Assembly: GCA_016932035.1 (NCBI GenBank)
Contig: JAFGDR010000011.1
Span: 1-64,000 of the forward strand
Origin: Candidatus Cloacimonadota bacterium
GTDB lineage: Bacteria; Cloacimonadota; Cloacimonadia; JGIOTU-2
Reading direction: 5' to 3'
DNA length: 64,000 nt
Position numbers and translations under genes: made by a program. The notes beneath the pieces are model-generated. The model searched no databases. It was not told the origin of the DNA and saw nothing but the letters and a program-made list of their open reading frames with translations. Positions 1 through 64,000 of the stretch are shown piece by piece; position 1 is the first letter of the stretch, and every line of letters starts with the position of its first letter.

Positions 1-2651
1 CAGTCATAATTAAAGGAAATCTGGAGGAAGTTCAAGGACTCATAGAAGATAATGAAGACTTGTTATATGAGAAAAATCAGAATGACTGTAATTTGCTACA
101 CTTTTCTTCCTATTTGGGCTATAAGGATATTACAGAATATTTCATCCAAAAAGGAGTTGACCTTGATGCAAAAACCGATGAAGGGGAAACACCTCTTCAT
201 TATGCAGCTCGTAATGAAAAATTGGAGATTGTTAGCCTGTTGCTGCAAAATGGAGCCCAAGTCGATATCAAATGTATCCGTGGCAGGACTCCGTTACATG
301 TCGTCTCAAGAGAAAACGGCAATGTAGCGATTGGGAAATTACTCATTAAAAACGGTGCTGATATAAATTCGAGAGACAATAATGAAAGGACTCCCCTTGC
401 ATTTTCTGCTTTCAGGGGTTATAAAGAATTCGTCAAATTCCTGTTGGAAAATGGAGTCGAGGTGCCAATGAAGGGAGAAGAAGCTGATGACCTGTTACAC
501 AAAGCAGCTATTGGTGGTCATAAAGAACTATTTGATTATATGATTGATAATGGGATCAACATAAATTCTAAAAGCTATTACGGGGGAACAATCCTGCATA
601 GTGCTGCGTCCGGTGGACTGGTTGAAAGTATGAATAAATTATTAAAGAGCGGGATGAATATCAACGAAGAATGCAGATATGGATTGAAACCGATACATTA
701 TGCAACAATCGAAGGGAATAAGAATGTGATTGAATTGTTATTGAAAAACGGGGATGATATTAATTCAAAAACTAAAATTGGAAAGACTCCATTGGATTAT
801 GCAAAAGAATTAGAATATGATGAAATTGTTGATTTCTTAGTTACACGAGGTGCGGATGATAATATAAGATCTCTAACAGATTTCGAAGGCAAATATTTTA
901 ATCAACAAGCTCCAGGAGATACTGCTGAAATATTTGCACCCGGTATCGTATCATCTGAGTTTGGTGTTCATTCAAGCCCTGCTTTTATGCCCAATGGAAC
1001 TGAAGTGTATTGGACGCCAATGGATTCCAGGAATGGAGGTATATATTTTACTAAAATAGAGAATGGTAAATGGATAATACCCAAAATAGCTGCTTTTTCA
1101 TCAGGATACTTTTGCTCAAATCCGGTTTTATCTCCGGATGGGAGTAAGCTTTTTTTTCATTCAGAAAGACCTATCGAACAAAATGGTAAACCTGGCTTTG
1201 GTATCTGGTATGTTGAACGGAACGATAAAACGTGGTCAAATCCTAGCCAAATTACTTCTTACGTAAGCGATTTCGCTCCAGGATGGCAGGTCTCTTTGGA
1301 TAGCAAAAGCAATATTTATTTCTCCATAAGAGGATTAAGCGATATATATGTATCGAGATATCTGAATGGGGATTATTCTGAGTCAGAGAAGCTGGAAGGC
1401 CCAATAAACACAGAACACATTGATGGCGATCCATTTATCGAAAAGAACGCTGAATATCTTGTTTTTTCTTCAAATCGTCCAGACGGCTTTGGGGGATTCG
1501 ACCTTTATGTGGCATTTAAAAATGATGATGTTATATGGGAAGAAGTAAAAAATATCGGTGCGGGAGTTAACTCAGAAAGTAATGAAATGTGGCCGATTAT
1601 TTCACCTGACGGTAAGTATTTGTTTTTTGCAAGTAACAGAAATGGAACAGTTGATTCTTACTGGATCGATACTCAGATCATAAAGGACTTAAGAGAAAAA
1701 GCAGTTTTTAAACAGATTTTTTATGAAGATTTTTATAATGAAGTCCTCGAACTTGAAAAGCAAGAATGTTACGATACAGCCCTTATTCTCGTTGAAGAAA
1801 ACTGGCAAAACTATCCTGAACAGGAATTCGAACTCATGAAAGAGCTGGAATATCTGTATCGAAAAACTGAGCAGTATGAAAGATCTCTCAGTCTCTTTGA
1901 GTTAGGTCATGAGAAAGGATATTTCTTCCTGCTACATCCAAATCTTCCGAAGTGTGAACCGTATGTGGAATATTCTCGTTTTAATGATATCGTGGATCAA
2001 GACACCAACCTCAGAGGAACAGCAATTGATTCTGCTGAGACGATCTTCGAGATCGTACTTCCGGAAAATTATGATAAGACGAAAATCTACCCCCTCTTTT
2101 TCATCCTGCATGGAGGAGGAAGCTCGCTAAAAAAATCAAAAGAACACTGGATCATTCCTAGTGAAATAAAAACTAAATTCATAATTGCTTATGTTCAATC
2201 TTATATTTATTATGATTCGAATACATTTGGCTGGAGATCCTATGATGAACGAGCTCGAGAGGATATATCTCGAATTTATGATGAGATCACATCTGAATTT
2301 CCTCTTGATACAAGTGTCGTATATATTGGGGGTATGTCAGCTGGCGGAACTGCTGCTATGGATTTTGCGATCAATCAGATCATTCCGATCAAAGGAGTAT
2401 TTGGAGTATGCCCAGGCATACCACAAGAGTTTGATGAAGAAAGAGTTGAAAAAGCAAAATTATCTGGTCTTAAGGTCATGATGGTAGCAGGCGAAAACGA
2501 CCATTACCGACCACGACAGGAAGAAATGGAAAATGTTTTTGTAGATCAAAACGTCCCATCCAAATATATCCTCATTCCAGAAATGGGGCACGATATACCC
2601 GAAGATCTGAGTGATAGGTGGATTAAAGCAGTAAAGTTTTTTCAAGAATGA
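1..2651 (+). CDS. Ankyrin-repeat / PD40 / esterase fusion protein (5' end outside window)
   Basis: The reading frame is open to the left edge. It already encodes ankyrin-like sequence before the first possible start (TTG at 60), so the gene begins outside the window. Residue numbers here count from position 60. Residues 1-285 hold about eight ankyrin repeats (TPLHYAA, ADINSRD and similar). Residues 290-560 carry PD40/WD40-like strands (SPDGSKLFF, FSSNRPDGFGGFDLY, ISPDGKYLFFASN). About 100 helical residues follow, then an alpha/beta-hydrolase from about 690. The hydrolase has an oxyanion motif (LHGGGS), nucleophile elbow GMSAGG (Ser about 760), and likely Asp 814 and His 844. The esterase resembles the PHB-depolymerase/dienelactone hydrolase group; substrate unknown. 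The ankyrin and propeller parts probably bind protein or glycan partners. Confidence 0.85.
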   Translation, partial: VIIKGNLEEVQGLIEDNEDLLYEKNQNDCNLLHFSSYLGYKDITEYFIQKGVDLDAKTDEGETPLHYAARNEKLEIVSLLLQNGAQVDIKCIRGRTPLHVVSRENGNVAIGKLLIKNGADINSRDNNERTPLAFSAFRGYKEFVKFLLENGVEVPMKGEEADDLLHKAAIGGHKELFDYMIDNGININSKSYYGGTILHSAASGGLVESMNKLLKSGMNINEECRYGLKPIHYATIEGNKNVIELLLKNGDDINSKTKIGKTPLDYAKELEYDEIVDFLVTRGADDNIRSLTDFEGKYFNQQAPGDTAEIFAPGIVSSEFGVHSSPAFMPNGTEVYWTPMDSRNGGIYFTKIENGKWIIPKIAAFSSGYFCSNPVLSPDGSKLFFHSERPIEQNGKPGFGIWYVERNDKTWSNPSQITSYVSDFAPGWQVSLDSKSNIYFSIRGLSDIYVSRYLNGDYSESEKLEGPINTEHIDGDPFIEKNAEYLVFSSNRPDGFGGFDLYVAFKNDDVIWEEVKNIGAGVNSESNEMWPIISPDGKYLFFASNRNGTVDSYWIDTQIIKDLREKAVFKQIFYEDFYNEVLELEKQECYDTALILVEENWQNYPEQEFELMKELEYLYRKTEQYERSLSLFELGHEKGYFFLLHPNLPKCEPYVEYSRFNDIVDQDTNLRGTAIDSAETIFEIVLPENYDKTKIYPLFFILHGGGSSLKKSKEHWIIPSEIKTKFIIAYVQSYIYYDSNTFGWRSYDERAREDISRIYDEITSEFPLDTSVVYIGGMSAGGTAAMDFAINQIIPIKGVFGVCPGIPQEFDEERVEKAKLSGLKVMMVAGENDHYRPRQEEMENVFVDQNVPSKYILIPEMGHDIPEDLSDRWIKAVKFFQE

Positions 2652-2682
2652 TTTAGGATTTCAGATTTAAGATTTATGATTT

Positions 2683-2702
2683 GGGCTGAACATGTTCAGC
2701 CC
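2683..2702. repeat. Perfect 20-bp palindrome, copy 1 of a dispersed family
   Basis: GGGCTGAACATGTTCAGCCC is a perfect inverted repeat between convergent genes. The core TGAACATGTTCA recurs at about 4967-4980 and 21059-21070. Copies 1 and 2 are both followed by a similar CCCTnCTTGGAnATTGG tail. It could act as a bidirectional terminator stem or a REP-like element. Confidence 0.75.
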
Positions 2703-2743
2703 CTACTTGGACATTGGCCATTGAATATGGTATATTGGATATT

Positions 2744-3211
2744 CTACAGCTCTTTCTCCATGTACACCGCATTTTTAAATGGATTGTACCGATATGCCTT
2801 GATCTCCCTAAATCCTAACTCTTCATAAATTTTGATTGGTGTTGTCATGGAACGAAGTGTATCTAACCTCATTATGCGATATCCTATCTCCTTTGCTCTT
2901 TCAATGATTTTATCCGCTAGCTGTTTCCCCATTCCCTTCCCCCTATATCCTTTTCTCACATACATTCTTTTTAATTCACAAATTCCAGGTTCGAGCTTTC
3001 TCAAAGCGATGCATCCTGCTATATCTTCTATTACTTTACAGAGAAATATACATCCCTCAGGTGGTGTATATTCTCCAGGCAGATTTTCCAGCTCCTTATC
3101 AAAATTCTGAAAATCTAAAGGAAAACCAAGTGATTGCTCATATTCAGCAAACAGCTCCCTGACAAATGTAATAACCTTTTCAGAATAGTCTTCATAGATA
3201 TCGAATTTCAT
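2744..3211 (-). CDS. GNAT family N-acetyltransferase
   Basis: A 155-residue single-domain protein that transfers an acetyl group from acetyl-CoA to an unidentified amine. The pyrophosphate-binding loop RGKGMGKQL (about residues 94-102) lies after the beta4 strand CELKRMYV. The C-terminal YEELGF motif (about 130) is typical of GNAT beta5-alpha4. The length is normal and there is no signal peptide, so it is cytosolic. It is monocistronic and convergent with the ankyrin-esterase gene. Substrate cannot be predicted. Confidence 0.88.
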   Translation of the reverse strand: MKFDIYEDYSEKVITFVRELFAEYEQSLGFPLDFQNFDKELENLPGEYTPPEGCIFLCKVIEDIAGCIALRKLEPGICELKRMYVRKGYRGKGMGKQLADKIIERAKEIGYRIMRLDTLRSMTTPIKIYEELGFREIKAYRYNPFKNAVYMEKEL

Positions 3212-3348
3212 GCATTAACTCTCAATTCGAAGTATGTTGTGTAAAGAAAATTGAAGTGAAAATTATCCGGACAGATTACTTGACGTGGATAACCGGGTAT
3301 AATTATTTCCTCCACGATTCAAGAACTTAATAAAATACAGGAGAAGAC

Positions 3349-3522
3349 ATGGATGCAAACGGAAAAAAGATGGATCGAAGCGGATGGGCTGTTGGTGGAG
3401 GTACGATGATCGGTATCGGCGTTGGATTTTTTCTTCTGCCATTATCAGTGTTTTATCTCATCGGATCGATCCTCGGTGGTATCGGGCTCGGATTGATAAT
3501 TGGTGCAATTATTGGAAAATAA
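3349..3522 (+). CDS. Small glycine-rich membrane protein (57 aa)
   Basis: A short frame starts with ATG behind a good AGGAG site and ends at TAA 3520-3522. The product has a charged N-terminus (DANGKKMDRSG) followed by two hydrophobic, glycine-zipper-like stretches (GGGTMIGIGVGFFLLP and GSILGGIGLGLIIGAIIG). That suggests a small two-helix inner-membrane protein. No family is recognised. The strong ribosome-binding site and clean hydropathy argue that it is real. Confidence 0.6.
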   Translation: MDANGKKMDRSGWAVGGGTMIGIGVGFFLLPLSVFYLIGSILGGIGLGLIIGAIIGK

Positions 3523-3621
3523 TGACAATTAACAATTACAAATTTTTGAATATAGAATGGATATTATAATTTTCTACTCCCAAATACTGAACCAATCCTA
3601 ACCACAAAAAGGGGTAACTCA

Positions 3622-4953
3622 ATGATAAGAAAAAGATACATACTGATTATCTTATTTTACTTAATTATTATGAACCTGCTCCAAGCAAATGATAGCCAGC
3701 AATCACCACGAACATTTCCTGTCGATGAACTTCAGCAGGATTTCCAAAGATTCCGAGAAATCCTTGAACAGGAGCACTGCTGCACGTATGAATATACCTC
3801 AAAGGCAGAAATGGATAGTCTTTTTGATACACACTATGACTTGATCGATCATGATAAGACCATTTATGAATTCTTCCAACTTCTTGCACCTATTACTGCA
3901 AAGATTGGTTGTATGCATACTTCTACCTGGTTGCCTGTTCGATACTTCAGGACAAAACCCAGGAATATGTTTCCGCTCACCGTGAAACTCATCGACGAAA
4001 AACTTGTAGTATTAGGAAGCTACAACGATTCCCTTGAAGTACCAATTGGGAGTATTCTCCTTCATATAAACGGTACACCTGTAGATTCGATCATTGCCGA
4101 TCTCCAATTGATAACCCCTGCTGATGCGATGAATCCATATTTCATCGATTCTCAACTCTCCCACCGTTTCTCTCAATTCTATACCAGCATGTACGGTCTA
4201 CCCGATGGATACGAAGTAACTTACATCAAACCTGGCACAAGTGATCCTACCACTAAAAACCTTACCCCCACCGATGATCCATCAGTTAGGGAAATCGTAT
4301 TTCGTCATTTCAGTAATCCACCTCTTGAATTTGAAATCCTTGAAGATGAGAACACTGCAATATTAACAGTCTATACTTTTGCATATTATACTCGTGTCGA
4401 ATACTTCCAAAGTTTTATGGACTCATGCTTCAGCAAGATTAAAGAAAAGAAAATTGAAAATCTGATACTAGATCTCAGGGGTAACAGCGGTGGTGATCCT
4501 TTCTGTTCAACCATCCTACTGTCCTATCTGGAAAGCGAACCAGTCCCCTATTTTGCGGAACGCTACGGAAAATATTCCGACTTTGCAGACCCGATCCCTC
4601 TTGCAGAAAACCACTTTACAGGGAATCTCTACACGTTGATCGACGGGATTTGCGGTTCTACGAACGGGCATTTCTGCGCGCTCCTGGACTATAATAACAT
4701 TGGCACATTTATCGGTACTCCGAGTGGTGCAACCTATAAATGTAATGCAGGAAAAAACACGGAACTCCTACTGCCCAATACCCAGATGATCATCACGATC
4801 GGGAGAACAACATACAGAGCAGCAGTCGAGAATATGGATAAAGCAGCACCCATCAAACCGGATATTCTTGTTCATGAAACAGCTGATGACATTGCAGTCG
4901 GTAGAGATGTGTTCATGGAAGCTGCACTCAAAGAAATCCAGAAAAATAAATAA
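3622..4953 (+). CDS. S41 family (C-terminal-processing type) peptidase
   Basis: A 443-residue secreted or periplasmic serine protease candidate. It has an N-terminal signal sequence (basic MIRKR, then a hydrophobic stretch to about residue 22). The S41 core is visible as LILDLRGNSGGDP (about 283-295), ICGSTNGHF with the expected nucleophile Ser near 346, and IGTPSGATY. A PDZ-like segment precedes the core (VPIGSILLHINGTPVDSI, about 145-162). The start follows AAGGGG with good spacing. No neighbouring gene suggests a substrate. Confidence 0.85.
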   Translation: MIRKRYILIILFYLIIMNLLQANDSQQSPRTFPVDELQQDFQRFREILEQEHCCTYEYTSKAEMDSLFDTHYDLIDHDKTIYEFFQLLAPITAKIGCMHTSTWLPVRYFRTKPRNMFPLTVKLIDEKLVVLGSYNDSLEVPIGSILLHINGTPVDSIIADLQLITPADAMNPYFIDSQLSHRFSQFYTSMYGLPDGYEVTYIKPGTSDPTTKNLTPTDDPSVREIVFRHFSNPPLEFEILEDENTAILTVYTFAYYTRVEYFQSFMDSCFSKIKEKKIENLILDLRGNSGGDPFCSTILLSYLESEPVPYFAERYGKYSDFADPIPLAENHFTGNLYTLIDGICGSTNGHFCALLDYNNIGTFIGTPSGATYKCNAGKNTELLLPNTQMIITIGRTTYRAAVENMDKAAPIKPDILVHETADDIAVGRDVFMEAALKEIQKNK

Positions 4954-4964
4954 ATGTATCTCTA

Positions 4965-4984
4965 GCCTGAACATGTTCAGCCCC
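4965..4984. repeat. TGAACATGTTCA palindrome, copy 2
   Basis: CTGAACATGTTCAG (4967-4980) follows the S41 gene stop. It is continued by CCCCTCCTTGGATATTGG, nearly identical to the tail after copy 1. It belongs to the same dispersed intergenic family. Confidence 0.65.
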
Positions 4985-5033
4985 TCCTTGGATATTGGAA
5001 GTTGTAAATTTGTTATTGGATATTTTGTTTTTC

Positions 5034-5062
5034 TTGACAGCTAAACAAAATATAAATATACA
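5034..5062 (+). promoter_or_regulatory. Sigma-70-like promoter of the selenoprotein peroxiredoxin gene
   Basis: TTGACA (5034-5039), a 17-bp spacer and TATACA (5057-5062) form a near-consensus promoter. It leaves a leader of about 65 nt before the ATG at 5135. Confidence 0.65.
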
Positions 5063-5134
5063 ACAAGTCGAAATGAAAGAAAAAAAAATGGAAAATCAAA
5101 AATTAATCACAACGACCAAGAAAGGAGCATGCCT

Positions 5135-5863
5135 ATGTCGGAAAAGCCGGAAGAAATGACCGTGGGCTGTGCCCGACCAACTGGCGGTCCGGTTGGTGAG
5201 GAAGTTAAAGAAACAAAAAAAGAACAAGTCGAAGAAAAGACGGAGGCAAAAAAAATGATCATGGTCGGAAGAAAAGCACCCGATTTCACTGCGCCTGCCT
5301 ATTACAAGGGAAAATTCGTCAGTATCAAACTGTCGGACTATCTCGGAAAATGGGTTGTGCTGTGCTGTTATCCGGGTGACTTCACATTCGTGTGAGCTAC
5401 TGAAGTCTCTGCGGTCGCAGAGAAATATCCCGTATTCCAGGAACTTGGAGTCGAAGTTTTATCAATGAGTGTGGATAGTGTGTTCGTCCACAAAATGTGG
5501 GATGAAAATGAGCTGTCTAAGATGGTAAAAGGCGGAATCCCCTTCCCTATGCTGACCGATGCGGGTGGTAAGGTCGGAACAGTGTATGGCATCTATGATG
5601 AGAACGCAGGTGTGGAAACGCGCGGTCGATTCCTCATCGATCCTGACGGTATTGTTCAGGGTTACGAAGTGCTGACCCCGCCTGTGGGTAGAAATGTCAG
5701 CGAAACTATCAGGCAGATACAGGCATTCCAGCTTGTGCGTGCAAGCAAAGGAACCCAGGCAACGCCATCCGGATGGAAACCCGGAAAAATGGTTCTCAAG
5801 CCAGGTCCTGACCTTGTAGGAAAGATCTGGGAAGTGTGGAAAACAGAAAACGCATTTGATTAA
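5135..5863 (+). CDS. prxU: Selenocysteine-containing peroxiredoxin (in-frame TGA at the peroxidatic position)
   Basis: Thiol/selenol peroxidase of the AhpC/TSA family that reduces H2O2 and organic peroxides. One frame runs from 5135 to the TAA at 5861-5863, interrupted only by TGA 5393-5395 (residue 87 of 242). Sequence on both sides is clearly peroxiredoxin: [10 protein letters not shown] and PGDFTFV before it, [14 protein letters not shown] and [15 protein letters not shown] after it. The TGA sits exactly where the family has its catalytic Cys (FTFVCPTE), so selenocysteine is the natural reading. A hairpin with a GGTC loop follows. ATG 5135 is preferred over ATG 5129 because AGGAG (5123-5127) is then spaced correctly. 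The usual C-terminal resolving Cys (VCPxGW) is replaced (ATPSGW). The N-terminal extension has a GCARPTGG motif. No selA, selB or selD lies in the window. Confidence 0.92.
5393..5424 (+). promoter_or_regulatory. Bacterial SECIS-like element (UGA plus hairpin)
   Basis: Directly after the UGA, 5406-5423 form a perfect stem TCTCTGC / GCAGAGA closed by a GGTC tetraloop (5413-5416). The loop begins 17 nt after the UGA. Stem position and GGUC loop closely match the well-known E. coli fdhF SECIS as I recall it. That is what SelB needs to recode UGA. Confidence 0.85.
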
Positions 5864-5878
5864 TTCATAATAGAATGT

Positions 5879-5920
5879 CAGGCATTGGGTCATGAATGTG
5901 GTTCAGTGCCTGTTTTTTTT
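5879..5920 (+). terminator. Rho-independent terminator after prxU
   Basis: CAGGCATTG (5879-5887) pairs with CAGTGCCTG (5904-5912), a 9-bp stem with one G-T pair, followed by eight T (5913-5920). Confidence 0.85.
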
Positions 5921-6346
5921 GAAAGAAATTGAACGCTGATCACCACAGATTGAGCTGATTGCCGCTAATAAAAATATTAAGTTGAATAACGATTTGTGAT
6001 TTAATTTTTTCCTCTCGTTCCTAAGTTGCACTTGGGAACGAAGAATATCCAGTCGGTTACAAAGTCAACTTGGTAACCAGAAATTAATTTTAAGACAAGA
6101 CTCAGCATAAAATGATGACTCTGTTGAAATGAGTTGATTTAATATTACTATTGAAAATAATGATTATCGTATACAGACTCAAAATTTGCTGTATCCACGA
6201 ACTTTTTCGTTATTACAAATGTTTTAGTCAAATAGATTTTTTAAAAATAAATTTTGCAAAGCGACGACGCCGAAAACGCCCCCCAATATCCTGCGAGGAA
6301 ATGCCGGGACTATCAGCATCTACTGTAACGCTGTGTTATTCTCCAT
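5921..6346. repeat. Gene-free stretch with two adjacent hairpins
   Basis: No credible gene is present. Two inverted repeats lie 15 bp apart. The first is 6016-6040 (CGTTCCTAAGT / ACTTGGGAACG, 11 bp with one T-G pair, loop TGC). The second is 6055-6078 (GGTTAC-A-AAGT / ACTT-G-GTAACC, loop CA). They share the AAGTnnACTT heart, so they look like two versions of one repeat. They lie at the left edge of the AT-rich sulfotransferase block. Confidence 0.6.
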
Positions 6347-6976
6347 CTAAAATGAATAGCCAAATTTTGAAATATCTATTTTGTATATATTTCTTACTAT
6401 TTCTTCAGACTCGGAGTCGTAATAGAACCGATAATGGATCCTTTTCGATTTCATTATATGCGGAATTTTAACAATTTTATCAAAACGTATTTTTTTTAAT
6501 ATCCTAAGAACATCATTTTCAAAGCACTCAAATCTACCAATAAAATCAACTAACACCTTCCCGTCTTTATTTTCCAAAAAGGTATACTGAGGTTTCCATT
6601 GCACGTGAGATTTTTTCTGTATCAAGTACAGATATTTTTTAAAATCATCATTTTTATCCATTCCAATAAACGATCTAAGATCCATTCTCTGCTTCATATA
6701 TAAAAATTGGGATACTGCTTTGTCCCAAGGATTTCTTACAAATGCAAACTTAAAGTATTTTTTAAATACAGTATTGCCAACTTCTACCTGGATTTGAGTT
6801 GCTAATAGATGCTGGAGTCCACCTGTCTGATATTTATTTTTATATTTTGAAATAAATCCCATCCACAAATTATTTACATTCCTATCTTCTTCATTCGGCC
6901 AAATTATATATTCAATACTTGTCCCACCACATCTTGGTATATGGATAAATATACATTGGTGTTTGTGAGAGATCAT
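6347..6976 (-). CDS. Sulfotransferase family protein (209 aa)
   Basis: Predicted PAPS-dependent sulfotransferase acting on a glycan or other hydroxyl acceptor. The 5'-phosphosulfate-binding loop is IHIPRCGGTSIEY (about residues 12-24). The 3'-phosphate-binding strand is FAFVRNPWDKAVSQF (about 77-91). Both are Sulfotransfer_2 type signatures. No signal or anchor is visible, so it is probably cytosolic. Base composition is markedly more AT-rich than flanking genes, which suggests acquisition. It is tandem with a second, distantly similar sulfotransferase on the same strand. Confidence 0.8.
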   Translation of the reverse strand: MISHKHQCIFIHIPRCGGTSIEYIIWPNEEDRNVNNLWMGFISKYKNKYQTGGLQHLLATQIQVEVGNTVFKKYFKFAFVRNPWDKAVSQFLYMKQRMDLRSFIGMDKNDDFKKYLYLIQKKSHVQWKPQYTFLENKDGKVLVDFIGRFECFENDVLRILKKIRFDKIVKIPHIMKSKRIHYRFYYDSESEEIVRNIYKIDISKFGYSF

Positions 6977-7065
6977 ATTTTCTTGTGTATGGACTTTATG
7001 TAAAACATAAAAGGTGACAAAAACATGCGCATCACAGCTTTTGAAGTCTGAGTTTTTGCAATTGT

Positions 7066-7869
7066 TTACAACTTATCTTTAAGTGTGATCAGACTATTAG
7101 ATATTTTACTGTTATATAATTCTATGTCATTGATATATACTTTATTTACTATTTCTATCATTTCTTTGCTAAACATTGATTCAGGAGATGGAAGATAACC
7201 AGATAATTTCTTATTTAGTAGCTCGATTGGATTCACTTTAAACAAACTATCTCCCTCTAATACTTTATATCCACTAGTATGATGGTCGACTAATGGTCGG
7301 GCATCAACGATGTCTAAATCAATTTTGTTTTTGAGTTTTACGCGAATCTTTTGGAACTCCTCAAAAGCGAAGTAATCATCATAGTCTTCAAATACAAGAA
7401 AATCCTCCTGTGGTTTCCAGTGAATATTGCCGTTTCGTATTGTTGGATTCTCCAAACTTTTTATGAAAAATTCGAAAGTCACATCGTCAAGATTGATTGC
7501 TCTATTGTGAAGAGCAATATATTTCCAAGCCACAACATCTCTGTTTATAAACTTGTCTAGAAATACACTAACTAGTCTAGAAAAAGGATCTCTAAGTATC
7601 GTAAAAGCATACTTGCACTGTACAAGGTCACGCATGTCAGCACTAAATGCGCCATTATTATTGTGAATCCAGTTAAAATCTTTCTTGTCTTTAATTGCAC
7701 CATTAGCCATTGCTATACTCAATCGCATAGTTGAACAAGCATTCTTGGGAATATAACTGTATATAGCATTGTGTCTATATATGTTTAAAGCATGGTTTTG
7801 TGCAAAACGATGCTTTGGATTATTATTAATCGAATTAAATGACGATGTAGTGTATTTTAAATAATGCAT
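7066..7869 (-). CDS. Sulfotransferase family protein (267 aa)
   Basis: Second predicted PAPS-dependent sulfotransferase. It has a 5'-loop-like IPKNACSTMRLSI (about residues 40-52) and a 3'-binding segment FTILRDPFSRLVSVF (about 89-103). It is transcribed leftward ahead of the 209-residue paralogue, with 89 bp between them. Like its neighbour it is AT-rich and stands apart from nearby genes in codon use. No PAPS-synthesis or glycosyltransferase genes are adjacent, so the acceptor is unknown; surface polysaccharide is a guess. Confidence 0.78.
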   Translation of the reverse strand: MHYLKYTTSSFNSINNNPKHRFAQNHALNIYRHNAIYSYIPKNACSTMRLSIAMANGAIKDKKDFNWIHNNNGAFSADMRDLVQCKYAFTILRDPFSRLVSVFLDKFINRDVVAWKYIALHNRAINLDDVTFEFFIKSLENPTIRNGNIHWKPQEDFLVFEDYDDYFAFEEFQKIRVKLKNKIDLDIVDARPLVDHHTSGYKVLEGDSLFKVNPIELLNKKLSGYLPSPESMFSKEMIEIVNKVYINDIELYNSKISNSLITLKDKL

Positions 7870-8069
7870 ATGGTTTTCTCAGAAATAATTACTAACAGCA
7901 TTTTTTTTAAATCAGTTCTCTTATATCTTCGAAAGATATCAATGCTTCAGATTTTTCATTTTTCCAAAAATCATGTATGCAAAGCAATAAAGCAACTTGT
8001 TTTCTGTCAACTCAATTAATATCATATAAATTTTTTTGTCGCCTTGTAGTGAATAAAAAAATCGTTTCA
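7870..8069. other. AT-rich divergent intergenic region
   Basis: The region separates the leftward sulfotransferase pair from the rightward esterase gene. I see no gene and no repeat in it. Confidence 0.5.
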
Positions 8070-8098
8070 TTGACAATTACCTCAGCAAAATCTTATGT
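8070..8098 (+). promoter_or_regulatory. Putative promoter of the esterase gene
   Basis: TTGACA (8070-8075), a 17-bp spacer and TTATGT (8093-8098), about 70 bp upstream of the ATG. Confidence 0.45.
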
Positions 8099-8164
8099 GC
8101 GGATATTCACAAAGGCTAAGCCGCGATAGGCAAAGTCTTTAAATAACACAATATTGAGGAAAAG

Positions 8165-9305
8165 ATGAAAAAGAATGTTTTGCTTTTTTTACTATTTATT
8201 TTTGTTTGCACGACTCCTGCCGCCGCCCAGATCGAAGACGGCAAGTATGTTATCGGCAAACAGCTTACCATTCATTCTGAAATACTCGATCAGGACAGGC
8301 AACTCATTGTCCATCTACCGGTCGGATATGACGTAACCTCCGCAGAATATCCTGTACTCTATCTTCTGGATGGAGGGTATCACTTTCATCATACCACAGG
8401 GATAACTCAATTCCTCTCAGGTTTGGGAAAAATACCTCAAACCATCGTGGTTGCAATCCAGAATATTGACCGTAATAAAGACTTTCTACCCACGCACATT
8501 GAAAACCCTCCTACATCTGGTGGTGGAGAAGCATTTCTGGAATTTATCCAAACTGAACTGCTCCCGTATATTGAGGCAAATTATCGAACAGCACCCTATC
8601 GCATATTGGTAGGTCACTCGTTCGGCGGGACCTTTGCAATGTATGCATTCCTGGAAAAACCCGCACTCTTTAATGCCTTTCCCGTATCTTCACTGGGATA
8701 ATGACTTCCTGTTAACGAAAGCGGAAACTGCATTGCTGAACAAGTATGATAACAATACATTTTTCTATATGACCCTTGGTGATGAGCCGCCGTACATTCC
8801 CACGATCGATAAATTTGTCGCACTCATAGATTCCACATCACCAGAGAATCTTGATTTCAGCTTCACGCATATGATAGAAGAGAATCACGGTACTGCTCCA
8901 CATCGCTCGATCTACAATGGCTTGGAAACATTGTTTGACGGCTGGGGGCTGTCTCAAGAAACATATGTGCAGGGACTTGCAGCAATAGATCAGCATTATC
9001 AGCAGCTTTCCGAAACATATGGATATACGATCATGGCACCGGAAGCCACACTCAATATGTTGGGATATGGATATTTAGCTGAAAACGACTTTGAAAAAGC
9101 TATCGCTGTTTTCCAGGAAAATGTAAAACGATATCCGAAATCCGCAAATGTGTATGACAGCCTGGGTGAAGCATACGAGAAAAACGAACAGCTCGAGATG
9201 GCAAAAGCAAATTATTTAGAAGCCTGTGCATTGGCATCAGAAGATGATCCTAATTATACTATTTTCCAAGACAACCTGGAAAGAGTAAAAGAACTGCTTA
9301 AATAG
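8165..9305 (+). pseudogene. Secreted putative esterase with TPR tail, frameshifted
   Basis: Signal peptide (MKKNVLLFLL to AAAQ), then a PF00756-type esterase domain: LYLLDGGYHFHH, nucleophile elbow GHSFGG, then EKPALFNAF. The frame stops at TAA 8699-8701. The conserved continuation WDNDFLLTKAE is encoded one frame over, from about 8694. It holds the catalytic His region (ENHGTAPH) and a C-terminal tetratricopeptide segment (DFEKAIAVFQENVKRYP). The family motif SPSLWWDN is damaged at the junction, so a small deletion near 8685-8696 is likely. Neither half could be an active hydrolase alone. It is either a recent pseudogene or an assembly error. Confidence 0.8.
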
Positions 9306-9523
9306 GATATAGAAACTAGGGTTTAGGGGTAAGAGAAAAAACACGCTGTTTGACGCTGATAAATAAAATAAATTGTTGAATATAGATTAACAACTCATGA
9401 ATTCTGATTCCTGTCTACTGACTCCTGATTTCTGACTTCTGAATTCTGATTTCCGATTTATCTGTTCAGTACCTACTTCATCATTGGATATTCCTTGTTG
9501 GATATTGAATGTTGTTATTTTTC
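9306..9523. repeat. Intergenic region with degenerate CTGAxT tandem repeats
   Basis: No gene is seen. From about 9397 to 9460 the sequence is a run of diverged repeats of the type (A/C)TGA(T/C)T(T/C)C. After that come the phrases TTGGATATTCC and TTGGATATTGAATG, similar to the tails that follow the GAACATGTTC palindromes. Confidence 0.5.
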
Positions 9524-9585
9524 TTGACAAACAATCCGCCAACTTGTTTTAGTTGCATATTAGTTTGCAACGCAAACTTGTTTTA
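9524..9585 (+). promoter_or_regulatory. Promoter and probable operator of the membrane protein-regulator operon
   Basis: TTGACA at 9524-9529 is followed by a repeat-rich stretch. A direct repeat AACTTGTTTTA occurs at 9541-9551 and 9575-9585, and an inverted repeat GTTTGC-AAC-GCAAAC at 9563-9577. The layout suits binding of the winged-helix regulator encoded by the second gene. Confidence 0.45.
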
Positions 9586-9605
9586 ATAATTTCACGGAGG
9601 TCATA

Positions 9606-10811
9606 ATGACACAAAACTTTGATGTAAACGAAGCTCGAAGAAAAGCAGTACGTTCCCTGCATCAGGATGGTGTGGTGGATATCATGTGGGGTTTTATCTG
9701 CCTGGTTGTCGGACTATACCTGTATTTTAATGTTATGCGCGATGTAAATCTTATCATGCTGGTTATACTGCCATCAGTGCTTGTCGGTCCCATTGGAACG
9801 AATCTGCGCAAGCGGTTCACCTATCCCCGCATCGGGTATGTGGACATCCGCACAAGCCAGCGTATGGCAATGTTTCTTCTTGCAGGAGCGACTTTGTTTG
9901 GAGCAGGTGTGTTCTTTCTGTTTGCACGGAATATTATCACCATTCCTTCCGGATTCTTCAGAGCATTGCCGGTTATCATCCTTGCAGGAATTGGTCTATT
10001 TTTCTTCTATTTCGCCAATCGTTATCAATTTAAAAGGTATTATTTTTATGGGCTTGCAGTAATTGCAGGAATCGCACTGGTATTTTTACTCAAGCAGCCC
10101 ATGCTGGTCAATTTCATCTATTCCCTGTTCCTCATCGCAGCAATCATGATACCTGTTGGTATTTATACGCTCGCAAAATTCATCGCAACCAATCCGATAC
10201 TCACTGAACAGTCCGAAGAATTCAAAGACAGTGAAGCACAGCGCAAAAGCTTTTCTTTTGTGTACCAGGATGGCTGGGACGAGATTTACCTTGGACTGAA
10301 TTTCCTCGTGTGGGTTATCGCATATCTTATATTTAAGCAGTTCGGGACAGTTTCTTTGTATGTACTGCTCATCGTTCCACCGGTCATTTTTGCGCTTCTC
10401 ACCTTTTCCGCGCGTAAAAGATCAACGTTCACTAAAATGGAAGATACTGAGATCAATAGTCTAGTTAAGGGCAGGAGTTTTTTGCGGAATTTCATGGTCA
10501 TGTTTTTGGTCAACCTTGCAGGTCTTGCTGTGTTTTCTGTTCGTGGAATTGCAGAATCGGCAGCCAAAGAATTCGGTCTCATACCTGCGGTCATGTTCAT
10601 CTGTCTCGGGCTGTACTATCTTATTATTGCCACGATGTACAAGACAAAGCGTTTCTTTTTCGCCAGTGCCATTGCGTTCATCTGCAACCTGCTATATATG
10701 TTCGACCTTGTACCGACTTCGACCTTTATTATCGGTTCTGCTGTTCTGGCGCTGACATTGTTACTCACTGGGTGGTCCGGCAAAGATGAATACGCAAAGA
10801 AGCTGAAGTAG
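9606..10811 (+). CDS. Polytopic membrane protein, internally duplicated
   Basis: A 401-residue protein with about ten hydrophobic segments and no recognised transporter motif. Two halves begin alike: residues 11-31 (ARRKAVRSLHQDGVVDIMWG) and about 207-227 (EAQRKSFSFVYQDGWDEIYL). Each is followed by membrane spans, so the protein appears to be an internal duplication with a cytoplasmic QDGxxDIxxG motif before each half. GGAGG (9596-9600) fixes the start. A winged-helix regulator follows 13 bp downstream. Similar membrane-protein/HTH_34 pairs are common, which suggests the regulator controls or senses this protein. Function unknown. Confidence 0.75.
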   Translation: MTQNFDVNEARRKAVRSLHQDGVVDIMWGFICLVVGLYLYFNVMRDVNLIMLVILPSVLVGPIGTNLRKRFTYPRIGYVDIRTSQRMAMFLLAGATLFGAGVFFLFARNIITIPSGFFRALPVIILAGIGLFFFYFANRYQFKRYYFYGLAVIAGIALVFLLKQPMLVNFIYSLFLIAAIMIPVGIYTLAKFIATNPILTEQSEEFKDSEAQRKSFSFVYQDGWDEIYLGLNFLVWVIAYLIFKQFGTVSLYVLLIVPPVIFALLTFSARKRSTFTKMEDTEINSLVKGRSFLRNFMVMFLVNLAGLAVFSVRGIAESAAKEFGLIPAVMFICLGLYYLIIATMYKTKRFFFASAIAFICNLLYMFDLVPTSTFIIGSAVLALTLLLTGWSGKDEYAKKLK

Positions 10812-10824
10812 GAAAGGAGTTTAC

Positions 10825-11148
10825 ATGGCAGATACAACATCAGATAATTCCTTTCATGCGCTTTCAGACATCGACAAGCTGGTCCACGAACCTGCCCGGC
10901 TCATGATTCTCTCCTATCTCTCGGTGATCAATAGTGCGGACTTCACTTTTTTGATGAAGCAGACAGAACTGACGCGTGGCAATCTTTCGAGCCACATCAG
11001 CAAGCTGGAAGAAGCCGGTTACGTGAAGGTCAGCAAGGAATTTGTGGACAAGATCCCACGCACCCTTATTCGTATAACCACCAAAGGAAAAAATGCCCTT
11101 AAAAAATATCGCGACAAAATGCAAAATGTGATCGATTCAATTTCCTGA
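10825..11148 (+). CDS. Winged-helix transcriptional regulator (HTH_34 / MarR-ArsR-like)
   Basis: A 107-residue DNA-binding protein. Helix-turn-helix region LTRGNLSSHISKLEEAGYV (about residues 49-67) is followed by a wing with TLIRITTKGKNALKKY (about 80-95). The length and pattern match small winged-helix DNA-binding proteins (PF13601). It has GGAAAGG upstream and lies in an apparent operon with the preceding membrane protein and the following peroxiredoxin. It probably represses its own promoter through the repeats at 9541-9585 (inference). Confidence 0.82.
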   Translation: MADTTSDNSFHALSDIDKLVHEPARLMILSYLSVINSADFTFLMKQTELTRGNLSSHISKLEEAGYVKVSKEFVDKIPRTLIRITTKGKNALKKYRDKMQNVIDSIS

Positions 11149-11161
11149 TATGGAGGATACC

Positions 11162-11644
11162 ATGAAAACAAAAGAACTGCAGATCGGTGACCGTGCTCCC
11201 GATTTTACGCTAAAAAATCAGAGCGAAGAGGACGTATCTCTTAGTGAGTATGCCGGATCATGGTTGGTGCTTTATTTCTATCCTAAAGATAATACATCCG
11301 GCTGTACGCTGGAAGCAAAGGAGTTCACCTGCCTGGTGGATGACTTCAGCGACCTTAATGCAATGGTGATCGGCGTGAGTAAGGACTCAATAAAGAGTCA
11401 TAATAATTTCATCGAGAAACACGATCTCGGTTTCGAATTGTTGAGTGATCCCGAACATGAGGTCATGGAAAAATACGGTGTTTGGCAGATCAAGAAGCTG
11501 TATGGACGAATGTTCATGGGAGTAGTTCGCAGTACGTTTTTGATAAGCCCTGAGGGTGAGATCGCACACGTATGGTATAAAGTCAAAGCCAAAGGACACG
11601 CGGAAAAAGTGCTCGAGACACTCAAGGAGCTACAGACAGAATAG
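11162..11644 (+). CDS. bcp: Thioredoxin-dependent peroxiredoxin, Bcp/PrxQ type
   Basis: Cytosolic peroxidase reducing H2O2 and organic hydroperoxides, 160 residues. Motifs: GDRAPDFTLKNQ, LVLYFYPKDNTSGCTLEA (peroxidatic Cys) and GVSKDSIKSHNNF. The classic resolving Cys five residues after the peroxidatic one is a Lys here; another Cys is eight residues on (EFTC). So it is either an atypical 2-Cys or a 1-Cys enzyme. ATG 11162 is chosen over 11150 because GGAGG (11152-11156) then has 5-nt spacing. Second peroxiredoxin in the window after the selenoprotein. Confidence 0.92.
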   Translation: MKTKELQIGDRAPDFTLKNQSEEDVSLSEYAGSWLVLYFYPKDNTSGCTLEAKEFTCLVDDFSDLNAMVIGVSKDSIKSHNNFIEKHDLGFELLSDPEHEVMEKYGVWQIKKLYGRMFMGVVRSTFLISPEGEIAHVWYKVKAKGHAEKVLETLKELQTE

Positions 11645-11647
11645 TTC

Positions 11648-12790
11648 ATGTCATCACACCTAATCCCGCTCTATAAGAATTGGCATAAAGCATACTTTGT
11701 AAAGCGTCCGAATCGGTTTGTTGTGGAGTTGATCCTCGACGGAAAGCCGATCCGTGCGTGGGTACCTAATACAGGAAGGATGGCTGAATTCTGTTTTGAG
11801 GGACATCCTTTTTATGTGACAAAAGTGCCAATGCCGAAGTTCCAGTACAAGATTATCGGTACTGAATATCAGGCAGAATTGGTTTTTCTCGATACGATCC
11901 GGGTGAATCATGTGGTGCAGTTGCTTATTGAGAATCATGCGATTCCCGAATTATCTGATTTTGTTGCATTGCGAAGAGAAGCAACATACGGTAATTCTCG
12001 TTTTGATTTTGAAATGACGCATGGTGATGGAAACCAGAGTCTGATTGAAGTCAAATCTTGCACACTGTGTCACAACGGTATGGCAATGTTTCCTGATGCA
12101 CCGACAGATCGGGGAAGAAAACATCTTGCCCATCTGGAACAACTTGCTGCGGAAAAATGTAATGTGTACAATCTCTTTTTGATCACCACAATGCAGGCGC
12201 AGGTATTCCTTACAAATTATCATGTGGATCTGGCGTATGCACAGAAAATGCTGGCAGCAAAGAATATCGCATTTCTTGCGTACAAGATTGGATTTGATGA
12301 TCCGATCACACTCAATATTTCAAAGACCAAACCTGTCGAGATCGATTTGAAATCAACAAAGAGGAATGCTGTTGACAAAGGATCGTATGTACTTGTATTG
12401 CAGAACGATACAGATTTTTCTAAACAGATTGGATTGCTTGGTGAAGTGTTTTTTAAAAAGGGATATTATGTGTATGTCGGTTCTGCGATGAATATATTGG
12501 ACGCAAGGATCAGTCGGCACTATCGTTCAAGGAAAAAGGTGCACTGGCATCTGGACTATGTGACACCAAAACCGATGAAAATAATCAAGTCATATCCCAT
12601 TCGTTCGTCGGTTCCGTTGGAGCAGGAAATTGTAAAGTGTATCAGTAATATCGCAGATGGATTCATCAAAAGCTTTGGTGCGAGTGATTCAAAGGAACGA
12701 TCGCATCTTTTGTATTTCAAGGATAATCCAATACATAACCAAAATTTTTATAATGTTATTATGAATTTCAGACATATCAGTAAATTATAA
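11648..12790 (+). CDS. sfsA: SfsA domain fused to a DUF123/GIY-YIG-like domain
   Basis: The N-terminal 230 residues match SfsA (sugar fermentation stimulation protein, a nuclease-like DNA-binding fold). Motifs are RAWVPNTGRMAEF in the OB part, then YGNSRFDFE, LIEVKSCTL and FPDAPTDRGRKHLAHL, the PD-(D/E)xK core. Residues about 245-375 match DUF123, a GIY-YIG relative: GSYVLVLQ, GYYVYVGSAMN, RISRHYRSRKKVHWHLDY, LEQEIVKC. The two domains, usually separate proteins, together suggest a nucleic-acid-processing enzyme. The gene starts 3 nt after the bcp stop, so it shares that operon. Confidence 0.88.
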   Translation: MSSHLIPLYKNWHKAYFVKRPNRFVVELILDGKPIRAWVPNTGRMAEFCFEGHPFYVTKVPMPKFQYKIIGTEYQAELVFLDTIRVNHVVQLLIENHAIPELSDFVALRREATYGNSRFDFEMTHGDGNQSLIEVKSCTLCHNGMAMFPDAPTDRGRKHLAHLEQLAAEKCNVYNLFLITTMQAQVFLTNYHVDLAYAQKMLAAKNIAFLAYKIGFDDPITLNISKTKPVEIDLKSTKRNAVDKGSYVLVLQNDTDFSKQIGLLGEVFFKKGYYVYVGSAMNILDARISRHYRSRKKVHWHLDYVTPKPMKIIKSYPIRSSVPLEQEIVKCISNIADGFIKSFGASDSKERSHLLYFKDNPIHNQNFYNVIMNFRHISKL

Positions 12791-12918
12791 TTTTCATGCA
12801 ATCTTGGTCTTTTATTTGGTTCTTTATTTCGAATGAATGTAAAACGTTATAAAGAAAAACTTAACAAACATTCGCTATATTTTTGAAATGTAAAAAAAAA
12901 ATTAAGGTTTCATAAATT

Positions 12919-14055
12919 ATGCAATATCGAAAACTATGCGGTCATACAGTTTCAGTACTGGGATTCGGAGCTATGCGTCTGCCCGTCATCGATGGAGATT
13001 CCAAAAAAATCGATACCGAGGAAGCAGAAAAAATGCTGAATTATGCTCTCGAGCATGGAGTAAACTACATCGACACTGCTTATCCCTATCATGGTGGTGA
13101 AAGCGAGAAATTCATCGGGAAATACCTACAAAAGCGTGGAAACCGAAAGGATATTTTTCTCGCCACAAAACTTCCTGCGTGGTTTGTTAACGAACAAAGT
13201 GATATGGATAAGGTTTTCAATGAACAGATTGAAAGACTTCAAACTGATTACTTCGATTTTTACTTATTACATGCTTTGAATGGAAAATCATGGGAAAAGC
13301 TAAAAGAAATGGGAACGCTGGAATGGTGCGAAAAGAAAAAGCACGAAGGTCGTATTAAGCATATTGGTTTTTCTTTTCATGATCACTTTCATGTATTCAA
13401 ACAAATCATACAGGATTATGATAAATGGGAATTTTGCCAGATTATGTACAATTACATGGATACGAAATACCAGGCAGGTCGCAAAGGTCTCAAACTTGCA
13501 CGAAAAAAGAAGATTGATGTGATCGTCATGGAACCAATCCGGGGTGGATTGCTTGCAAAAGAACCTCCGCTTGAAATACAGAAACTCTGGCAAAAATTCA
13601 CCAACGAGATGACCTATGCAGACGGTGCACTACAATGGGTCTGGCATCATAAAGAAATTCCTCTTGTATTAAGTGGTATGACGACCTTGAAGCAGGTCCA
13701 AGAAAACGTTCAAAGTGCGGATAAAGCACAATTTGATTTCTTTTCAGATGAAGAAATGCATTTATTCCAGAAGATCAGGAGAACATATCACAAGAGATCC
13801 CCTATACGTTGTACATCATGTAAATATTGCGAACCGTGTCCGCAGGGAGTCGCTATCTCATCATGCCTTGGTGCATATATGCAGAGTAAGATCTATGATG
13901 ATATGGAGCGTTCGGTTATGATGTATAATAACTTCATTAAAGAGGAGAATCGTGCAGATAAATGCATAGAATGTGGTGAATGTGAGAAAAAATGTCCTCA
14001 GAAAGTTCCAATCATCAAATCATTGAAAGAAGCCCATAAGCTGTTGAGTAGATAG
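12919..14055 (+). CDS. Aldo/keto reductase with C-terminal 4Fe-4S ferredoxin domain
   Basis: A 378-residue cytosolic oxidoreductase. The AKR barrel is visible in VLGFGAMRLPV, VNYIDTAYPYHGG (catalytic Asp/Tyr region, about residues 49-61), LATKLP, and YFDFYLLHAL with the conserved His. The C-terminus holds two cysteine clusters, CTSCKYCEPCP (about 298-308) and CIECGECEKKCP (about 351-362), typical of the Fe-S AKR subfamily. Ferredoxin-like electron transfer to an unknown carbonyl substrate is expected. It stands alone, with a 128-bp upstream gap. Confidence 0.9.
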   Translation: MQYRKLCGHTVSVLGFGAMRLPVIDGDSKKIDTEEAEKMLNYALEHGVNYIDTAYPYHGGESEKFIGKYLQKRGNRKDIFLATKLPAWFVNEQSDMDKVFNEQIERLQTDYFDFYLLHALNGKSWEKLKEMGTLEWCEKKKHEGRIKHIGFSFHDHFHVFKQIIQDYDKWEFCQIMYNYMDTKYQAGRKGLKLARKKKIDVIVMEPIRGGLLAKEPPLEIQKLWQKFTNEMTYADGALQWVWHHKEIPLVLSGMTTLKQVQENVQSADKAQFDFFSDEEMHLFQKIRRTYHKRSPIRCTSCKYCEPCPQGVAISSCLGAYMQSKIYDDMERSVMMYNNFIKEENRADKCIECGECEKKCPQKVPIIKSLKEAHKLLSR

Positions 14056-14148
14056 ATATGAAAATGGGTTCCCGATGAGACTCGGTTCGCAACACACCCC
14101 GTTTCACGACAAATCGGGATCCACCACTCTTATTAGAGGGGAATATAA

Positions 14149-14409
14149 CTATTTCTCGACTAATCGACCTTTTACATACTTATGAAGCACACTTGCGATC
14201 AAAGTTTGATAAGGTATTCCTTCTGCGAGAGATTTCGCTTTTAACTCATTAACTACTTTTTCTGAAAGACGGATATTAATACGCTTATTTTTCAGGAATG
14301 TATTTCTTGCAGCTTCCGTGAGTGCTTTTTTCTTATTCTGTATATCATCGACTGGGAGCCATTCACCCTTTTCAAAGGAATCTAAGACTTCTCTTTCATA
14401 TTTATCCAT
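14149..14409 (-). CDS. CopG-family antitoxin
   Basis: An 86-residue ribbon-helix-helix protein. The C-terminal half RINIRLSEKVVNELKAKS (about 44-61) followed by GIPYQTLIASVLHKYVKG is the CopG/BrnA-type DNA-binding and dimerisation segment. It lies 11 bp downstream of the toxin gene on the same strand. Such antitoxins usually neutralise the partner and repress the shared promoter. Confidence 0.85.
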   Translation of the reverse strand: MDKYEREVLDSFEKGEWLPVDDIQNKKKALTEAARNTFLKNKRINIRLSEKVVNELKAKSLAEGIPYQTLIASVLHKYVKGRLVEK

Positions 14410-14420
14410 ATCTAACCTTC

Positions 14421-14693
14421 TTATGTATCTAAATATAGTTTCGTTGCCTTGCGGCTTGGTATTATCGTTTTAAGAAATATTTCTTCTTCTTTCTCCACAT
14501 AAGGAACAAGATAGGCATAGCGGTTACACTCGATAATCATGACCTTCTGATCAGGATATTTTTCCCTATTAGGATGTTCAACTATATCCAAGATTTTATC
14601 ATTCTCAATTTGGACAACTATTTCTTCGAATGAGATTTTCCTTTCCGCTTTCAATTGCTCATTCTTTTTTTCATTCCACGAGAAATATTTCAT
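14421..14693 (-). CDS. BrnT-like toxin of a type II toxin-antitoxin pair
   Basis: A 90-residue protein beginning MKYFSWNEKKNEQLKAER and continuing ISFEEIVVQIEN. The ending LKTIIPSRKATKLYL is close to the BrnT pattern (WDEEKN, ISFEE, IISARxAT). BrnT toxins are ribonucleases of the RelE/barnase-like fold. The toxin-first order and immediate CopG-type partner support the call. Substrate and activity are inferred only. Confidence 0.78.
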   Translation of the reverse strand: MKYFSWNEKKNEQLKAERKISFEEIVVQIENDKILDIVEHPNREKYPDQKVMIIECNRYAYLVPYVEKEEEIFLKTIIPSRKATKLYLDT

Positions 14694-14820
14694 GACAAAA
14701 ATGTATTACGCGTGTGCCTTTTGTCAACCTTTTCGTTAATTGTGTTCTCAAGAGTAACTTTCGACTAATTGAAACAGTTTTAAAGCTTCTAATATTTCAT
14801 CATTTAGAAAATATTTTTCC
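14694..14820. other. AT-rich spacer upstream of the toxin gene
   Basis: It holds the presumed leftward toxin-antitoxin promoter, but no clear boxes are seen. It ends in TTTTTCCCGC, the left boundary of structured repeat copy A. Confidence 0.4.
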
Positions 14821-14999
14821 CGCATAATAAGAAAATACGTTAAGAAATTTTTGAATGAAGCGTGAAGAATGAAAATCTGTTTGAGTGCCGACTGATCGGT
14901 GCGAGTTATTTTCTTTTAGCTGAATGAATAAACTTTCAGTATTTTCTTGATCAGCTGGTGACTCTTTTGGTTCGTTTTCTCATCATGGAGAAAATGAAC
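14821..14999. repeat. Structured intergenic repeat, copy A
   Basis: First of three copies (A here, B 21384-21553, C 26812-26996). Four possible helices occur in order. H0 is CGCAT (14821-14825) with ATACG (14835-14839). H1 is GAAAAT (14871-14876) with ATTTTC (14908-14913). H2 is AGCTGA (14918-14923) with TCAGCT (14951-14956). H3 is GTTCGTTTTCTC (14970-14981) with GAGAAAATGAAC (14988-14999), 12 bp with one G-T pair. H0 and H1 have different but still pairing bases in the other copies. No frame is conserved, so it is either a structured RNA or a hairpin-rich mobile DNA element. Confidence 0.75.
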
Positions 15000-15108
15000 A
15001 AATAAATATTCTTGACTCCAAATTCCCTATATATTGCAAGTAATGACACACTCCGTCCACTAATTTGCGGACACCCCTCTTTTGAAATGGGGTTTATTCA
15101 TTTCTTAA

Positions 15109-17271
15109 TTATTTTATTCTTATTTTTCTCTGTGTGCTCTGCGTGCCGCGTCGTCGTGAAACAGAGACAGGTGGTTTGATCTGCATCACTAAATTTACTA
15201 TCAATAAACAACCCAGCACAAGAATACTTGTTTTGAACCCAAGAACCGGAAACAGCAATACTCCGACGATCAATCCTCCCGCCATGGAACCAAGACTGTC
15301 TAAAAAGTAGAATGAACTTCCACTTCGAATGCTCTCTTTCTGATACTTTACATCCAGTAGCCTGGACAGAATACTCCCTTCCAGAAATGCAAATAATAGA
15401 TTGAAAAATAAATATATCACTCCGGGTATCAATGCATCAAAAAGGAGCCAGATCAATCCGGCTAAAACGATATTTATGATATACAGCCACAAAATATTCA
15501 TTCGAATTTTCTTACGAAATATAAATCCTGCAGTCAGCCCGATCATGAAAATTGAGGTGAACAAAAATATCATGAAATAGACATTTCCAAACTGCATCTG
15601 GAAGAGATTGAGGAGTACAAGCTGCATGACAAAATTCACTAAGCTGATCAAAAAGACCTGCATATCTATCCTGGTTTGAGATTGAATATTCAGCTTAGAA
15701 GCGCTGAAAGAAAGCAGAAGAATAATCAGCAAACTTACCACAAAGAGTAATCCACTATGTGCTTTCATCCATGAGAGAACAGAACTTATATTCATATCAA
15801 GAATACTCGTCCAAACCGATACTGCAGAGAGATACGCAACAGGATCGGAGATTGTGTTCAACTCCCCTTTCCCTTCAACCGATCTGAAAAACTGCTGTAA
15901 ACGCAATGGATTGCATCGCTCAAATATGACTGCGGCATTGAACCATTCAGACTGATGCTCCTGCGCACGGAACTGGAGTTCCAGAACATTATTTGTGAGT
16001 ACATCTGCATCGCTTCCTATGAAGATATTTTTAATAGATGGGATCACGAGTGTATAAGGAAATATTCGGGAAAAAGTCTCCCACACCGATGCATTGAGCT
16101 GTTCAAGTTCAGGAGTCATAAAATTTGCTCCACTATTTAGTGTGATCGCTAGCAGGGATGATTTATGTAAGAAATGCTCCTGCGCAAGCCGGAAGAACTC
16201 CAATGTATAATACCGGTTCAGCAGCAGTGAAGTCGGGTCAGGCACATCCACAAAAATCACATCATATTTTTCTAAAGCGGTCCGCAAATAATGGACAGGA
16301 TCATCCTGGATATACTGTACATCCGGATGGTGAGGTGCAAAGGCGATCATGTTATTATCCAGTTCAAGATAGTCGATATATTCTAAGGATTCGTACTTTG
16401 TGATTTCAGAAATGAATCCGTTGAGCATACCTCCTACAAGGAGTACTTTTTGTGCATCAGGATTCTGCATCATCACGAAATTCACCATCTGTGCTGCATA
16501 CTCTTGGTTATCAGTATGTGCAAAAAGTTCCCCGTTCCAGTAATAATTCATCTGCTGGTTTTCAGTTGTGACATCCAATCTTCCATATTTTGAATCCCGT
16601 GAAAACTGTAGTTCCTGGGGATAATATTTTCCAGTATAAAAATTCATAAAAAACGGTTCTGCAAAGAACGCAGCGACCACAAAAATCCCCATAGGAACAA
16701 AGAGATACCTCTTATTCGATATCATGAACAGTATGATGAAGTTGATCATTCCAACGAGAAGGAGCAAACGGATATGAGGTAGGAAGAGAATTCCGATTGC
16801 AAAGATAATCCCACCGAATATAATCCCAACACTTTCATAAATATACCCTTCATGCACTGGTTCTTTCAAATCTTGAATATATAAACAAAGTAAAGGAAAC
16901 AATGCTCCGAGGACCAGGCATGCAGGAGTCAGAATTATAAGAGCAATAAGAAAAATATTCCCAATGCTGAACATCTCGCCCGAAATGATCGTGAACGCAT
17001 TCCCGAAAAACCGAATGCCGAAGAATTGTAGGATCAGGAAAGCCGAAAGAAGTAAAAATCCCGCTGATATCCATCTCTCAATATTTTTTTTGTTGAGAAG
17101 ATACTTACCGAGTAAACTACCAACTGCGATCATCAGCAGCCACAAGGAAAGATAGATTGAAAACACGATCTCGTTTCCCTGCACTTCGATGAGCAACTCT
17201 CTTAACAAAACTGTCTGCCCGATGAGTGACGAAATGCCAAGTCCTATGAAAAGCAGCAATTTCTTATGCAT
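15109..17271 (-). CDS. Polytopic membrane protein with spermidine-synthase-like domain
   Basis: A 720-residue protein. An N-terminal membrane half (residues 1-210, about six spans) is followed by a soluble domain (about 215-470) resembling the SAM-binding fold of spermidine synthase. That domain has VLLVGGMLNG in the glycine-rich motif I region, YIDYLELDNNMIAF with the acidic residue, and YDVIFVDVPDP. A second membrane half (about 500-705) closes the protein. It is the fused transporter-like/aminopropyltransferase-like type. It ends in a basic tail (SRRRGTQSTQRK). The radical SAM gene lies 8 bp upstream on the same strand, so the two are probably co-transcribed. Substrate unknown; true polyamine synthesis is uncertain. 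Confidence 0.82.
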   Translation of the reverse strand: MHKKLLLFIGLGISSLIGQTVLLRELLIEVQGNEIVFSIYLSLWLLMIAVGSLLGKYLLNKKNIERWISAGFLLLSAFLILQFFGIRFFGNAFTIISGEMFSIGNIFLIALIILTPACLVLGALFPLLCLYIQDLKEPVHEGYIYESVGIIFGGIIFAIGILFLPHIRLLLLVGMINFIILFMISNKRYLFVPMGIFVVAAFFAEPFFMNFYTGKYYPQELQFSRDSKYGRLDVTTENQQMNYYWNGELFAHTDNQEYAAQMVNFVMMQNPDAQKVLLVGGMLNGFISEITKYESLEYIDYLELDNNMIAFAPHHPDVQYIQDDPVHYLRTALEKYDVIFVDVPDPTSLLLNRYYTLEFFRLAQEHFLHKSSLLAITLNSGANFMTPELEQLNASVWETFSRIFPYTLVIPSIKNIFIGSDADVLTNNVLELQFRAQEHQSEWFNAAVIFERCNPLRLQQFFRSVEGKGELNTISDPVAYLSAVSVWTSILDMNISSVLSWMKAHSGLLFVVSLLIILLLSFSASKLNIQSQTRIDMQVFLISLVNFVMQLVLLNLFQMQFGNVYFMIFLFTSIFMIGLTAGFIFRKKIRMNILWLYIINIVLAGLIWLLFDALIPGVIYLFFNLLFAFLEGSILSRLLDVKYQKESIRSGSSFYFLDSLGSMAGGLIVGVLLFPVLGFKTSILVLGCLLIVNLVMQIKPPVSVSRRRGTQSTQRKIRIK

Positions 17272-17279
17272 GTGTAATA

Positions 17280-18362
17280 TTATTCAAACTCACCAAAGAT
17301 GTCATATCCGCAATATTCACATTTACCGTCCTTAATATGCATGTCCAGCAAACTGAAACCGTACCGATCGATGATCTTCTTTCCGCAGTTCGGACAGTAT
17401 GTATCTTCGGATGCACTGATAATATTTCCTAAGTAGATATATTTCAATCCAACTTCTTTTGCTATTTCATACGCCATCTCAAGAGTTTTGACCGGGGTCG
17501 GTGGTCGGTTCGTCAGTTTGAATTGCGGTGAAAATCTTGAGAAATGAAGCGGGTATTCTGTACCTATCGTATCTTTCAACCACACGCACATTTCTCGTAT
17601 CATGTCAGGATCGTCATTGGCATCAGGAATAACCAAGTTTGTAATTTCAAAATACAGATCTTCTTCTTTGCATATCTCAATCGTTTTAAGAACCGGCTCG
17701 AGTGTGCCTGTCGTATAAGTTGAATAAAAATCTTCGGAATATCCCTTCAGGTCTATATTGGCAGCATCGAGGTATGGGATGAGCTGCCGGAGCGGTTCTT
17801 CATTAATATAACCGCAGGTCACCCACACGGTTTTGATGCCGTTTTCATGTGCACACTTTGCAATATCTATCATATACTCATAAAAAACTGTCGGTTCTGT
17901 ATACGTAAAGGCAATGCTTTCGCAGTTATATTCTTTAGCCAGTTCGACAATCTCTTCAGAAGTTGCATTATACGATTGCACTTCACCGGGATTTGATTGA
18001 GAGATCGTCCAGTTCTGGCAAAAATTGCACCTGAGATTGCACCCCACTGTTGCAAGAGAAAGGATATTCGAACCCGGGTAAAAATGATAGAGAGGTTTCT
18101 TCTCGATAGGATCGATATTTACGGAAACAGGTTTGTTATATACCAGTGAGTAAAGTTTACCATCTATGTTTTTTCGGACGCGACAAAGACCGGTTAAACC
18201 TTCTGGAAGGTAGCATCTATTCGGACACAGTGTGCACTGAACAGAGCCGTCATCATTCTTTGCATAGAATTGCGCTTCTCTTAAAAGCTCTAAACCACGC
18301 GATGATCCGAGCAGGAATATTGAAAGCAAAACCAAGCCGGTAATGAGTGCACATTTCTTCAT
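17280..18362 (-). CDS. amrS: AmmeMemoRadiSam system radical SAM enzyme
   Basis: A 360-residue radical SAM protein. The [4Fe-4S] motif CNLRCNFC (about residues 109-116) follows the family's SLATVG strand. Before it is a Cys-rich segment CTLCPNRCYLPEGLTGLCR (about 42-60). The C-terminus has a zinc-ribbon-like pair (CPNCG and CEYCG). The first 25 residues (MKKC, then a long hydrophobic stretch to GSSRG) look like a signal peptide or membrane anchor, unusual for an enzyme needing SAM and a reduced cluster. Partner domains Memo and AMMECR1 are encoded as one fusion at 35364-36857. Reaction unknown. Confidence 0.93.
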   Translation of the reverse strand: MKKCALITGLVLLSIFLLGSSRGLELLREAQFYAKNDDGSVQCTLCPNRCYLPEGLTGLCRVRKNIDGKLYSLVYNKPVSVNIDPIEKKPLYHFYPGSNILSLATVGCNLRCNFCQNWTISQSNPGEVQSYNATSEEIVELAKEYNCESIAFTYTEPTVFYEYMIDIAKCAHENGIKTVWVTCGYINEEPLRQLIPYLDAANIDLKGYSEDFYSTYTTGTLEPVLKTIEICKEEDLYFEITNLVIPDANDDPDMIREMCVWLKDTIGTEYPLHFSRFSPQFKLTNRPPTPVKTLEMAYEIAKEVGLKYIYLGNIISASEDTYCPNCGKKIIDRYGFSLLDMHIKDGKCEYCGYDIFGEFE

Positions 18363-18489
18363 AAATTGATTCGACCATTTGCTGTATATCTGTCAATAAA
18401 ATGTTTTCAATCTGGAATTATGGAGTTGATCTTTTTGTTTGCCATACAACTCGCGACTCAAAAGCCGTTGATATGTAAATATAATGAAA

Positions 18490-18509
18490 GCGATAATGCG
18501 CATTATCGC
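18490..18509. terminator. Perfect palindrome, likely terminator stem
   Basis: GCGATAATGCGCATTATCGC is a 20-bp perfect inverted repeat just beyond the TIGR03545 stop. T-runs lie on its right (CTTCACTTTTTTT), weaker on the left. It resembles stems at 21184-21203 and 27119-27146, so it may also be a repeat family. Confidence 0.5.
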
Positions 18510-18539
18510 CTTCACTTTTTTTATTCGTGTATTTAATAA

Positions 18540-20414
18540 TTAGAACTTGAACAGACCGTCCAGCAGATCCTTCGCCTGATTTTGCAGCACATTTCCAAGA
18601 ATATCTTCGTCCTCACCAATGAGATCATCGAGTACAACAAACTCTTTATTGAAACGTGATTTCTGTTCATCGAACATCGCCTGCAGTTTTCTCTGCTGCT
18701 TCTGAATTTCCTGGTTCAGTTGATCTTTATATTTCTGTAATTCCTTATCCACTTTTGCACGGAGTTCCTGTTTTGCGAGATCAAGCTCCTGTTGGAATAC
18801 ATCCTTTGCAGCATTGGTCAGCATTTTATCAAGATTGCTGGTGAGTGTGAACTGAAGAGGTTGTTCCCTTTCCTGCCACAGTTTAGCTTTGAAGTCAATA
18901 GTAGTAATCGAAGCTGCCAGATTCTCACTAATACGCACCAATCGCTTATCCATATCCTGATTCCTGGGTGATGGAGTAAACTGCACTTTATCTGCAACAA
19001 AATCAATCCTTGTTTCAAACTCTGGACGATGCAATAACATTCTCGCATCGATTTTTCCAGAGCCACTCTCAAGTCTACTCGGCAGCAGAGGAGTATTGCT
19101 AAGCTGGATATTCTTCATCGGAAGATTGCTCATCAATATGGTAAGTTTCTCTTCACTCTGCTCAAAACGGTAATCAAAAGTCAGTTCAATATCGAGCTGT
19201 GCATTATCCTGACGAATCGCCTTCGCAGCAAGTACTGTTGGGGCATCGATCAATTTCTGGTCGCTTGTGATATTTGATACTACACCGGAGAATGCAGATC
19301 CGGTTTCTGTTGTACTTGAAAAATCGATCTTCTTTATCCAGAAGGATGGAAACATGGTTCCCGGCTTAGGCGGATACGTGATATTTTGACCTGTCGATCT
19401 GGGCTTCTTTTCTTTCTTGGGCTTACCGTCTTTTTTCAGTTTATCCAGAATTGCTTTCCCTTTGCCGACATACTCAATGACTTTGTTCACCTTATCGATA
19501 ACCTGTGTGCCAAATACGATCTTCCCCATATTCTCTGTTGAAAGATCCGGGAGTTTTGCATATGACAGAACCTTGTTCTTATCCTGATCGATCCAGTACG
19601 TTACCTCGCCGCCAAGGTTCTGCACAAGCCGCGAGTCATTATTGATGGCAAGCTGAATATCATCATATTGTTTCTTGTACCCATTTGCCTTATCGATAAT
19701 CGTCTTGATGGTTGCCAGTGCTTGTTCTGCATCCTGTACAGTCTTGATATTGTTGATATCTAAGCTCTTTACCTGTGCTTCAAGTTCTTTAACATCTTCC
19801 TGATCCGGAAGATCTTCGATACGCTTTTCCCATTCATCATACTTCTGCTCATAGAGCAGTATGAGCGAATCTACTTTCTGCGGTGTCTTCATATCAGCCA
19901 TTGCCATCAGACTGTCCACATTGAAGTCCTTATTAAATTGATCCAAATTCAAGACAGGCATTTGCTTCATTTCATCTTTGATCCCTAACTCAATATCCTT
20001 AATAAATTTCGGAGATTCCTTCTTTTCTCCCTCTTCTTTCTTCTTTGGTTGCCACTTTTTAGGAAGCGATCCATCAGTCGTCCGCTCTGTATTGAAGGCA
20101 ACATCACTCATCTGCAGGTTCTCAATCACGAATTTCTTCTTAAGAAGCGGAGCAAATGCAAGATTGAACTCCGTGAATCCGGATTCAAAAGAGTTCTCCC
20201 ACACATTATCAGGATTCGTTACCCGCAGTCTATCCCATGATAATCGTAAGCTGAAAAGTGAGAAATCCAGTCCGTCAAATTCAACCTTTGCTCCAACCAT
20301 CTTGCTGCCAATCATCTCCATCTGTTTCTCAAGCCAGCTATCCGTGAATATGAGAGAAATAACGACAATAATGATCGCAAGTACGAGCAAGAATATAATT
20401 CCTTTTACGCGCAT
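18540..20414 (-). CDS. TIGR03545 family envelope protein (AsmA-like)
   Basis: A 624-residue protein with one N-terminal membrane helix (GIIFLLVLAIIIVVISLIF, residues 5-23). A large periplasmic part follows, with an AsmA-like beginning (VEFDGLDFSLFSLRLSWDRL, about 43-62). Long charged coiled-coil segments lie near residues 180-270 and 540-600 (Lys/Glu/Gln-rich). The stop-to-start distance to the TIGR03546 protein is one base, so they form an operon. AsmA-like proteins are linked to lipid transport or outer-membrane assembly. The specific role of this family is unknown. Confidence 0.85.
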   Translation of the reverse strand: MRVKGIIFLLVLAIIIVVISLIFTDSWLEKQMEMIGSKMVGAKVEFDGLDFSLFSLRLSWDRLRVTNPDNVWENSFESGFTEFNLAFAPLLKKKFVIENLQMSDVAFNTERTTDGSLPKKWQPKKKEEGEKKESPKFIKDIELGIKDEMKQMPVLNLDQFNKDFNVDSLMAMADMKTPQKVDSLILLYEQKYDEWEKRIEDLPDQEDVKELEAQVKSLDINNIKTVQDAEQALATIKTIIDKANGYKKQYDDIQLAINNDSRLVQNLGGEVTYWIDQDKNKVLSYAKLPDLSTENMGKIVFGTQVIDKVNKVIEYVGKGKAILDKLKKDGKPKKEKKPRSTGQNITYPPKPGTMFPSFWIKKIDFSSTTETGSAFSGVVSNITSDQKLIDAPTVLAAKAIRQDNAQLDIELTFDYRFEQSEEKLTILMSNLPMKNIQLSNTPLLPSRLESGSGKIDARMLLHRPEFETRIDFVADKVQFTPSPRNQDMDKRLVRISENLAASITTIDFKAKLWQEREQPLQFTLTSNLDKMLTNAAKDVFQQELDLAKQELRAKVDKELQKYKDQLNQEIQKQQRKLQAMFDEQKSRFNKEFVVLDDLIGEDEDILGNVLQNQAKDLLDGLFKF

Positions 20415-20415
20415 C

Positions 20416-20940
20416 TTACCCTCCTACAACTTTAATCTTCTTGTACAAACCAACAAGCTTGGATGAGGAGAGTACTTTGACGATCTTGAATTTCTTAACT
20501 CTGACAGAAAGTTTATTCCTGTATACCAAAACGAGTTCTTTTATCAAAAAAAATACAGGAACAATCAGCAAAATCGCACAGATCAATCCACCCATGACCA
20601 CAGTATTATTAAATCGTGTATAAGGCAGTATCGGAGCATTATAGACGCCGGTCCATAATTTTTGAAGAAATGCTATCTGCACGAGCACCCAATACCCGAT
20701 CGAATGAAATAAACCATCCAGTAAATATCCCAGCAATCCGCAAAGGGCAAAAGATACGATCGCCATGGTAATATTCACATTCAAAAGAATGATAAGGAGA
20801 ATGATCAGTATTTTAAACAGACTGAATCCCGGAATGAAGCCGAGGAACATACCGAGCACGAATCCCCATGCAAGCTGCGCCGGTGATGCTGCTGATTCCA
20901 GAAGTTTAATGATCTTAGAAATAAATTTTAGTATGATCAT
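20416..20940 (-). CDS. TIGR03546 family membrane protein
   Basis: A 174-residue inner-membrane protein with about three to four helices. It starts with a short amphipathic segment (FISKIIKLLESAASPAQLAWGF is the junction) and then GMFLGFIPGFSLFKILIILL, a DUF2062-like pattern. It is first in the two-gene operon with the TIGR03545 protein. The constant pairing of these families implies joint action in the envelope. Confidence 0.82.
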   Translation of the reverse strand: MIILKFISKIIKLLESAASPAQLAWGFVLGMFLGFIPGFSLFKILIILLIILLNVNITMAIVSFALCGLLGYLLDGLFHSIGYWVLVQIAFLQKLWTGVYNAPILPYTRFNNTVVMGGLICAILLIVPVFFLIKELVLVYRNKLSVRVKKFKIVKVLSSSKLVGLYKKIKVVGG

Positions 20941-21058
20941 GATCAGATCCTGTTGAGTTTTTTATTTTTGAAATATTTAGGAATTTTATTGTCAATGAAT
21001 AAGGTTTGGGAACAATCATCAATGTCCAATATCCAATTATCGATAATGACGCTAAGAG

Positions 21059-21070
21059 TGAACATGTTCA
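21059..21070. repeat. TGAACATGTTCA palindrome, copy 3
   Basis: The 12-bp palindrome is preceded by ATGTCCAATATCCAATT, a phrase like the reverse of the tails after copies 1 and 2. It lies in the 770-bp gene-free region 20941-21709. Confidence 0.55.
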
Positions 21071-21183
21071 GCCTGAAATACATAGAACCAGTTTTTATGA
21101 ATAGCCTTGCACGTCATCTCAGGTATAAGACATTTTTCTAGGCACATCCTCCTCTCTGCTTTCTAAAGCGAGAGGGTCAGAAA

Positions 21184-21383
21184 GCGATAATGGCCATTAT
21201 GGCACTCTAATTATATATAAAATGAATAGATCCAAGATTTATCTCGGGAATTGTATTATAAAAAAACAAATCGGGTTTTAACCCAACAGTTATAAATTTC
21301 GGACTAAAGTCCTGATCTATTTTACTCTTCCTGTCCACGACTTAAAAGTCGTGGCTACGCATTTCTCCTCTGAAACAATTTCC
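21184..21383. repeat. Cluster of short palindromes preceding repeat copy B
   Basis: In order: GCGATAATGG/CCATTATGGC (21184-21203, one mismatch), GGGTTTTAACCC (21273-21284), GGACTAAAGTCC (21301-21312) and CCACGACTTAAAAGTCGTGG (21335-21354). The same series in the same order, partly decayed, precedes copy C at 26694-26778. No gene is present. Confidence 0.7.
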
Positions 21384-21553
21384 CGCCTATTAAGAAAAGG
21401 CGTTAATAAATTTCTGAAATGAAGCGTGAAAAAAAGAAAAGCTGTGTGAGTGGGCGAGTTCTTTTCTTTTTAGCTGAATGAAAGAAATTTTAGACTTTTC
21501 TTGATCAGTGAGTGATTCTTTTGGTTCGTTTTCTCATCAAGGAGAAAATGAAC
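21384..21553. repeat. Structured intergenic repeat, copy B
   Basis: H0 is CGCCT (21384-21388) with AGGCG (21398-21402). H1 is GAAAAG (21436-21441) with CTTTTC (21461-21466). H2 is weaker, CTGA with TCAG (about 21474-21508). H3 is GTTCGTTTTCTC (21524-21535) with GAGAAAATGAAC (21542-21553). Compared with copies A and C, both arms of H0 and H1 change together. The H1 loop is shorter here. Confidence 0.75.
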
Positions 21554-21645
21554 ATATATTTCCTAAGAATGTAGGACGCTAATCCCAAAAGGATTATGCA
21601 TTCTCACTATCCACAACTTAAAAGTCATATCAATACAATAAAAAT

Positions 21646-21694
21646 TTGACAAATAAAATTTAATCTCATAAAAGTAGTAGTATATTACTACTAC
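21646..21694 (+). promoter_or_regulatory. Promoter and operator of the TrmB-like regulator gene
   Basis: A TTGACA box (21646-21651) is followed at 21674-21694 by a perfect inverted repeat, arms GTAGTAGTA and TACTACTAC around TAT, centred 26 bp before the ATG at 21710. This is where a repressor would sit on its own promoter. The -10 box is indistinct (CATAAA or TAAAAG). Confidence 0.65.
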
Positions 21695-21709
21695 TAAAAA
21701 AGGTAATGT

Positions 21710-22567
21710 ATGAAAACACAAGATAAACTTGCTGACCTACTTGGAGAAATGGGCTTGTCTAATCTCGAAGCAACGATCTATATCTGGCTGCTGGAAAATA
21801 AACGCAGTACAGGATACAAGATCGCTACAAAGATCGGAAAACCTGTTGCCAATACCTACAAAGCACTTAAAAGTCTTGAAAGTAAAGGTGCGGTTGTCAG
21901 TGATAACACCTCCGGTACACTGTATTTTGACACCATCCCTGTGGAGCAGTTTCTCAACGCAATCGAAAACGAATTTATAAAAAAGAGAACACGGATCATA
22001 CAGGAAGTTGATAAACTCGATGTCACGCAGGAGCCGGTCGGTATTTATGAATTGAAATCCGGTGAGCTTGTGTATGAAAAAGCACTCAACATGATAAAAA
22101 CCGCTGAACACAATCTCCTGATCGACTGCTTCCCCGTGCCGCTTACCAAGATCAAATCCCATATTCTCAAAAGAAAAAATGACAGCACAGACATCTACCT
22201 CAAACATTATGCTGATGAGGTCATCGAAGGCATACATACGATCAAAAAAACCGAATCCGACATTGTACTCGATGAACTTCAGGGGCAGTGGATGATCATC
22301 ATAAAAGATGCAGCAGAAATACTGATCGCTTTTTTTGACCGATCCGGAGAAGAAATGATCCACAGCGTATGGATCCAGGATGCGTTCATCTCACTCGTTC
22401 ACTTCAGCGGCTCGATCATCGAATGCGCCCTCTCCGAAATCCTTGCAAAAGTATATGACAATCCGAATGCGACCATCGACTCGATCAAGAAGATCGTGCA
22501 AAGTTACCAGCGCATCTTTTCCTATTTTACAATCGCAGAAAAAAACATATTCAGGAGTAACTCATGA
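21710..22567 (+). CDS. TrmB-like transcriptional regulator
   Basis: A 285-residue regulator. The N-terminal winged helix (LGLS-type opening GEMGLSNLEATIYIWLLEN, then KIGKPVANTYKALKSLESKG, about residues 38-57) matches the PF01978 TrmB pattern. The rest is an effector-like domain as in TrmB-family proteins of bacteria. It starts behind AAGG and ends overlapping the start of the TraB/GumN gene (ATGA), so the two are co-transcribed. It likely binds the palindrome at 21674-21694 and represses its own operon. Ligand unknown. Confidence 0.82.
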   Translation: MKTQDKLADLLGEMGLSNLEATIYIWLLENKRSTGYKIATKIGKPVANTYKALKSLESKGAVVSDNTSGTLYFDTIPVEQFLNAIENEFIKKRTRIIQEVDKLDVTQEPVGIYELKSGELVYEKALNMIKTAEHNLLIDCFPVPLTKIKSHILKRKNDSTDIYLKHYADEVIEGIHTIKKTESDIVLDELQGQWMIIIKDAAEILIAFFDRSGEEMIHSVWIQDAFISLVHFSGSIIECALSEILAKVYDNPNATIDSIKKIVQSYQRIFSYFTIAEKNIFRSNS

Positions 22568-23505
22568 AAAAAACAAATGCAACACGTAAACGTATCATTT
22601 CAGTACTCGCGCTCGTGTGCCTGATCCTTTCATTCACATCAATCCTACATGCTGAGCTTTTCCTGTGGGAAGTTCAGAAAGGAGATAACACTGCATACCT
22701 TCTTGGATCATTCCATCTTATGCCGAAAAGCGTTTATCCGCTCGATGAAAAGATCGAGTCATCATTCGACAAATCCGATGTACTGGTCGTGGAAGTGGAC
22801 GCAACGGTGATGGACCAGAATGCCGTAAACGCCTTTATCGGGCAATATGCTGTGTATCAGGATACACTCACGCTTTCGCAAGAGCTTCCTCCGGAACTCT
22901 ATGCAAGCATTGCAGAGAAATTTATTGAAATGGGATACACGGAAGCACAACTCAATAAGTTGAAACCATGGTTCGTCAGCTTGAACCTTGGGCTTTCAAG
23001 TCTGCAGCAACTTGATGTGGATGCCGGACTTGGGATCGATGTTTACTTCCTCAACAAAGCCCATGAACGGGGAATGAATATCCTCGAACTGGAAACCTCC
23101 ACATCCCAACTGGAAATGCTGGCTTCCTTTCCGCAAGATATCCAGGTGGACTATCTGCAGTATTCGCTCGATAAATATACAGAAGCAGACTCAACATTCT
23201 ACGAAATGCTCGATGCATGGCAGACCGGTGATACTGAGCGCACGAACAAACTCTCCCGGCTCAAAATGCTTGAGCTTGAAGACGAGATGCCAGGAATGGC
23301 AGAGTATTATGACCGGATGTTCTGTCAGCGCGAGGAAGAGATGGTCAAGAAGATCGACGGATACATGAATGATGAAGATGACCATACGTACTTCATTATT
23401 GTGGGCGCATTCCACATGGTTGGAGAAGATGGACTTATCAGACGTCTGGAAGCGAATGGTTATACCATAACCCAGCAAAAGGAGACCAAACATGAAGAAA
23501 AATAA
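22564..23505 (+). CDS. TraB/GumN family secreted protein
   Basis: A 313-residue protein with a signal peptide (basic MKKTNATRKR, hydrophobic core, HAE cleavage-like site near 31). The TraB/GumN fold is recognised by YLLGSFHLMPKSVYPLD (about 43-59), VLVVEVD, a central LELETSTSQLEML and the C-terminal YFIIVGAFHMVGEDGLIRRLEANGY-type ending. Conserved His and Glu residues match a proposed metalloprotease-like active site (family knowledge; activity unproven here). It overlaps the upstream regulator by 4 bp and the downstream small membrane protein by 14 bp, a tight three-gene operon. Confidence 0.9.
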   Translation: MKKTNATRKRIISVLALVCLILSFTSILHAELFLWEVQKGDNTAYLLGSFHLMPKSVYPLDEKIESSFDKSDVLVVEVDATVMDQNAVNAFIGQYAVYQDTLTLSQELPPELYASIAEKFIEMGYTEAQLNKLKPWFVSLNLGLSSLQQLDVDAGLGIDVYFLNKAHERGMNILELETSTSQLEMLASFPQDIQVDYLQYSLDKYTEADSTFYEMLDAWQTGDTERTNKLSRLKMLELEDEMPGMAEYYDRMFCQREEEMVKKIDGYMNDEDDHTYFIIVGAFHMVGEDGLIRRLEANGYTITQQKETKHEEK

Positions 23506-23710
23506 TCTACTAAGTGTTGGTGCTTTAATTATTGGAAGTGCAATTATCTGGGGTGCGGTGATCATCGGTGCCGCACCCATACTCAGAGGAACACCCTATA
23601 AAGACAGCATTACCAAACTTCTTTTGGGTGGTGTGATAACCCATTTTATATTGATCTGGGGACCGATGGCTGCGGCTATGAAGAAGGGGAATGAGGAAAA
23701 AATATTATAA
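23492..23710 (+). CDS. Small two-helix membrane protein (72 aa)
   Basis: It starts inside the end of the TraB/GumN gene behind AAAGGAG. Two hydrophobic segments (SVGALIIGSAIIWGAVIIGAAP and LLLGGVITHFILIWGPMAAA) flank a short loop. The tail is basic and acidic (MKKGNEEK). Family not recognised; translational coupling suggests a role with its neighbour. Confidence 0.7.
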   Translation: MKKNNLLSVGALIIGSAIIWGAVIIGAAPILRGTPYKDSITKLLLGGVITHFILIWGPMAAAMKKGNEEKIL

Positions 23711-23800
23711 AACGATGAAATCTTTATAGTATTAATTTACTTTAACCGACATCAAATCAGCTAAGGAAACAGCAAAGAATAACGCATAACGTGAATGATT

Positions 23801-24130
23801 ATGAACACACATAATAAACAGCAGCAAAAGAAGTATCCGAAAGGTAGGATCATTGGAATATAGATGGCACTTAGTGTGGTAATTTTCTCATGCATTGCTA
23901 TTCCGCTGAGTATTGTTTCAGATAAATATGGCTTGATCGGTATTGGTCCTTCAATTGGTGTGGCAATTGGACTTGCGATCGGTCAATCGATTGAACAAAA
24001 GTATGAAAAACAAGGCATGATATGACCACTTGCGGAGCAAGAACGAAAGGCAACGCGATTCGGGATTACGACTGCTATTATAATATTCGTGGTTCTGGCG
24101 GTGATATTTCTTCTAAGGATTATCGTTTAA
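23801..24130 (+). pseudogene. Small membrane-protein gene with two nonsense codons
   Basis: One frame of 110 codons reads MNTHNKQQQKKYPKGRIIGI, stop TAG (23861-23863), MALSVVIFSCIAIPLS, then IGIGPSIGVAIGLAIGQSIE, stop TGA (24023-24025), PLAEQERKATRFGITT and a final hydrophobic helix, ending TAA 24128-24130. The whole resembles small proteins with a YPKG start, a glycine-rich helix pair and a PLTEEE-like link. The stops are most easily explained as TGG to TAG and CGA to TGA transitions. The 3' end overlaps the convergent HNH gene by 4 bp. Confidence 0.65.
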
Positions 24131-24969
24131 AGATGGTAATTAATTTTTAAACGTTCTTCAAGGCCATTTGGAAATTTAAAAGTTAATTTACCTCTAATAA
24201 ATCTAGGTAATACTTTATGAATTATTCTGTGGTGATTTGGGCATACTATCATTAGGTTATCTGCATTGTTGTTTAGACTATTAATAAAGGGTTTGATATG
24301 ATGTGATTCAGCTATTTTGCAGGAATAAACATCCAAAGCTGTATAACCACAAATCTGACATTTGTAATCATAAATGCTTTTAAGGTCATTTCCAATTTTC
24401 TGATTTAATTTTCTAATTTTAGCTAATCTATTTACAATTTCTAAATTTGCATTTTGATCTTTTCTATCAAGTATATTTTCGACCATTTCTTCCTGATAAT
24501 CTTCTGTTTTTATTATTTTTTCTACATTTATTAATTCATCCGATGTAATACAATCCATTGCTAAAGTTTTATGTAAATCTGTAGTATAGAGCACAAAATA
24601 CTCTTCATATTTTTTTGGGATAGAGATATACTTTTTCCCTGGATTATCAATTTGACTTCTTTTATACATTATTTGATTATAACTTTTTGAAAATTTATTT
24701 CTAAGATATTCTATAAAATCTTTATTAGTATCATATCTTATTTGAACAATATTTTTATGATCTGGATAAGTATTTTTATCAAACTTCTGATTTCTTGCAA
24801 CAACATCAAATGAATGATTATCTACTATAATTGTAATAAATTCTGAATTACCTTGTGATTTAATAGGAGCTACTGAATTGAAAAATAAATTTTGTTTATC
24901 AACAGGAATAGTGAATCCTTGATTAAAAAAGGAATAAGTAACATTTTTCTTTAAAAGCATAAAACTCAT
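24127..24969 (-). CDS. HNH endonuclease
   Basis: A 280-residue protein with a C-terminal HNH nuclease domain: CQICGY (zinc knuckle), ESHHIKPF (general-base His), NNADNLMIVCPNHHRIIH (Asn, His and second Cys; about residues 205-255). The N-terminal 180 residues show no recognised domain and may give DNA specificity, as in orphan restriction-like endonucleases. It is much more AT-rich than its neighbours, pointing to horizontal acquisition. No methyltransferase is adjacent. It may act in defence, but this is inference. Confidence 0.82.
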   Translation of the reverse strand: MSFMLLKKNVTYSFFNQGFTIPVDKQNLFFNSVAPIKSQGNSEFITIIVDNHSFDVVARNQKFDKNTYPDHKNIVQIRYDTNKDFIEYLRNKFSKSYNQIMYKRSQIDNPGKKYISIPKKYEEYFVLYTTDLHKTLAMDCITSDELINVEKIIKTEDYQEEMVENILDRKDQNANLEIVNRLAKIRKLNQKIGNDLKSIYDYKCQICGYTALDVYSCKIAESHHIKPFINSLNNNADNLMIVCPNHHRIIHKVLPRFIRGKLTFKFPNGLEERLKINYHL

Positions 24970-25262
24970 TGAAACCTCCTAATATATTTTGCATATCATA
25001 AAGGGATGGATATCTATTTATTTATATGTTGGCTAGAGTCAAGTTTATTAATCATATACATTTTATCTTGACAATCTAATCCCCCATTCAAACCTATCCG
25101 GTATAATATCATTTCTTGCTGGAACTGGGCGGATTGATATCATTAAAGCTGCACATGGAACGTTTTTTATAATGTCATGTTACTTTCTTTGATAGGCAGA
25201 AGATTTACAGGTATGTTTTCTTATTATTACGTTTAATGAAACATTTTTTAAAGGAGAACTTA
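24970..25262. other. Intergenic region between HNH and propeller genes
   Basis: TTGACA occurs at 25068-25073 and TATAAT at 25102-25107, but they are 28 bp apart and so not a normal promoter pair. No gene is seen. Confidence 0.4.
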
Positions 25263-26507
25263 ATGAAAAAAATTTTAGTGCTTTTACTCATGGTATCTTT
25301 CACGGCGTTTGTCTTTGCAGATATTTCAGCGGAATTTAATGAACAAATGGGAATAGACACAAGCTCTCAAACCGCATCTTCGGAAGTCCGCACTACGCGG
25401 GATATTCCTGCAGGCGGTCTTTTACTCATTCCGGATTCGGGTTCTGACCGGGTCATGGCTTTTTATCCTGATACAGGCAATCTTTATGATGCGGATTTTA
25501 TCCCTTCAGATCCGACAAATCTCTCTACTCCCATTGCAGCAGCTCTGCATCCGGACGGACACAGCATTCTGGTCTCTGACCAGATAAAAGACGGATTGAT
25601 AGAATATGACTTGAATGGTAACTTTTTAGGTTGGTTTGCACCTGCAGGGGGTCCGAATACTGCCATTCTGGATAATGTGCGCGGCTGGGGCGTAAAAGCT
25701 GACGGCAACATACTCGTTTGTAATGCAGGTAGTTCTGCGAATATCGATTGTGTAGCTGAATTCGATGAGAATGGTAATTACCTTGGCAATTTCATAGCCA
25801 ATGGATCCGGCGGGCTTGACAGTCCGTTCTGTGTTTTGTATCGACCTCATAAAGACGATTACCTTGTTTCTGCCAGTTCAAGTAATGCGCTGCACCGGTA
25901 TAATGCTTCAGGTACATATATCGATGATCTTGTTTCATCGATGCACTTTCCTGAGCAAATAGCAGAGGCAGCTTCCGGTAATTTACTTGTGGCAGGATTC
26001 AGCAATCCGAGCGGCTGTTATGAATATACCGACGGAGGCGTGTATGTAGGTTATTACGATGTTGTGACCGGATTGCGCGGTGTGTATGAGCTTAGTAATG
26101 GGAATATACTAGTTACCAATGGCTCAGGCGTGTATGAGATCAACAGGTCGAACCAGCTTGTATCCACCAAAATAACTGATGTTAACGGACGATTTATCTA
26201 CTTTGCTGATGGTGGCGGAGCTGGTGTGGATGATCCGCAGGAGAAGACGCAGATAAAGAACTTCCCCAATCCGATGAAGGGTTCAACGACCATTTCGTTT
26301 TCGAATATGCAGGCTGCCGGAAAGACTGTTCATATTTACAATACAAAAGGTCAGCTGGTGAACGAACTTCCGATTTCGGGAAATCAGCTTTCGGTTGAGT
26401 GGAACGGAACCGGTTTTGATGGTTCGTTGGTTCCAAATGGGATCTATTTGTATAAGATCGATATCGGTGATCAGGTTGTTTCGAATAAACTGCTTCTGTT
26501 GAGATAA
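25263..26507 (+). CDS. Secreted beta-propeller-like protein with C-terminal sorting domain
   Basis: A 414-residue exported protein. Signal peptide: MKKILVLLLMVSFTAFVFA. Residues about 40-315 contain repeats of the form DxNGNxLGxF or GNILVxN, resembling NHL/SMP30-type propeller blades. The last 80 residues form an Ig-like sorting tail (NFPNPMKGSTTISF, VHIYNTKGQLV, LVPNGIYLYKI, NKLLLLR), the type used for type IX or related secretion in FCB bacteria. AGGAG (25252-25256) supports ATG 25263 over the upstream ATG 25236. No type IX secretion genes lie in the window. Confidence 0.87.
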   Translation: MKKILVLLLMVSFTAFVFADISAEFNEQMGIDTSSQTASSEVRTTRDIPAGGLLLIPDSGSDRVMAFYPDTGNLYDADFIPSDPTNLSTPIAAALHPDGHSILVSDQIKDGLIEYDLNGNFLGWFAPAGGPNTAILDNVRGWGVKADGNILVCNAGSSANIDCVAEFDENGNYLGNFIANGSGGLDSPFCVLYRPHKDDYLVSASSSNALHRYNASGTYIDDLVSSMHFPEQIAEAASGNLLVAGFSNPSGCYEYTDGGVYVGYYDVVTGLRGVYELSNGNILVTNGSGVYEINRSNQLVSTKITDVNGRFIYFADGGGAGVDDPQEKTQIKNFPNPMKGSTTISFSNMQAAGKTVHIYNTKGQLVNELPISGNQLSVEWNGTGFDGSLVPNGIYLYKIDIGDQVVSNKLLLLR

Positions 26508-26528
26508 TCAAACTCGTATTTATTGTTA

Positions 26529-26559
26529 AGCCCGAGCAGAAATGTTCGGGCTTTTTTTG
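26529..26559 (+). terminator. Rho-independent terminator after the propeller gene
   Basis: AGCCCGAGCA (26529-26538) pairs with TGTTCGGGCT (26543-26552) around GAAA, with one G-T pair. Seven T follow. Confidence 0.9.
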
Positions 26560-26589
26560 AACCTCACCCTAACTCTCTCCTTTTGTCGG

Positions 26590-26811
26590 AGAGAGAATAA
26601 AGAAGTTGACATTGCGCATTATCGCATTCTAAAAATATATAACATGAATAGCCCCGTGCTTCGGCTAGGGGGTAAATGAGAAAAAACAAATCAGGGTTTT
26701 AACCCAAGAAGTATAAATTCTCGGACTGAAGTCCCAATTAATTTTGTTCTTTCCCTATCCACTACTTGAAAGTCGCGGCAATTCATCTTTCGATTTGTGC
26801 ATTTAACTTCC
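26590..26811. repeat. Palindrome cluster preceding repeat copy C
   Basis: GGGTTTTAACCC (26694-26705), GGACTGAAGTCC (26723-26734) and the decayed form CCACTACTTGAAAGTCGCGG (26759-26778) repeat the order seen before copy B. Similar spacer text (GAGAAAAAACAAATC) is also shared. So the repeated unit of B and C is about 400 bp, while copy A keeps only the structured core. Confidence 0.7.
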
Positions 26812-26996
26812 CGTCTATTAAGAAAAGGTGTTAAGAAATTTCTTGCATGCTACGTTCAGAAAGAAAACTGTTTGAGTACTCCCGATTAATCGTTGGTGCG
26901 AGTTGTTTTCTTTTAGCTGAATGAAAGAAATTTTAGGCTTTTCTTGATCAGCGGGTGATTCTTTTGGTTCGTTTTCTCATCAAGGAGAAAATGAAC
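26812..26996. repeat. Structured intergenic repeat, copy C
   Basis: H0 is CGTCT (26812-26816) with AGGTG (26826-26830), kept by two G-T pairs. H1 is GAAAAC (26863-26868) with GTTTTC (26905-26910). H2 is GCTGA with TCAGC (26916-26952). H3 is GTTCGTTTTCTC (26967-26978) with GAGAAAATGAAC (26985-26996). Inside the H1 loop, CGATTAATCG forms an extra hairpin corresponding to CCGA/TCGG in copy A. Confidence 0.75.
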
Positions 26997-27111
26997 ATAT
27001 ATTTCCTTTGTATGTATGACTATAGCACCAAAAGGATTATTCAGGTGGTCAATTCACAAATTGACCATTAATTCTGACCTCACCATAACCTTTTCCTTTT
27101 GAAGGTAAGGG

Positions 27112-27146
27112 AATAAAAGAAGGCGATAATCGTCACTATCGCCTTC
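27112..27146 (-). terminator. Terminator of the DUF6263 lipoprotein gene
   Basis: GAAGGCGATA (27119-27128) pairs with TATCGCCTTC (27137-27146). On the minus strand the stem is followed by TTTTATTC. Confidence 0.75.
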
Positions 27147-27171
27147 AGAAATATGTAAACGAAAGAACCGT

Positions 27172-28047
27172 TTATTCCATCAACTCAACATCAATAGTAA
27201 CGGTCTGGCTCATGGGAAGACTCATAGCTTTTTCTCCTTTAACATTCGCCACACCATCACCACTTCCAGAAGAAACCATCTTTACAAGAACCCCCTGTTT
27301 ATAATCGAAATACATAGTTTCTTTTCCTGTCATCTGGATTGCTGTATCAAATACAGCTCCCTGTTGTACCCCTGAGCTTGTAATGCTACTCGCGTAATCA
27401 ACCTCGATCTTTGCACATTCGTGGTTGTTAACAAGTTCATATCCTGTAAGAGTATTTGCACTTGATATGATCAAGAAGGTACTCGTTCCGCCTTCGCTGA
27501 TATCGATGGTATCAACATCAGTCCATTCGGTTCCAACATCAAGAGGATAGTCGGGCAAATTAGGGAAGAAATTTTTGAATTCATTAGCGAGAGATCGCTT
27601 TTCAGAATCCCCGAACGAATAGGTCAGGTCATCGGCACCCATAATGCCGATCTCTTTGCCCTGTTCGGTGATGGTCATCTCGAAACTTTTACCAACAAGA
27701 TTATTCAAATTGGGAGTAAGATTGGTGCCCGGTGCAGTGATCTTCATGGAACCATCATTAATACGAATCTGAAGCTGGTATGCTTTTTCAGCGTAAGCAA
27801 GCTGGGTAATAGATAACTGGAAATCATTCAGAACGGTTGTCTTGATCGGAATTCCCTTCACGCTCATTGTCTGGAGAAAACCGGTCGACATTTTGTAATT
27901 GAATACCTTTCCTTCAGGCATGACATATTTAAGGACCGGTGGCTGAGCAGGAGGTGGAATCATCATTACTCTTGCAGCACATCCGCCTAACACGATAATT
28001 AAGAGAATAATGGTAATACAGGGTAATAATTTAGGCTGTTCTTTCAT
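27172..28047 (-). CDS. DUF6263-like lipoprotein
   Basis: A 291-residue protein with a lipoprotein signal: hydrophobic helix then lipobox LGGC (Cys about 23). The mature part begins with a proline-rich linker (MMIPPPAQPPVLKY) and is a beta-rich domain with YKMSTGFLQTMSVKG, GKSFEMTITEQGKE, LPDYPLDVGTEW and a late MTGKETMYFDYKQGVLVKM. These fit DUF6263, a poorly described envelope family. It is divergent from the P-type ATPase gene and ends in its own terminator. Confidence 0.78.
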   Translation of the reverse strand: MKEQPKLLPCITIILLIIVLGGCAARVMMIPPPAQPPVLKYVMPEGKVFNYKMSTGFLQTMSVKGIPIKTTVLNDFQLSITQLAYAEKAYQLQIRINDGSMKITAPGTNLTPNLNNLVGKSFEMTITEQGKEIGIMGADDLTYSFGDSEKRSLANEFKNFFPNLPDYPLDVGTEWTDVDTIDISEGGTSTFLIISSANTLTGYELVNNHECAKIEVDYASSITSSGVQQGAVFDTAIQMTGKETMYFDYKQGVLVKMVSSGSGDGVANVKGEKAMSLPMSQTVTIDVELME

Positions 28048-28233
28048 GGATATCTCCCTTATATTTTATGCTGATTTTGAGTGAATATAGTATGCAGATC
28101 ATGTCAAGAAAAGTGTTTTGAATTAATTTCTGAATCAAATAAGGATAAAATCGTGATAACCTTATAAAGGTTTTAATCCAAAAGGTTGACCAAAAATTAG
28201 ATTTCTTAAATATCGCTTTCAAATCATTGGAGA
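28048..28233. promoter_or_regulatory. Divergent promoter region with a 6-bp-arm palindrome
   Basis: AACCTT-ATA-AAGGTT lies at 28158-28172 and TTGACC at 28186-28191, upstream of the ATPase gene. The palindrome could be an operator for either divergent gene. Confidence 0.35.
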
Positions 28234-31008
28234 ATGCAGTTGAAAGATAAGAACTGGTACCAGAAATCAGCAGAAGATATTTTTAGGATACTGAAAACAT
28301 CAGATAAGGGACTATCCTCGTCTGAAGCACAATCCCGATTATCTGAATATGGTTCCAATGAGCTGAAAACCGGCAAAAAGATCTCCCCGATCATCAAGTT
28401 CCTCGCACAATTCAAAGATGTCTTTATGATCGTTCTGCTGGTTGCTGCCGGTTTGTCTTTTGTCATCAACAGCTACCGCGATGGTATCATCATGCTTGTC
28501 ATTGTTGTCATAAATGCAGTGATCGGATTTTTACAGGAGTACAAAGCAGAGAAGATAATGGAATCATTGAAAAAAATGGTTCAGTCTCCTTCCAAAGTAA
28601 TTCGCGATGGCAAGATCTCTGAAATACATCAGTCAAATCTCGTTCCGGGTGATATCGTCAGTCTCGATGAAGGTGATAAAGTCCCTGCAGATATTCGAGT
28701 TATCGAGTCTTTCAACTTACGCACAAATGATGTATCTTTGACCGGCGAATCCATGCCCCAGGAGAAACAGAGTAATACGATTGCTCAAACGTGCCAGCTT
28801 GCGGATCGGGATAATATGGTCTATCTGGGAACCACCGTCGTGTCCGGCAATGCCCGGGGTATTGTTGTTGCAACAGGCATGGACACAGAGATGGGAAGGA
28901 TCGCTGCTCTTACGCAGGAAGAACAAAAATCGTCATCACCTTTACAAAAAGAGCTGCAGGTTGTTGCCCGTCGTTTAACGATCTTTGCAGTTATCATCGC
29001 AGCCTTTCTCTTTGCCGGAAGCGCTATTCAAGGACTTGGGATCAATTATGCCTTCATTTATGCTCTTGGTATAGCCGTGGCTGTGGTTCCGCAGGCATTG
29101 CCAATGCAGATCACCGTTGCTCTTACCCAGGGCGTACACAGGCTGGCAAAGGAAAACGCAGTCGTTAAAAAACTCTCTTCGGTTGAGACTCTTGGTTCGA
29201 CCAATGTAATCAGCACAGACAAAACAGGCACCTTGACCAAGAATGAAATGACCGTTAAGGAGCTGTGGTTTTCAGATCGTTATTACACGATTACCGGACT
29301 CGGCTATAAGCCTGAAGGAAAAATACTGGAAAAAGATGGCAAAGAGCTGAGCCCTAAAGAGATCGATGAGCTTGAGATCATGCTGGACGCTGCTACAATG
29401 GCATCTAATGCAGACATACATCCCCCTGATGAAAATCATCATAACTGGTATCCTGTTGGTGATCCGACAGAAGCTGCACTGGTAACGCTTTCAACCAAAC
29501 TGGGAACACATTCACCAACCGAAGATGAGGAAAATCCTGAGTTACATGAGTTTAGTTTTGATTCTATTCGGAAACGCATGAGTTCAATACGGAAATTCGA
29601 CGATGAGCAGTTCCTCCAGATGAAAGGTGCCACAGACAGCATCCTTGCAGTAAGCAAGCATATCTGGCGAAACGGTAAGGCAGTTACAATCACCGATGAA
29701 GACAAGCAAAAGATCAAAGCAGTTAATGAAGAGTACTCCAGAGAGGCGATGCGGGTTATCGCGATTGCTTTCAGGAAGCTCGATGATAATTTGAAGGATT
29801 ATGTTCTTGAAGATGTTGAGAAGGATGTAGTATTTCTAGGACTGATCGCCATGAGCGATCCACCGAAAGAGGGTGTGAAAGAAGCAATCGACAGTGCGCA
29901 TCTGGCACACATCAGCACATTCATCATGACCGGAGATCATGCCATCACTGCTCAAGCTATCGGTAAAGAGATCAATCTTTCTGATTCGGGTGATGATGTA
30001 CCGGTTATCACAGGTCAGGAATTCATAGAACTTTCCGATGAAGAGCTGGATCAAATCATGAATAATAATGATTCTCTCATCTTTAGTCGTGTTTCTCCCG
30101 AGGATAAACTGAGGATCGTCAAACTGCTCAAGAAACAGCACAAGATCGTTGCTGTTACAGGTGATGGGGTCAATGATGCTCCTGCGCTCAAAAGTGCGAA
30201 CATCGGTGTGGCAATGGGTCAGATGGGTACAGATGTTTCTAAACAAGCGGCTGGGCTTATCTTGCTTGATGATAGCTTCCCCACGTTGGTAAAAGCTATT
30301 AGAGAAGGTCGAACGATCTATAATAACCTCAGAAAAACCGTGCTGGCTTCACTTACGAGTAACGGAGCTGAACTTGCAGTCGTGCTTCTTGGACTTCTTG
30401 GAGTTTCGCTTTTTAAATGGCCTATACCAATTCTTGCCATCCAGATCCTTGCAATCGATCTATTTGCTGAAATTCTCCCGCTTACCGCACTCACCTTTGA
30501 TCCGGGTTCAAAAGAACTAATGACATCCCCGCCCCGAAGCAGAACTGAGCATATCATCAACAAGCGAACAGCAACTGAGATAATATTCCTGGGTGTTTTG
30601 ATGGGCTTGCTTGCGTTCGGAAATTTCGGCTTGTTCATAAAGAGGATGGGCATGGAGCTGACAACCGATCATGTTCTGTATGCCAGAGCAACTACAGTCT
30701 GCTACACGACCATCGCTTTTACTCAGTTTATTAATATCCTTTCGCGGCGCTACGATCTAACATCAGTCTTCTCGAAAAATTTCTTCAACAATAAGAAAAT
30801 GCTCTTTTCAATCGGTTTTTCAATATGTATTTGCCTTGTTGCGATCTACACCCCGGGATTTAATTCCTTTCTCTCCTTCGCACCTCTTAGTACTGGAGAC
30901 TGGTTAACGATCCTTTGTACTTCAGCGATCTTTCTCTTTACGCATGAGATGATCAAGATTATTAAAAGGATGAAATTGAAAAAAGTTCAATCTTCGGATG
31001 CTATGTGA
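28234..31008 (+). CDS. Cation-transporting P-type ATPase (P2A-like)
   Basis: A 924-residue ion pump. It has an N-terminal cation-ATPase domain (LSSSEAQSRLSEYGSNEL), actuator motif SLTGES, phosphorylation site DKTGTLT (Asp about 329), nucleotide domain KGATDSIL, hinge MTGDHAITAQAIG and TGDGVNDAPAL. About ten membrane helices are expected. Ion-site residues differ from classical Ca2+ pumps: M4 has PQALP instead of PEGLP, and M6 has AIDLFAE where Ca2+ pumps have VNLVTD. So the ion may not be Ca2+. GGAG (28229-28232) is too close to ATG 28234; TTG 28240 is an equally likely start. Confidence 0.9.
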   Translation: MQLKDKNWYQKSAEDIFRILKTSDKGLSSSEAQSRLSEYGSNELKTGKKISPIIKFLAQFKDVFMIVLLVAAGLSFVINSYRDGIIMLVIVVINAVIGFLQEYKAEKIMESLKKMVQSPSKVIRDGKISEIHQSNLVPGDIVSLDEGDKVPADIRVIESFNLRTNDVSLTGESMPQEKQSNTIAQTCQLADRDNMVYLGTTVVSGNARGIVVATGMDTEMGRIAALTQEEQKSSSPLQKELQVVARRLTIFAVIIAAFLFAGSAIQGLGINYAFIYALGIAVAVVPQALPMQITVALTQGVHRLAKENAVVKKLSSVETLGSTNVISTDKTGTLTKNEMTVKELWFSDRYYTITGLGYKPEGKILEKDGKELSPKEIDELEIMLDAATMASNADIHPPDENHHNWYPVGDPTEAALVTLSTKLGTHSPTEDEENPELHEFSFDSIRKRMSSIRKFDDEQFLQMKGATDSILAVSKHIWRNGKAVTITDEDKQKIKAVNEEYSREAMRVIAIAFRKLDDNLKDYVLEDVEKDVVFLGLIAMSDPPKEGVKEAIDSAHLAHISTFIMTGDHAITAQAIGKEINLSDSGDDVPVITGQEFIELSDEELDQIMNNNDSLIFSRVSPEDKLRIVKLLKKQHKIVAVTGDGVNDAPALKSANIGVAMGQMGTDVSKQAAGLILLDDSFPTLVKAIREGRTIYNNLRKTVLASLTSNGAELAVVLLGLLGVSLFKWPIPILAIQILAIDLFAEILPLTALTFDPGSKELMTSPPRSRTEHIINKRTATEIIFLGVLMGLLAFGNFGLFIKRMGMELTTDHVLYARATTVCYTTIAFTQFINILSRRYDLTSVFSKNFFNNKKMLFSIGFSICICLVAIYTPGFNSFLSFAPLSTGDWLTILCTSAIFLFTHEMIKIIKRMKLKKVQSSDAM

Positions 31009-31139
31009 TGGGTATCATGTAATGATTTTGTTTTGAGCAATTGAAGAATTAAATTTTTGAAAACCTTTACATTTTATAGACCTATAATTTTTTCTCCTCA
31101 TTCTATCATAGAAAATTAATCTCAAGTATTGAGGATGAC

Positions 31140-32696
31140 ATGAAAGTATCTGAAAAAATAGATGAATTAAAGTTGAAAGAAGCTAAGATAAAAGAGATGG
31201 GTGGAACTGAAAGAATTGAAACGCAACATAAAAAAAACAAGTTGACTGCCCGTGAGCGTATCAACCTGCTCTTCGATGAAGGCACATTCCGTGAGATCGA
31301 TATGATGGTAAAACACCGATGCACCAATTTTAATATGCTCGATACAGATATTCCAGCAGACGGTGTTATAACGGGTCATGGGCTCGTTCATGGACGCCCG
31401 GTATTTGCCTATTCGCAGGACTTCACGTGTCGTGGAGGTTCATTAGGAGAGATGCACGCCCATAAGATCGTGAAAATCATGGACCTCGCTATGAAAGCAG
31501 GTGTGCCGGTCATCGGGATCAGTGATTCAGGTGGTGCTCGAGTGGAAGAAGGCATCGATTCCCTGCGAGGTTACGGAGATATCTTCTTTAGAAATTCACG
31601 CGCATCAGGTGTTATCCCCCAGATTTCTTTAATCATGGGACCAACGGCAGGCGGCTCGGTGTATTCTCCCGCAATGACAGACTTTGTATTCATGGTCAAG
31701 GGCAGCAGTTATATGTTCATCACCGGACCGAGCGTCATTAAATCGGTAACAGGAGAAGATACAAACTTCGAAGACCTCGGTGGTGCTGTTGCAAATTCAA
31801 CCAAGAGCGGCAATGCTCATTTTGCCTGTGAAAGTGATGAAGATGCAATTGAGCAGGTGAAAATTCTCTTAAGCTACATTCCGAATAATAATCTTGAAGA
31901 TCCACCATCCGTTCTCATGGGTGATGATCCCAAGCGTATGTGCCCTGAACTTGATACCATTATTCCTGATAATCCCAAGGCAAGTTATGATATGAAAGAT
32001 GTCATCCATGCGATTGTTGATCACGGAGAATTTGTTGAAATTCATGAACATTATGCAGAAAATGCTGTTATTGGATTTGGACGCTTAAACAACAGGACAG
32101 TCGGTATCATTGCAAATCAACCGCTTGTTCTTGCAGGATGTCTAGATATCAATGCTTCAGACAAGATCGCTCGGTTTATTAGATTCTGCGATGCATTTAA
32201 TATCCCGCTTATCACCTTCGTTGATGTGCCAGGTTATCTGCCCGGCAGTGACCAGGAATGGGGCGGCATCATCCGTCATGGCGCAAAGATCTTATGGAGT
32301 TACTGCGAAGCAACTGTACCCAAATTCACTGTTACAACGCGTAAAAGTTATGGCGGCGGGTACATTGCCATGAGTTCCCAGCATCTTGGTGTGGATGGTC
32401 TGTTTGCATGGCCGACAGCAGAGATAGCAGTGATGGGTGCACCGGGAGCAGTAAATATTGTTGGCAGCTACAAAAAAGAGATCAAGGAATCTAAAAATCC
32501 TGAAAAAACCCAACAGGAAAAAATTGAAGAATACGAAACACTTTTCAATAACCCATATAAAGCAGCAGAACATGGCTATATCGATGCAGTCATTCAACCA
32601 AGTGAAACACGCGCACGCCTTATCGATGCCCTGGAAGTCCTTCATACAAAACGGGAAAACGTTCCTCCCAGAAAACACGGCAACATTCCTTTATAA
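31140..32696 (+). CDS. mmdA: Acyl-CoA carboxyltransferase beta subunit (methylmalonyl-CoA type, 12S)
   Basis: A 518-residue cytosolic enzyme of the crotonase-like carboxyltransferase family, transferring CO2 between biotin and propionyl/methylmalonyl-CoA. Markers are [17 protein letters not shown], the first oxyanion region [28 protein letters not shown], the second [13 protein letters not shown] and [14 protein letters not shown]. The length is normal for MmdA/PccB. It is followed by a small subunit (GTG start, 20 bp on) and then the biotinylated alpha subunit, consistent with methylmalonyl-CoA:pyruvate transcarboxylase or a decarboxylase complex in propionate metabolism. Confidence 0.93.
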
Positions 32697-32716
32697 CTTC
32701 CCTGAAGAAACTAACT

Positions 32717-32902
32717 GTGGATAAATCAAAAAAGCTCCGTGCTGCAATAGCTGGTGTCCTGCAATTTCTTAAACAAGAAGAAGAGAGCAGCTCCGTCGTC
32801 ACTAAAAAAAGTTCGTGGTCTCTCATCGGGAGAAAAACGATCATGCAGAATCAGATGCACGTTCAGCGGAGAAGTTTTCAAAGTAGAAATGTGAAAAGGT
32901 AG
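32717..32902 (+). CDS. Small accessory subunit of the acyl-CoA carboxyltransferase
   Basis: A 61-residue protein with a GTG start. It matches the short proteins often encoded between mmdA-type and biotin-subunit genes: KLRAAIAGVLQFLKQEE, a linker, then WSLIGRKTIMQNQ and QRRSF. Its role is presumably structural (holding subunits or the biotin domain); this is inference from position and pattern. Confidence 0.7.
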   Translation: MDKSKKLRAAIAGVLQFLKQEEESSSVVTKKSSWSLIGRKTIMQNQMHVQRRSFQSRNVKR

Positions 32903-32989
32903 CAGTGCGTATGTGCAAAAGCGTGAAAGCGGCAAAGAGAAGATACAATAACTTCAAGAGTAAATTGAGCTATTGCTCAAGGATGTCTG

Positions 32990-33208
32990 ATGCATAAGGA
33001 TCTTGAAGCTTGGAAGTTAGGAATTGAACTCCTTATAAAGATATATGAAGTTACTTCTCAATTCCCTACATCTGAACAATTTTGTTTGAGATCTCAGACG
33101 CAAGAAGCTTCGGTGTTTGAAGATGTTGAAAAACTTCATCGCTCCTTATTGAATTTCATCAAATTTTTAAAGAATAATAATTTAATCTTAAGACGATATA
33201 GCGCATAA
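32990..33208 (+). pseudogene. Remnant of a four-helix-bundle (S23/IVP-like) protein gene
   Basis: The first half, HKDLEAWKLGIELLIKIYEVT and QFPTSEQF, is typical of the four-helix-bundle family (PF05635). The expected second helix (AAVSIPSNIAEG) is scrambled, and the product ends after about 72 residues where the family needs about 115. It lies between two genes of the carboxylase cluster, so it looks like a decayed insertion there. Confidence 0.6.
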
Positions 33209-33258
33209 ACGTATTTTCGCTTCAACGCTTCTGCGCTTTTATTTATAACGGAGATACT

Positions 33259-35199
33259 ATGGACTTTGATAAACACGGCATACTTGAAGTGACGAAGATG
33301 GATTATTCAGCAAAGCGTTCCAAAGCTGCTAATCCGGTTAAAGTGCAGGATCTGAGTTTTCGAGACGGACACCAGAGTCTTTTTGCAACTCGCGGCAGGA
33401 CCGAAGACATGCTCCCTGTTGCAGAGATGATGGATGAGGTTGGATTCTATTCCATGGAAGTGTGGGGTGGAGCAACCTTTGATACCATGCACAGATTCCT
33501 GAATGAAGATCCATGGGAACGGATCAGGACGCTGAAAAAATATATTAGGAAAACTCCTTTCTCCATGCTTCTTCGGGGGCAAAACCTCGTTGGATATAGA
33601 AACTATGCCGATGATGTGGTCGAAGCATTCGTACAGCGCGCATGTGATAATGGGATCGATATTTTCCGTGTTTTCGATGCACTGAACGATTTCAGAAACT
33701 TTGAAACAGCAGTCAGGGTCATCAAAAGGAACAACCGGCATTTTGAGGGTTCAATTTGTTACACACTGACCGAACCGCGTCTTGGCGGAGAGACATATAA
33801 TCTCCAATATTATACAGAAAAAGCCCGTCAGCTTGAAGAATTTGGAGCAGACACGATCTGCATCAAAGATATGGCTGGTCTTATTTCTCCATATGATGCA
33901 TATAATCTTGTAAAAGCATTGAAGAAACAGACGAACATTCCTATCCATCTTCACACACATTTCACCTCTGGTATGGGAGACCTCTCACTATTCAAAGCTA
34001 TCGAAGCTGGGGTTGATATCATCGACACATGCATGGCTCCCTATGCATACAGAACTTCACACCCTGCCATCGAACCGCTGGTTGTCTCTCTCTGGGGAAC
34101 GAATCGTGATACCGGTTTTGACATCAATAAACTGGTCGAAATCGACAGGGAGATGGAGAAACATATTCCCAAATACAAGCATCTACTCGACAATACCAAA
34201 AATGCGATCATCGATATCAATGTGATCTTACATCAGACCCCAGGCGGTATGCTGTCTAACCTTGTAAACCAGCTCCGCGAAATGGATGCGCTGGACAGAC
34301 TCGAGGATGTGTTTGAAGCGCTGCCAAAAGTAAGAAAAAAACTTGGTCAGGTTCCGCTTGTGACACCAACTAGCCAGATCATCGGTATTCAAACGGTTAA
34401 TAATGTGCTTTTTGACAAACGAGAAGGTAAATTCTCTCGTATCACTGAACAGGTCAAAGACCTCTGCTTTGGTCTGTATGGACAAACTCCTCTTCCAATT
34501 GATAAAAAAGTTCAGAAGAAAGCTCTCAAGAAATATCCCCGTGGCAAAAAGCCGATTACAACACGTCCCGGTGATTTACTCGAGCCGGAACTGCCAAAAG
34601 TAAAAGAAGATGTGAAATGGCTTGCGAAAGACATCGATGACGAAATCCTCTGTGCGATCTATCCTGTCACAGGAAAACGCTTCCTCCGCTGGAAATATGG
34701 ACTTGAAGAAGTTCCTGACAATGTAAAACCGAAGACTCTCGAAGACATTGAAAAAGAGAATGAGATCATTCAAAAAGCCCTTTCCGGTGAAGTGGTACAT
34801 AAAACCGAAAAAGAAAAACCCGCAAATCTGCGTTCCTTTGACGTGTATGTTGATGGGGAATATTTCAACGTTGAAGTAGCAGATCCAAGAGCTCCTCAGG
34901 TTAGAACAAGCACTCCAGCCCCAAAACCAAAACCAAGAAACGAGAAAAAGCCTCTTCATGTTGATGAATCCGGCTTACTCCGCGCACCGATTCCAAGCAT
35001 GATATTCGAATACAGGAAAAAAGTTGGCGATGTCGTTAAAGCTGGTGAGACAGTTGTTGTACTCGAAGCAATGAAGATGTTCAACAACCTTGCAGCTCCC
35101 TGTGACGGTATTGTCAAAGAGATCAGGTTCAAAGCCGGTGAATCCGTGAAAAAGGGCGAAATTCTTTGTTATATTGAAAAAAGTAATAAGAAAAAATAA
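33259..35199 (+). CDS. oadA: Pyruvate/oxaloacetate carboxyltransferase with biotin domain (OadA/5S-1.3S type)
   Basis: A 646-residue cytosolic enzyme. The N-terminal HMGL-like TIM barrel carries VQDLSFRDGHQSL, SMEVWGGATFD and HLHTHFTSGMG (metal-binding His pair). A conserved carboxylase domain follows (GQTPLPIDKKVQ, YPVTGKRFLRWKYG). A proline-rich linker (TSTPAPKPKPRNEKK) joins it to a C-terminal biotinyl domain with EAMKM, biotin attachment Lys about 606. With mmdA and the small subunit it could form a transcarboxylase moving CO2 from methylmalonyl-CoA to pyruvate. No membrane beta subunit (OadB/MmdB) is nearby, which favours transcarboxylase over a sodium pump, unless that gene is elsewhere. 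Confidence 0.92.
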   Translation: MDFDKHGILEVTKMDYSAKRSKAANPVKVQDLSFRDGHQSLFATRGRTEDMLPVAEMMDEVGFYSMEVWGGATFDTMHRFLNEDPWERIRTLKKYIRKTPFSMLLRGQNLVGYRNYADDVVEAFVQRACDNGIDIFRVFDALNDFRNFETAVRVIKRNNRHFEGSICYTLTEPRLGGETYNLQYYTEKARQLEEFGADTICIKDMAGLISPYDAYNLVKALKKQTNIPIHLHTHFTSGMGDLSLFKAIEAGVDIIDTCMAPYAYRTSHPAIEPLVVSLWGTNRDTGFDINKLVEIDREMEKHIPKYKHLLDNTKNAIIDINVILHQTPGGMLSNLVNQLREMDALDRLEDVFEALPKVRKKLGQVPLVTPTSQIIGIQTVNNVLFDKREGKFSRITEQVKDLCFGLYGQTPLPIDKKVQKKALKKYPRGKKPITTRPGDLLEPELPKVKEDVKWLAKDIDDEILCAIYPVTGKRFLRWKYGLEEVPDNVKPKTLEDIEKENEIIQKALSGEVVHKTEKEKPANLRSFDVYVDGEYFNVEVADPRAPQVRTSTPAPKPKPRNEKKPLHVDESGLLRAPIPSMIFEYRKKVGDVVKAGETVVVLEAMKMFNNLAAPCDGIVKEIRFKAGESVKKGEILCYIEKSNKKK

Positions 35200-35363
35200 T
35201 CAAGAACACACTTCTTAATTTATTACATAGATTTCACTATAAATCATGATCTATCCAAACTAGGTATTTCAGTCTCTAATTTCTTAAAAAATTCAGAACG
35301 ATTTCATTTTTTCCTTGCATATTTTTTTAGTGTACATAGAAAGAGAATACAAAGGCGGTTTAT

Positions 35364-36857
35364 ATGTTAGAAAAAATTGGAATTTTTTTATGTCTTATGC
35401 TTTTTTCGACAAACCTCTGGGCTGAAACGCTTGAACCATCTCTTGCAGGCACATGGTATCCTGGTTCAAAAAAAGAACTAGAAAGTATGCTTACAAAGTT
35501 CTTTGATAATGTTGAGTTGGGTAAGAACAAGAATATTATCCCTTTTGGAATCATATCACCTCATGCCGGGCTTGTTTATTCCGGTCCGATCGCTGCGTAT
35601 GGATACACACTCCTGAAAAATGGAAATTTCGATACGGTAATCATTATTGCAACAAGCCATCGATACAATGCAGGAAAGATCAGTATATACAGCGGAGATA
35701 ACGTAAAATCACCGCTCGGTTCATCAAAAGTAGATAAAGAGATCGCTCAAAAAATTCTTGCATCGCATACTGATTTCGAATATATACCGCAGGTCTTTAC
35801 TGATGGCGAGAACAGCTTCGAAACACAACTTCCCTTTGTACAATACCAGCTCCCAAACGCTGAGATCGTTCCTATTATGACAGCGACAAATGATTATTCG
35901 CTCCTCAATAATCTTGCACATGCGCTCATTTCAATTATTGAATATTCCGACAAGAAGATCGCGCTGGTTGCAAGTTCGGATATGGCACATTTCCATCCTT
36001 ACAAGCAAACTGTAGATATGGATCGTCACACGATCGATGTGATCCTGAGCATGGATGAAGAAGAACTGAAAAAAGAAGTTGCTCGGGGAAAATGTGAGAT
36101 CTGCGGATTCCACTCGATCTATCCATTTATGAAAGTTATGAAATACTTCGGTGCTGACAAACCGATCATGCTCGCTTACCAGAACTCAGCTGACATTACT
36201 GGTGATCAGTACTCGGGACATATCGTTGGATATTCCTCGATCATTTTTCCTGAACCGGAGACTGGTATTCAGAACAAAATAACTGAAGAAGAAGGTGACG
36301 TGTATACGACTGAAGAAAAAAAATATCTCCTCGATCTTGCGCGAAAAAGCATTGTATATTATCTTAAAAATGGGAAACGTATGCAGCCAGAAAAACCAGA
36401 TAATTCAAAATTGACCGAAGATCGGGCAGTATTTGTCACATTGAATGAATTTGGAGACCTGCGTGGTTGCATCGGGCACATGGATGCGCAGATGCCGCTT
36501 TATCAAGCTGTTTCAAAAATGGCTGTTTCTGCTGCTGTCGAAGATCCTCGCTTTACGAAAGTAAAAGAAAAAGAACTTCAAAATATTACCATAGAAATTT
36601 CAGTGCTGTCACCTATGGAAAAGATAACGGACTGGAAGCAGATACGCATGGGTATCGATGGGGTTTGGATCAGAAAAGGATGGCAAAGCGGTGTTTTCCT
36701 GCCCCAGGTTGCCACTGAAACCGGTTGGGACAGAGTGACATTCCTTGAAAATCTGTGCGCTCATAAAGCCGGTCTGCCCCGAGATGCATACAAAGATCCG
36801 AGTACAGAAATTTACATTTATCAGGTAGAGAAGTTCAGCGAAGAAGAGTTAGATTAA
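35364..36857 (+). CDS. amrB-amrA: AmmeMemoRadiSam system protein B-A fusion (Memo + AMMECR1)
   Basis: A 497-residue protein. A signal peptide (MLEKIGIFLCLMLFSTNLWA) is followed by a Memo domain (about 22-285): LAGTWYPGS, IISPHAGLVYSGP, ATSHRYNAG, SSDMAHFHPY and CEICGFHSIYPF, holding the His/Cys set expected in Memo. An AMMECR1 domain follows (about 320-490): FVTLNEFGDLRGCIGH, AVEDPRFTKV, GVWIRKGWQSGVFLPQVA. The radical SAM partner lies at 17280-18362. Both have hydrophobic export-like N-termini. In this conserved but unsolved system the fusion implies that Memo and AMMECR1 act in one complex. Confidence 0.93.
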   Translation: MLEKIGIFLCLMLFSTNLWAETLEPSLAGTWYPGSKKELESMLTKFFDNVELGKNKNIIPFGIISPHAGLVYSGPIAAYGYTLLKNGNFDTVIIIATSHRYNAGKISIYSGDNVKSPLGSSKVDKEIAQKILASHTDFEYIPQVFTDGENSFETQLPFVQYQLPNAEIVPIMTATNDYSLLNNLAHALISIIEYSDKKIALVASSDMAHFHPYKQTVDMDRHTIDVILSMDEEELKKEVARGKCEICGFHSIYPFMKVMKYFGADKPIMLAYQNSADITGDQYSGHIVGYSSIIFPEPETGIQNKITEEEGDVYTTEEKKYLLDLARKSIVYYLKNGKRMQPEKPDNSKLTEDRAVFVTLNEFGDLRGCIGHMDAQMPLYQAVSKMAVSAAVEDPRFTKVKEKELQNITIEISVLSPMEKITDWKQIRMGIDGVWIRKGWQSGVFLPQVATETGWDRVTFLENLCAHKAGLPRDAYKDPSTEIYIYQVEKFSEEELD

Positions 36858-37330
36858 TCTTTGAAAAATTCTTCATATTCAGGAAAATAGAAATCCTTCG
36901 ATGCTCGCTTCTTTGAGAACGTGAAATAGGTTACGTATCCTTCTGCGCAAAGGGTATCATCAGCATCGAGTAACCGGACATAAACTGTATAGAGATTCCT
37001 TCTTATTTGATGCATTTTCGCACGAAGGGTGATGGTTCCTCTATTCACATATGCTGCTTTTTTGTACTTAACTTCAAGTTTTGATGTAACACCGGCTGTT
37101 CTTCCCTTGATCAAAACCACCCAGCTTCCGATCTCATCGATGAGGGCTGATTGGATGCCACCATGGAGCACATCTAAATAACCCTGAAAAAAATCCTTTG
37201 GTTCCCAGAAGGAAACAATTTCATCCTCGTCTTCAAAAAAAGTCAACTGTAGTCCGCACTCATTATTGGGAGCACATCCAAAACAGTTATAACCATCATA
37301 TTTTTTATAAGGATTTAAAATTTCTCGCAT
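36854..37330 (-). CDS. PaaI-like hotdog thioesterase
   Basis: A 158-residue single hotdog domain. CFGCAPNNECGLQL near the N-terminus and the active-site-like segment GYLDVLHGGIQSALIDEIGSW (a hallmark of acyl-CoA thioesterases, here about residues 50-70) identify it. Expected to hydrolyse acyl-CoA thioesters in the cytosol; substrate unknown. Its 3' end overlaps that of the Memo-AMMECR1 gene by 4 bp (convergent). Confidence 0.87.
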   Translation of the reverse strand: MREILNPYKKYDGYNCFGCAPNNECGLQLTFFEDEDEIVSFWEPKDFFQGYLDVLHGGIQSALIDEIGSWVVLIKGRTAGVTSKLEVKYKKAAYVNRGTITLRAKMHQIRRNLYTVYVRLLDADDTLCAEGYVTYFTFSKKRASKDFYFPEYEEFFKD

Positions 37331-37444
37331 AATACCTGCTTTCTTTGCATAAGAAATTTTTACGATGAAATTCTTTTCAAGTTTTTCTCATTACCTTGAC
37401 GAAAAATATCAGCACATTTCACTCTCTGTGGAAAGTTGAATTTG

Positions 37445-38806
37445 ATGAAGAACACGAAAGCAAAACTCATTGACGGTCCAATTGGTAAGCTGCTGATCAA
37501 ACTCACAGCTCCTATGATAATCGGCATGCTCGGTATGGTTGCATTTAATCTGGTTGACACCTTTTTTGTTGGCAGATTGGGTGCAACACAGCTCGCAGCG
37601 CTGAGTTTTACATTTCCCGTAGTACTAATAGTAAACAGCATAGCCCTTGGTATTGGTATGGGTGCATCAGCTATCATTTCACGAGCCATTGGTGAAGGAG
37701 ATACGTATAAGGTGCGTAGGATTACCACAGACAGTCTTTTGCTTGCAGTTGTACTCGTTTTTATTTTTGTCAGTATCGGTCTTTCGACCATCGGTCCGCT
37801 TTTCCGGCTTCTGGGTGCCACTGCGCAGACACTCCCCTATATCAAACAATACATGGGGATTTGGTATTACGGTATGTTCTTCGTGCTGATCCCGATGGTT
37901 GGCAATAATGCGATCAGAGCAACTGGCGACACGAAAACACCCAGTGCGATCATGGTTGTGGCAGTGATCATGAACTTTATCATGGACCCGATGCTGATTT
38001 TTGGCTTAGGACCCTTTCCTAAGTTAGGAATCCGTGGTGCAGCAATCTCAACTGTAATCGCTCGTTTCAGCGCTTCGGTAGCTGCCACATGGGTTCTGGT
38101 TCGCCGGGATCGAATGGTAACCTTTGAAAAAGTATCCGTTAAAGAAATCTTGGCATCTTGGAAATCAGTTCTCTATATTGGTATACCTATAGCCGGTGCC
38201 CGTATGATCCTCCCTCTTTCTGTTGGTGTAATGACCCGTATCATATCTTCATACGGATCCAAAGCTGTAGCAGGATTTGGTGTGGCATCGAGGATTGAAT
38301 TCTTTGCACTCGCAGTTATACGAGCTCTCTCTTCTGTATTCGGACCTTTTATCGGACAGAATCTTGGCGCCCGTTTGTTTAATCGTGTAAAAAGGGGACT
38401 TCGACTGGCTGAGATATTTTCTCTCATCTGGGGATTTGGTTCTTTTATCATACTTTTTGTATTTGCCAGACCAATCGCAGGAATATTCAACAAAGATCCA
38501 ATGATCATTGAAACGATCGTGAAATATCTCTCGATCGTTCCCCTTGGTTACGGCTTACAGGGAGTTCTTCTGCTTTCCAATGTATCTCTTAATGTTCTGC
38601 AAAAACCCTTTCATGCTGCCGGGCTTGTTACCATACAGATGTTTGTGCTTTATATTCCCCTTGCTTATGTTGGTTCACTCATCATGAACATTCAGGGAGC
38701 ATTCATCGGCATTGCTGTTTCTTATTGTGTTGCAGGAATTATCTCTCATTTTATTGCGGTTGATCATATTAGAAAAGCAGAAAAGGAGTTAATGACTGAT
38801 AAGTAA
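37445..38806 (+). CDS. MATE family efflux transporter
   Basis: About 453 residues, twelve membrane segments in two halves. The first MATE helix reads LIKLTAPMIIGMLGMVAFNLVDTFFVG. GGAAAG before ATG 37445 makes this a better start than the in-frame TTG 37436. MATE proteins export cationic drugs or metabolites in exchange for Na+ or H+. No regulator adjoins. Confidence 0.92.
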   Translation: MKNTKAKLIDGPIGKLLIKLTAPMIIGMLGMVAFNLVDTFFVGRLGATQLAALSFTFPVVLIVNSIALGIGMGASAIISRAIGEGDTYKVRRITTDSLLLAVVLVFIFVSIGLSTIGPLFRLLGATAQTLPYIKQYMGIWYYGMFFVLIPMVGNNAIRATGDTKTPSAIMVVAVIMNFIMDPMLIFGLGPFPKLGIRGAAISTVIARFSASVAATWVLVRRDRMVTFEKVSVKEILASWKSVLYIGIPIAGARMILPLSVGVMTRIISSYGSKAVAGFGVASRIEFFALAVIRALSSVFGPFIGQNLGARLFNRVKRGLRLAEIFSLIWGFGSFIILFVFARPIAGIFNKDPMIIETIVKYLSIVPLGYGLQGVLLLSNVSLNVLQKPFHAAGLVTIQMFVLYIPLAYVGSLIMNIQGAFIGIAVSYCVAGIISHFIAVDHIRKAEKELMTDK

Positions 38807-38926
38807 TCGGATTAATTCCAACATAAAAAGTACTATTTTATATTTTTTTAAAAGGTTGACAACCACATCAAGGTTTTAAAATCCAAATAACTTTTTAAAG
38901 TGAAAAAACACAAGGAGCAAAAAAAA

Positions 38927-39928
38927 ATGAAGATTATTAAAATCGCGCTCATTGTCATTATGGTTGCTTTGCTTTCTTTTTGTAAGACAACAAGCAATTC
39001 TAATGACAAGCCAAACCCTCCCTCAAATCCAACTCCAGCAGATGGATCAACAAATGTCGCAGTAAATACTGATTTAGAATGGGAATGCACAGACCCCGAA
39101 GGTGATCCACTCACCTATGATGTGTATCTTGGAATCGACCCAAATCCCGGTGCAGCTGAACTTGTTGCCCAGAATATAGCTGCAACGCTTTTCGACCCGG
39201 GTGCGCTTAATTATGTAACAAAATATTTCTGGAAGATCGTTGCTGACGATGATTCAAAAAGCACACAAGCCGGACCAATATGGGAATTCACAACAACTGG
39301 TTTTACTGAAGAATTTAACGATGTTGCTTATAACTTCGTTGCCGAAGATGGAAGATGGTACACCTTTGGTGGCAACTTGGTTATGGAAGGAGCTGAAAAT
39401 GATTCCTGGGCAAGCGCTTATTATAATCAGCAGTTTTCAGATTACACGTTCGAAACCCGTGTTGCTAGAATTGAAAGCGTTATAACCCAAGGATATACTT
39501 TTGGTTTGTTCTTTAGATCAAATGGATTTATGAGTTATGATACAAAATCCGCCGACGGTTATCTCCTCAGTATTGATGCATGGGGTGAATATAGTGTATG
39601 GCGTATAGAAAGTGGTGTTGAAACAGAAATCATCCCTTGGACATATACAGTAAATCTTGGCTATGGTCTCAATGCTTTCAGTAAGGTTAAGATTGTTGCA
39701 AATGGATCAAACTTTGATATCTATTTCAATGATGTCTGGACTGACAGCTTCTCTGATGCGACATTCCCAACTGGCTATGTTACACTTACCACCTGGGATT
39801 CAGTTGATGGAGACAATGAAATCTGGTGGCAGTACTACTCTGTAGCTGCACCTGAAACTGTAAAAGGTACTTCAATACATCATACTCCTGTGCAATCTGA
39901 TAATTCATCTGCACATTCACCAAAATAA
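38927..39928 (+). CDS. Lipoprotein with Ig/FN3-like and concanavalin-like domains
   Basis: 333 residues. A signal helix ends in SFC (Cys about 19), a plausible lipobox. An Ig/FN3-like domain follows (PSNPTPADGSTNVAVNTDLEW, DPEGDPLTYDVYLG), then a beta-rich domain from about 135 with WYTFGGNLVMEG, YTFGLFFRSNG and NGSNFDIYFNDVW that looks like a laminin G/glucanase fold. It is probably surface-exposed and may bind glycans. AGGAG supports ATG 38927 over GTG 38900. It ends in a strong terminator. Confidence 0.78.
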   Translation: MKIIKIALIVIMVALLSFCKTTSNSNDKPNPPSNPTPADGSTNVAVNTDLEWECTDPEGDPLTYDVYLGIDPNPGAAELVAQNIAATLFDPGALNYVTKYFWKIVADDDSKSTQAGPIWEFTTTGFTEEFNDVAYNFVAEDGRWYTFGGNLVMEGAENDSWASAYYNQQFSDYTFETRVARIESVITQGYTFGLFFRSNGFMSYDTKSADGYLLSIDAWGEYSVWRIESGVETEIIPWTYTVNLGYGLNAFSKVKIVANGSNFDIYFNDVWTDSFSDATFPTGYVTLTTWDSVDGDNEIWWQYYSVAAPETVKGTSIHHTPVQSDNSSAHSPK

Positions 39929-39949
39929 TTCAAGTAATGTAAAATTTTC

Positions 39950-39980
39950 AACCCGGTGGTTTCTGCTACCGGGTTTTTTT
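39950..39980 (+). terminator. Rho-independent terminator
   Basis: AACCCGGT (39950-39957) pairs with ACCGGGTT (39968-39975), followed by T-run to 39980. Confidence 0.9.
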
Positions 39981-39991
39981 ATGATAAAAAA

Positions 39992-40021
39992 TTGACTATA
40001 TTTACAAAAAATACTTACAAT
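39992..40021 (+). promoter_or_regulatory. Promoter of the tldD operon
   Basis: TTGACT (39992-39997), 18-bp spacer, TACAAT (40016-40021), about 20 bp before the ribosome-binding site GGAGG of tldD. Confidence 0.6.
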
Positions 40022-40043
40022 ACAGACAAAGTTAGGAGGTCCT

Positions 40044-41408
40044 ATGCTATCTAAGTTAAAGCATATTTTACAAAAAGCAGATGCAGATTATGCTGACATT
40101 CGATACGAGATCAAAAAGAACACTCTCATTACGATCAACGGGAAGGAACTCTCAAATATCGGATCAACAACAACGGATGGTTATGTCATTCGTGTTCTGA
40201 AAAACGGCGGATTTACATCTGTTGCGTTCACACGGGAAGCCGATGCGGAAAAAGCACTCAAAACAGCAGAAGAAAACGCAGAACTCATTGGCAACACAAT
40301 TGAGAAACCTGTTAAACTTGCCCAAGTACCAATCATCAAAGACACATTCATCCCTGAGTTAAAAGACGATCCAAGAGACATTTCTATCGAAGAGAAGCTT
40401 TCACTTCTGCGACATTATAATGACATTCCCTTATCTAACGAAAAAGTAGCAATGACCAATATGCGTTATTTTGAAGTGACAAGGGAGAAATATTTCTTGT
40501 CTTCAGAAGGAGCTGAAATCCACGAAGATCTCATAACAACCGGCATTGGGGGAGGTATTACAAGCAAAGAAGGAAATCTTGTACAAAACTTGCGCATCGG
40601 TGCCGGCGGTAGTGACGGTTTCTATACACTTCGAGACCTTGAAAGCAAATTTGAAGATAGAACGAAAATCGTGGTTGACTTGCTCAAAGCTGAACCGGTC
40701 AAAGCAGGTTCATATAATTGTATTCTGAACCAGGGACTGGCAGGCGTTTTTGCACATGAAGCATTTGGTCATTTCTCAGAAGCCGATATTGTTGAGTCTT
40801 TACCTGCAATGAGAGAAAAAATGCAGATCGGGAATAAACTTGGAAGTGATGTACTCTCGATCACTGATAATGCGACCCTTCCGAACCAGCTTGGTTTTTA
40901 TAAATATGATGATGAAGGAGTCGCTGTTCGAAAAGTGAACCTTCTTACAAATGGTGTGCTGACCGGCAGACTGCATTCTCGAAGAACTGCAGCAGAATTT
41001 GGAGAACCAATTTCCGGACACTGCGTTGCTGAGGATTATCGCTATGCTCCAATTATAAGAATGGGAAATATCTTCATCGAACCAAAAGAGAACACATTCG
41101 AACAACTCATGGCAAAACTTGGTGACGGTCTGTATATACTCGATCCTAAAGGTGGACAGACCTCAGGGGAGAACTTCACCTTTGGCGCTCAGTACGGTTA
41201 CTTTGTGAAAAATGGGAAAAAGGATAAGATGATCCGAGACATCAACATGTCAGGCAATCTCTATCAAACACTCAAGGATATCACGTCGATCGGAAATGAT
41301 CTTGAATTAAAACAAACTGGCGGATGCGGCAAAGGGCAGACCAATATCCGATCCTGCCATGGAGCACCGCACATCCTTGTAAAAAATGTCGTAATAGGAG
41401 GTGTCTAA
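40044..41408 (+). CDS. tldD: TldD family metallopeptidase
   Basis: A 454-residue cytosolic zinc protease subunit. The zinc motif HEAFGH (in GVFAHEAFGHFSEAD, about residue 238) is diagnostic for TldD, which works with TldE/PmbA as a heterodimer that degrades unfolded or modified peptides. The conserved GGQTSGENFTFGAQYGY and C-terminal GGCGKGQTNIRSCHGAPH fit the family. RBS GGAGG. Its stop overlaps the next gene's start (TAATG). Confidence 0.95.
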   Translation: MLSKLKHILQKADADYADIRYEIKKNTLITINGKELSNIGSTTTDGYVIRVLKNGGFTSVAFTREADAEKALKTAEENAELIGNTIEKPVKLAQVPIIKDTFIPELKDDPRDISIEEKLSLLRHYNDIPLSNEKVAMTNMRYFEVTREKYFLSSEGAEIHEDLITTGIGGGITSKEGNLVQNLRIGAGGSDGFYTLRDLESKFEDRTKIVVDLLKAEPVKAGSYNCILNQGLAGVFAHEAFGHFSEADIVESLPAMREKMQIGNKLGSDVLSITDNATLPNQLGFYKYDDEGVAVRKVNLLTNGVLTGRLHSRRTAAEFGEPISGHCVAEDYRYAPIIRMGNIFIEPKENTFEQLMAKLGDGLYILDPKGGQTSGENFTFGAQYGYFVKNGKKDKMIRDINMSGNLYQTLKDITSIGNDLELKQTGGCGKGQTNIRSCHGAPHILVKNVVIGGV

Positions 41409-42715
41409 TGGAAAAGTTACTGGAAATGGCAAAAAAAGTCTGCGACCAGGCAGAGATTTATTACAACGAACCGAATTCATCGGAAGTAATATTCCAAAAA
41501 GGTGAACTTCATGACATCGAAAGTCAGTTGCAGTCGGGCATGGCACTTCGTATTATCAAGGACGGGAAACTCGGTTTCTCCTATACAAAGAATCTTATCG
41601 ACCGAGAAGAATTCCTGCAAAATGCCCTGGATTCTCTTAAGGGTGGCGTAAAAGCAGAATATTCATTCCCTCTGACAAAAGACCTCCCGAAACTCAGCAC
41701 ATATAATCCCCGTATTGAAGAAGTGTCATCATCAAAAATGGTTGATGAATGCCAGAAGATCGCTGATGCAATACTCGCCAAAACCAATGCTGAATTAGAA
41801 ATTGTGGGATACAAAGAGATTAACAACATCAAAATTCTCAATAGCATCGGCACAGATCTTCAAGGTAAATCTGGAACAAATGGCTACTGGATAAATGTTA
41901 TCTATCCGGGCGGTGGTGCAGGTCTCGAAAGGGTGTATGATGAAAAAACACCATTCTCGCTCTCTCAAGATGAAGTATCGAAACTTATCGAGTTGTATAA
42001 TAAATCATCCAAAGAAGTGAATATACAAAGTGGTAAAATGAAGGTGCTCTACATGCCGGGAAGTATGTATACGCTTCTCTGGCGTTTGAGCAGTGGGACA
42101 AATGCACAGAGTATTTTTGAAGATGTGTCTCCGATCAAAAAAGACATCGGTAAAAAAATCGTGAGTGAATTAATCACCTTCTATGATGATCCACTCGATG
42201 ATTCTGTGACAGGAGCTCGCAGCTTCGACGATGAGGGTGTTCAAACGAAAAGAATGAATATCATAGAGAAGGGGGTCTTACGCTCATTCTTCTATGATCT
42301 GAACTATGGAAAGAAACTCGGCGTTCAATCGACAGGTCACGGTTACCGCTCATCCATGTGGGGAGGTGACCCCATTACGATGACTCCATCACCCCATCTT
42401 GGTCATCCCCGTTTTGAACTCGGTAATAAATCCTTTGAAGAACTCGTTGCAATGATGGACACGGGCATCATTCTCGATGGTGTCATGGGAGCTCATAGCG
42501 GAAATATCCCAAATGGTGATTACTCAGTCGGCGTCAGTCCCGGTTTGTACGTTGAAAAAGGTGAGATCGTCGGACGGGTCAAAGATGTTATGGTAGCTGG
42601 AAATGTATATGATACATTGAAGAAGGTAATTGCAATCGAAAATAAACTTCATTCCTGCTGGGGTGGTATAATGCCTGCCATTCTGTGTAATGATATTAGC
42701 GTTTCAGCAAAATAG
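41408..42715 (+). CDS. pmbA: TldE/PmbA family protein
   Basis: 435 residues from the overlapping ATG 41408 behind GGAGG. It is the catalytically inactive partner of TldD: no HExxxH, but the shared fold is recognised by SGMALRIIKDGKLGFSYT, GARSFDDEGVQTKRMNIIEKG and SGNIPNGDYSVGVSPGLYVEKGE (spread over residues 40-410). With TldD it forms the peptide-degrading complex; in other bacteria this acts on microcin or RiPP precursors, but no such precursor is seen here. Confidence 0.93.
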   Translation: MEKLLEMAKKVCDQAEIYYNEPNSSEVIFQKGELHDIESQLQSGMALRIIKDGKLGFSYTKNLIDREEFLQNALDSLKGGVKAEYSFPLTKDLPKLSTYNPRIEEVSSSKMVDECQKIADAILAKTNAELEIVGYKEINNIKILNSIGTDLQGKSGTNGYWINVIYPGGGAGLERVYDEKTPFSLSQDEVSKLIELYNKSSKEVNIQSGKMKVLYMPGSMYTLLWRLSSGTNAQSIFEDVSPIKKDIGKKIVSELITFYDDPLDDSVTGARSFDDEGVQTKRMNIIEKGVLRSFFYDLNYGKKLGVQSTGHGYRSSMWGGDPITMTPSPHLGHPRFELGNKSFEELVAMMDTGIILDGVMGAHSGNIPNGDYSVGVSPGLYVEKGEIVGRVKDVMVAGNVYDTLKKVIAIENKLHSCWGGIMPAILCNDISVSAK

Positions 42716-42735
42716 GAAAAAAAAGAAGGAGTACT

Positions 42736-43962
42736 ATGGCTAAACAGAAAGTAATAAAAGCAAATGTTCTTTTTGATGGGAAGAAAAAGTACGAGCAAAA
42801 ATATATTGTTGTCGAAGGTCGCAAAATTATTGATGTCACAGATAAAAAATTGAAAGCTGATTTCGAAGGTTGGGTCACGCCAGCTCTTATCGATGCACAT
42901 TCTCATATTGGTATGGATAGGGAAGGTGAGCCATGGACAGAATCTGAGACCAATGACATCATAAACCAGATACTTCCTTTGAACAATCCGATCGATAGCA
43001 TTTATTTTGATGACAGAGCTTTTAAAGATGCCGTGGATTTTGGTGTACTGTATAGCTGTGTTGTGCCAGGTAGCGGAAATCTCATCGGAGGTCAGGCTAT
43101 GATCATCAAAAATTTCGGCAAAAACCGTGATGATGCTTTTATGAAAGCATACGGCTTCAAAATGGCACTCGGATACAATCCGCGTTCAACAACAGACTGG
43201 AAAGGTGAACGATCGAATACGCGTATGGGCGTATATTCGCTACTTGAGAAAAAACTCGACGAAGTTCTTATCAAAAAAGAAAAAGCTGACGTTTCAAAGG
43301 ATAAGAAAATAAACGAACTTAAGGCAAAATTCAAAAAGAAAGATATCAGCAAAGAGGATTTTGAGATCGATAAAAAAATCCTCGAACGTGAGTATGAACT
43401 CGGATTCTCACCTGAAGATAAAGCTCTTCTTACCTTGTTGTCCGGACAATATACCTCAAAAGTGCACGTTCACAAAGATGATGATGTCCTCTACCTCATC
43501 CATCTTGCAGATAAGTATAAGATAAAATGCACAGCAGATCATACCGGGGATGTCTTTCATAAAGATATCTTTAATGAACTCGCAAAAAACAATATCCCGG
43601 TTGTGTATGGTCCACTTGGCTCAGTAGGATACAAAGTCGAGTTGAAGCATGCCTATTATCAAAACACAAAGCTTCTTATGGATTCAAGAGCATTTTTCGG
43701 ACTCATGACCGATCATCCGGTCATCCATACGATCGCACTTCGGGATAGCTTGAAATTCTTCATGATACAGGGCATGAATGAGGAGGATGCCATCTCGTTG
43801 ATCACGTATAAAAATGCAAAAATCCTTGGTATCGACGATAAGCTTGGAACTATTGAGCAAGGAAAACTCGCAAGTATTGTGGTATGGGATAAAAATCCGC
43901 TTCATCTTGGTGCATTCCCTATTATGGTCATGGCGGAAGGTAAAGTCTTAAGAAAAAAATAG
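42736..43962 (+). CDS. Amidohydrolase family protein
   Basis: A 408-residue metal-dependent hydrolase of the imidazolonepropionase-like group. Motifs are the HxH pair in ALIDAHSHIG (about 52-61), VHVHKDDD, TADHTGD and the metal Asp in LMTDHPVIH. The C-terminal composite-domain strand is GTIEQGKLASIVVWDKNP. It follows pmbA by 20 bp with AAGGAG, in the operon with the TldDE peptidase, which suggests joint peptide or amino-acid turnover. Confidence 0.9.
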   Translation: MAKQKVIKANVLFDGKKKYEQKYIVVEGRKIIDVTDKKLKADFEGWVTPALIDAHSHIGMDREGEPWTESETNDIINQILPLNNPIDSIYFDDRAFKDAVDFGVLYSCVVPGSGNLIGGQAMIIKNFGKNRDDAFMKAYGFKMALGYNPRSTTDWKGERSNTRMGVYSLLEKKLDEVLIKKEKADVSKDKKINELKAKFKKKDISKEDFEIDKKILEREYELGFSPEDKALLTLLSGQYTSKVHVHKDDDVLYLIHLADKYKIKCTADHTGDVFHKDIFNELAKNNIPVVYGPLGSVGYKVELKHAYYQNTKLLMDSRAFFGLMTDHPVIHTIALRDSLKFFMIQGMNEEDAISLITYKNAKILGIDDKLGTIEQGKLASIVVWDKNPLHLGAFPIMVMAEGKVLRKK

Positions 43963-43974
43963 GAGGACACCACT

Positions 43975-44931
43975 CTGAGAAAATTTGTAATATTATTCAT
44001 AGCTGTAAGTATTGTTGCAAGCTGTGCAGTAAACAAGACAAGCAGGAGTTTTGATCCACTTCCCTCGTGGAATGATGGAGAAAACAAATCACGAATAATT
44101 TCTTTTGTACTCAACGCTTCTGATCCTCAAAGCCATGATTATATTCCTCCTCAGGATAGGATTGCCACATTTGACTTCGACGGCACAATCTTTTGCGAAA
44201 AACCAACCTATGCAAATTTCCAGGTCTGCATTGACCACTATCGTCATGCTGTACAAAGAGATTCTGCATTACGGACAGTTCAGCCATACAAAGCTGCGGT
44301 AGAAAATGATGAAAATTATATGAATCACCATCTTGTAACTTTCCTCACCACTGATTATCTCGGTAAATCACAGGAAGAATATATCAGTTCTGTCTCTGCT
44401 TTTATGGATACGACCATTCATGCAGAATTGAGAATCCCATATAAATATCTCTATTACATTCCTATGGTTGAGCTTATTGAGTATCTCCTTATACAAGATT
44501 TCCAGGTCTATATAACATCTGGCTCAATGACAGGTTTTTTACGAGGTGCTTTAAAGGATCGACTTCCTTTCGAACCTTCCAATATTATTGGTTCGCGTAT
44601 AGAGCTGAAGTATTCGTATGATGATTCTGTAACATCGTTCATACGACAAGAAAATATAATTCATAACAATAATGCAAATGGAAAAGCAGAGGGCATATAC
44701 ACGCATATTGGCAAACCGCCTGTTTTTGCAGCCGGAAATTCGATGGGCGACTACGAGATGCTTCGCTTTACAGATAGCCCCAAGCACCAAACCATCGCAC
44801 TTGTTATCAATCATGACGATGCCCAAGAAGAGTATGAATACACATATCAGGATCTTCTTGATCTGTGCAGAAAGAATAATTGGCTTATAATCAGCATGAA
44901 AGAGGATTTCAAACATATTTTTATCGAGTGA
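43975..44931 (+). CDS. HAD-superfamily phosphatase lipoprotein, apparent CTG start
   Basis: 318 residues. The frame is open from just after TAG 43960-43962, which is the amidohydrolase stop, and has no ATG, GTG or TTG before mature sequence. CTG 43975 is 8 nt after a strong AGGAGG (43961-43966) and gives a perfect lipoprotein leader (LRKFVILFIAVSIVASC, Cys 17). HAD motifs follow: DFDGT (67-71), ITSGS (motif II), and GNSMGDYEM near the C-terminus. A periplasmic phosphatase anchored by lipid is likely. Starting instead at the internal ATG 44320 would remove both the leader and motif I. Confidence 0.82.
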   Translation: MRKFVILFIAVSIVASCAVNKTSRSFDPLPSWNDGENKSRIISFVLNASDPQSHDYIPPQDRIATFDFDGTIFCEKPTYANFQVCIDHYRHAVQRDSALRTVQPYKAAVENDENYMNHHLVTFLTTDYLGKSQEEYISSVSAFMDTTIHAELRIPYKYLYYIPMVELIEYLLIQDFQVYITSGSMTGFLRGALKDRLPFEPSNIIGSRIELKYSYDDSVTSFIRQENIIHNNNANGKAEGIYTHIGKPPVFAAGNSMGDYEMLRFTDSPKHQTIALVINHDDAQEEYEYTYQDLLDLCRKNNWLIISMKEDFKHIFIE

Positions 44932-44942
44932 GGGATTAAATG

Positions 44943-44972
44943 TTGACAGAATATATCAACTATAAGCATATA
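44943..44972 (+). promoter_or_regulatory. Putative promoter before the 45014 lipoprotein
   Basis: TTGACA (44943-44948), 18-bp spacer, CATATA (44967-44972). Confidence 0.4.
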
Positions 44973-45013
44973 AATAGAGGATAAATTATGTGGATGCCAT
45001 GAAAGGGGGCACT

Positions 45014-45445
45014 ATGAAAAGGGTTAGTATTATTTTGGGATTCGCGCTTCTTGTTCTCATAGGATGCAGTTCTTCTATCGATGAAGCAATGAAGCTGTAT
45101 ATGAAGGAGAATATTGATCGGATCGAAATCCTTTTTTATACGGTTGAAGGCACAAAAGGTATGCAGCCGATTCTGGCTCAAACCTTTATGGACAGAGAAA
45201 ATCTTGATAGAGTGCTTTCATTCATAACAAAGAAACCAGCTGAGTTCTATAAGTGTGGATATACAGGTGAGATGATTTTCATTCAGGATTCACAGAGCGT
45301 GCTCAAAGAACGCATGAAGTTCAGTATCGAACCTGGTTGTGAGCATATTGTGTATATGTTCGACAGAAACCTTTATTCCCGAAAAATCTCAAAAAAGGGA
45401 CTTCTATTCCTGAAAAAGCTGTATGATAAAGTAATGAAAAAATAA
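45014..45445 (+). CDS. Small lipoprotein (143 aa)
   Basis: It starts at ATG 45014 after AAGGGGG. The signal helix ends in LIGC (Cys about 18). The mature part has about 125 mixed residues (EAMKLYMKENIDRIEILFYT, GYTGEMIFIQDSQS) with no recognised domain. It precedes the HEAT-repeat lipoprotein by 20 bp. Confidence 0.75.
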   Translation: MKRVSIILGFALLVLIGCSSSIDEAMKLYMKENIDRIEILFYTVEGTKGMQPILAQTFMDRENLDRVLSFITKKPAEFYKCGYTGEMIFIQDSQSVLKERMKFSIEPGCEHIVYMFDRNLYSRKISKKGLLFLKKLYDKVMKK

Positions 45446-45465
45446 TAGCACGTGGAGGTTTGGAT

Positions 45466-46755
45466 ATGAAATTCCGAAACATACTCGGGATTATGAGTGT
45501 TGTTCTGATCATTCTTAGTTGCTCATCTGCAAGTATATCGAAAAAGGATCGGGAGATGCTTGAAACAGAAGCCTTCTCCGTACTTGATGAAGCAATTCAG
45601 GATAGCGACTATTTCGTTCGAAGCAGAGCTATTGATGCAATGCGAGATATAGCAGACCCATCATTTGTACCAGCTCTGATTGATGCATTGTATGATCCAG
45701 ATGACATTGTAGTTATGAAAGCTGCAAGAGCACTTGGTACTATTGGAGATACTACTGCTATACCAGATCTTGAATTTACCCTTGCAGTTGATCCTAACTT
45801 CACCGCCCAGAAAGCTTCAGCAGTTGCATTGTACAGACTCGGTAGGAAGGAAGAAGCATTGGAATTCATCAGAGCCGGGCTTGCTGACGAATCTGGTTAC
45901 AATCGAGACATCATGCTCAACGAGCTTACTTTTGCTCGCAGTGATGATTTCATTCCAATGTATATTGATATGCTGAACGATTCAGTAGGTTCTGTGCGGG
46001 ATGATGCCATCAATGCGATTTCTCTGCGTAATGCAAAGCAAGCAGTTCCTCATCTTATGGAAGCTTTGACAGATCCATACCTACTTATTCGACTTCATGC
46101 AATTGTGGCGATCTCTAAGCTTGGAGATGAAGCACAATTAAGAGAAGCTCTGGATATCACACAACAGGAAATTGAAAAAATGGAAAATGGAAATCTTGAT
46201 AATGTAATCGAGTTTAATGAGTATCAGCTTGATGCTTATAAACTCCTCCTTGCTAGTACACTCCTCTTAGAACTTCAAGATACAACGTATATAAGCTATT
46301 TATATGACCTGCCTGTGGATCTAACAAGTCCAACGAGTTTGGCTGCTACGTTCTTCCTTGCAAGTTGGGGAGATGAAAATGCGATTCAAAAGTTTAGTGA
46401 GTTTTCGGACTATTGGGAGGTAGATATCAGGAGTTCAGTAGTTGAGCTTGTCAGTGAAATTGACGAAGAATGGGCTTGGCAATTAATCCTCAAAGCTACT
46501 CAAGATCCCGATGACGAAGTACGCGAAACAGCAACCCGTTTTCTCCAATTCTATGATGAAAAAGAAGTTAAAGAAGCACTGATAAACCTTCTGAATGATC
46601 CTAATCCAGATATCAAAATCGAAGCTGCACTTTCGCTCAACGAGCTTGGAGATAAAAATGGTGTATATGCAATTCAACCCTTACTTCAGCTCGAAGACTG
46701 GTATGTTAAGATTGATGCTGCAAAGGTGATTTTGCTCATCCTGCAGAATAAGTAA
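45466..46755 (+). CDS. HEAT-repeat lipoprotein
   Basis: 429 residues from ATG 45466 (GGAGG at 45454-45458). Signal helix, lipobox LSC (about Cys 19). The mature protein is a string of HEAT/PBS-lyase-like helical repeats (VRSRAIDAMRDIADPSFVPA, VMKAARALGTIGDTTAIPD, IRLHAIVAISKLGD, IKIEAALSLNELGD). A protein-binding scaffold at the envelope is likely. Confidence 0.85.
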   Translation: MKFRNILGIMSVVLIILSCSSASISKKDREMLETEAFSVLDEAIQDSDYFVRSRAIDAMRDIADPSFVPALIDALYDPDDIVVMKAARALGTIGDTTAIPDLEFTLAVDPNFTAQKASAVALYRLGRKEEALEFIRAGLADESGYNRDIMLNELTFARSDDFIPMYIDMLNDSVGSVRDDAINAISLRNAKQAVPHLMEALTDPYLLIRLHAIVAISKLGDEAQLREALDITQQEIEKMENGNLDNVIEFNEYQLDAYKLLLASTLLLELQDTTYISYLYDLPVDLTSPTSLAATFFLASWGDENAIQKFSEFSDYWEVDIRSSVVELVSEIDEEWAWQLILKATQDPDDEVRETATRFLQFYDEKEVKEALINLLNDPNPDIKIEAALSLNELGDKNGVYAIQPLLQLEDWYVKIDAAKVILLILQNK

Positions 46756-46774
46756 AATAAGAGGAGTATAGTTT

Positions 46775-47419
46775 ATGGATAACTTAGCCAAGAAAACAGT
46801 GCTTTACAGCAGCATTGTTCTTGTTCTTTATCTTCTCTTCTTTTTTTTACTGGATAGACCAATAAGTCTTTGGATAAATAATCATCTCCAATCGACATGG
46901 ATCTTTGATGCAGGAACTTTTCTTTCCTACCTGGCTGATGGATCGTTCATACGAATAGCAGTTGCGCTATGTTTTATTGTCATTTTGGTCTTTGATCCAA
47001 CAATAAAGCATCATTGGACGAGGATGCTTCTCTACGTTGCCCTGAGTGCTGCCATTGCTCTTGTTGTTGGAGAAGGCTTGAAGATATTCCTTGGACGTCA
47101 CAGACCTGTCATGCTTTATGAACAAGAAAAATATGGCCTTCACTTTTTTACCAAGCAATGGGAAATGAACTCAACACCATCAGGACATTCTCTCAGGATC
47201 TTTTCTATACTTACTGCTCTTTCTCTTCTTTTCAGAAAGTGGGTTGTTGTTTTTGTTACGATTGCTGTTTTGGTGTGTTTGAGTAGGGTCATCGTAACAG
47301 CTCATTACCCGAGTGATATCATTTTTGGTGCTTATATCGGAATTTTCAGTGCTTTATGGACATTCAAAAATTGTTGTGCGGTGTATCCTGATCTACCTCA
47401 ATATGACTATAAAACTTAG
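46775..47419 (+). CDS. PAP2 family phosphatase
   Basis: A 214-residue membrane enzyme with five to six helices. The three PAP2 signatures are all visible: KIFLGRHRP (about residues 106-114), PSGHS (about 135-139) and SRVIVTAHYPSD (about 171-182). It would dephosphorylate undecaprenyl- or phosphatidyl-phosphates at the membrane surface. Confidence 0.92.
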   Translation: MDNLAKKTVLYSSIVLVLYLLFFFLLDRPISLWINNHLQSTWIFDAGTFLSYLADGSFIRIAVALCFIVILVFDPTIKHHWTRMLLYVALSAAIALVVGEGLKIFLGRHRPVMLYEQEKYGLHFFTKQWEMNSTPSGHSLRIFSILTALSLLFRKWVVVFVTIAVLVCLSRVIVTAHYPSDIIFGAYIGIFSALWTFKNCCAVYPDLPQYDYKT

Positions 47420-47424
47420 AATCA

Positions 47425-47706
47425 ATGACCAATGAGGAGATCGTTCGGAGTTTCAAGAAAAGACAGAAGATCCAGATTCTTGTCATACCTATTGCTATCT
47501 TAGGATTTTTCCTGATCATGCTCATCAATCCTATCTCCATAATTTTTGGATTTTTTATAATTCTTGGATGTTTAATAATTACGCTTAGAAGCTGGCGTTG
47601 TCCAAATTGCAATACATATCTTGGAAGAGGCTTGTATTACAGACAATGCCCAAAATGTAAAGTCCCATTTCGATTAGCAGAGGAAAAAAAACATGAAGTC
47701 AATTAA
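47425..47706 (+). CDS. Small membrane protein with zinc ribbon
   Basis: 93 residues. Two hydrophobic segments (ILVIPIAILGFFLIMLI and IIFGFFIILGCLIITL) come before a C-terminal zinc ribbon CPNCNTYLGRGLYYRQCPKC. Function unknown. Its end overlaps the next gene by 14 bp. Confidence 0.75.
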   Translation: MTNEEIVRSFKKRQKIQILVIPIAILGFFLIMLINPISIIFGFFIILGCLIITLRSWRCPNCNTYLGRGLYYRQCPKCKVPFRLAEEKKHEVN

Positions 47707-49138
47707 AATAATTATTTTCGTCTTTATGATTCTCGCTCTCTCAATGTGTGCTTCGAAAAATAAACAGAACATTGACCCATCACAATCCCAGCATAAAGAT
47801 GAAAAGCCACAGTATGAACAAGTGCTTTCGGGTAAGAAACTTCAAGCTGGATTGGGATTTGTCGATCTTATTACTGTGTTCGATACTCCAGCTGATATGT
47901 ACGATCTACTCGGCACACCTTATGAAGATATTGAGTTTCCATTTAACTATTTTTATGAAGACGGTTCTTTTAATATCACTTTCATTGCTGAATTCACGAG
48001 AAAAGATATGGATTTCCGTCTTGATATGGTCAATCTCACATATGATCCTGAAGGATTATTACAGACTGAAAAGGGCATCAAACTGGGAGACGCTCGTGAC
48101 AAAGCAATAGAAGCATATGGAGATGATTACAACGAGTACACTGATGGAATTGTATATCATTCACTGGGTATCGGGTTTTTTGTCGATGAGCAAAATAAGA
48201 TCGAAGAGATCTTAGTTTTTCGAGTTCCAAAATCGGAACTACCAAAATGGCTTGAACCAATACAATATGAAGATAAATTGACTTCATATAATTTCCTTGA
48301 GATGCAGATTCAAATCCCTTCAGCATGGCAAGAAACAATCAAACAGGAAAATGTCATTGCCGGATATGACAGTCCCGATAAAACTGCTTCACTTTTGATC
48401 TCAAAAGCTTATGAGGACCGAAATTTCACCTTTGAGAGCTATGTTTTTTTGGAAGAAGCAATTTTCGTAGAAGAAAATTTTATTCCTGAGAAGGATCGAT
48501 GGCTGGATCAGGATATTCTAACACATTTCAATGCAAACCAGGGTTATATTTCTCAGTCTGTTGCTCAAGGTGAAAAACGCACCTATATGCTCATGCTTGA
48601 AAAAACCAGATATCCCGAGCATAACTATCAAAATTTCTATTACACCGTTTCTTTGGATATCACGCTGGACACACTGGATTTGCATATTGAGCCTGATGAA
48701 ACCGAAGCTGCTCTTGTATCTGCTATCATGAGAAGTGTTCATCTGGATGGTCCGCTCATACCTCAGTTAAACAATAGAGAACCAATTGAGTCTGATGCGA
48801 AAAAAATACTTCCATGTCTAAAGGAAATAATAAATGTTTGCGTGTTTAACAGAATTGATCTGCTATGTGACCATGTGCTGGATTTCCGTAAGGCTTATGA
48901 CGAGAACATCATTCAGCCCCTTGACCCGCAAATTGATGATCATCTTGAGGAAGCACTTGATATTCAAATGGAGATCAGCAGTTTTTTAATGGCACATAAT
49001 TACAGTATTTCCTATCTTGGAACCGAGGAAGATGACGTGCTTTGGTACGGACTTGAAATCACGAATGTTCTTGACCAAAAAATTATTCTTGGATTCGTTA
49101 CGTATGAAGATAGATATCTCCTCGGCGATATTGATTAA
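47693..49138 (+). CDS. Lipoprotein of unknown function (481 aa)
   Basis: Signal helix (MKSIKIIIFVFMILALSMC, lipobox Cys 19), then a long mature protein. The first part (about 45-180) is a SmpA-like or DUF4309-like fold guess only (LLGTPYEDIEFPF, IKLGDARDKAIEAYGDDY). The middle reads IPSAWQETIKQENVIAGYDSPDK, split across a PsbP-like pattern. No family is certain. It overlaps the preceding small gene, and CorA follows after 11 bp. Confidence 0.72.
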   Translation: MKSIKIIIFVFMILALSMCASKNKQNIDPSQSQHKDEKPQYEQVLSGKKLQAGLGFVDLITVFDTPADMYDLLGTPYEDIEFPFNYFYEDGSFNITFIAEFTRKDMDFRLDMVNLTYDPEGLLQTEKGIKLGDARDKAIEAYGDDYNEYTDGIVYHSLGIGFFVDEQNKIEEILVFRVPKSELPKWLEPIQYEDKLTSYNFLEMQIQIPSAWQETIKQENVIAGYDSPDKTASLLISKAYEDRNFTFESYVFLEEAIFVEENFIPEKDRWLDQDILTHFNANQGYISQSVAQGEKRTYMLMLEKTRYPEHNYQNFYYTVSLDITLDTLDLHIEPDETEAALVSAIMRSVHLDGPLIPQLNNREPIESDAKKILPCLKEIINVCVFNRIDLLCDHVLDFRKAYDENIIQPLDPQIDDHLEEALDIQMEISSFLMAHNYSISYLGTEEDDVLWYGLEITNVLDQKIILGFVTYEDRYLLGDID

Positions 49139-49149
49139 TTAGGAGAAAT

Positions 49150-50199
49150 ATGAATAATATAATTTCAAAACACGGCACTCCTTCAGGTTCACTCATTCAT
49201 GTTGGTAAGAAAAAGATGGAAAAAGTCCATATTACTGTCATGGATTATGATGCTGACAATTATACGGAGAAAACTCTCAATAGCGTATCAGAATGTAAAA
49301 AATATGTAAATACATCATCTGTTACATGGATAAATGTTGATGGAGTTCACGATCCTGCTGTGATGGAAGACTTCGGTAAGGTCTTTAATCTTCATCCTCT
49401 TTTACTTGAAGATATTATGAACACTGAACAGCGACCAAAGGTTGAAGATTTTGGTGAATACATGTATTTCGTACTGAAAATGCTCTATCGTAATGACGAT
49501 GACAGCATCTGTGCTGAGCAAGTGAGCATCATTCTTGGCAAGGATTATGTGATCTCATTTCAGGAGCGGACTGGTGATGTTTTTGATCTAATACGTCAAC
49601 GCATCAGAAATAAAAAAGGACGTATAAGAAATTTTCATGCAGATTATCTGATGTATGCTTTGATCGATTCAATCATAGATCATTATTTTATTATTCTTGA
49701 AACTGTTGGTGAATCTATTGAAAAACTTGAAGATGAAGTGGTTAAAACTCCGACCCCAAATACGCTGCAACTTATACACCGAATGAAGCGAATGATGATG
49801 TACTTGAGAAAATCTGTATGGCCACTACGTGAAGTAATCAATGCTATGCACCATTCAGAAAGCGACCTTATCGACGAAAGTATCAACGTGTACTTAAGGG
49901 ACGTTTATGATCATACAATACAGGTGATCGACACGATTGAATCTTACCGTGACATGGTTTCAGGTTTGTTGGATATCTATCTTTCAAGCATCAGCAACAA
50001 AATGAATGAAGTTATGAAAGTCTTAACGATCATTGCGACGATCTTTATTCCGCTGACATTCATTGCAGGTATCTACGGTATGAACTTTGCTTTTATGCCC
50101 GAGCTTCAATGGAAATGGGGTTATTTTGTTACACTCGGTGTAATGCTTATTGTTATGTTAGGAATGTTAAGATTCTTTAGAAAACGAAAGTGGTTATAA
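49150..50199 (+). CDS. corA: CorA-family magnesium/cobalt transporter
   Basis: 349 residues. A soluble N-terminal domain is followed by two C-terminal membrane helices. The selectivity motif YGMNFAFMPE sits between them (GMN about 315-317), defining CorA. The protein forms pentameric Mg2+ channels in the inner membrane. RBS AGGAG. Confidence 0.95.
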   Translation: MNNIISKHGTPSGSLIHVGKKKMEKVHITVMDYDADNYTEKTLNSVSECKKYVNTSSVTWINVDGVHDPAVMEDFGKVFNLHPLLLEDIMNTEQRPKVEDFGEYMYFVLKMLYRNDDDSICAEQVSIILGKDYVISFQERTGDVFDLIRQRIRNKKGRIRNFHADYLMYALIDSIIDHYFIILETVGESIEKLEDEVVKTPTPNTLQLIHRMKRMMMYLRKSVWPLREVINAMHHSESDLIDESINVYLRDVYDHTIQVIDTIESYRDMVSGLLDIYLSSISNKMNEVMKVLTIIATIFIPLTFIAGIYGMNFAFMPELQWKWGYFVTLGVMLIVMLGMLRFFRKRKWL

Positions 50200-50200
50200 T

Positions 50201-50431
50201 ATGAAGATTAAACACATCTTAATGATCGTATTGATCATTGCAGTCATTATTATTGTTATCCAGAATTCAGAACAGGTTTCGCTGACCATTCTATTCTGGA
50301 ACATCAGCATGTCAAAAATCATCTTCTACCCCCTGCTTTTTGTGGTAGGTTTCTTGGTAGGAGTATTTACGAAATCCGGTTCGAGTAAGACAAATAAAGG
50401 AGAAAAAGTAGGCGTTATAAGAGAGTATTAA
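50201..50431 (+). CDS. LapA-domain (DUF1049) membrane protein
   Basis: 76 residues. Helix 1 ILMIVLIIAVIIIVIQNSEQV with the signature IQN, SLTILFWNISM, then helix 2 FYPLLFVVGFLVGVFTKSG. This is a lipopolysaccharide-assembly protein A type. It starts 2 nt after corA and is last of the plus-strand run. Confidence 0.85.
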   Translation: MKIKHILMIVLIIAVIIIVIQNSEQVSLTILFWNISMSKIIFYPLLFVVGFLVGVFTKSGSSKTNKGEKVGVIREY

Positions 50432-50471
50432 ATCCCTATCATTAGTAGCTCAGAATCCCGATTAAGAAATA

Positions 50472-51071
50472 CTACTTATTCTGCTTGAGTCCTTTGACGA
50501 TTCTTCGCTCTTCTTTTATTTTTTCGAGACTCTCTTCATCAACAAGAAGATAAGGTCGATTTTCTGGGAAAAATACCCAGTATTCATTCACATTATACGT
50601 TACAAGACCATTGCTGAACATTTCATTTTCTACTCTCTGAAACCAGTAACAATAGCTCATATCTTTTTCTTTGATCTCATCCCCGTAACGATCGCTTCTG
50701 AAGTAATAATTATCCTCCGGTTCTCCCTCGGTTTTAAACGTAAGATACCCCTGTTGTTCAAATGCTACTTGCAGCATATTGGGAAGTACGTCAACCGCAA
50801 TGCCGGGAGTGAGAGTTCTGAATACAACCTGATCAAGCAATTTATCCTCTACCTTTTCCAGCCGATGCTTTTTTGAAACACGCTTATCAATATCGATAAT
50901 CTCGCGTTCCAGAATGACTTCATCGGACACATAAAACTGTAGCTTCATGATCTCTTGTTGGGTCAGATTATATTCCTGCTGTAGTTGTAGTGTGTATGGC
51001 ACATAGACTCTCGAGCATGAGAGCATTGCAAACATTAGTAATAACCAGATAATTATATTCTTATTTTTCAT
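50472..51071 (-). CDS. Lipoprotein of unknown function (199 aa)
   Basis: Signal helix with lipobox MLSC (Cys about 19). The mature part starts RVYVPYTLQLQQEYNL and has LKFYVSDEVILERE-like beta segments and a C-terminal EYWVFFPENRPYLLVDEES. No family recognised. Convergent with the lapA gene. Confidence 0.75.
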   Translation of the reverse strand: MKNKNIIIWLLLMFAMLSCSRVYVPYTLQLQQEYNLTQQEIMKLQFYVSDEVILEREIIDIDKRVSKKHRLEKVEDKLLDQVVFRTLTPGIAVDVLPNMLQVAFEQQGYLTFKTEGEPEDNYYFRSDRYGDEIKEKDMSYCYWFQRVENEMFSNGLVTYNVNEYWVFFPENRPYLLVDEESLEKIKEERRIVKGLKQNK

Positions 51072-51182
51072 GCGATCTCCCGAATATGGAATGATGAAAA
51101 TATCTCATTGAAAGAAGATGCAAATACGAAATATACTGTCAATTTATTATGCACATCTTAAGAAGAAATATGGTATAATGGA

Positions 51183-51575
51183 TCATTCGATGTAAATATG
51201 AATGATCAAAGGATTATTCTCGTCTTCAATTTCCATGTAGAAAAGATCTCCGATCTCACCACCAACAGCTTGAGAAAATATATCTTCCCAATTGATCGAT
51301 GAGATATCAAAGGATGATTCTCCTATCTTTGTTTTGATGGTTGCTTCTTTAGGTATGATCTTCAGCCCGGCATTGATAAATGCAACTGGAATAGAAATAT
51401 GAATAATCCTTTTTTCAGTATCCCTTTTAATGACATCGAATACCATTCTTTTTGATTCATTTTGAGTGGGTCTTTTTTTCTTTGATGAAATTGCTTTGAT
51501 GAGTTCTTCTGCCTGGGAAGCATTGATCGTTCCGGCAGCAAGCATATCGATAATCTTTTTTTTCTCACTCATCAT
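51183..51575 (-). CDS. SHOCT-like protein of the DUF2089 operon
   Basis: About 130 residues. The start ATG (51575) overlaps the end of the DUF4097 gene, with GGGAG upstream. The N-terminus carries KIIDMLAAGTINASQAEELIK, the same short helix pair found at the C-termini of the two preceding proteins. The rest is a beta-rich domain (RIIHISIPVAFINAGLKIIP). Unknown function; tight coupling indicates a shared pathway. Confidence 0.7.
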   Translation of the reverse strand: MMSEKKKIIDMLAAGTINASQAEELIKAISSKKKRPTQNESKRMVFDVIKRDTEKRIIHISIPVAFINAGLKIIPKEATIKTKIGESSFDISSINWEDIFSQAVGGEIGDLFYMEIEDENNPLIIHIYIE

Positions 51576-52905
51576 CTTCTCCCAGAGCTTTGAGTAGGCG
51601 TTCAGCTTCATCAGAAGAGATCGTACCTTTTTCGAGCATATCAAGAATTTTCATTCTGCTCTCACTCATAGATTCTTTTTGTTCTCCATGTTTATGAAAT
51701 GCTTCTTTGACCGATTCCATTGTTTCTTTAAACTTCTTTTTCAGCTCTTCAGCATGTTTTTTATCTTTGATCTCTTCATCGATCTTTGCTTTGATCTTAT
51801 CCTTATTCTTTTCGAGCGTTTCCATCGTTTTTTCAAAGGTTTGAGAAAAATCATAATTCATATTTTTGATGTGATCTTTTGCTTTACTGAATGCTTTTTT
51901 TGCTTGCTCGATTCCTTCTTCGAATGGAATATTATCAAATACGTCAGAGATGTAATCACCAAAACTCGTAAAATCCATATGAGTATCTTTTTGTATTGGC
52001 TCTTTCATCAATTGAATACTGCCGAGTTTATTCTTAATATCGATCTTCACATTTCCAGATCCATTCACCATCTCGATTGTCTGTCCGTCAGTAGTTTTCT
52101 GTCGGTCATAGTCACCATCCAAACCTATTCGGAAATTGCCAAGATGATTCTCTGCCCTGATCGCAAATTCAATTTCCTCGGGTATAATAAGAAGTATTTT
52201 TCCATTCTTATTCATAAATGAATATTTTCCTTTTTCTGTTGGAAGGAATTCATAATACATACTACCATTATTATTTTTGAGATCAGCACTTTCGAAACCA
52301 CCTTCAATAACACGGATCGGACCATTCTCAAGATTGAGGGCAAGCGTACCTTTGCACCTGCTTATCTTGCAGGAACCATTCTCCCCATCGATGTTCATCC
52401 TTCCTTCACTAATTCTAATTGTGATACTTCCATTTTTTGAAGATGCTTCGATATCGCCATTGCACTTTTCGATCTTTAAAGCCCCATTCCGGGTTTTGCA
52501 AGCCAGACTTCCCTGATTGTTTTCCACTCTGATCGAGCCATTTCTTGATTCAAGATCATGGTTTCCCACAAGTTCTTCCAGGCGCAAGCCACCATTTGAT
52601 AATTTTGAGACAAGCGTCGTCTTCCTGGGAACTAATATTTCAATATGAGCTTTTATTGTGTGAATATTATTTGGCAGTTCAAGCGTGATGCTCAGTTCAT
52701 TCTTCTTTCTATTGTAATCTGTTTTAAGCAGATCTTCAAGTGTAAGGTTATCAGGAATGTCTCCTTTTAGTTCTAATGACACATCGAGTGCTGTTTCTTC
52801 TTTGTCATAACCTTGAATGTTAAAACCAACATTCTCGGATTCCAGATTAAGCCGCAGATTGCTTTTTGTATCGATTGTTCGTGTTTCAAGAAAATTTTTA
52901 ATCAT
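51565..52905 (-). CDS. DUF4097-type beta-repeat protein
   Basis: 446 residues. A long right-handed beta-repeat region (about 90-270) has recurrent NGSIRVENN, NGALKIEKCNGD, NGSITIRISEG and NGPIRVIEGG, typical of DUF4097 adhesin-like or LiaF-like proteins. A charged helical segment (about 320-410) and a C-terminal motif KILDMLEKGTISSDEAERLL follow. No signal peptide, so cytosolic unless exported otherwise. Second gene of a three-gene operon after DUF2089 (one-base gap). Confidence 0.8.
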   Translation of the reverse strand: MIKNFLETRTIDTKSNLRLNLESENVGFNIQGYDKEETALDVSLELKGDIPDNLTLEDLLKTDYNRKKNELSITLELPNNIHTIKAHIEILVPRKTTLVSKLSNGGLRLEELVGNHDLESRNGSIRVENNQGSLACKTRNGALKIEKCNGDIEASSKNGSITIRISEGRMNIDGENGSCKISRCKGTLALNLENGPIRVIEGGFESADLKNNNGSMYYEFLPTEKGKYSFMNKNGKILLIIPEEIEFAIRAENHLGNFRIGLDGDYDRQKTTDGQTIEMVNGSGNVKIDIKNKLGSIQLMKEPIQKDTHMDFTSFGDYISDVFDNIPFEEGIEQAKKAFSKAKDHIKNMNYDFSQTFEKTMETLEKNKDKIKAKIDEEIKDKKHAEELKKKFKETMESVKEAFHKHGEQKESMSESRMKILDMLEKGTISSDEAERLLKALGEDDE

Positions 52906-52906
52906 G

Positions 52907-53272
52907 TTAACTCCTTTTTTTTAATTTTTTAATTGCATCATCCACAGAAATCTCCCCTCGTTCGATTTCATCTAAAATTGACTCTGACAAATTCTGTGTT
53001 TTACTTTGTTGCGATGGGCAGAGTACACCAATGACTTCTGCCAGCCGGTTCTTCACCGTCGGATACGAAATACCGAGTGCTTTTTCTACTTCCTTAATAC
53101 TCCCCTGTGCGCAGATGAACACTTTTACGAATTCCTGCTGAGGTGCAGAGAGTGACGCAAGATCACCTACTGCGAAGTTTCCTCTGATCGTGGTATCACA
53201 TTTCGGGCAATGATATTCTTTAATCTCCAATGTGGAATTGCAAACCGGACACTGTTTTAATCTATTATTCAT
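52907..53272 (-). CDS. DUF2089 family regulator
   Basis: 121 residues. A zinc ribbon (CPVCN and CPKCD, about 8-29) precedes a helix-turn-helix region (VEKALGISYPTVKNRLAEVI, about 63-82) and a C-terminal helical motif SILDEIERGEISVDDAIKKL (about 96-115). DUF2089 proteins are predicted DNA-binding regulators; it probably controls this operon. First gene. Confidence 0.87.
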   Translation of the reverse strand: MNNRLKQCPVCNSTLEIKEYHCPKCDTTIRGNFAVGDLASLSAPQQEFVKVFICAQGSIKEVEKALGISYPTVKNRLAEVIGVLCPSQQSKTQNLSESILDEIERGEISVDDAIKKLKKRS

Positions 53273-53390
53273 ATGACCTCACTTTCAATATCAATTATTT
53301 TAATATATTTATTAATTATGTCAAGTAAATTTGAATATTTTTTATATTTATTTATTTTCAAATGAATATTATTGATTTTTTGAATAAATA

Positions 53391-53417
53391 AAAAGACAGG
53401 ACCGAAATCCTGCCTTT
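53391..53417 (-). terminator. Terminator of the RND1 operon
   Basis: CAGGA (53397-53401) and TCCTG (53408-53412) pair around CCGAAA, with further partial pairing outside. On the minus strand a T-run follows. Confidence 0.6.
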
Positions 53418-53438
53418 AAATTAAGATCTTGCTCGTAT

Positions 53439-56400
53439 TTATCCATGTTTTCGACGGGTAAAGATGTTATATACTGAGGGTATCACAATTAGAGTGAGAA
53501 ACATTGAGACAAAGATACCACCGATACTCACAATTCCGATTGCTTGCCTGAATTCCTTACCTGCCGAACCGATTCCCAGCGCCATTGGAAGCATACCCAG
53601 CATAATAGCAAAACTCGCCATGAGGATTGGACGTAACTTGGTGGGACATGCTTCGATAAGTGCTTCTGTCGCTTTCATGCCCTTTTTCCGAAGCTGGTTT
53701 GTATAATCCAGCAGCAGGATTGCATTGTTCACCACAATACCCACCAGCATGATGATTGCCATCATCGAAAAGATATTCATGGTCTGTCCTGAGATATAAA
53801 CTGCTAGGAACACACCGATCAAAGCCAATGGTAAGGTTAACAGAATATACAGTGGCTGTACAAAGCTCTCAAGGATTGCAGCAAGAAGCATATAGGTAAG
53901 GAGTACTGCAATGATGAAGACACGAAGCATTTCAATTGTGGTATCCTGAAGTTCGCTAATACTTCCACCCCAGCTTATTCGGTAACCTTCCGGCAACTTT
54001 ACTTCAGCAAGTTTTTGTCGTATGCCAGCTGCCACTGTACCTTCGGGTACATCTTTTGCAGAAGAACCGCTAAACCTTATAGTAGTATATTTATCCCGGT
54101 GAATGATCTTATTCAATCCTGAAGTAAATTCTACATCAGCAAGTTGTGAAATCCTATAGGTACCATAAGGTGTTACAACAGGAATATTACCAATCTCTTC
54201 TGGCGAATCAACAGATTCTTCAGACAGCTTCACTTTAATATCATATTCTTCACCTTCCGTTTTGTATTGCGAAGCAACGGTTCCTTCTATCGCTGTTCTC
54301 AATGTAAAGGCAAGGTCAAAAATTGTAGCACCTACCTGGGCAAATTTATCACGCTTCGGATATAGTGTGATCTCAGGTTTACCAGCGCGAGAACTGTTAT
54401 CAAAATTTTCCAGTCCATATACGTCAGCACATTTTTCGACGATCTCATTCTTTAGTTCTTCAAGTATTTCGATAACCTGACCCTGCAGAAAGAACTCTAT
54501 ACCTCCTCCACCAATTCCAGATTCCGCATGTACATTGATCTTTGCGTTCGGAATATCCGCTACATCCTGCATCAGAAGAGCTATCATATCATTTGTAGAA
54601 AAATCTCTTTTATCTACATCAACGAGTTTAACTTCTGCACTACCGAGATTTGTGGCTTTATCCACCCATCCCTGAGAACCAATATTCGCGATCATATGTT
54701 TCACTTCAGGATGAGTAGTTATTCTTTCTTCAATTGCCTGGAAGACCTCTGCTGTTTCCTGCAGACTGTACCCCTGAGGTAACTCAACATCAATTGACAG
54801 ATTTCCTTCATCAAGATTAGGCATAAACTCAAATCCTATTCTGCTGGCGACCCCGAAACTCAACACAAAGAGAATAAATGCTATAACTATTGCACCACCA
54901 CTTATAAGCTTTCTACGAAGTAATATTCTAAGAACATTCTTATAGAAATTATCAAGCTGATCGAACATGCGATCAAAACAATGAGCAACTTTGCCTTTCT
55001 TTTTATCATGATCCTCAGGAAGTATCAATGATGCCAGCATTGGAGTGAGAGTAAAGGATATCAAAAGTGAGAAAACTGTAGCAAATGTAACGGTGAGAGC
55101 AAATTCTTTGAAGAACTGACCTGCGATCGAACCCATTGTTGCCAGAGGAAGAAATACGACAATATTCGTCAGGGTCGAAGCAAATACTGCAACTGCTATC
55201 TCTGAAGTTCCTTTATTCGCAGCTTCTTTTCTTCGATTTCCCATTCTGATATGCCTGAAAATATTCTCGATTACTACAACCGAGTTCGTCACAAGTATTC
55301 CCACTGCTGTTGAGAGCCCCATAAGTGTCAGCACATTTATAGTAAAACCTGAGATCTGAAGCAGCAGGAATGTTGAGATGATCGATGTAGGCATTGCGAG
55401 TGCAACAATGATCGTTGAACGGAGATCATGCAGGAAGAAGAAAAGTATAATACCCGTGAGAACGATTCCTAGAATAATGTTTCCAAGGGTATCGTCCACT
55501 GCAGCTTGAATAAAGTCTGCATCATCATCGATTATTGATAACTCAGTATTATCAGGAATCAAAGCTCGGATACCTGGCAGCTCTTTCCGAACCTGATCTG
55601 ATATCTCAACCGGATTACCGTCAACACTCTTTATAATATCGATCTTGATCACATTTTCTTGCTTGTAGTTTTCAAGATTATTGAAATAAGTTGTACGCTG
55701 ACGAACATCAGATCCAGTATCCTTGATCTCTGCGATCTGCCTAAGTTGTTTCACCCCATAATGTGTTGGTATTTCAAGTTCCTCAAGAGTTTTAATATCT
55801 TCAAACCGCCCATTAAGACGAACGGAATATTCCTGATCTGCTTTTGTAAATGAACCACCAGGCATATCAATATTATGAGCTGCGAGGATCTGTGCGAGTT
55901 GTGGTAATGATATTTCATTCTGAAACACTACTTTCTCATCCAGTTCTATGTGTATTTCCCGTTCTCGTCCCCCGCTTAATTCGACCTGAGCAACACCTTC
56001 AATCTGTGACAACCTGTCTTTGAGTAGCTTATCTGCGATTTCATATAATTCAGTTCCAGGTATATTCCCCGTGAACACAAGGTTCATGATGGGTGATGCA
56101 TTAACATCAAAACGTGAAATCACAGGACTTTCTGCGTCTGATGGCAGATTGTTTTTTATTGCTTCAATCTTGTCCTTCACCTCCTGGCTAGCAATGTTCA
56201 CATCTTTTCCAAGCTCGAAACGTATGAGTACAAATCCGAAGTTCTCAACCGCGTAAGATTCAATATAATCAATCCTGCTGATGGTCGAGATCGCATCTTC
56301 GATCTTTTTTACTACCTGAGATTCAATCTCAAGCGGTCCTGCACCAGGATATATCACCTGAACCGTCACAAAGGGAAATTCGACATCTGGCATGAGATTC

Positions 56401-56501
56401 AAGGGTAAGCTGAAATAAGCAAGAAGCCCGAACACGATGAAGACAAGTATAATCATTGTGATCATAACCGGACGATTGATTGATAGTTTTGATAAAATCA
56501 T
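53439..56501 (-). CDS. RND efflux permease, HAE type (RND1)
   Basis: A 1020-residue inner-membrane pump of the AcrB/MexB superfamily. N-terminus: SINRPVMITMIILVFIVFG. Twelve helices and two large periplasmic loops are expected. The helix-4 proton-relay region reads GILVTNSVVVIEN where AcrB has LLVDDAIVVVEN, so both Asp are missing. Helix 10 reads GIVVNNAILLLDY (no Lys). So energy coupling may differ from AcrB. Last of the TetR-TolC-adaptor-permease transcript. Confidence 0.93.
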   Translation of the reverse strand: MILSKLSINRPVMITMIILVFIVFGLLAYFSLPLNLMPDVEFPFVTVQVIYPGAGPLEIESQVVKKIEDAISTISRIDYIESYAVENFGFVLIRFELGKDVNIASQEVKDKIEAIKNNLPSDAESPVISRFDVNASPIMNLVFTGNIPGTELYEIADKLLKDRLSQIEGVAQVELSGGREREIHIELDEKVVFQNEISLPQLAQILAAHNIDMPGGSFTKADQEYSVRLNGRFEDIKTLEELEIPTHYGVKQLRQIAEIKDTGSDVRQRTTYFNNLENYKQENVIKIDIIKSVDGNPVEISDQVRKELPGIRALIPDNTELSIIDDDADFIQAAVDDTLGNIILGIVLTGIILFFFLHDLRSTIIVALAMPTSIISTFLLLQISGFTINVLTLMGLSTAVGILVTNSVVVIENIFRHIRMGNRRKEAANKGTSEIAVAVFASTLTNIVVFLPLATMGSIAGQFFKEFALTVTFATVFSLLISFTLTPMLASLILPEDHDKKKGKVAHCFDRMFDQLDNFYKNVLRILLRRKLISGGAIVIAFILFVLSFGVASRIGFEFMPNLDEGNLSIDVELPQGYSLQETAEVFQAIEERITTHPEVKHMIANIGSQGWVDKATNLGSAEVKLVDVDKRDFSTNDMIALLMQDVADIPNAKINVHAESGIGGGGIEFFLQGQVIEILEELKNEIVEKCADVYGLENFDNSSRAGKPEITLYPKRDKFAQVGATIFDLAFTLRTAIEGTVASQYKTEGEEYDIKVKLSEESVDSPEEIGNIPVVTPYGTYRISQLADVEFTSGLNKIIHRDKYTTIRFSGSSAKDVPEGTVAAGIRQKLAEVKLPEGYRISWGGSISELQDTTIEMLRVFIIAVLLTYMLLAAILESFVQPLYILLTLPLALIGVFLAVYISGQTMNIFSMMAIIMLVGIVVNNAILLLDYTNQLRKKGMKATEALIEACPTKLRPILMASFAIMLGMLPMALGIGSAGKEFRQAIGIVSIGGIFVSMFLTLIVIPSVYNIFTRRKHG

Positions 56502-56517
56502 GATAACCTCAGCTTCC

Positions 56518-57552
56518 TTATTGTATCACTTTGACTTTGACGCCGTCTTTTATCATGTTCAAGCCTTCGGTAATGATCTTATCACCTGATTTCAAACCGG
56601 TAAGTACTTCCACTTCTGTTCCGTTTTGTTGTCCCAGAGTAATTGCTCGTTTCACTGCCTGCCCATCTTTGAGTATATAAACATAATATCCGTTTTCATC
56701 TTCGCGAATATTCTTCCGGGCTACCTTGAGTGCTTCGGCATTGTTGTATACGAGAATTTTGATCCTCGCAGTCACCCCACAGGCGTGTATATTATCAGGA
56801 TTATCAAACACTATATCAACAGGAAATGCCTGCAGGTTACTATCCAGAGCGAGACCGATCTGAGTTACGCTACCGGAAAGGGTGTTTCTCAGCCATGATG
56901 CTTCCGCTTTCATTCCTTTTTTAATATCACAGACCTCCTGCTCCGTAACCCAAACCCGTGCTTTCATCTTTTCTGTATCAGATACAATGAACAAAATATC
57001 TCCGGGAAACACATTATCAGAAACCTTCACATCAACTGTCGTTACAATGCCTGATATGGGAGCTTCCGCTTTGATCATTTTGCGTACTGCATCCCAGTTC
57101 GCTTTGCTCACTTTGTATGCAGTTTCTGCACCATCAAGATCCTGCTTAGAAATTCCACCGATCTCAAAAAGATTTATCAAGCGATCATATGTTGTTTGTG
57201 CATTTTCGTAGGCGGATTTTGCTTGAAGAAATTGTGCCGAAGGAGTATCTTCTGGAAATTCCACCAGCACATCTCCTTCTGTAACCTGTGACCCAACTAC
57301 AGCATTTACTTTTTCAACTTCAGCTTGTACCATACTTGCAACATTTGTCTGACGTATACCTTTAAGGGGTGCATTGTATGAAAGCCATAGTTCGAACGAC
57401 GAAGGTTCAAGGATGAGTATCTTTATTGGAACACCCTCCTCTTTATGTATCTGTTCAATATTTTTGGATGCTATTTGTTCTTTTCTGCTGCAACCTGAAT
57501 ATACAAGAATCAGGATAATTGCAAAGATGATTATGGATTTGTTTTTTTTCAT
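56518..57552 (-). CDS. RND periplasmic adaptor (lipoprotein)
   Basis: 344 residues. Lipobox YSGC (Cys about 21). Membrane-fusion protein layout: barrel-sandwich half (VEKVNAVVGSQVTEGDVLVEF), helical hairpin (SAYENAQTTYDRLINLFEIG), second half (GIVTTVDVKVSDNVFPGD), beta-barrel. It links RND1 to TolC. 14 bp from the TolC gene, 16 bp from RND1. Confidence 0.93.
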   Translation of the reverse strand: MKKNKSIIIFAIILILVYSGCSRKEQIASKNIEQIHKEEGVPIKILILEPSSFELWLSYNAPLKGIRQTNVASMVQAEVEKVNAVVGSQVTEGDVLVEFPEDTPSAQFLQAKSAYENAQTTYDRLINLFEIGGISKQDLDGAETAYKVSKANWDAVRKMIKAEAPISGIVTTVDVKVSDNVFPGDILFIVSDTEKMKARVWVTEQEVCDIKKGMKAEASWLRNTLSGSVTQIGLALDSNLQAFPVDIVFDNPDNIHACGVTARIKILVYNNAEALKVARKNIREDENGYYVYILKDGQAVKRAITLGQQNGTEVEVLTGLKSGDKIITEGLNMIKDGVKVKVIQ

Positions 57553-57566
57553 GTATTCTCCTTGAT

Positions 57567-59000
57567 CTATAATTGGATCCCTATAGCCTTTTTGAGCTGT
57601 TCATAGGAAATAATTGCGTCATATAATGCTTGTAAATGATTAAGACGTGCTGATTTTAACTGCACCTGCGCATCCAGAACTTCAAGTTGAACTGCAACCT
57701 GATTCTCATACCGCGCTTGAGCTATTGTAAATCCCTTTTCTGCAAGTTTCACATTTTGTTTCTGACTCTCTACTTTGAGTTTAGCATTCTTGAATGTCAA
57801 ATAGGAATTCTTGATATCCAGTTCAATTCCTTCTTCGAGCTGAAGATAGGACAACTTTGCCATTTTTAGATCCTGTCTGGCTTTTGCGATCTTTGCTGTA
57901 TTGGAAAATCCTGTAAAGAGCGGTATAGATAGTCCCACTCCTACCTGATAGGTGTCTCCGATATCATCATAGGTGATTTTGTACCTGCCTGATGATCCTG
58001 CATACTTCTGATATTCAGCAGAAATAAAAATATTAGGCAGTAAATTCCCCTTCTGAATGGATAGCACAACCTTGTTGATCTCAACATTTATCGATGCAAG
58101 ATCAAGTTCGATCCTATCTTGTTTACCATGCTGGATTGCTTCTTCAAGCGACATCAGTTTAATTTCTGGAAGAAGAAACTCCCCTGAAAATTCTACTTTT
58201 TCATCCTCTATACCAAGATGATTCTTGAAACTCTCTAATAAAAGGGTATAATTATTTTCTGCTTGAATAACTTCTGGTTCGAGATTTGCTGTCTGCAGTC
58301 TAGCACGCAAAAGGTCATATTCCGAGACCAAACCCTGCGCAAACATATTCTTCACCTGTTGCTGGTACTGATAAGCTAGATCAAGTGCTTCCTTTTGAAT
58401 ATCAACCAACTGCTCCAGAAGCAATACTTTGTAGAACATGTCCTTAGTTTTGAATATTACATCCTGTTGAACAAGCAAGTAATTCTTCTGCTGCATATTC
58501 TTGATCTTACCGGCAATGCGTATTCCTTTGATCAGTTTTCCGCCCATAAACACAACCTGATCCAGTTTGATTTGTGCAAATGCTGCTGCTTCTTTTTGAA
58601 GTTCGGACGGCACGAAATCTGCGAATGCTCCATCCACATAGCCAGCAATGATTTGGTCATTATAGATCTCAAGGCTGTCATTTTCGGTGGGAATACCTGT
58701 AAGGTCTCCTGTGCCATAGATCATATCCGATAGTGACGGGATATCCATAAGTGCTGACTTTGGTAGATGTGATTGTGAGAGTTGATATCCAGCATTCAGA
58801 CTAATCTGTGGCAGCAAACTTCCGCGTATATTATTGTACTCCTGCTTCATTTTTTCAACTTCAGCCCGTGCCTTCTGCAGCTCCTTGTTATTTTCCAGTG
58901 CACGTTGAATACAATCAGAGAGTTTGAGTTCGTACCTCTCAGCCACAAGAAGAGTAGTAAAAATAATAATGATTACTGTAATCAAACTTAACTTTTTCAT
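57567..59000 (-). CDS. TolC family outer-membrane channel
   Basis: 477 residues with a signal peptide (MKKLSLITVIIIIFTTLLVA). OEP repeats are ALENNKELQKARAEVEKMK, GSLLPQISLNAGYQLSQS and YENQVAVQLEVLDAQVQL. Exports substrates through the outer membrane with RND1. 10 bp after the TetR gene. Confidence 0.93.
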   Translation of the reverse strand: MKKLSLITVIIIIFTTLLVAERYELKLSDCIQRALENNKELQKARAEVEKMKQEYNNIRGSLLPQISLNAGYQLSQSHLPKSALMDIPSLSDMIYGTGDLTGIPTENDSLEIYNDQIIAGYVDGAFADFVPSELQKEAAAFAQIKLDQVVFMGGKLIKGIRIAGKIKNMQQKNYLLVQQDVIFKTKDMFYKVLLLEQLVDIQKEALDLAYQYQQQVKNMFAQGLVSEYDLLRARLQTANLEPEVIQAENNYTLLLESFKNHLGIEDEKVEFSGEFLLPEIKLMSLEEAIQHGKQDRIELDLASINVEINKVVLSIQKGNLLPNIFISAEYQKYAGSSGRYKITYDDIGDTYQVGVGLSIPLFTGFSNTAKIAKARQDLKMAKLSYLQLEEGIELDIKNSYLTFKNAKLKVESQKQNVKLAEKGFTIAQARYENQVAVQLEVLDAQVQLKSARLNHLQALYDAIISYEQLKKAIGIQL

Positions 59001-59010
59001 AGAGCTCCTT

Positions 59011-59583
59011 TTACTTTTGAATACCCTGCAATATTATATTAATAGTCTTCTCAACGATTTCCTCGATATCAATATTCACATCCCGAACTAAAATTGTATA
59101 TCCGTAACCTGTCGTTGTACTAATAAGGAGGTAAATCAAAGAATCGATTGAATCAACTTGGAACAATTTTTTCTCGATACCCTCGTTAATGATCTCTTTG
59201 ATCTTTTCGTAGGTAGAGGAAAACAAATTTTGCTTAATTTCTTCAGCCATATCCAGATACTTCATTGGAATATCTGTTTTTCTTAAGGTGTCGATAAATC
59301 TTTTATGCTTTTTATATGAATAAAGCTGGTTGATCATATACCTTCTAATCTTTTCGACCGGATCTTGGATATTTTTCAGATCATCAAACGTTTCTTTCTT
59401 GATGTCATCGATGATATGATACATCAATTGCTCGATGAGATCATCTTTATTTTTAAAATAATAATATAATGCCTGCTGTTTAAAACCGCACTCCTTTGCA
59501 ATGTCATCCAGTGTTGTCTTCTCGATGCCATATTGTGCGAATACCATGTGCGCTGCCTCTAGAATTTCTTCTTTACTAGCCAT
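59011..59583 (-). CDS. TetR/AcrR family regulator
   Basis: 190 residues. The N-terminal HTH TTLDDIAKECGFKQQALYYYF (about 23-43) is followed by a helical ligand-binding domain. First gene of the TolC-adaptor-RND1 operon, so probably its repressor. The probable operator (two ATTTAAAT) is at 59647-59673. Confidence 0.92.
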   Translation of the reverse strand: MASKEEILEAAHMVFAQYGIEKTTLDDIAKECGFKQQALYYYFKNKDDLIEQLMYHIIDDIKKETFDDLKNIQDPVEKIRRYMINQLYSYKKHKRFIDTLRKTDIPMKYLDMAEEIKQNLFSSTYEKIKEIINEGIEKKLFQVDSIDSLIYLLISTTTGYGYTILVRDVNIDIEEIVEKTINIILQGIQK

Positions 59584-59633
59584 AGATATCTCCGATAAAT
59601 GTGTGTTGGCAGAATGGGCAATGATGTGAAAAG

Positions 59634-59673
59634 CATGTCAATATATATTTAAATTTTTGTTAAATATTTAAAT
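59634..59673 (-). promoter_or_regulatory. Promoter/operator region of the TetR-RND1 operon
   Basis: Two identical palindromes ATTTAAAT (59647-59654, 59666-59673), 19 bp apart start to start, and TTGACA on the minus strand (59639-59634). Confidence 0.4.
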
Positions 59674-59720
59674 TTATTGAATAATCAAATATATTTTGAA
59701 AGTACTTTCTGGGTTGATAG

Positions 59721-59749
59721 CAAAAGGCGAGGATTTTCATCCTCGCCTT
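59721..59749 (-). terminator. Terminator of the RND2 operon
   Basis: An 11-bp perfect stem, AAGGCGAGGAT (59724-59734) with ATCCTCGCCTT (59739-59749), loop TTTC. Minus-strand T-run follows. Confidence 0.85.
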
Positions 59750-59772
59750 GTAGATATTTGATGTACTCTTAG

Positions 59773-62700
59773 TTACTTCTTCTTTTTACGTCCACATTCA
59801 ACACACTCGTCGAACTTCTTGTGTGTTTTGAATCTGGTCATACCGAATTTTCCGAATATAGAATCAATATATGAATAGACAACGGGAATGATGAAAAGCG
59901 TAAGCAATGTTGCAAAAGCCAATCCAAATGCAATACTGACTGCAATTGGTTTCCAGCTTTCCACCTGGCTTGATGACGACAGAAGAATCGGCATAAAACC
60001 AGCAATCGTTGTGACCGTTGTCATCAGGATTGGACGAAGACGAACAGTACCTGCGTTTATCAGTGAATTCCAGCGGTCAACACCCCTCTCACGCTCGCTA
60101 TTAACAAAATCGACAAGCACGAGGGAATCATTTACAACAACTCCCGCAAGTGCAAGTACAGCGATCAACGTCATCATTGAGAAGGGCAGACCTGTAATAA
60201 TAAGACCGAATATGACTCCGATGATCGCAAACGGAATCGTGAGCATAACAATGAACGGTTGCACATAGGAATTGAACTTCGCAGCAAGAATCGCAAAGAT
60301 GAGGATCAACGCAACGACTAACGCTACATAGAGTGAATTATATACCTCGGTTCTCTGCTGCGTCACACCGCCATATTGTAACTGATATCCCGGGAAACGC
60401 TCTGTGAAGTTACTGAGTATACCGGTTGTACCGGTAAGGGTATTTCCCTTGAGAATATTCGTTACTTCATCGGGAGTTTGCTTTACCATTTTTCCATTAT
60501 CATCATAGGTTGTTGTATTTCCATTAACAGTTAGAACTCTGTTTCCATTATAATGTTCAATCTGCGAATATCCAGCTGTTATCTCAAAATCTGCCAATTC
60601 TTTCAAGGGAATAAGAGCACCTGTTGTGGTTCTAATTTTAATCTCTTTTAGATCGGAAACATCATCTATCTGATCTTCCTGAACACGTACAACGATGTCA
60701 TATTCATCGAGTTCTCCACCACGGAATTTTGAAACCGGCGCTCCATAGGACGCAATAGACACAACTGATGCGACACTGTTAACATCCAGGCCATACAATC
60801 CCAGTTTATCGTGCTTGGGCAGGATTTTTATCTCCTTTTTGCCGTCATCCATACTCGTTTCCAGATCAGTTACACCGGGAATATCTTCCAAGATGGATAT
60901 CACATAGCTGCCGATACTTTCAAGTTTATCGATATTGTTCCCGATAATTCGCAACTCAATATCAGCATCTGTTGGCGGTCCACCTCTCTCTCCTTCAATA
61001 AATTTGTATGAGAAGAGACCGGGTACAGTATCGAGATATTTCCTGATCGTACCCTTTATCCGTTCGATCGAGTACGTCAGATCATCGGCATCCACCAGAT
61101 CGATCTTTACTTCTGCATTAGATGTTTCAACCTGTGATCTGTGATGTTCTGTGTATTGCCCCACCGTTGCAACAATAGCCTCGACATCCTTACTTTCTTC
61201 CATATTCTGAATGAATCTTTCGATTTGAGATACTACATCATTGGTTTTATCAAGGCTCGTTCCAACGGGTGTTTCAAGATTGAGTATGATGGTTTTAGGG
61301 GTACCTGATGGGAAGAACTCAAATTTAACCAACCCCATTCCGAAAGCGCCAAGTGCAAGCAACAAAGCAGCGATAATGATAATGACAGAAACATATCGAT
61401 ATTTCAAAGCCCTGATAATAAGATATTTATAAACCTTTGTGAGCCATGCATGCAGCTTATGGGTTTTATCTTTTAGATTTTCTCCTTTTTTTCCGCTGAA
61501 ATCTGCTATATGAGAAGGAAGGATGATCAGGCATTCGAGCAATGATGAAAAGAGTGCTATCGAAACAACAATGGGAAACACGCTCATGAACTTGCCCATC
61601 ATACCCTTCATAAGAAGCATCGGCAAAAAAGCTGCAATCGTTGTTGCCACCGCTGCTACCACGGGCCACATGATCTCATTAGTACCTTTAATAGCTGCTT
61701 CTTTTGCACTCATACCCTGCTCGCGATATCGATGTACATTTTCGAGTACGATAATTGCATCATCAACAATCATTCCAATTACAAGAATAAGCGCAAACAA
61801 GCTGAGATTGTTCATGGTTACGCCAAGTAAGTCCATGATCAGGAAGGTCAGAAAAAAACTGAATGGAATTCCCCATGCAGCAAAGAGAGCATTCCTCCAG
61901 CCGATAAAAATGAATAATGTGATGAACACGAGTATGATACCGATCAATGCATTATTACCGAGTGTAAAAAGGCTGTTCTTCACTTCGATCGAGCCGTCGT
62001 TACGCACTTCCAGATTTAAACCGGGTATTTTACCAACAAAATCTTCGGAAGCTTTGCGAACGTTTTTCATCACCTGGATAATATTTCCCTCAGCATCCAT
62101 ATAGATATTAACATTCACTGCCTTATCCCCATTGAGTTTACCTATCGTAACCTGCTCCTCAAGGGTATCTATAACGGTAGCAACATTTCCAATACGAATA
62201 GCTCTGCCATTTTCATCCATACGAACGATCACGTTTTTTATTTCATCCACTGTTTCGAACTCACCAACAGTTCGAATAAGAAATTCTGCGCGCCCGAATT
62301 TGATATCACCAGCCGGTACATTTTTATTTCTATTCGTTATAGCATTAACAATTTCATATATACTCAAACCGTATTGATCGAGTTTGTTCACATCATTTTC
62401 TACCCAGATCTCACGATCCCGCGTACCAGCAATCTCGACATTTGCTATATTCTCAAGATTCAGGATCTCATCTTTGAAGTCGTCTGCAATCTCACGAATT
62501 GCATTTGCAGAAAAATCTCCACCAAGAGCAACTGTACAGATCTCATTAACCTCTCTCATATTAAGACGTACAAGAATGGGATCATCAGCACCATCAGGAA
62601 GATCAGTTGCTTTTTGTATTTCTGTATTCAAATCCGACCAAGACTTCTCGATATCAGCATTCGGTTCCATCCTGATAAAAATTGTCGCTCTTCCAGCAGA

Positions 62701-62952
62701 ACAAGTCGAAGAATAATAGTCAACATCATCCAGATTAACGATCTGCTCCTCGAGCTTCTTCACAACAAGATTTTCCATCTCTTCAGGAGAAACACCTCTG
62801 TATGTTACAACGATATAAAATGCCCCAAAATCAATAGACGGCATCTCTTCTTTGGGCATGAAAATAAGTGTGTAGATGCCAACGATGAACACGATGATCA
62901 TTATCATGTTTATCAGTTTGCTGTGATTTACTGAAAAATTTGCTATAGACAT
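59773..62952 (-). CDS. RND efflux permease, HAE type (RND2)
   Basis: 1059 residues. Helix 4 keeps the Asp pair (IGMIVDDAIIVLEN), unlike RND1; helix 10 reads GVVVNDSLVLVDF. The last 20 residues are unusual: a basic tail with CVEC (ECVECGRKKKK), perhaps binding metal. A second complete RND pump, with its adaptor upstream; no own TolC gene is seen in the window. Confidence 0.93.
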   Translation of the reverse strand: MSIANFSVNHSKLINMIMIIVFIVGIYTLIFMPKEEMPSIDFGAFYIVVTYRGVSPEEMENLVVKKLEEQIVNLDDVDYYSSTCSAGRATIFIRMEPNADIEKSWSDLNTEIQKATDLPDGADDPILVRLNMREVNEICTVALGGDFSANAIREIADDFKDEILNLENIANVEIAGTRDREIWVENDVNKLDQYGLSIYEIVNAITNRNKNVPAGDIKFGRAEFLIRTVGEFETVDEIKNVIVRMDENGRAIRIGNVATVIDTLEEQVTIGKLNGDKAVNVNIYMDAEGNIIQVMKNVRKASEDFVGKIPGLNLEVRNDGSIEVKNSLFTLGNNALIGIILVFITLFIFIGWRNALFAAWGIPFSFFLTFLIMDLLGVTMNNLSLFALILVIGMIVDDAIIVLENVHRYREQGMSAKEAAIKGTNEIMWPVVAAVATTIAAFLPMLLMKGMMGKFMSVFPIVVSIALFSSLLECLIILPSHIADFSGKKGENLKDKTHKLHAWLTKVYKYLIIRALKYRYVSVIIIIAALLLALGAFGMGLVKFEFFPSGTPKTIILNLETPVGTSLDKTNDVVSQIERFIQNMEESKDVEAIVATVGQYTEHHRSQVETSNAEVKIDLVDADDLTYSIERIKGTIRKYLDTVPGLFSYKFIEGERGGPPTDADIELRIIGNNIDKLESIGSYVISILEDIPGVTDLETSMDDGKKEIKILPKHDKLGLYGLDVNSVASVVSIASYGAPVSKFRGGELDEYDIVVRVQEDQIDDVSDLKEIKIRTTTGALIPLKELADFEITAGYSQIEHYNGNRVLTVNGNTTTYDDNGKMVKQTPDEVTNILKGNTLTGTTGILSNFTERFPGYQLQYGGVTQQRTEVYNSLYVALVVALILIFAILAAKFNSYVQPFIVMLTIPFAIIGVIFGLIITGLPFSMMTLIAVLALAGVVVNDSLVLVDFVNSERERGVDRWNSLINAGTVRLRPILMTTVTTIAGFMPILLSSSSQVESWKPIAVSIAFGLAFATLLTLFIIPVVYSYIDSIFGKFGMTRFKTHKKFDECVECGRKKKK

Positions 62953-62961
62953 GGGTACTCC

Positions 62962-64000
62962 TTAGGAAGATGAATCGGATTGATATACGGATTTGATAAC
63001 TACTTTTGTTCCTTCTTGTAGATTTTCATATCCTTCTCTGACGAGTTTATCGCCTGGCTTCAACCCTTGCTTTATAATGACATTACGGTCGACTTCGTAC
63101 CCGAGGTCGATCATTACTTTATGTGCAACATTCTCCTCATCAATAACAAATACCAGTTTTTCGTCGTACTTTTCGGATATATTATTGAGTGACGTATAGA
63201 TTACATCCTCATATACATGAGCAAGAATATAACCCTCGACAACCATTCCCGGAAGGAGCATCCTATCTTTATTATCAATTGTAATTTCTATCGGATAATT
63301 AGCAGTTCCAGCAAGAGGTTTGATCCCGACACCCGTAATAACACCATCGATATCATAACCATTCTCACCATAATGAATGCGTACATGCTGACCCTTCTTA
63401 ACAACGAGGATATCGCTTTCACCAATACCAGTTTTGATCACAAGCTTCTTCGTATTGACGATCGTACACACAGGACTCCCTGCGCCGATCATTTGTCCGA
63501 TCTCTAAATTGATATGTGTAATATACCCGGAAACAGGTGCAGTAAAAAGGGAGTTGCTTAATGCTCTCTTTGCGCTTGCAAGTCCTGCCTTCGCAGCTTC
63601 CAGACCTGCCTGCGCACTTTTAAAACCAATCTGCGCTTCAAGGTAGGACATTTTAGATATCTTTCCATCATTATAGAGTTTCTCGGAAGTCGTAAGATTA
63701 AGCTGTGCACTTTCGAATGACGCCTGAGCAGCCAGCAGCGAAGCTTCTGCCTGGTCAACATAGTTTTTCAAGTCTGTATTATCGATGCTGCCAATCGGTA
63801 CACCTTTGTCCACCCAATCTCCGAGTTCTTTAAACACCTCAGTTATCTTACCATTCACTTCGCTTGAAAGTGTGATGTCAGTAATACCTTCGAGGGTGCC
63901 AACGACCTTAATATATTCCTCAAGATCGCCGGGTTGGACAACTTCCACAATGACAGATGTAGGCACCATCTCTTTATTCGTAGCGCCAAAACCACCAGGT
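62962..64000 (-). CDS. RND periplasmic adaptor (5' end outside window)
   Basis: Membrane-fusion protein of RND2. The frame stays open past the internal ATG 63969 to the right edge (upstream residues PGGFGATNKE), so the start lies outside. Motifs: GKITEVFKELGDWVDKGVPI, helical hairpin, GYITHINLEIGQMIGAGSP, VRIHYGENGYDIDGVI. 9 bp before RND2. Confidence 0.9.
   Translation of the reverse strand, partial: PGGFGATNKEMVPTSVIVEVVQPGDLEEYIKVVGTLEGITDITLSSEVNGKITEVFKELGDWVDKGVPIGSIDNTDLKNYVDQAEASLLAAQASFESAQLNLTTSEKLYNDGKISKMSYLEAQIGFKSAQAGLEAAKAGLASAKRALSNSLFTAPVSGYITHINLEIGQMIGAGSPVCTIVNTKKLVIKTGIGESDILVVKKGQHVRIHYGENGYDIDGVITGVGIKPLAGTANYPIEITIDNKDRMLLPGMVVEGYILAHVYEDVIYTSLNNISEKYDEKLVFVIDEENVAHKVMIDLGYEVDRNVIIKQGLKPGDKLVREGYENLQEGTKVVIKSVYQSDSSS

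Follow-up and report, generated by a model that had tools for sequence, protein, structure and literature searches.

A signal-bearing AmrS paralogue and a linked membrane protein with a spermidine-synthase-fold domain in Cloacimonadota and other phyla

Genes and features of the locus

The analysed stretch of DNA, here called the window, comprises 64,000 nt (positions 1-64,000 of contig JAFGDR010000011.1) from the metagenome-assembled genome (MAG) of a Candidatus Cloacimonadota bacterium (GCA_016932035.1). Its minus strand carries two genes separated by an 8-bp gap (17272-17279), a pair that the initial annotation had described correctly. One of them (17280..18362, minus strand) encodes a radical SAM protein of 360 aa, which in profile searches matches TIGR04337 at 393 bits (cut-off 220) and PF04055 at 81.9 bits. 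Its earlier naming as AmrS holds for the family, and the protein is here assigned to a predicted exported paralogue rather than to the classical cytoplasmic enzyme: its sequence, compared with those of relatives, indicates a signal peptide or signal anchor at approximately residues 1-22 (MKKCALITGLVLLSIFLLGSS...; 18297..18362, minus strand). The radical SAM [4Fe-4S] motif CNLRCNFC, located by sequence and alignment at residues 108-115 (18018..18041, minus strand), follows a CxxxCxxC pattern that is invariant among 26 aligned relatives, and the protein carrying it is a putative radical SAM enzyme. A second AmrS in the source genome bears no signal.

The adjoining gene (15109..17271, minus strand) encodes a protein of 720 aa, here called SPD, for which 14 helices are predicted, with a domain of the spermidine-synthase fold separating helix 7 from helix 8. 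Of its earlier description as membrane/aminopropyltransferase-like, the membrane helices and the PF01564 Spermine_synth match (residues 258-419, 53.8 bits; gathering score 22.9) are retained. SPD reaches none of the polyamine equivalog cut-offs compared, scoring 98.8 of 472 for NF002956, 61.7 of 260 for NF002010, 54.4 of 249.55 for TIGR00417 and 50.9 of 537 for NF002435. The AF2 model of SPD has a pLDDT of 87.0 and a pTM of 0.85, and the best 50 Foldseek matches to the whole model are all aminopropyltransferases, none of them informative on the membrane part. Lys and Arg are more common in even than in odd loops in all 137 members of a set of SPD relatives defined by more than 300 bits and more than 640 aa, with loci L376-L433 not included (means 21.1 versus 3.7; 24 versus 2 in SPD of the window). 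Placed on the AF2 model, these loop charges predict an outside location for the synthase-like domain, contained in the segment of residues 217-505 (15757..16623, minus strand) that was delimited using the model, fold matches and charges. Within the same set, most members retain the acids that align with the adenosyl pocket (E303 in 108, D324 in 128 and D337 in 136), 29 have lost the ribose Glu, and polar residues persist in the membrane part (Q19 in 137, R24 in 135, E25 in 135, E34 in 137 and D658 in 134).

Elsewhere in the window, an ORF of 497 aa (35364..36857, plus strand) joins a MEMO part (PF01875, 35433-36242, 192.7 bits) to an AMMECR1 part (PF01871, 36333-36836, 195.1 bits) that includes the motif LRGCIG. 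This fusion is the sole MEMO and the sole AMMECR1 found in the source MAG. A predicted signal peptide at approximately residues 1-21 (MLEKIGIFLCLMLFSTNLWAE; 35364..35426, plus strand), read from the sequence and present likewise in relatives, would direct its export. When read by eye and by hydropathy, the window proteins and their relatives begin with positive charges and continue into a hydrophobic core, as expected of Sec or Tat signals. The AmrS signal peptide, the second, signal-less AmrS and the exported MEMO-AMMECR1 fusion had gone unnoticed in the initial annotation. TIGR03546 and TIGR03545 genes lie upstream of the pair (18540-20940) and were considered as operon members; phmmer gave them no match in another genome among 71 loci, many of them with short flanks, and they were set aside.

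Conservation of the AmrS and SPD association

The operon link proposed earlier, for which neighbourhood statistics across genomes had been named as the check, extends beyond the source genome: exported AmrS, exported MEMO-AMMECR1 and SPD occur together in at least five phyla. With flanks of 1.5 kb per side, AmrS or MEMO accompanies the SPD relative at 25 of 30 loci from Cloacimonadota and at 27 of the 30 Omnitrophota loci with the highest scores; with flanks of 5 kb per side, it does so at 41 of 60 Omnitrophota loci of lower rank. Given these counts, the pairing is not due to chance. Within the stretch read, none of the sought partners was present at 19 of 60 SPD loci from Omnitrophota and at 17 of 30 from Elusimicrobia. 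SPD also adjoins a second, signal-bearing radical SAM family at four loci (L262, L264, L413 and L428). SPD is very probably a functional partner of AmrS, and its linkage in at least five phyla speaks against the refuting case named earlier, an association confined to this genome. The exceptions include lower-scoring SPD proteins that occur without these neighbours.

Whole genomes give a similar picture. Across 59 Cloacimonadota genomes, SPD is found in 15/15 with exported-type AmrS versus 2/44 without, and a long MEMO ORF in 14/15 versus 1/44. Across 235 Omnitrophota genomes, at least two AmrS proteins are present, among the matches listed and uncorrected for relatedness, in 124 of 152 genomes with SPD versus 8 of 83 without. 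Among the same listed matches, eight genomes with two AmrS proteins lack SPD, and three genomes with SPD are without a match to TIGR04337 at 1e-70. In genomes G076 (a relative of G043) and G017, the AmrS and SPD pair is present and a MEMO match was not found.

The partnership appears specific to the paralogue with a signal. Exported-type AmrS proteins of related genomes carry a signal in 14 of 15 cases, the remaining one being masked by Ns, and six loci (L058, L151, L153, L161, L162 and L174) have AmrS proteins with twin-arginine signals. Classical AmrS proteins of related genomes have neither signals nor SPD neighbours. SPD lies within 1.5 kb of none of the 30 Omnitrophota loci that score best against TIGR04337, which assigns the partnership to the exported paralogue and not to the classical cytoplasmic AmrS. 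MEMO-AMMECR1 fusions of relatives bear signals or lipoboxes, and the standalone MEMO ORFs that were read bear none. A sub-group of Omnitrophota AmrS proteins adjoining SPD is without signal (split-type); small proteins may supply their missing N-terminal segment in trans, and none carrying this segment was found for L252, L317 and L331.

For the AmrS tree, an 80% identity filter reduced 164 cores to 135 rows, which represent loci fetched by AmrS or SPD searches, some of them because of an SPD elsewhere, and are not a random sample. Locus L232, whose exported label stems from an over-long start, was counted as cytoplasmic. In this non-random collection, 67 of the 88 rows classed as exported or split have SPD no more than 5 kb away, versus 1 of the 47 others. 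A single origin of exported AmrS was tried on the best tree and not adopted: the branch that places the 88 exported or split rows on one side has a support of 20 only. Supported branches yield just one independent pair, too few to test the association apart from phylogeny.

Topology, electron supply and function of SPD

The case built from domains, N-terminal hydrophobic signals, linkage, fusions and a predicted fold suggests an exported form of the AmmeMemoRadiSam system. Signal peptides would export AmrS and the MEMO-AMMECR1 fusion, which would act on a substrate at the outer face of the cytoplasmic membrane. An extracytoplasmic location of both proteins is considered highly probable, and a membrane acceptor, as suggested in the initial annotation, or an extracytoplasmic one is a possible substrate. 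SPD would be the membrane partner, its 14 helices holding the spermidine-synthase-fold domain outside, where this domain would most likely bind SAM or its by-products rather than perform aminopropyl transfer. It could thereby bring SAM to the external radical SAM enzyme or clear 5'-deoxyadenosine. Such handling of SAM or by-products is a tentative proposal, and the model would require a source of SAM outside the cytoplasm, a point counted against it.

Electrons would reach exported AmrS via transmembrane carriers. A carrier of the DsbD_2 type or of the FMN-binding NosR/NapH-like type often accompanies the set and is sometimes fused to SPD or AmrS. Pfam matches identify a NosR-like fusion with AmrS at L288 and fusions of SPD with FMN_bind at L326, L327 and L420, and profiles identify SPD-NosR fusions at 5 of 60 SPD loci in one set and 9 of 30 in another. 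Helix counts predict that the fused AmrS and FMN domains lie outside. The AmrS-type loci of Cloacimonadota showed no such carrier in their neighbourhood. That the carriers supply electrons to exported AmrS is judged probable. The whole model, combining export, SAM handling by SPD and electron supply by the carriers, is rated slightly below an even chance; counted against it are the signal-less Omnitrophota AmrS proteins, the ribose Glu losses, the SPD loci without partners and the unmatched genomes.

Other roles for SPD can be weighed against its residues and its partners. The initial annotation read SPD as a membrane aminopropyltransferase and a polyamine as the AmmeMemoRadiSam substrate, a reading consistent with the Spermine_synth score above gathering and with sequence and fold matches to solved aminopropyltransferases. 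According to PMC10349129, binding of decarboxylated SAM by spermidine synthases needs the acid of GxG(D/E)G. This position is Leu in SPD of the window and D or E in only 2/137 relatives, so that 135 lack the diagnostic acid; the position corresponding to the catalytic Asp is occupied by D in only 34/137. With the equivalog cut-offs unreached and the domain predicted outside, the polyamine reading was abandoned as extremely improbable. Replacement of the acid would suit an extracytoplasmic methyltransferase that methylates the AmrS substrate and supplies no SAM to AmrS. The fungal ER histidine methyltransferase NHMT has Ile at this position and, according to PMC10349129, combines seven helices with the same fold, acts on secreted proteins and is inactive without its membrane part. 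The partners of SPD, however, come from two different families of exported radical SAM proteins, and SPD also occurs in fusions with electron carriers; both features fit a supply role better than action on one fixed substrate, and its ribose Glu is not always kept. A methyltransferase is therefore considered unlikely, while being the foremost of these alternatives.

Two further readings concern the membrane part and the side on which the system works. SPD might transport or flip the substrate of the system (a lipid, quinone or peptide), with the synthase-like domain as a degenerate binding module, as its 14 helices with conserved polar residues and weak MFS_1 matches below gathering score in three relatives could suggest. 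Most relatives keep the adenosyl-pocket acids, which would be dispensable in a domain that only binds some other ligand, and this role is regarded as rather improbable. Radical SAM enzymes are, to our knowledge, generally treated as cytoplasmic, since their chemistry depends on SAM and on an Fe-S cluster of low potential. The hydrophobic N-termini could be inward-facing anchors, with SPD working alongside AmrS inside, and the signal-less split-type AmrS proteins would agree with this. The twin-arginine signals, the lipoboxes, the SPD charge pattern and the fusions with FMN domains predicted to face outward (extracytosolic in NapH-like proteins according to PMC8238504) make a cytoplasmic system very unlikely.

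Relation to known systems and significance

The AmmeMemoRadiSam system (NCBIfam TIGR04335, TIGR04336 and TIGR04337) was reportedly defined by Haft and Basu in 2011. All three of its parts are present in the source genome, namely MEMO, AMMECR1 and a radical SAM protein that exceeds the cut-off of TIGR04337. The locus differs in its predicted exported components, in the fusion of MEMO to AMMECR1 and in the addition of SPD and, in many relatives, of electron carriers; the signals on AmrS and MEMO-AMMECR1 mark it as a variant rather than the classical system. SPD shares the PF01564 fold domain with spermidine synthases and other aminopropyltransferases and differs in lacking the GxG(D/E)G acid. 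Its residues 30-412 match positions 47-450 of 522 in the profile of the membrane polyamine aminopropyltransferase NF002956 (PRK03612), from which it is set apart by a score far below cut-off, the missing decarboxylated-SAM acid and seven extra helices. NHMT (AN4663) resembles SPD in its seven N-terminal helices, synthase-like domain and replaced acid, as given in PMC10349129, whereas SPD has seven further helices; the likeness concerns the described architecture, and according to a search in that paper the NHMT membrane domain is confined to fungi.

The extracytosolic electron-transfer systems of NapH-like proteins and DsbD, as described in PMC8238504, resemble the present set in having FMN_bind and Fer4_5 proteins, here beside or fused to AmrS or SPD, and DsbD_2 proteins, here adjoining AmrS. 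A [S/T]GA[S/T] motif in the FMN-domain context was read in 16 of 25 proteins checked. The presumed client differs, being a radical SAM enzyme here, and the main text of that paper contains none of the words "radical", "spermidine" and "AMMECR1". Neither an exported AmrS nor SPD together with radical SAM proteins was the subject of any paper found in the open-access literature; subscription papers, including the PCAD-Memo survey (Burroughs 2019), were mostly outside reach, so prior mention is possible.

Several phyla may, on a tentative reading, possess a dedicated extracytoplasmic radical-SAM apparatus with its own transmembrane electron supply, in which SPD carries SAM over the membrane or takes its products away and is shared by at least two exported radical-SAM families. 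If this is true, radical-SAM chemistry would extend to the cell envelope, raising the question of SAM outside the cytoplasm. The AmmeMemoRadiSam substrate, at least in this branch, would then be reachable from outside and could be a lipid, a quinone, a secreted protein or an envelope polymer. MEMO and AMMECR1 are conserved up to humans, and a bacterial version with extra genetic clues would for that reason be valuable.

The predicted exported AmrS set of the window

The initial annotation placed two open reading frames correctly: on the minus strand and 8 bp apart lie AmrS (window 17280-18362, 360 aa) and SPD (window 15109-17271, 720 aa), a membrane protein with 14 predicted helices and a spermidine-synthase-fold domain. 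AmrS is a clear radical SAM member, scoring 393 bits against TIGR04337 (cut-off 220), and its start, MKKCALITGLVLLSIFLLGSS, reads as a signal peptide or signal anchor. Among named records, those nearest to this AmrS come from Candidatus Cloacimonadota. The sole MEMO and sole AMMECR1 matches in the metagenome-assembled genome (MAG; 2.44 Mb, 66 contigs, 95.3% complete) belong to one fused protein (window 35364-36857, plus strand, 497 aa), which carries a signal peptide. The window thus holds an exported set of AmrS, MEMO-AMMECR1 and SPD. A second TIGR04337 protein of the MAG (G000:C45, 328.9 bits) lacks a signal and begins near the usual EAQFY segment. For this cytoplasmic AmrS (8854-9855 of its locus, L267) the MAG encodes no MEMO or AMMECR1 that would stay in the cytoplasm, as matches lie solely in the exported fusion.

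Upstream of AmrS, across a 177-bp gap, is a TIGR03546-TIGR03545 pair of unknown function (window 18540-20940, minus strand; 271 and 145 bits), for which no link to AmrS was seen in loci of other genomes. Two small genes lie downstream of SPD (window 14149-14693, minus strand) and likewise directly downstream of SPD in the related genome G006 (L346 15685-16240); they presumably resemble a BrnT/BrnA toxin-antitoxin pair.

Distribution and linkage of SPD and AmrS

Among 59 related Cloacimonadota genomes, exported-type AmrS, with at least 61% identity to the window AmrS, occurs in 15; its signal is readable in 14, the remaining one being masked by Ns. SPD is present in all 15 of these genomes versus 2 of the 44 others: G016, where AmrS is only a fragment at a contig end, and G051, where SPD adjoins a radical SAM protein of another type. 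Long MEMO open frames (at least 457 aa) are found in 14/15 (not G017) versus 1/44, namely G049, which has an exported MEMO-AMMECR1 fusion yet a single AmrS match without a signal. The long MEMO frames whose sequence was read have a signal at the start, and the standalone MEMO frames of ~275 aa have none.

A profile (A1) built from 19 SPD was used to search phyla for relatives. At E up to 1e-40 these occur in 152/235 Omnitrophota genomes among the matches listed and in 30/124 Cloacimonadota; at 1e-50, in 49/149 genomes of the Elusimicrobia phylum and 35/240 of the phylum of G072; and at 1e-12, in 8/9 of the phylum of G068 (7 full-length). All ten genomes of loci L049-L058 combine an SPD relative with a MEMO-AMMECR1 fusion bearing a signal or lipobox, although the SPD of three of them, G059-G061, has a low score (326, 182 and, as a broken match, 205 + 48 bits) and does not adjoin AmrS.

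AmrS or MEMO shares the SPD locus in 25/30 cases in Cloacimonadota, 27/30 of the best scores in Omnitrophota and 41/60 of the lower ranks there (the latter with 5 kb each side), 17/30 in the phylum of G072, 11/30 in Elusimicrobia and 3/7 in the phylum of G068. Among the matches listed, at least two AmrS are present in 124 of 152 Omnitrophota genomes with SPD versus 8 of 83 without (Fisher p ~3e-28, a value that ignores relatedness). For 22 Omnitrophota genomes whose SPD stretch showed no AmrS or MEMO, 20 AmrS regions were fetched from 19; the AmrS start is Sec- or Tat-like in 18 (not L348 or L349, both from G286), and MEMO is present in 16 and DsbD_2, a transmembrane electron carrier, in 10. 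As a control, the 30 top TIGR04337 loci of Omnitrophota (L206-L235) contain no SPD within 1.5 kb, and no convincing signal was seen on their AmrS. The gene order varies (AmrS then SPD, SPD then AmrS, convergent and divergent), so the linkage has outlasted rearrangement. The proposal that SPD is a partner of AmrS is thus borne out by an association recurring in several phyla.

Predicted location outside the cytoplasm and probable electron supply

Sec-type signals are found on AmrS, and the twin-arginine signals of L058, L151, L153, L161, L162 and L174 are as expected if AmrS were exported folded with its cluster in place. Lipobox-like signals occur on MEMO-AMMECR1 in L112, L113 and L117. In L062 neither AmrS nor the MEMO-AMMECR1 beside it has a signal, which fits the compartment rule from the opposite side. 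In the AF2 model of SPD (19 sequences; pLDDT 87.0, pTM 0.85), the synthase fold sits between two sets of seven helices. Lys and Arg are more numerous in even than in odd loops in 137/137 SPD relatives (means 21.1 vs 3.7; window 24 vs 2), a bias that predicts both termini inside and the synthase-like domain outside.

One protein of L288 unites FMN_bind, Fer4_5 and AmrS, and its carrier part has an extra seventh helix by hydropathy, placing AmrS outside. SPD is fused to FMN_bind (Pfam) in L326, L327 and L420, with one further helix between them by hydropathy. For NapH-like proteins, PMC8238504 reports that the FMN-binding domain is extracytosolic. DsbD_2-like genes occur in 12/30 and 10/60 Omnitrophota and 8/30 Elusimicrobia SPD loci, and NosR-like domains in 1/30 and 9/60 Omnitrophota loci and 9/30 of the phylum of G072; carrier identity is backed by Pfam and NCBIfam for examples. 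By manual reading, 16 of 25 proteins have a flavinylation motif in FMN-domain context (18 with any match by script). Neither the DsbD_2 nor the NosR-like profile reached threshold in 30 Cloacimonadota loci, where the only carrier-like gene seen encodes an exported FMN_bind protein adjoining the G051 SPD.

Some Omnitrophota AmrS near SPD lack a signal and start a few residues ahead of the first CxxC. Twelve such rows and L348 are nested within the 84-row exported group of the tree (SH-aLRT 91), which points to a probable loss of the signal; the signal-less AmrS of L331 falls outside this group. Small ORFs beside signal-less AmrS end in an EAxYY-type segment, normally the AmrS start. Those upstream are either TM peptides or NosR-like tails; those downstream, seen in 14 loci, are mini-proteins of ~50-75 aa with a Tat-like start, most of which end in a duplicate of the N-terminal AmrS segment and in Gly. 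Their motif is RR in ten loci (L249, L250, L251, L269, L284, L285, L319, L325, L327, L348) and RK or RS in the other four (L253, L254, L273, L277); L275 has a tail only and no mini-protein. The scan for such segments found nothing near the signal-less AmrS of L252, L317 and L331, and was empty in L326, yet the SPD fusion there ends in an EAxYY-type tail. Possibly, the N-terminal part of these AmrS is supplied in trans and they are exported by hitch-hiking.

Proposed function of SPD and of the exported assembly

The SPD domain (Spermine_synth, residues 258-419 of the window SPD) matches solved aminopropyltransferases in sequence and fold. The acid of GxG(D/E)G is D or E in 2/137 relatives, and where the catalytic Asp would align, 34 of the 137 have D and 63 have N. 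Kept acids are E303 (108/137), D324 (128/137) and D337 (136/137), which align with the ribose and adenine contacts. The fungal methyltransferase NHMT, an ER enzyme with seven helices and the same fold, methylates secreted proteins and shows no activity when the membrane part is missing (PMC10349129). Judged from sequence by the acid criterion applied to NHMT (PMC10349129), SPD is not a spermidine synthase, and the window SPD falls far under every cut-off of the polyamine equivalogs listed; the polyamine reading of the pair in the initial annotation is therefore unsupported.

A role for SPD in SAM supply, rather than in another modification step, is favoured because SPD accompanies a second radical SAM family and is fused to carriers. 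Members of that family adjoining SPD have signals in L262 (10158-11273), L264 (1076-2173), L413 (348-1463) and L428 (3776-4858) and none in L384 (2827-3792); two tested score 27 and 33 bits against TIGR04337. G072 has two SPD, one adjoining each radical SAM type. SPD-carrier fusions occur in 5/60 Omnitrophota loci and 9/30 of the phylum of G072. Against SAM supply, however, in 17/30 Elusimicrobia SPD loci, mostly lower-scoring, none of the sought partners reached the thresholds used. In L391, one of these loci, genes with weak carrier-like scores (Fer4_5 by Pfam) lie beside SPD. In four more of the 17, L394, L396, L399 and L403, the lower-scoring SPD adjoin seemingly one exported protein, judged by its N-terminus, which in L396, the only one tested, is a Beta-CASP metallo-hydrolase.

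In G060, a UbiA-type prenyltransferase gene (L261 7663-8586) begins 8 bp past the exported MEMO-AMMECR1 fusion, a possible hint of an isoprenoid or quinone substrate. We assign the AmrS-SPD pair to an exported variant of the AmmeMemoRadiSam system, of which no description was found in the open-access literature searched, a set without the most relevant survey. The individual families were already known; the apparent novelty lies in how they are combined, together with SPD and electron carriers, into an exported assembly.
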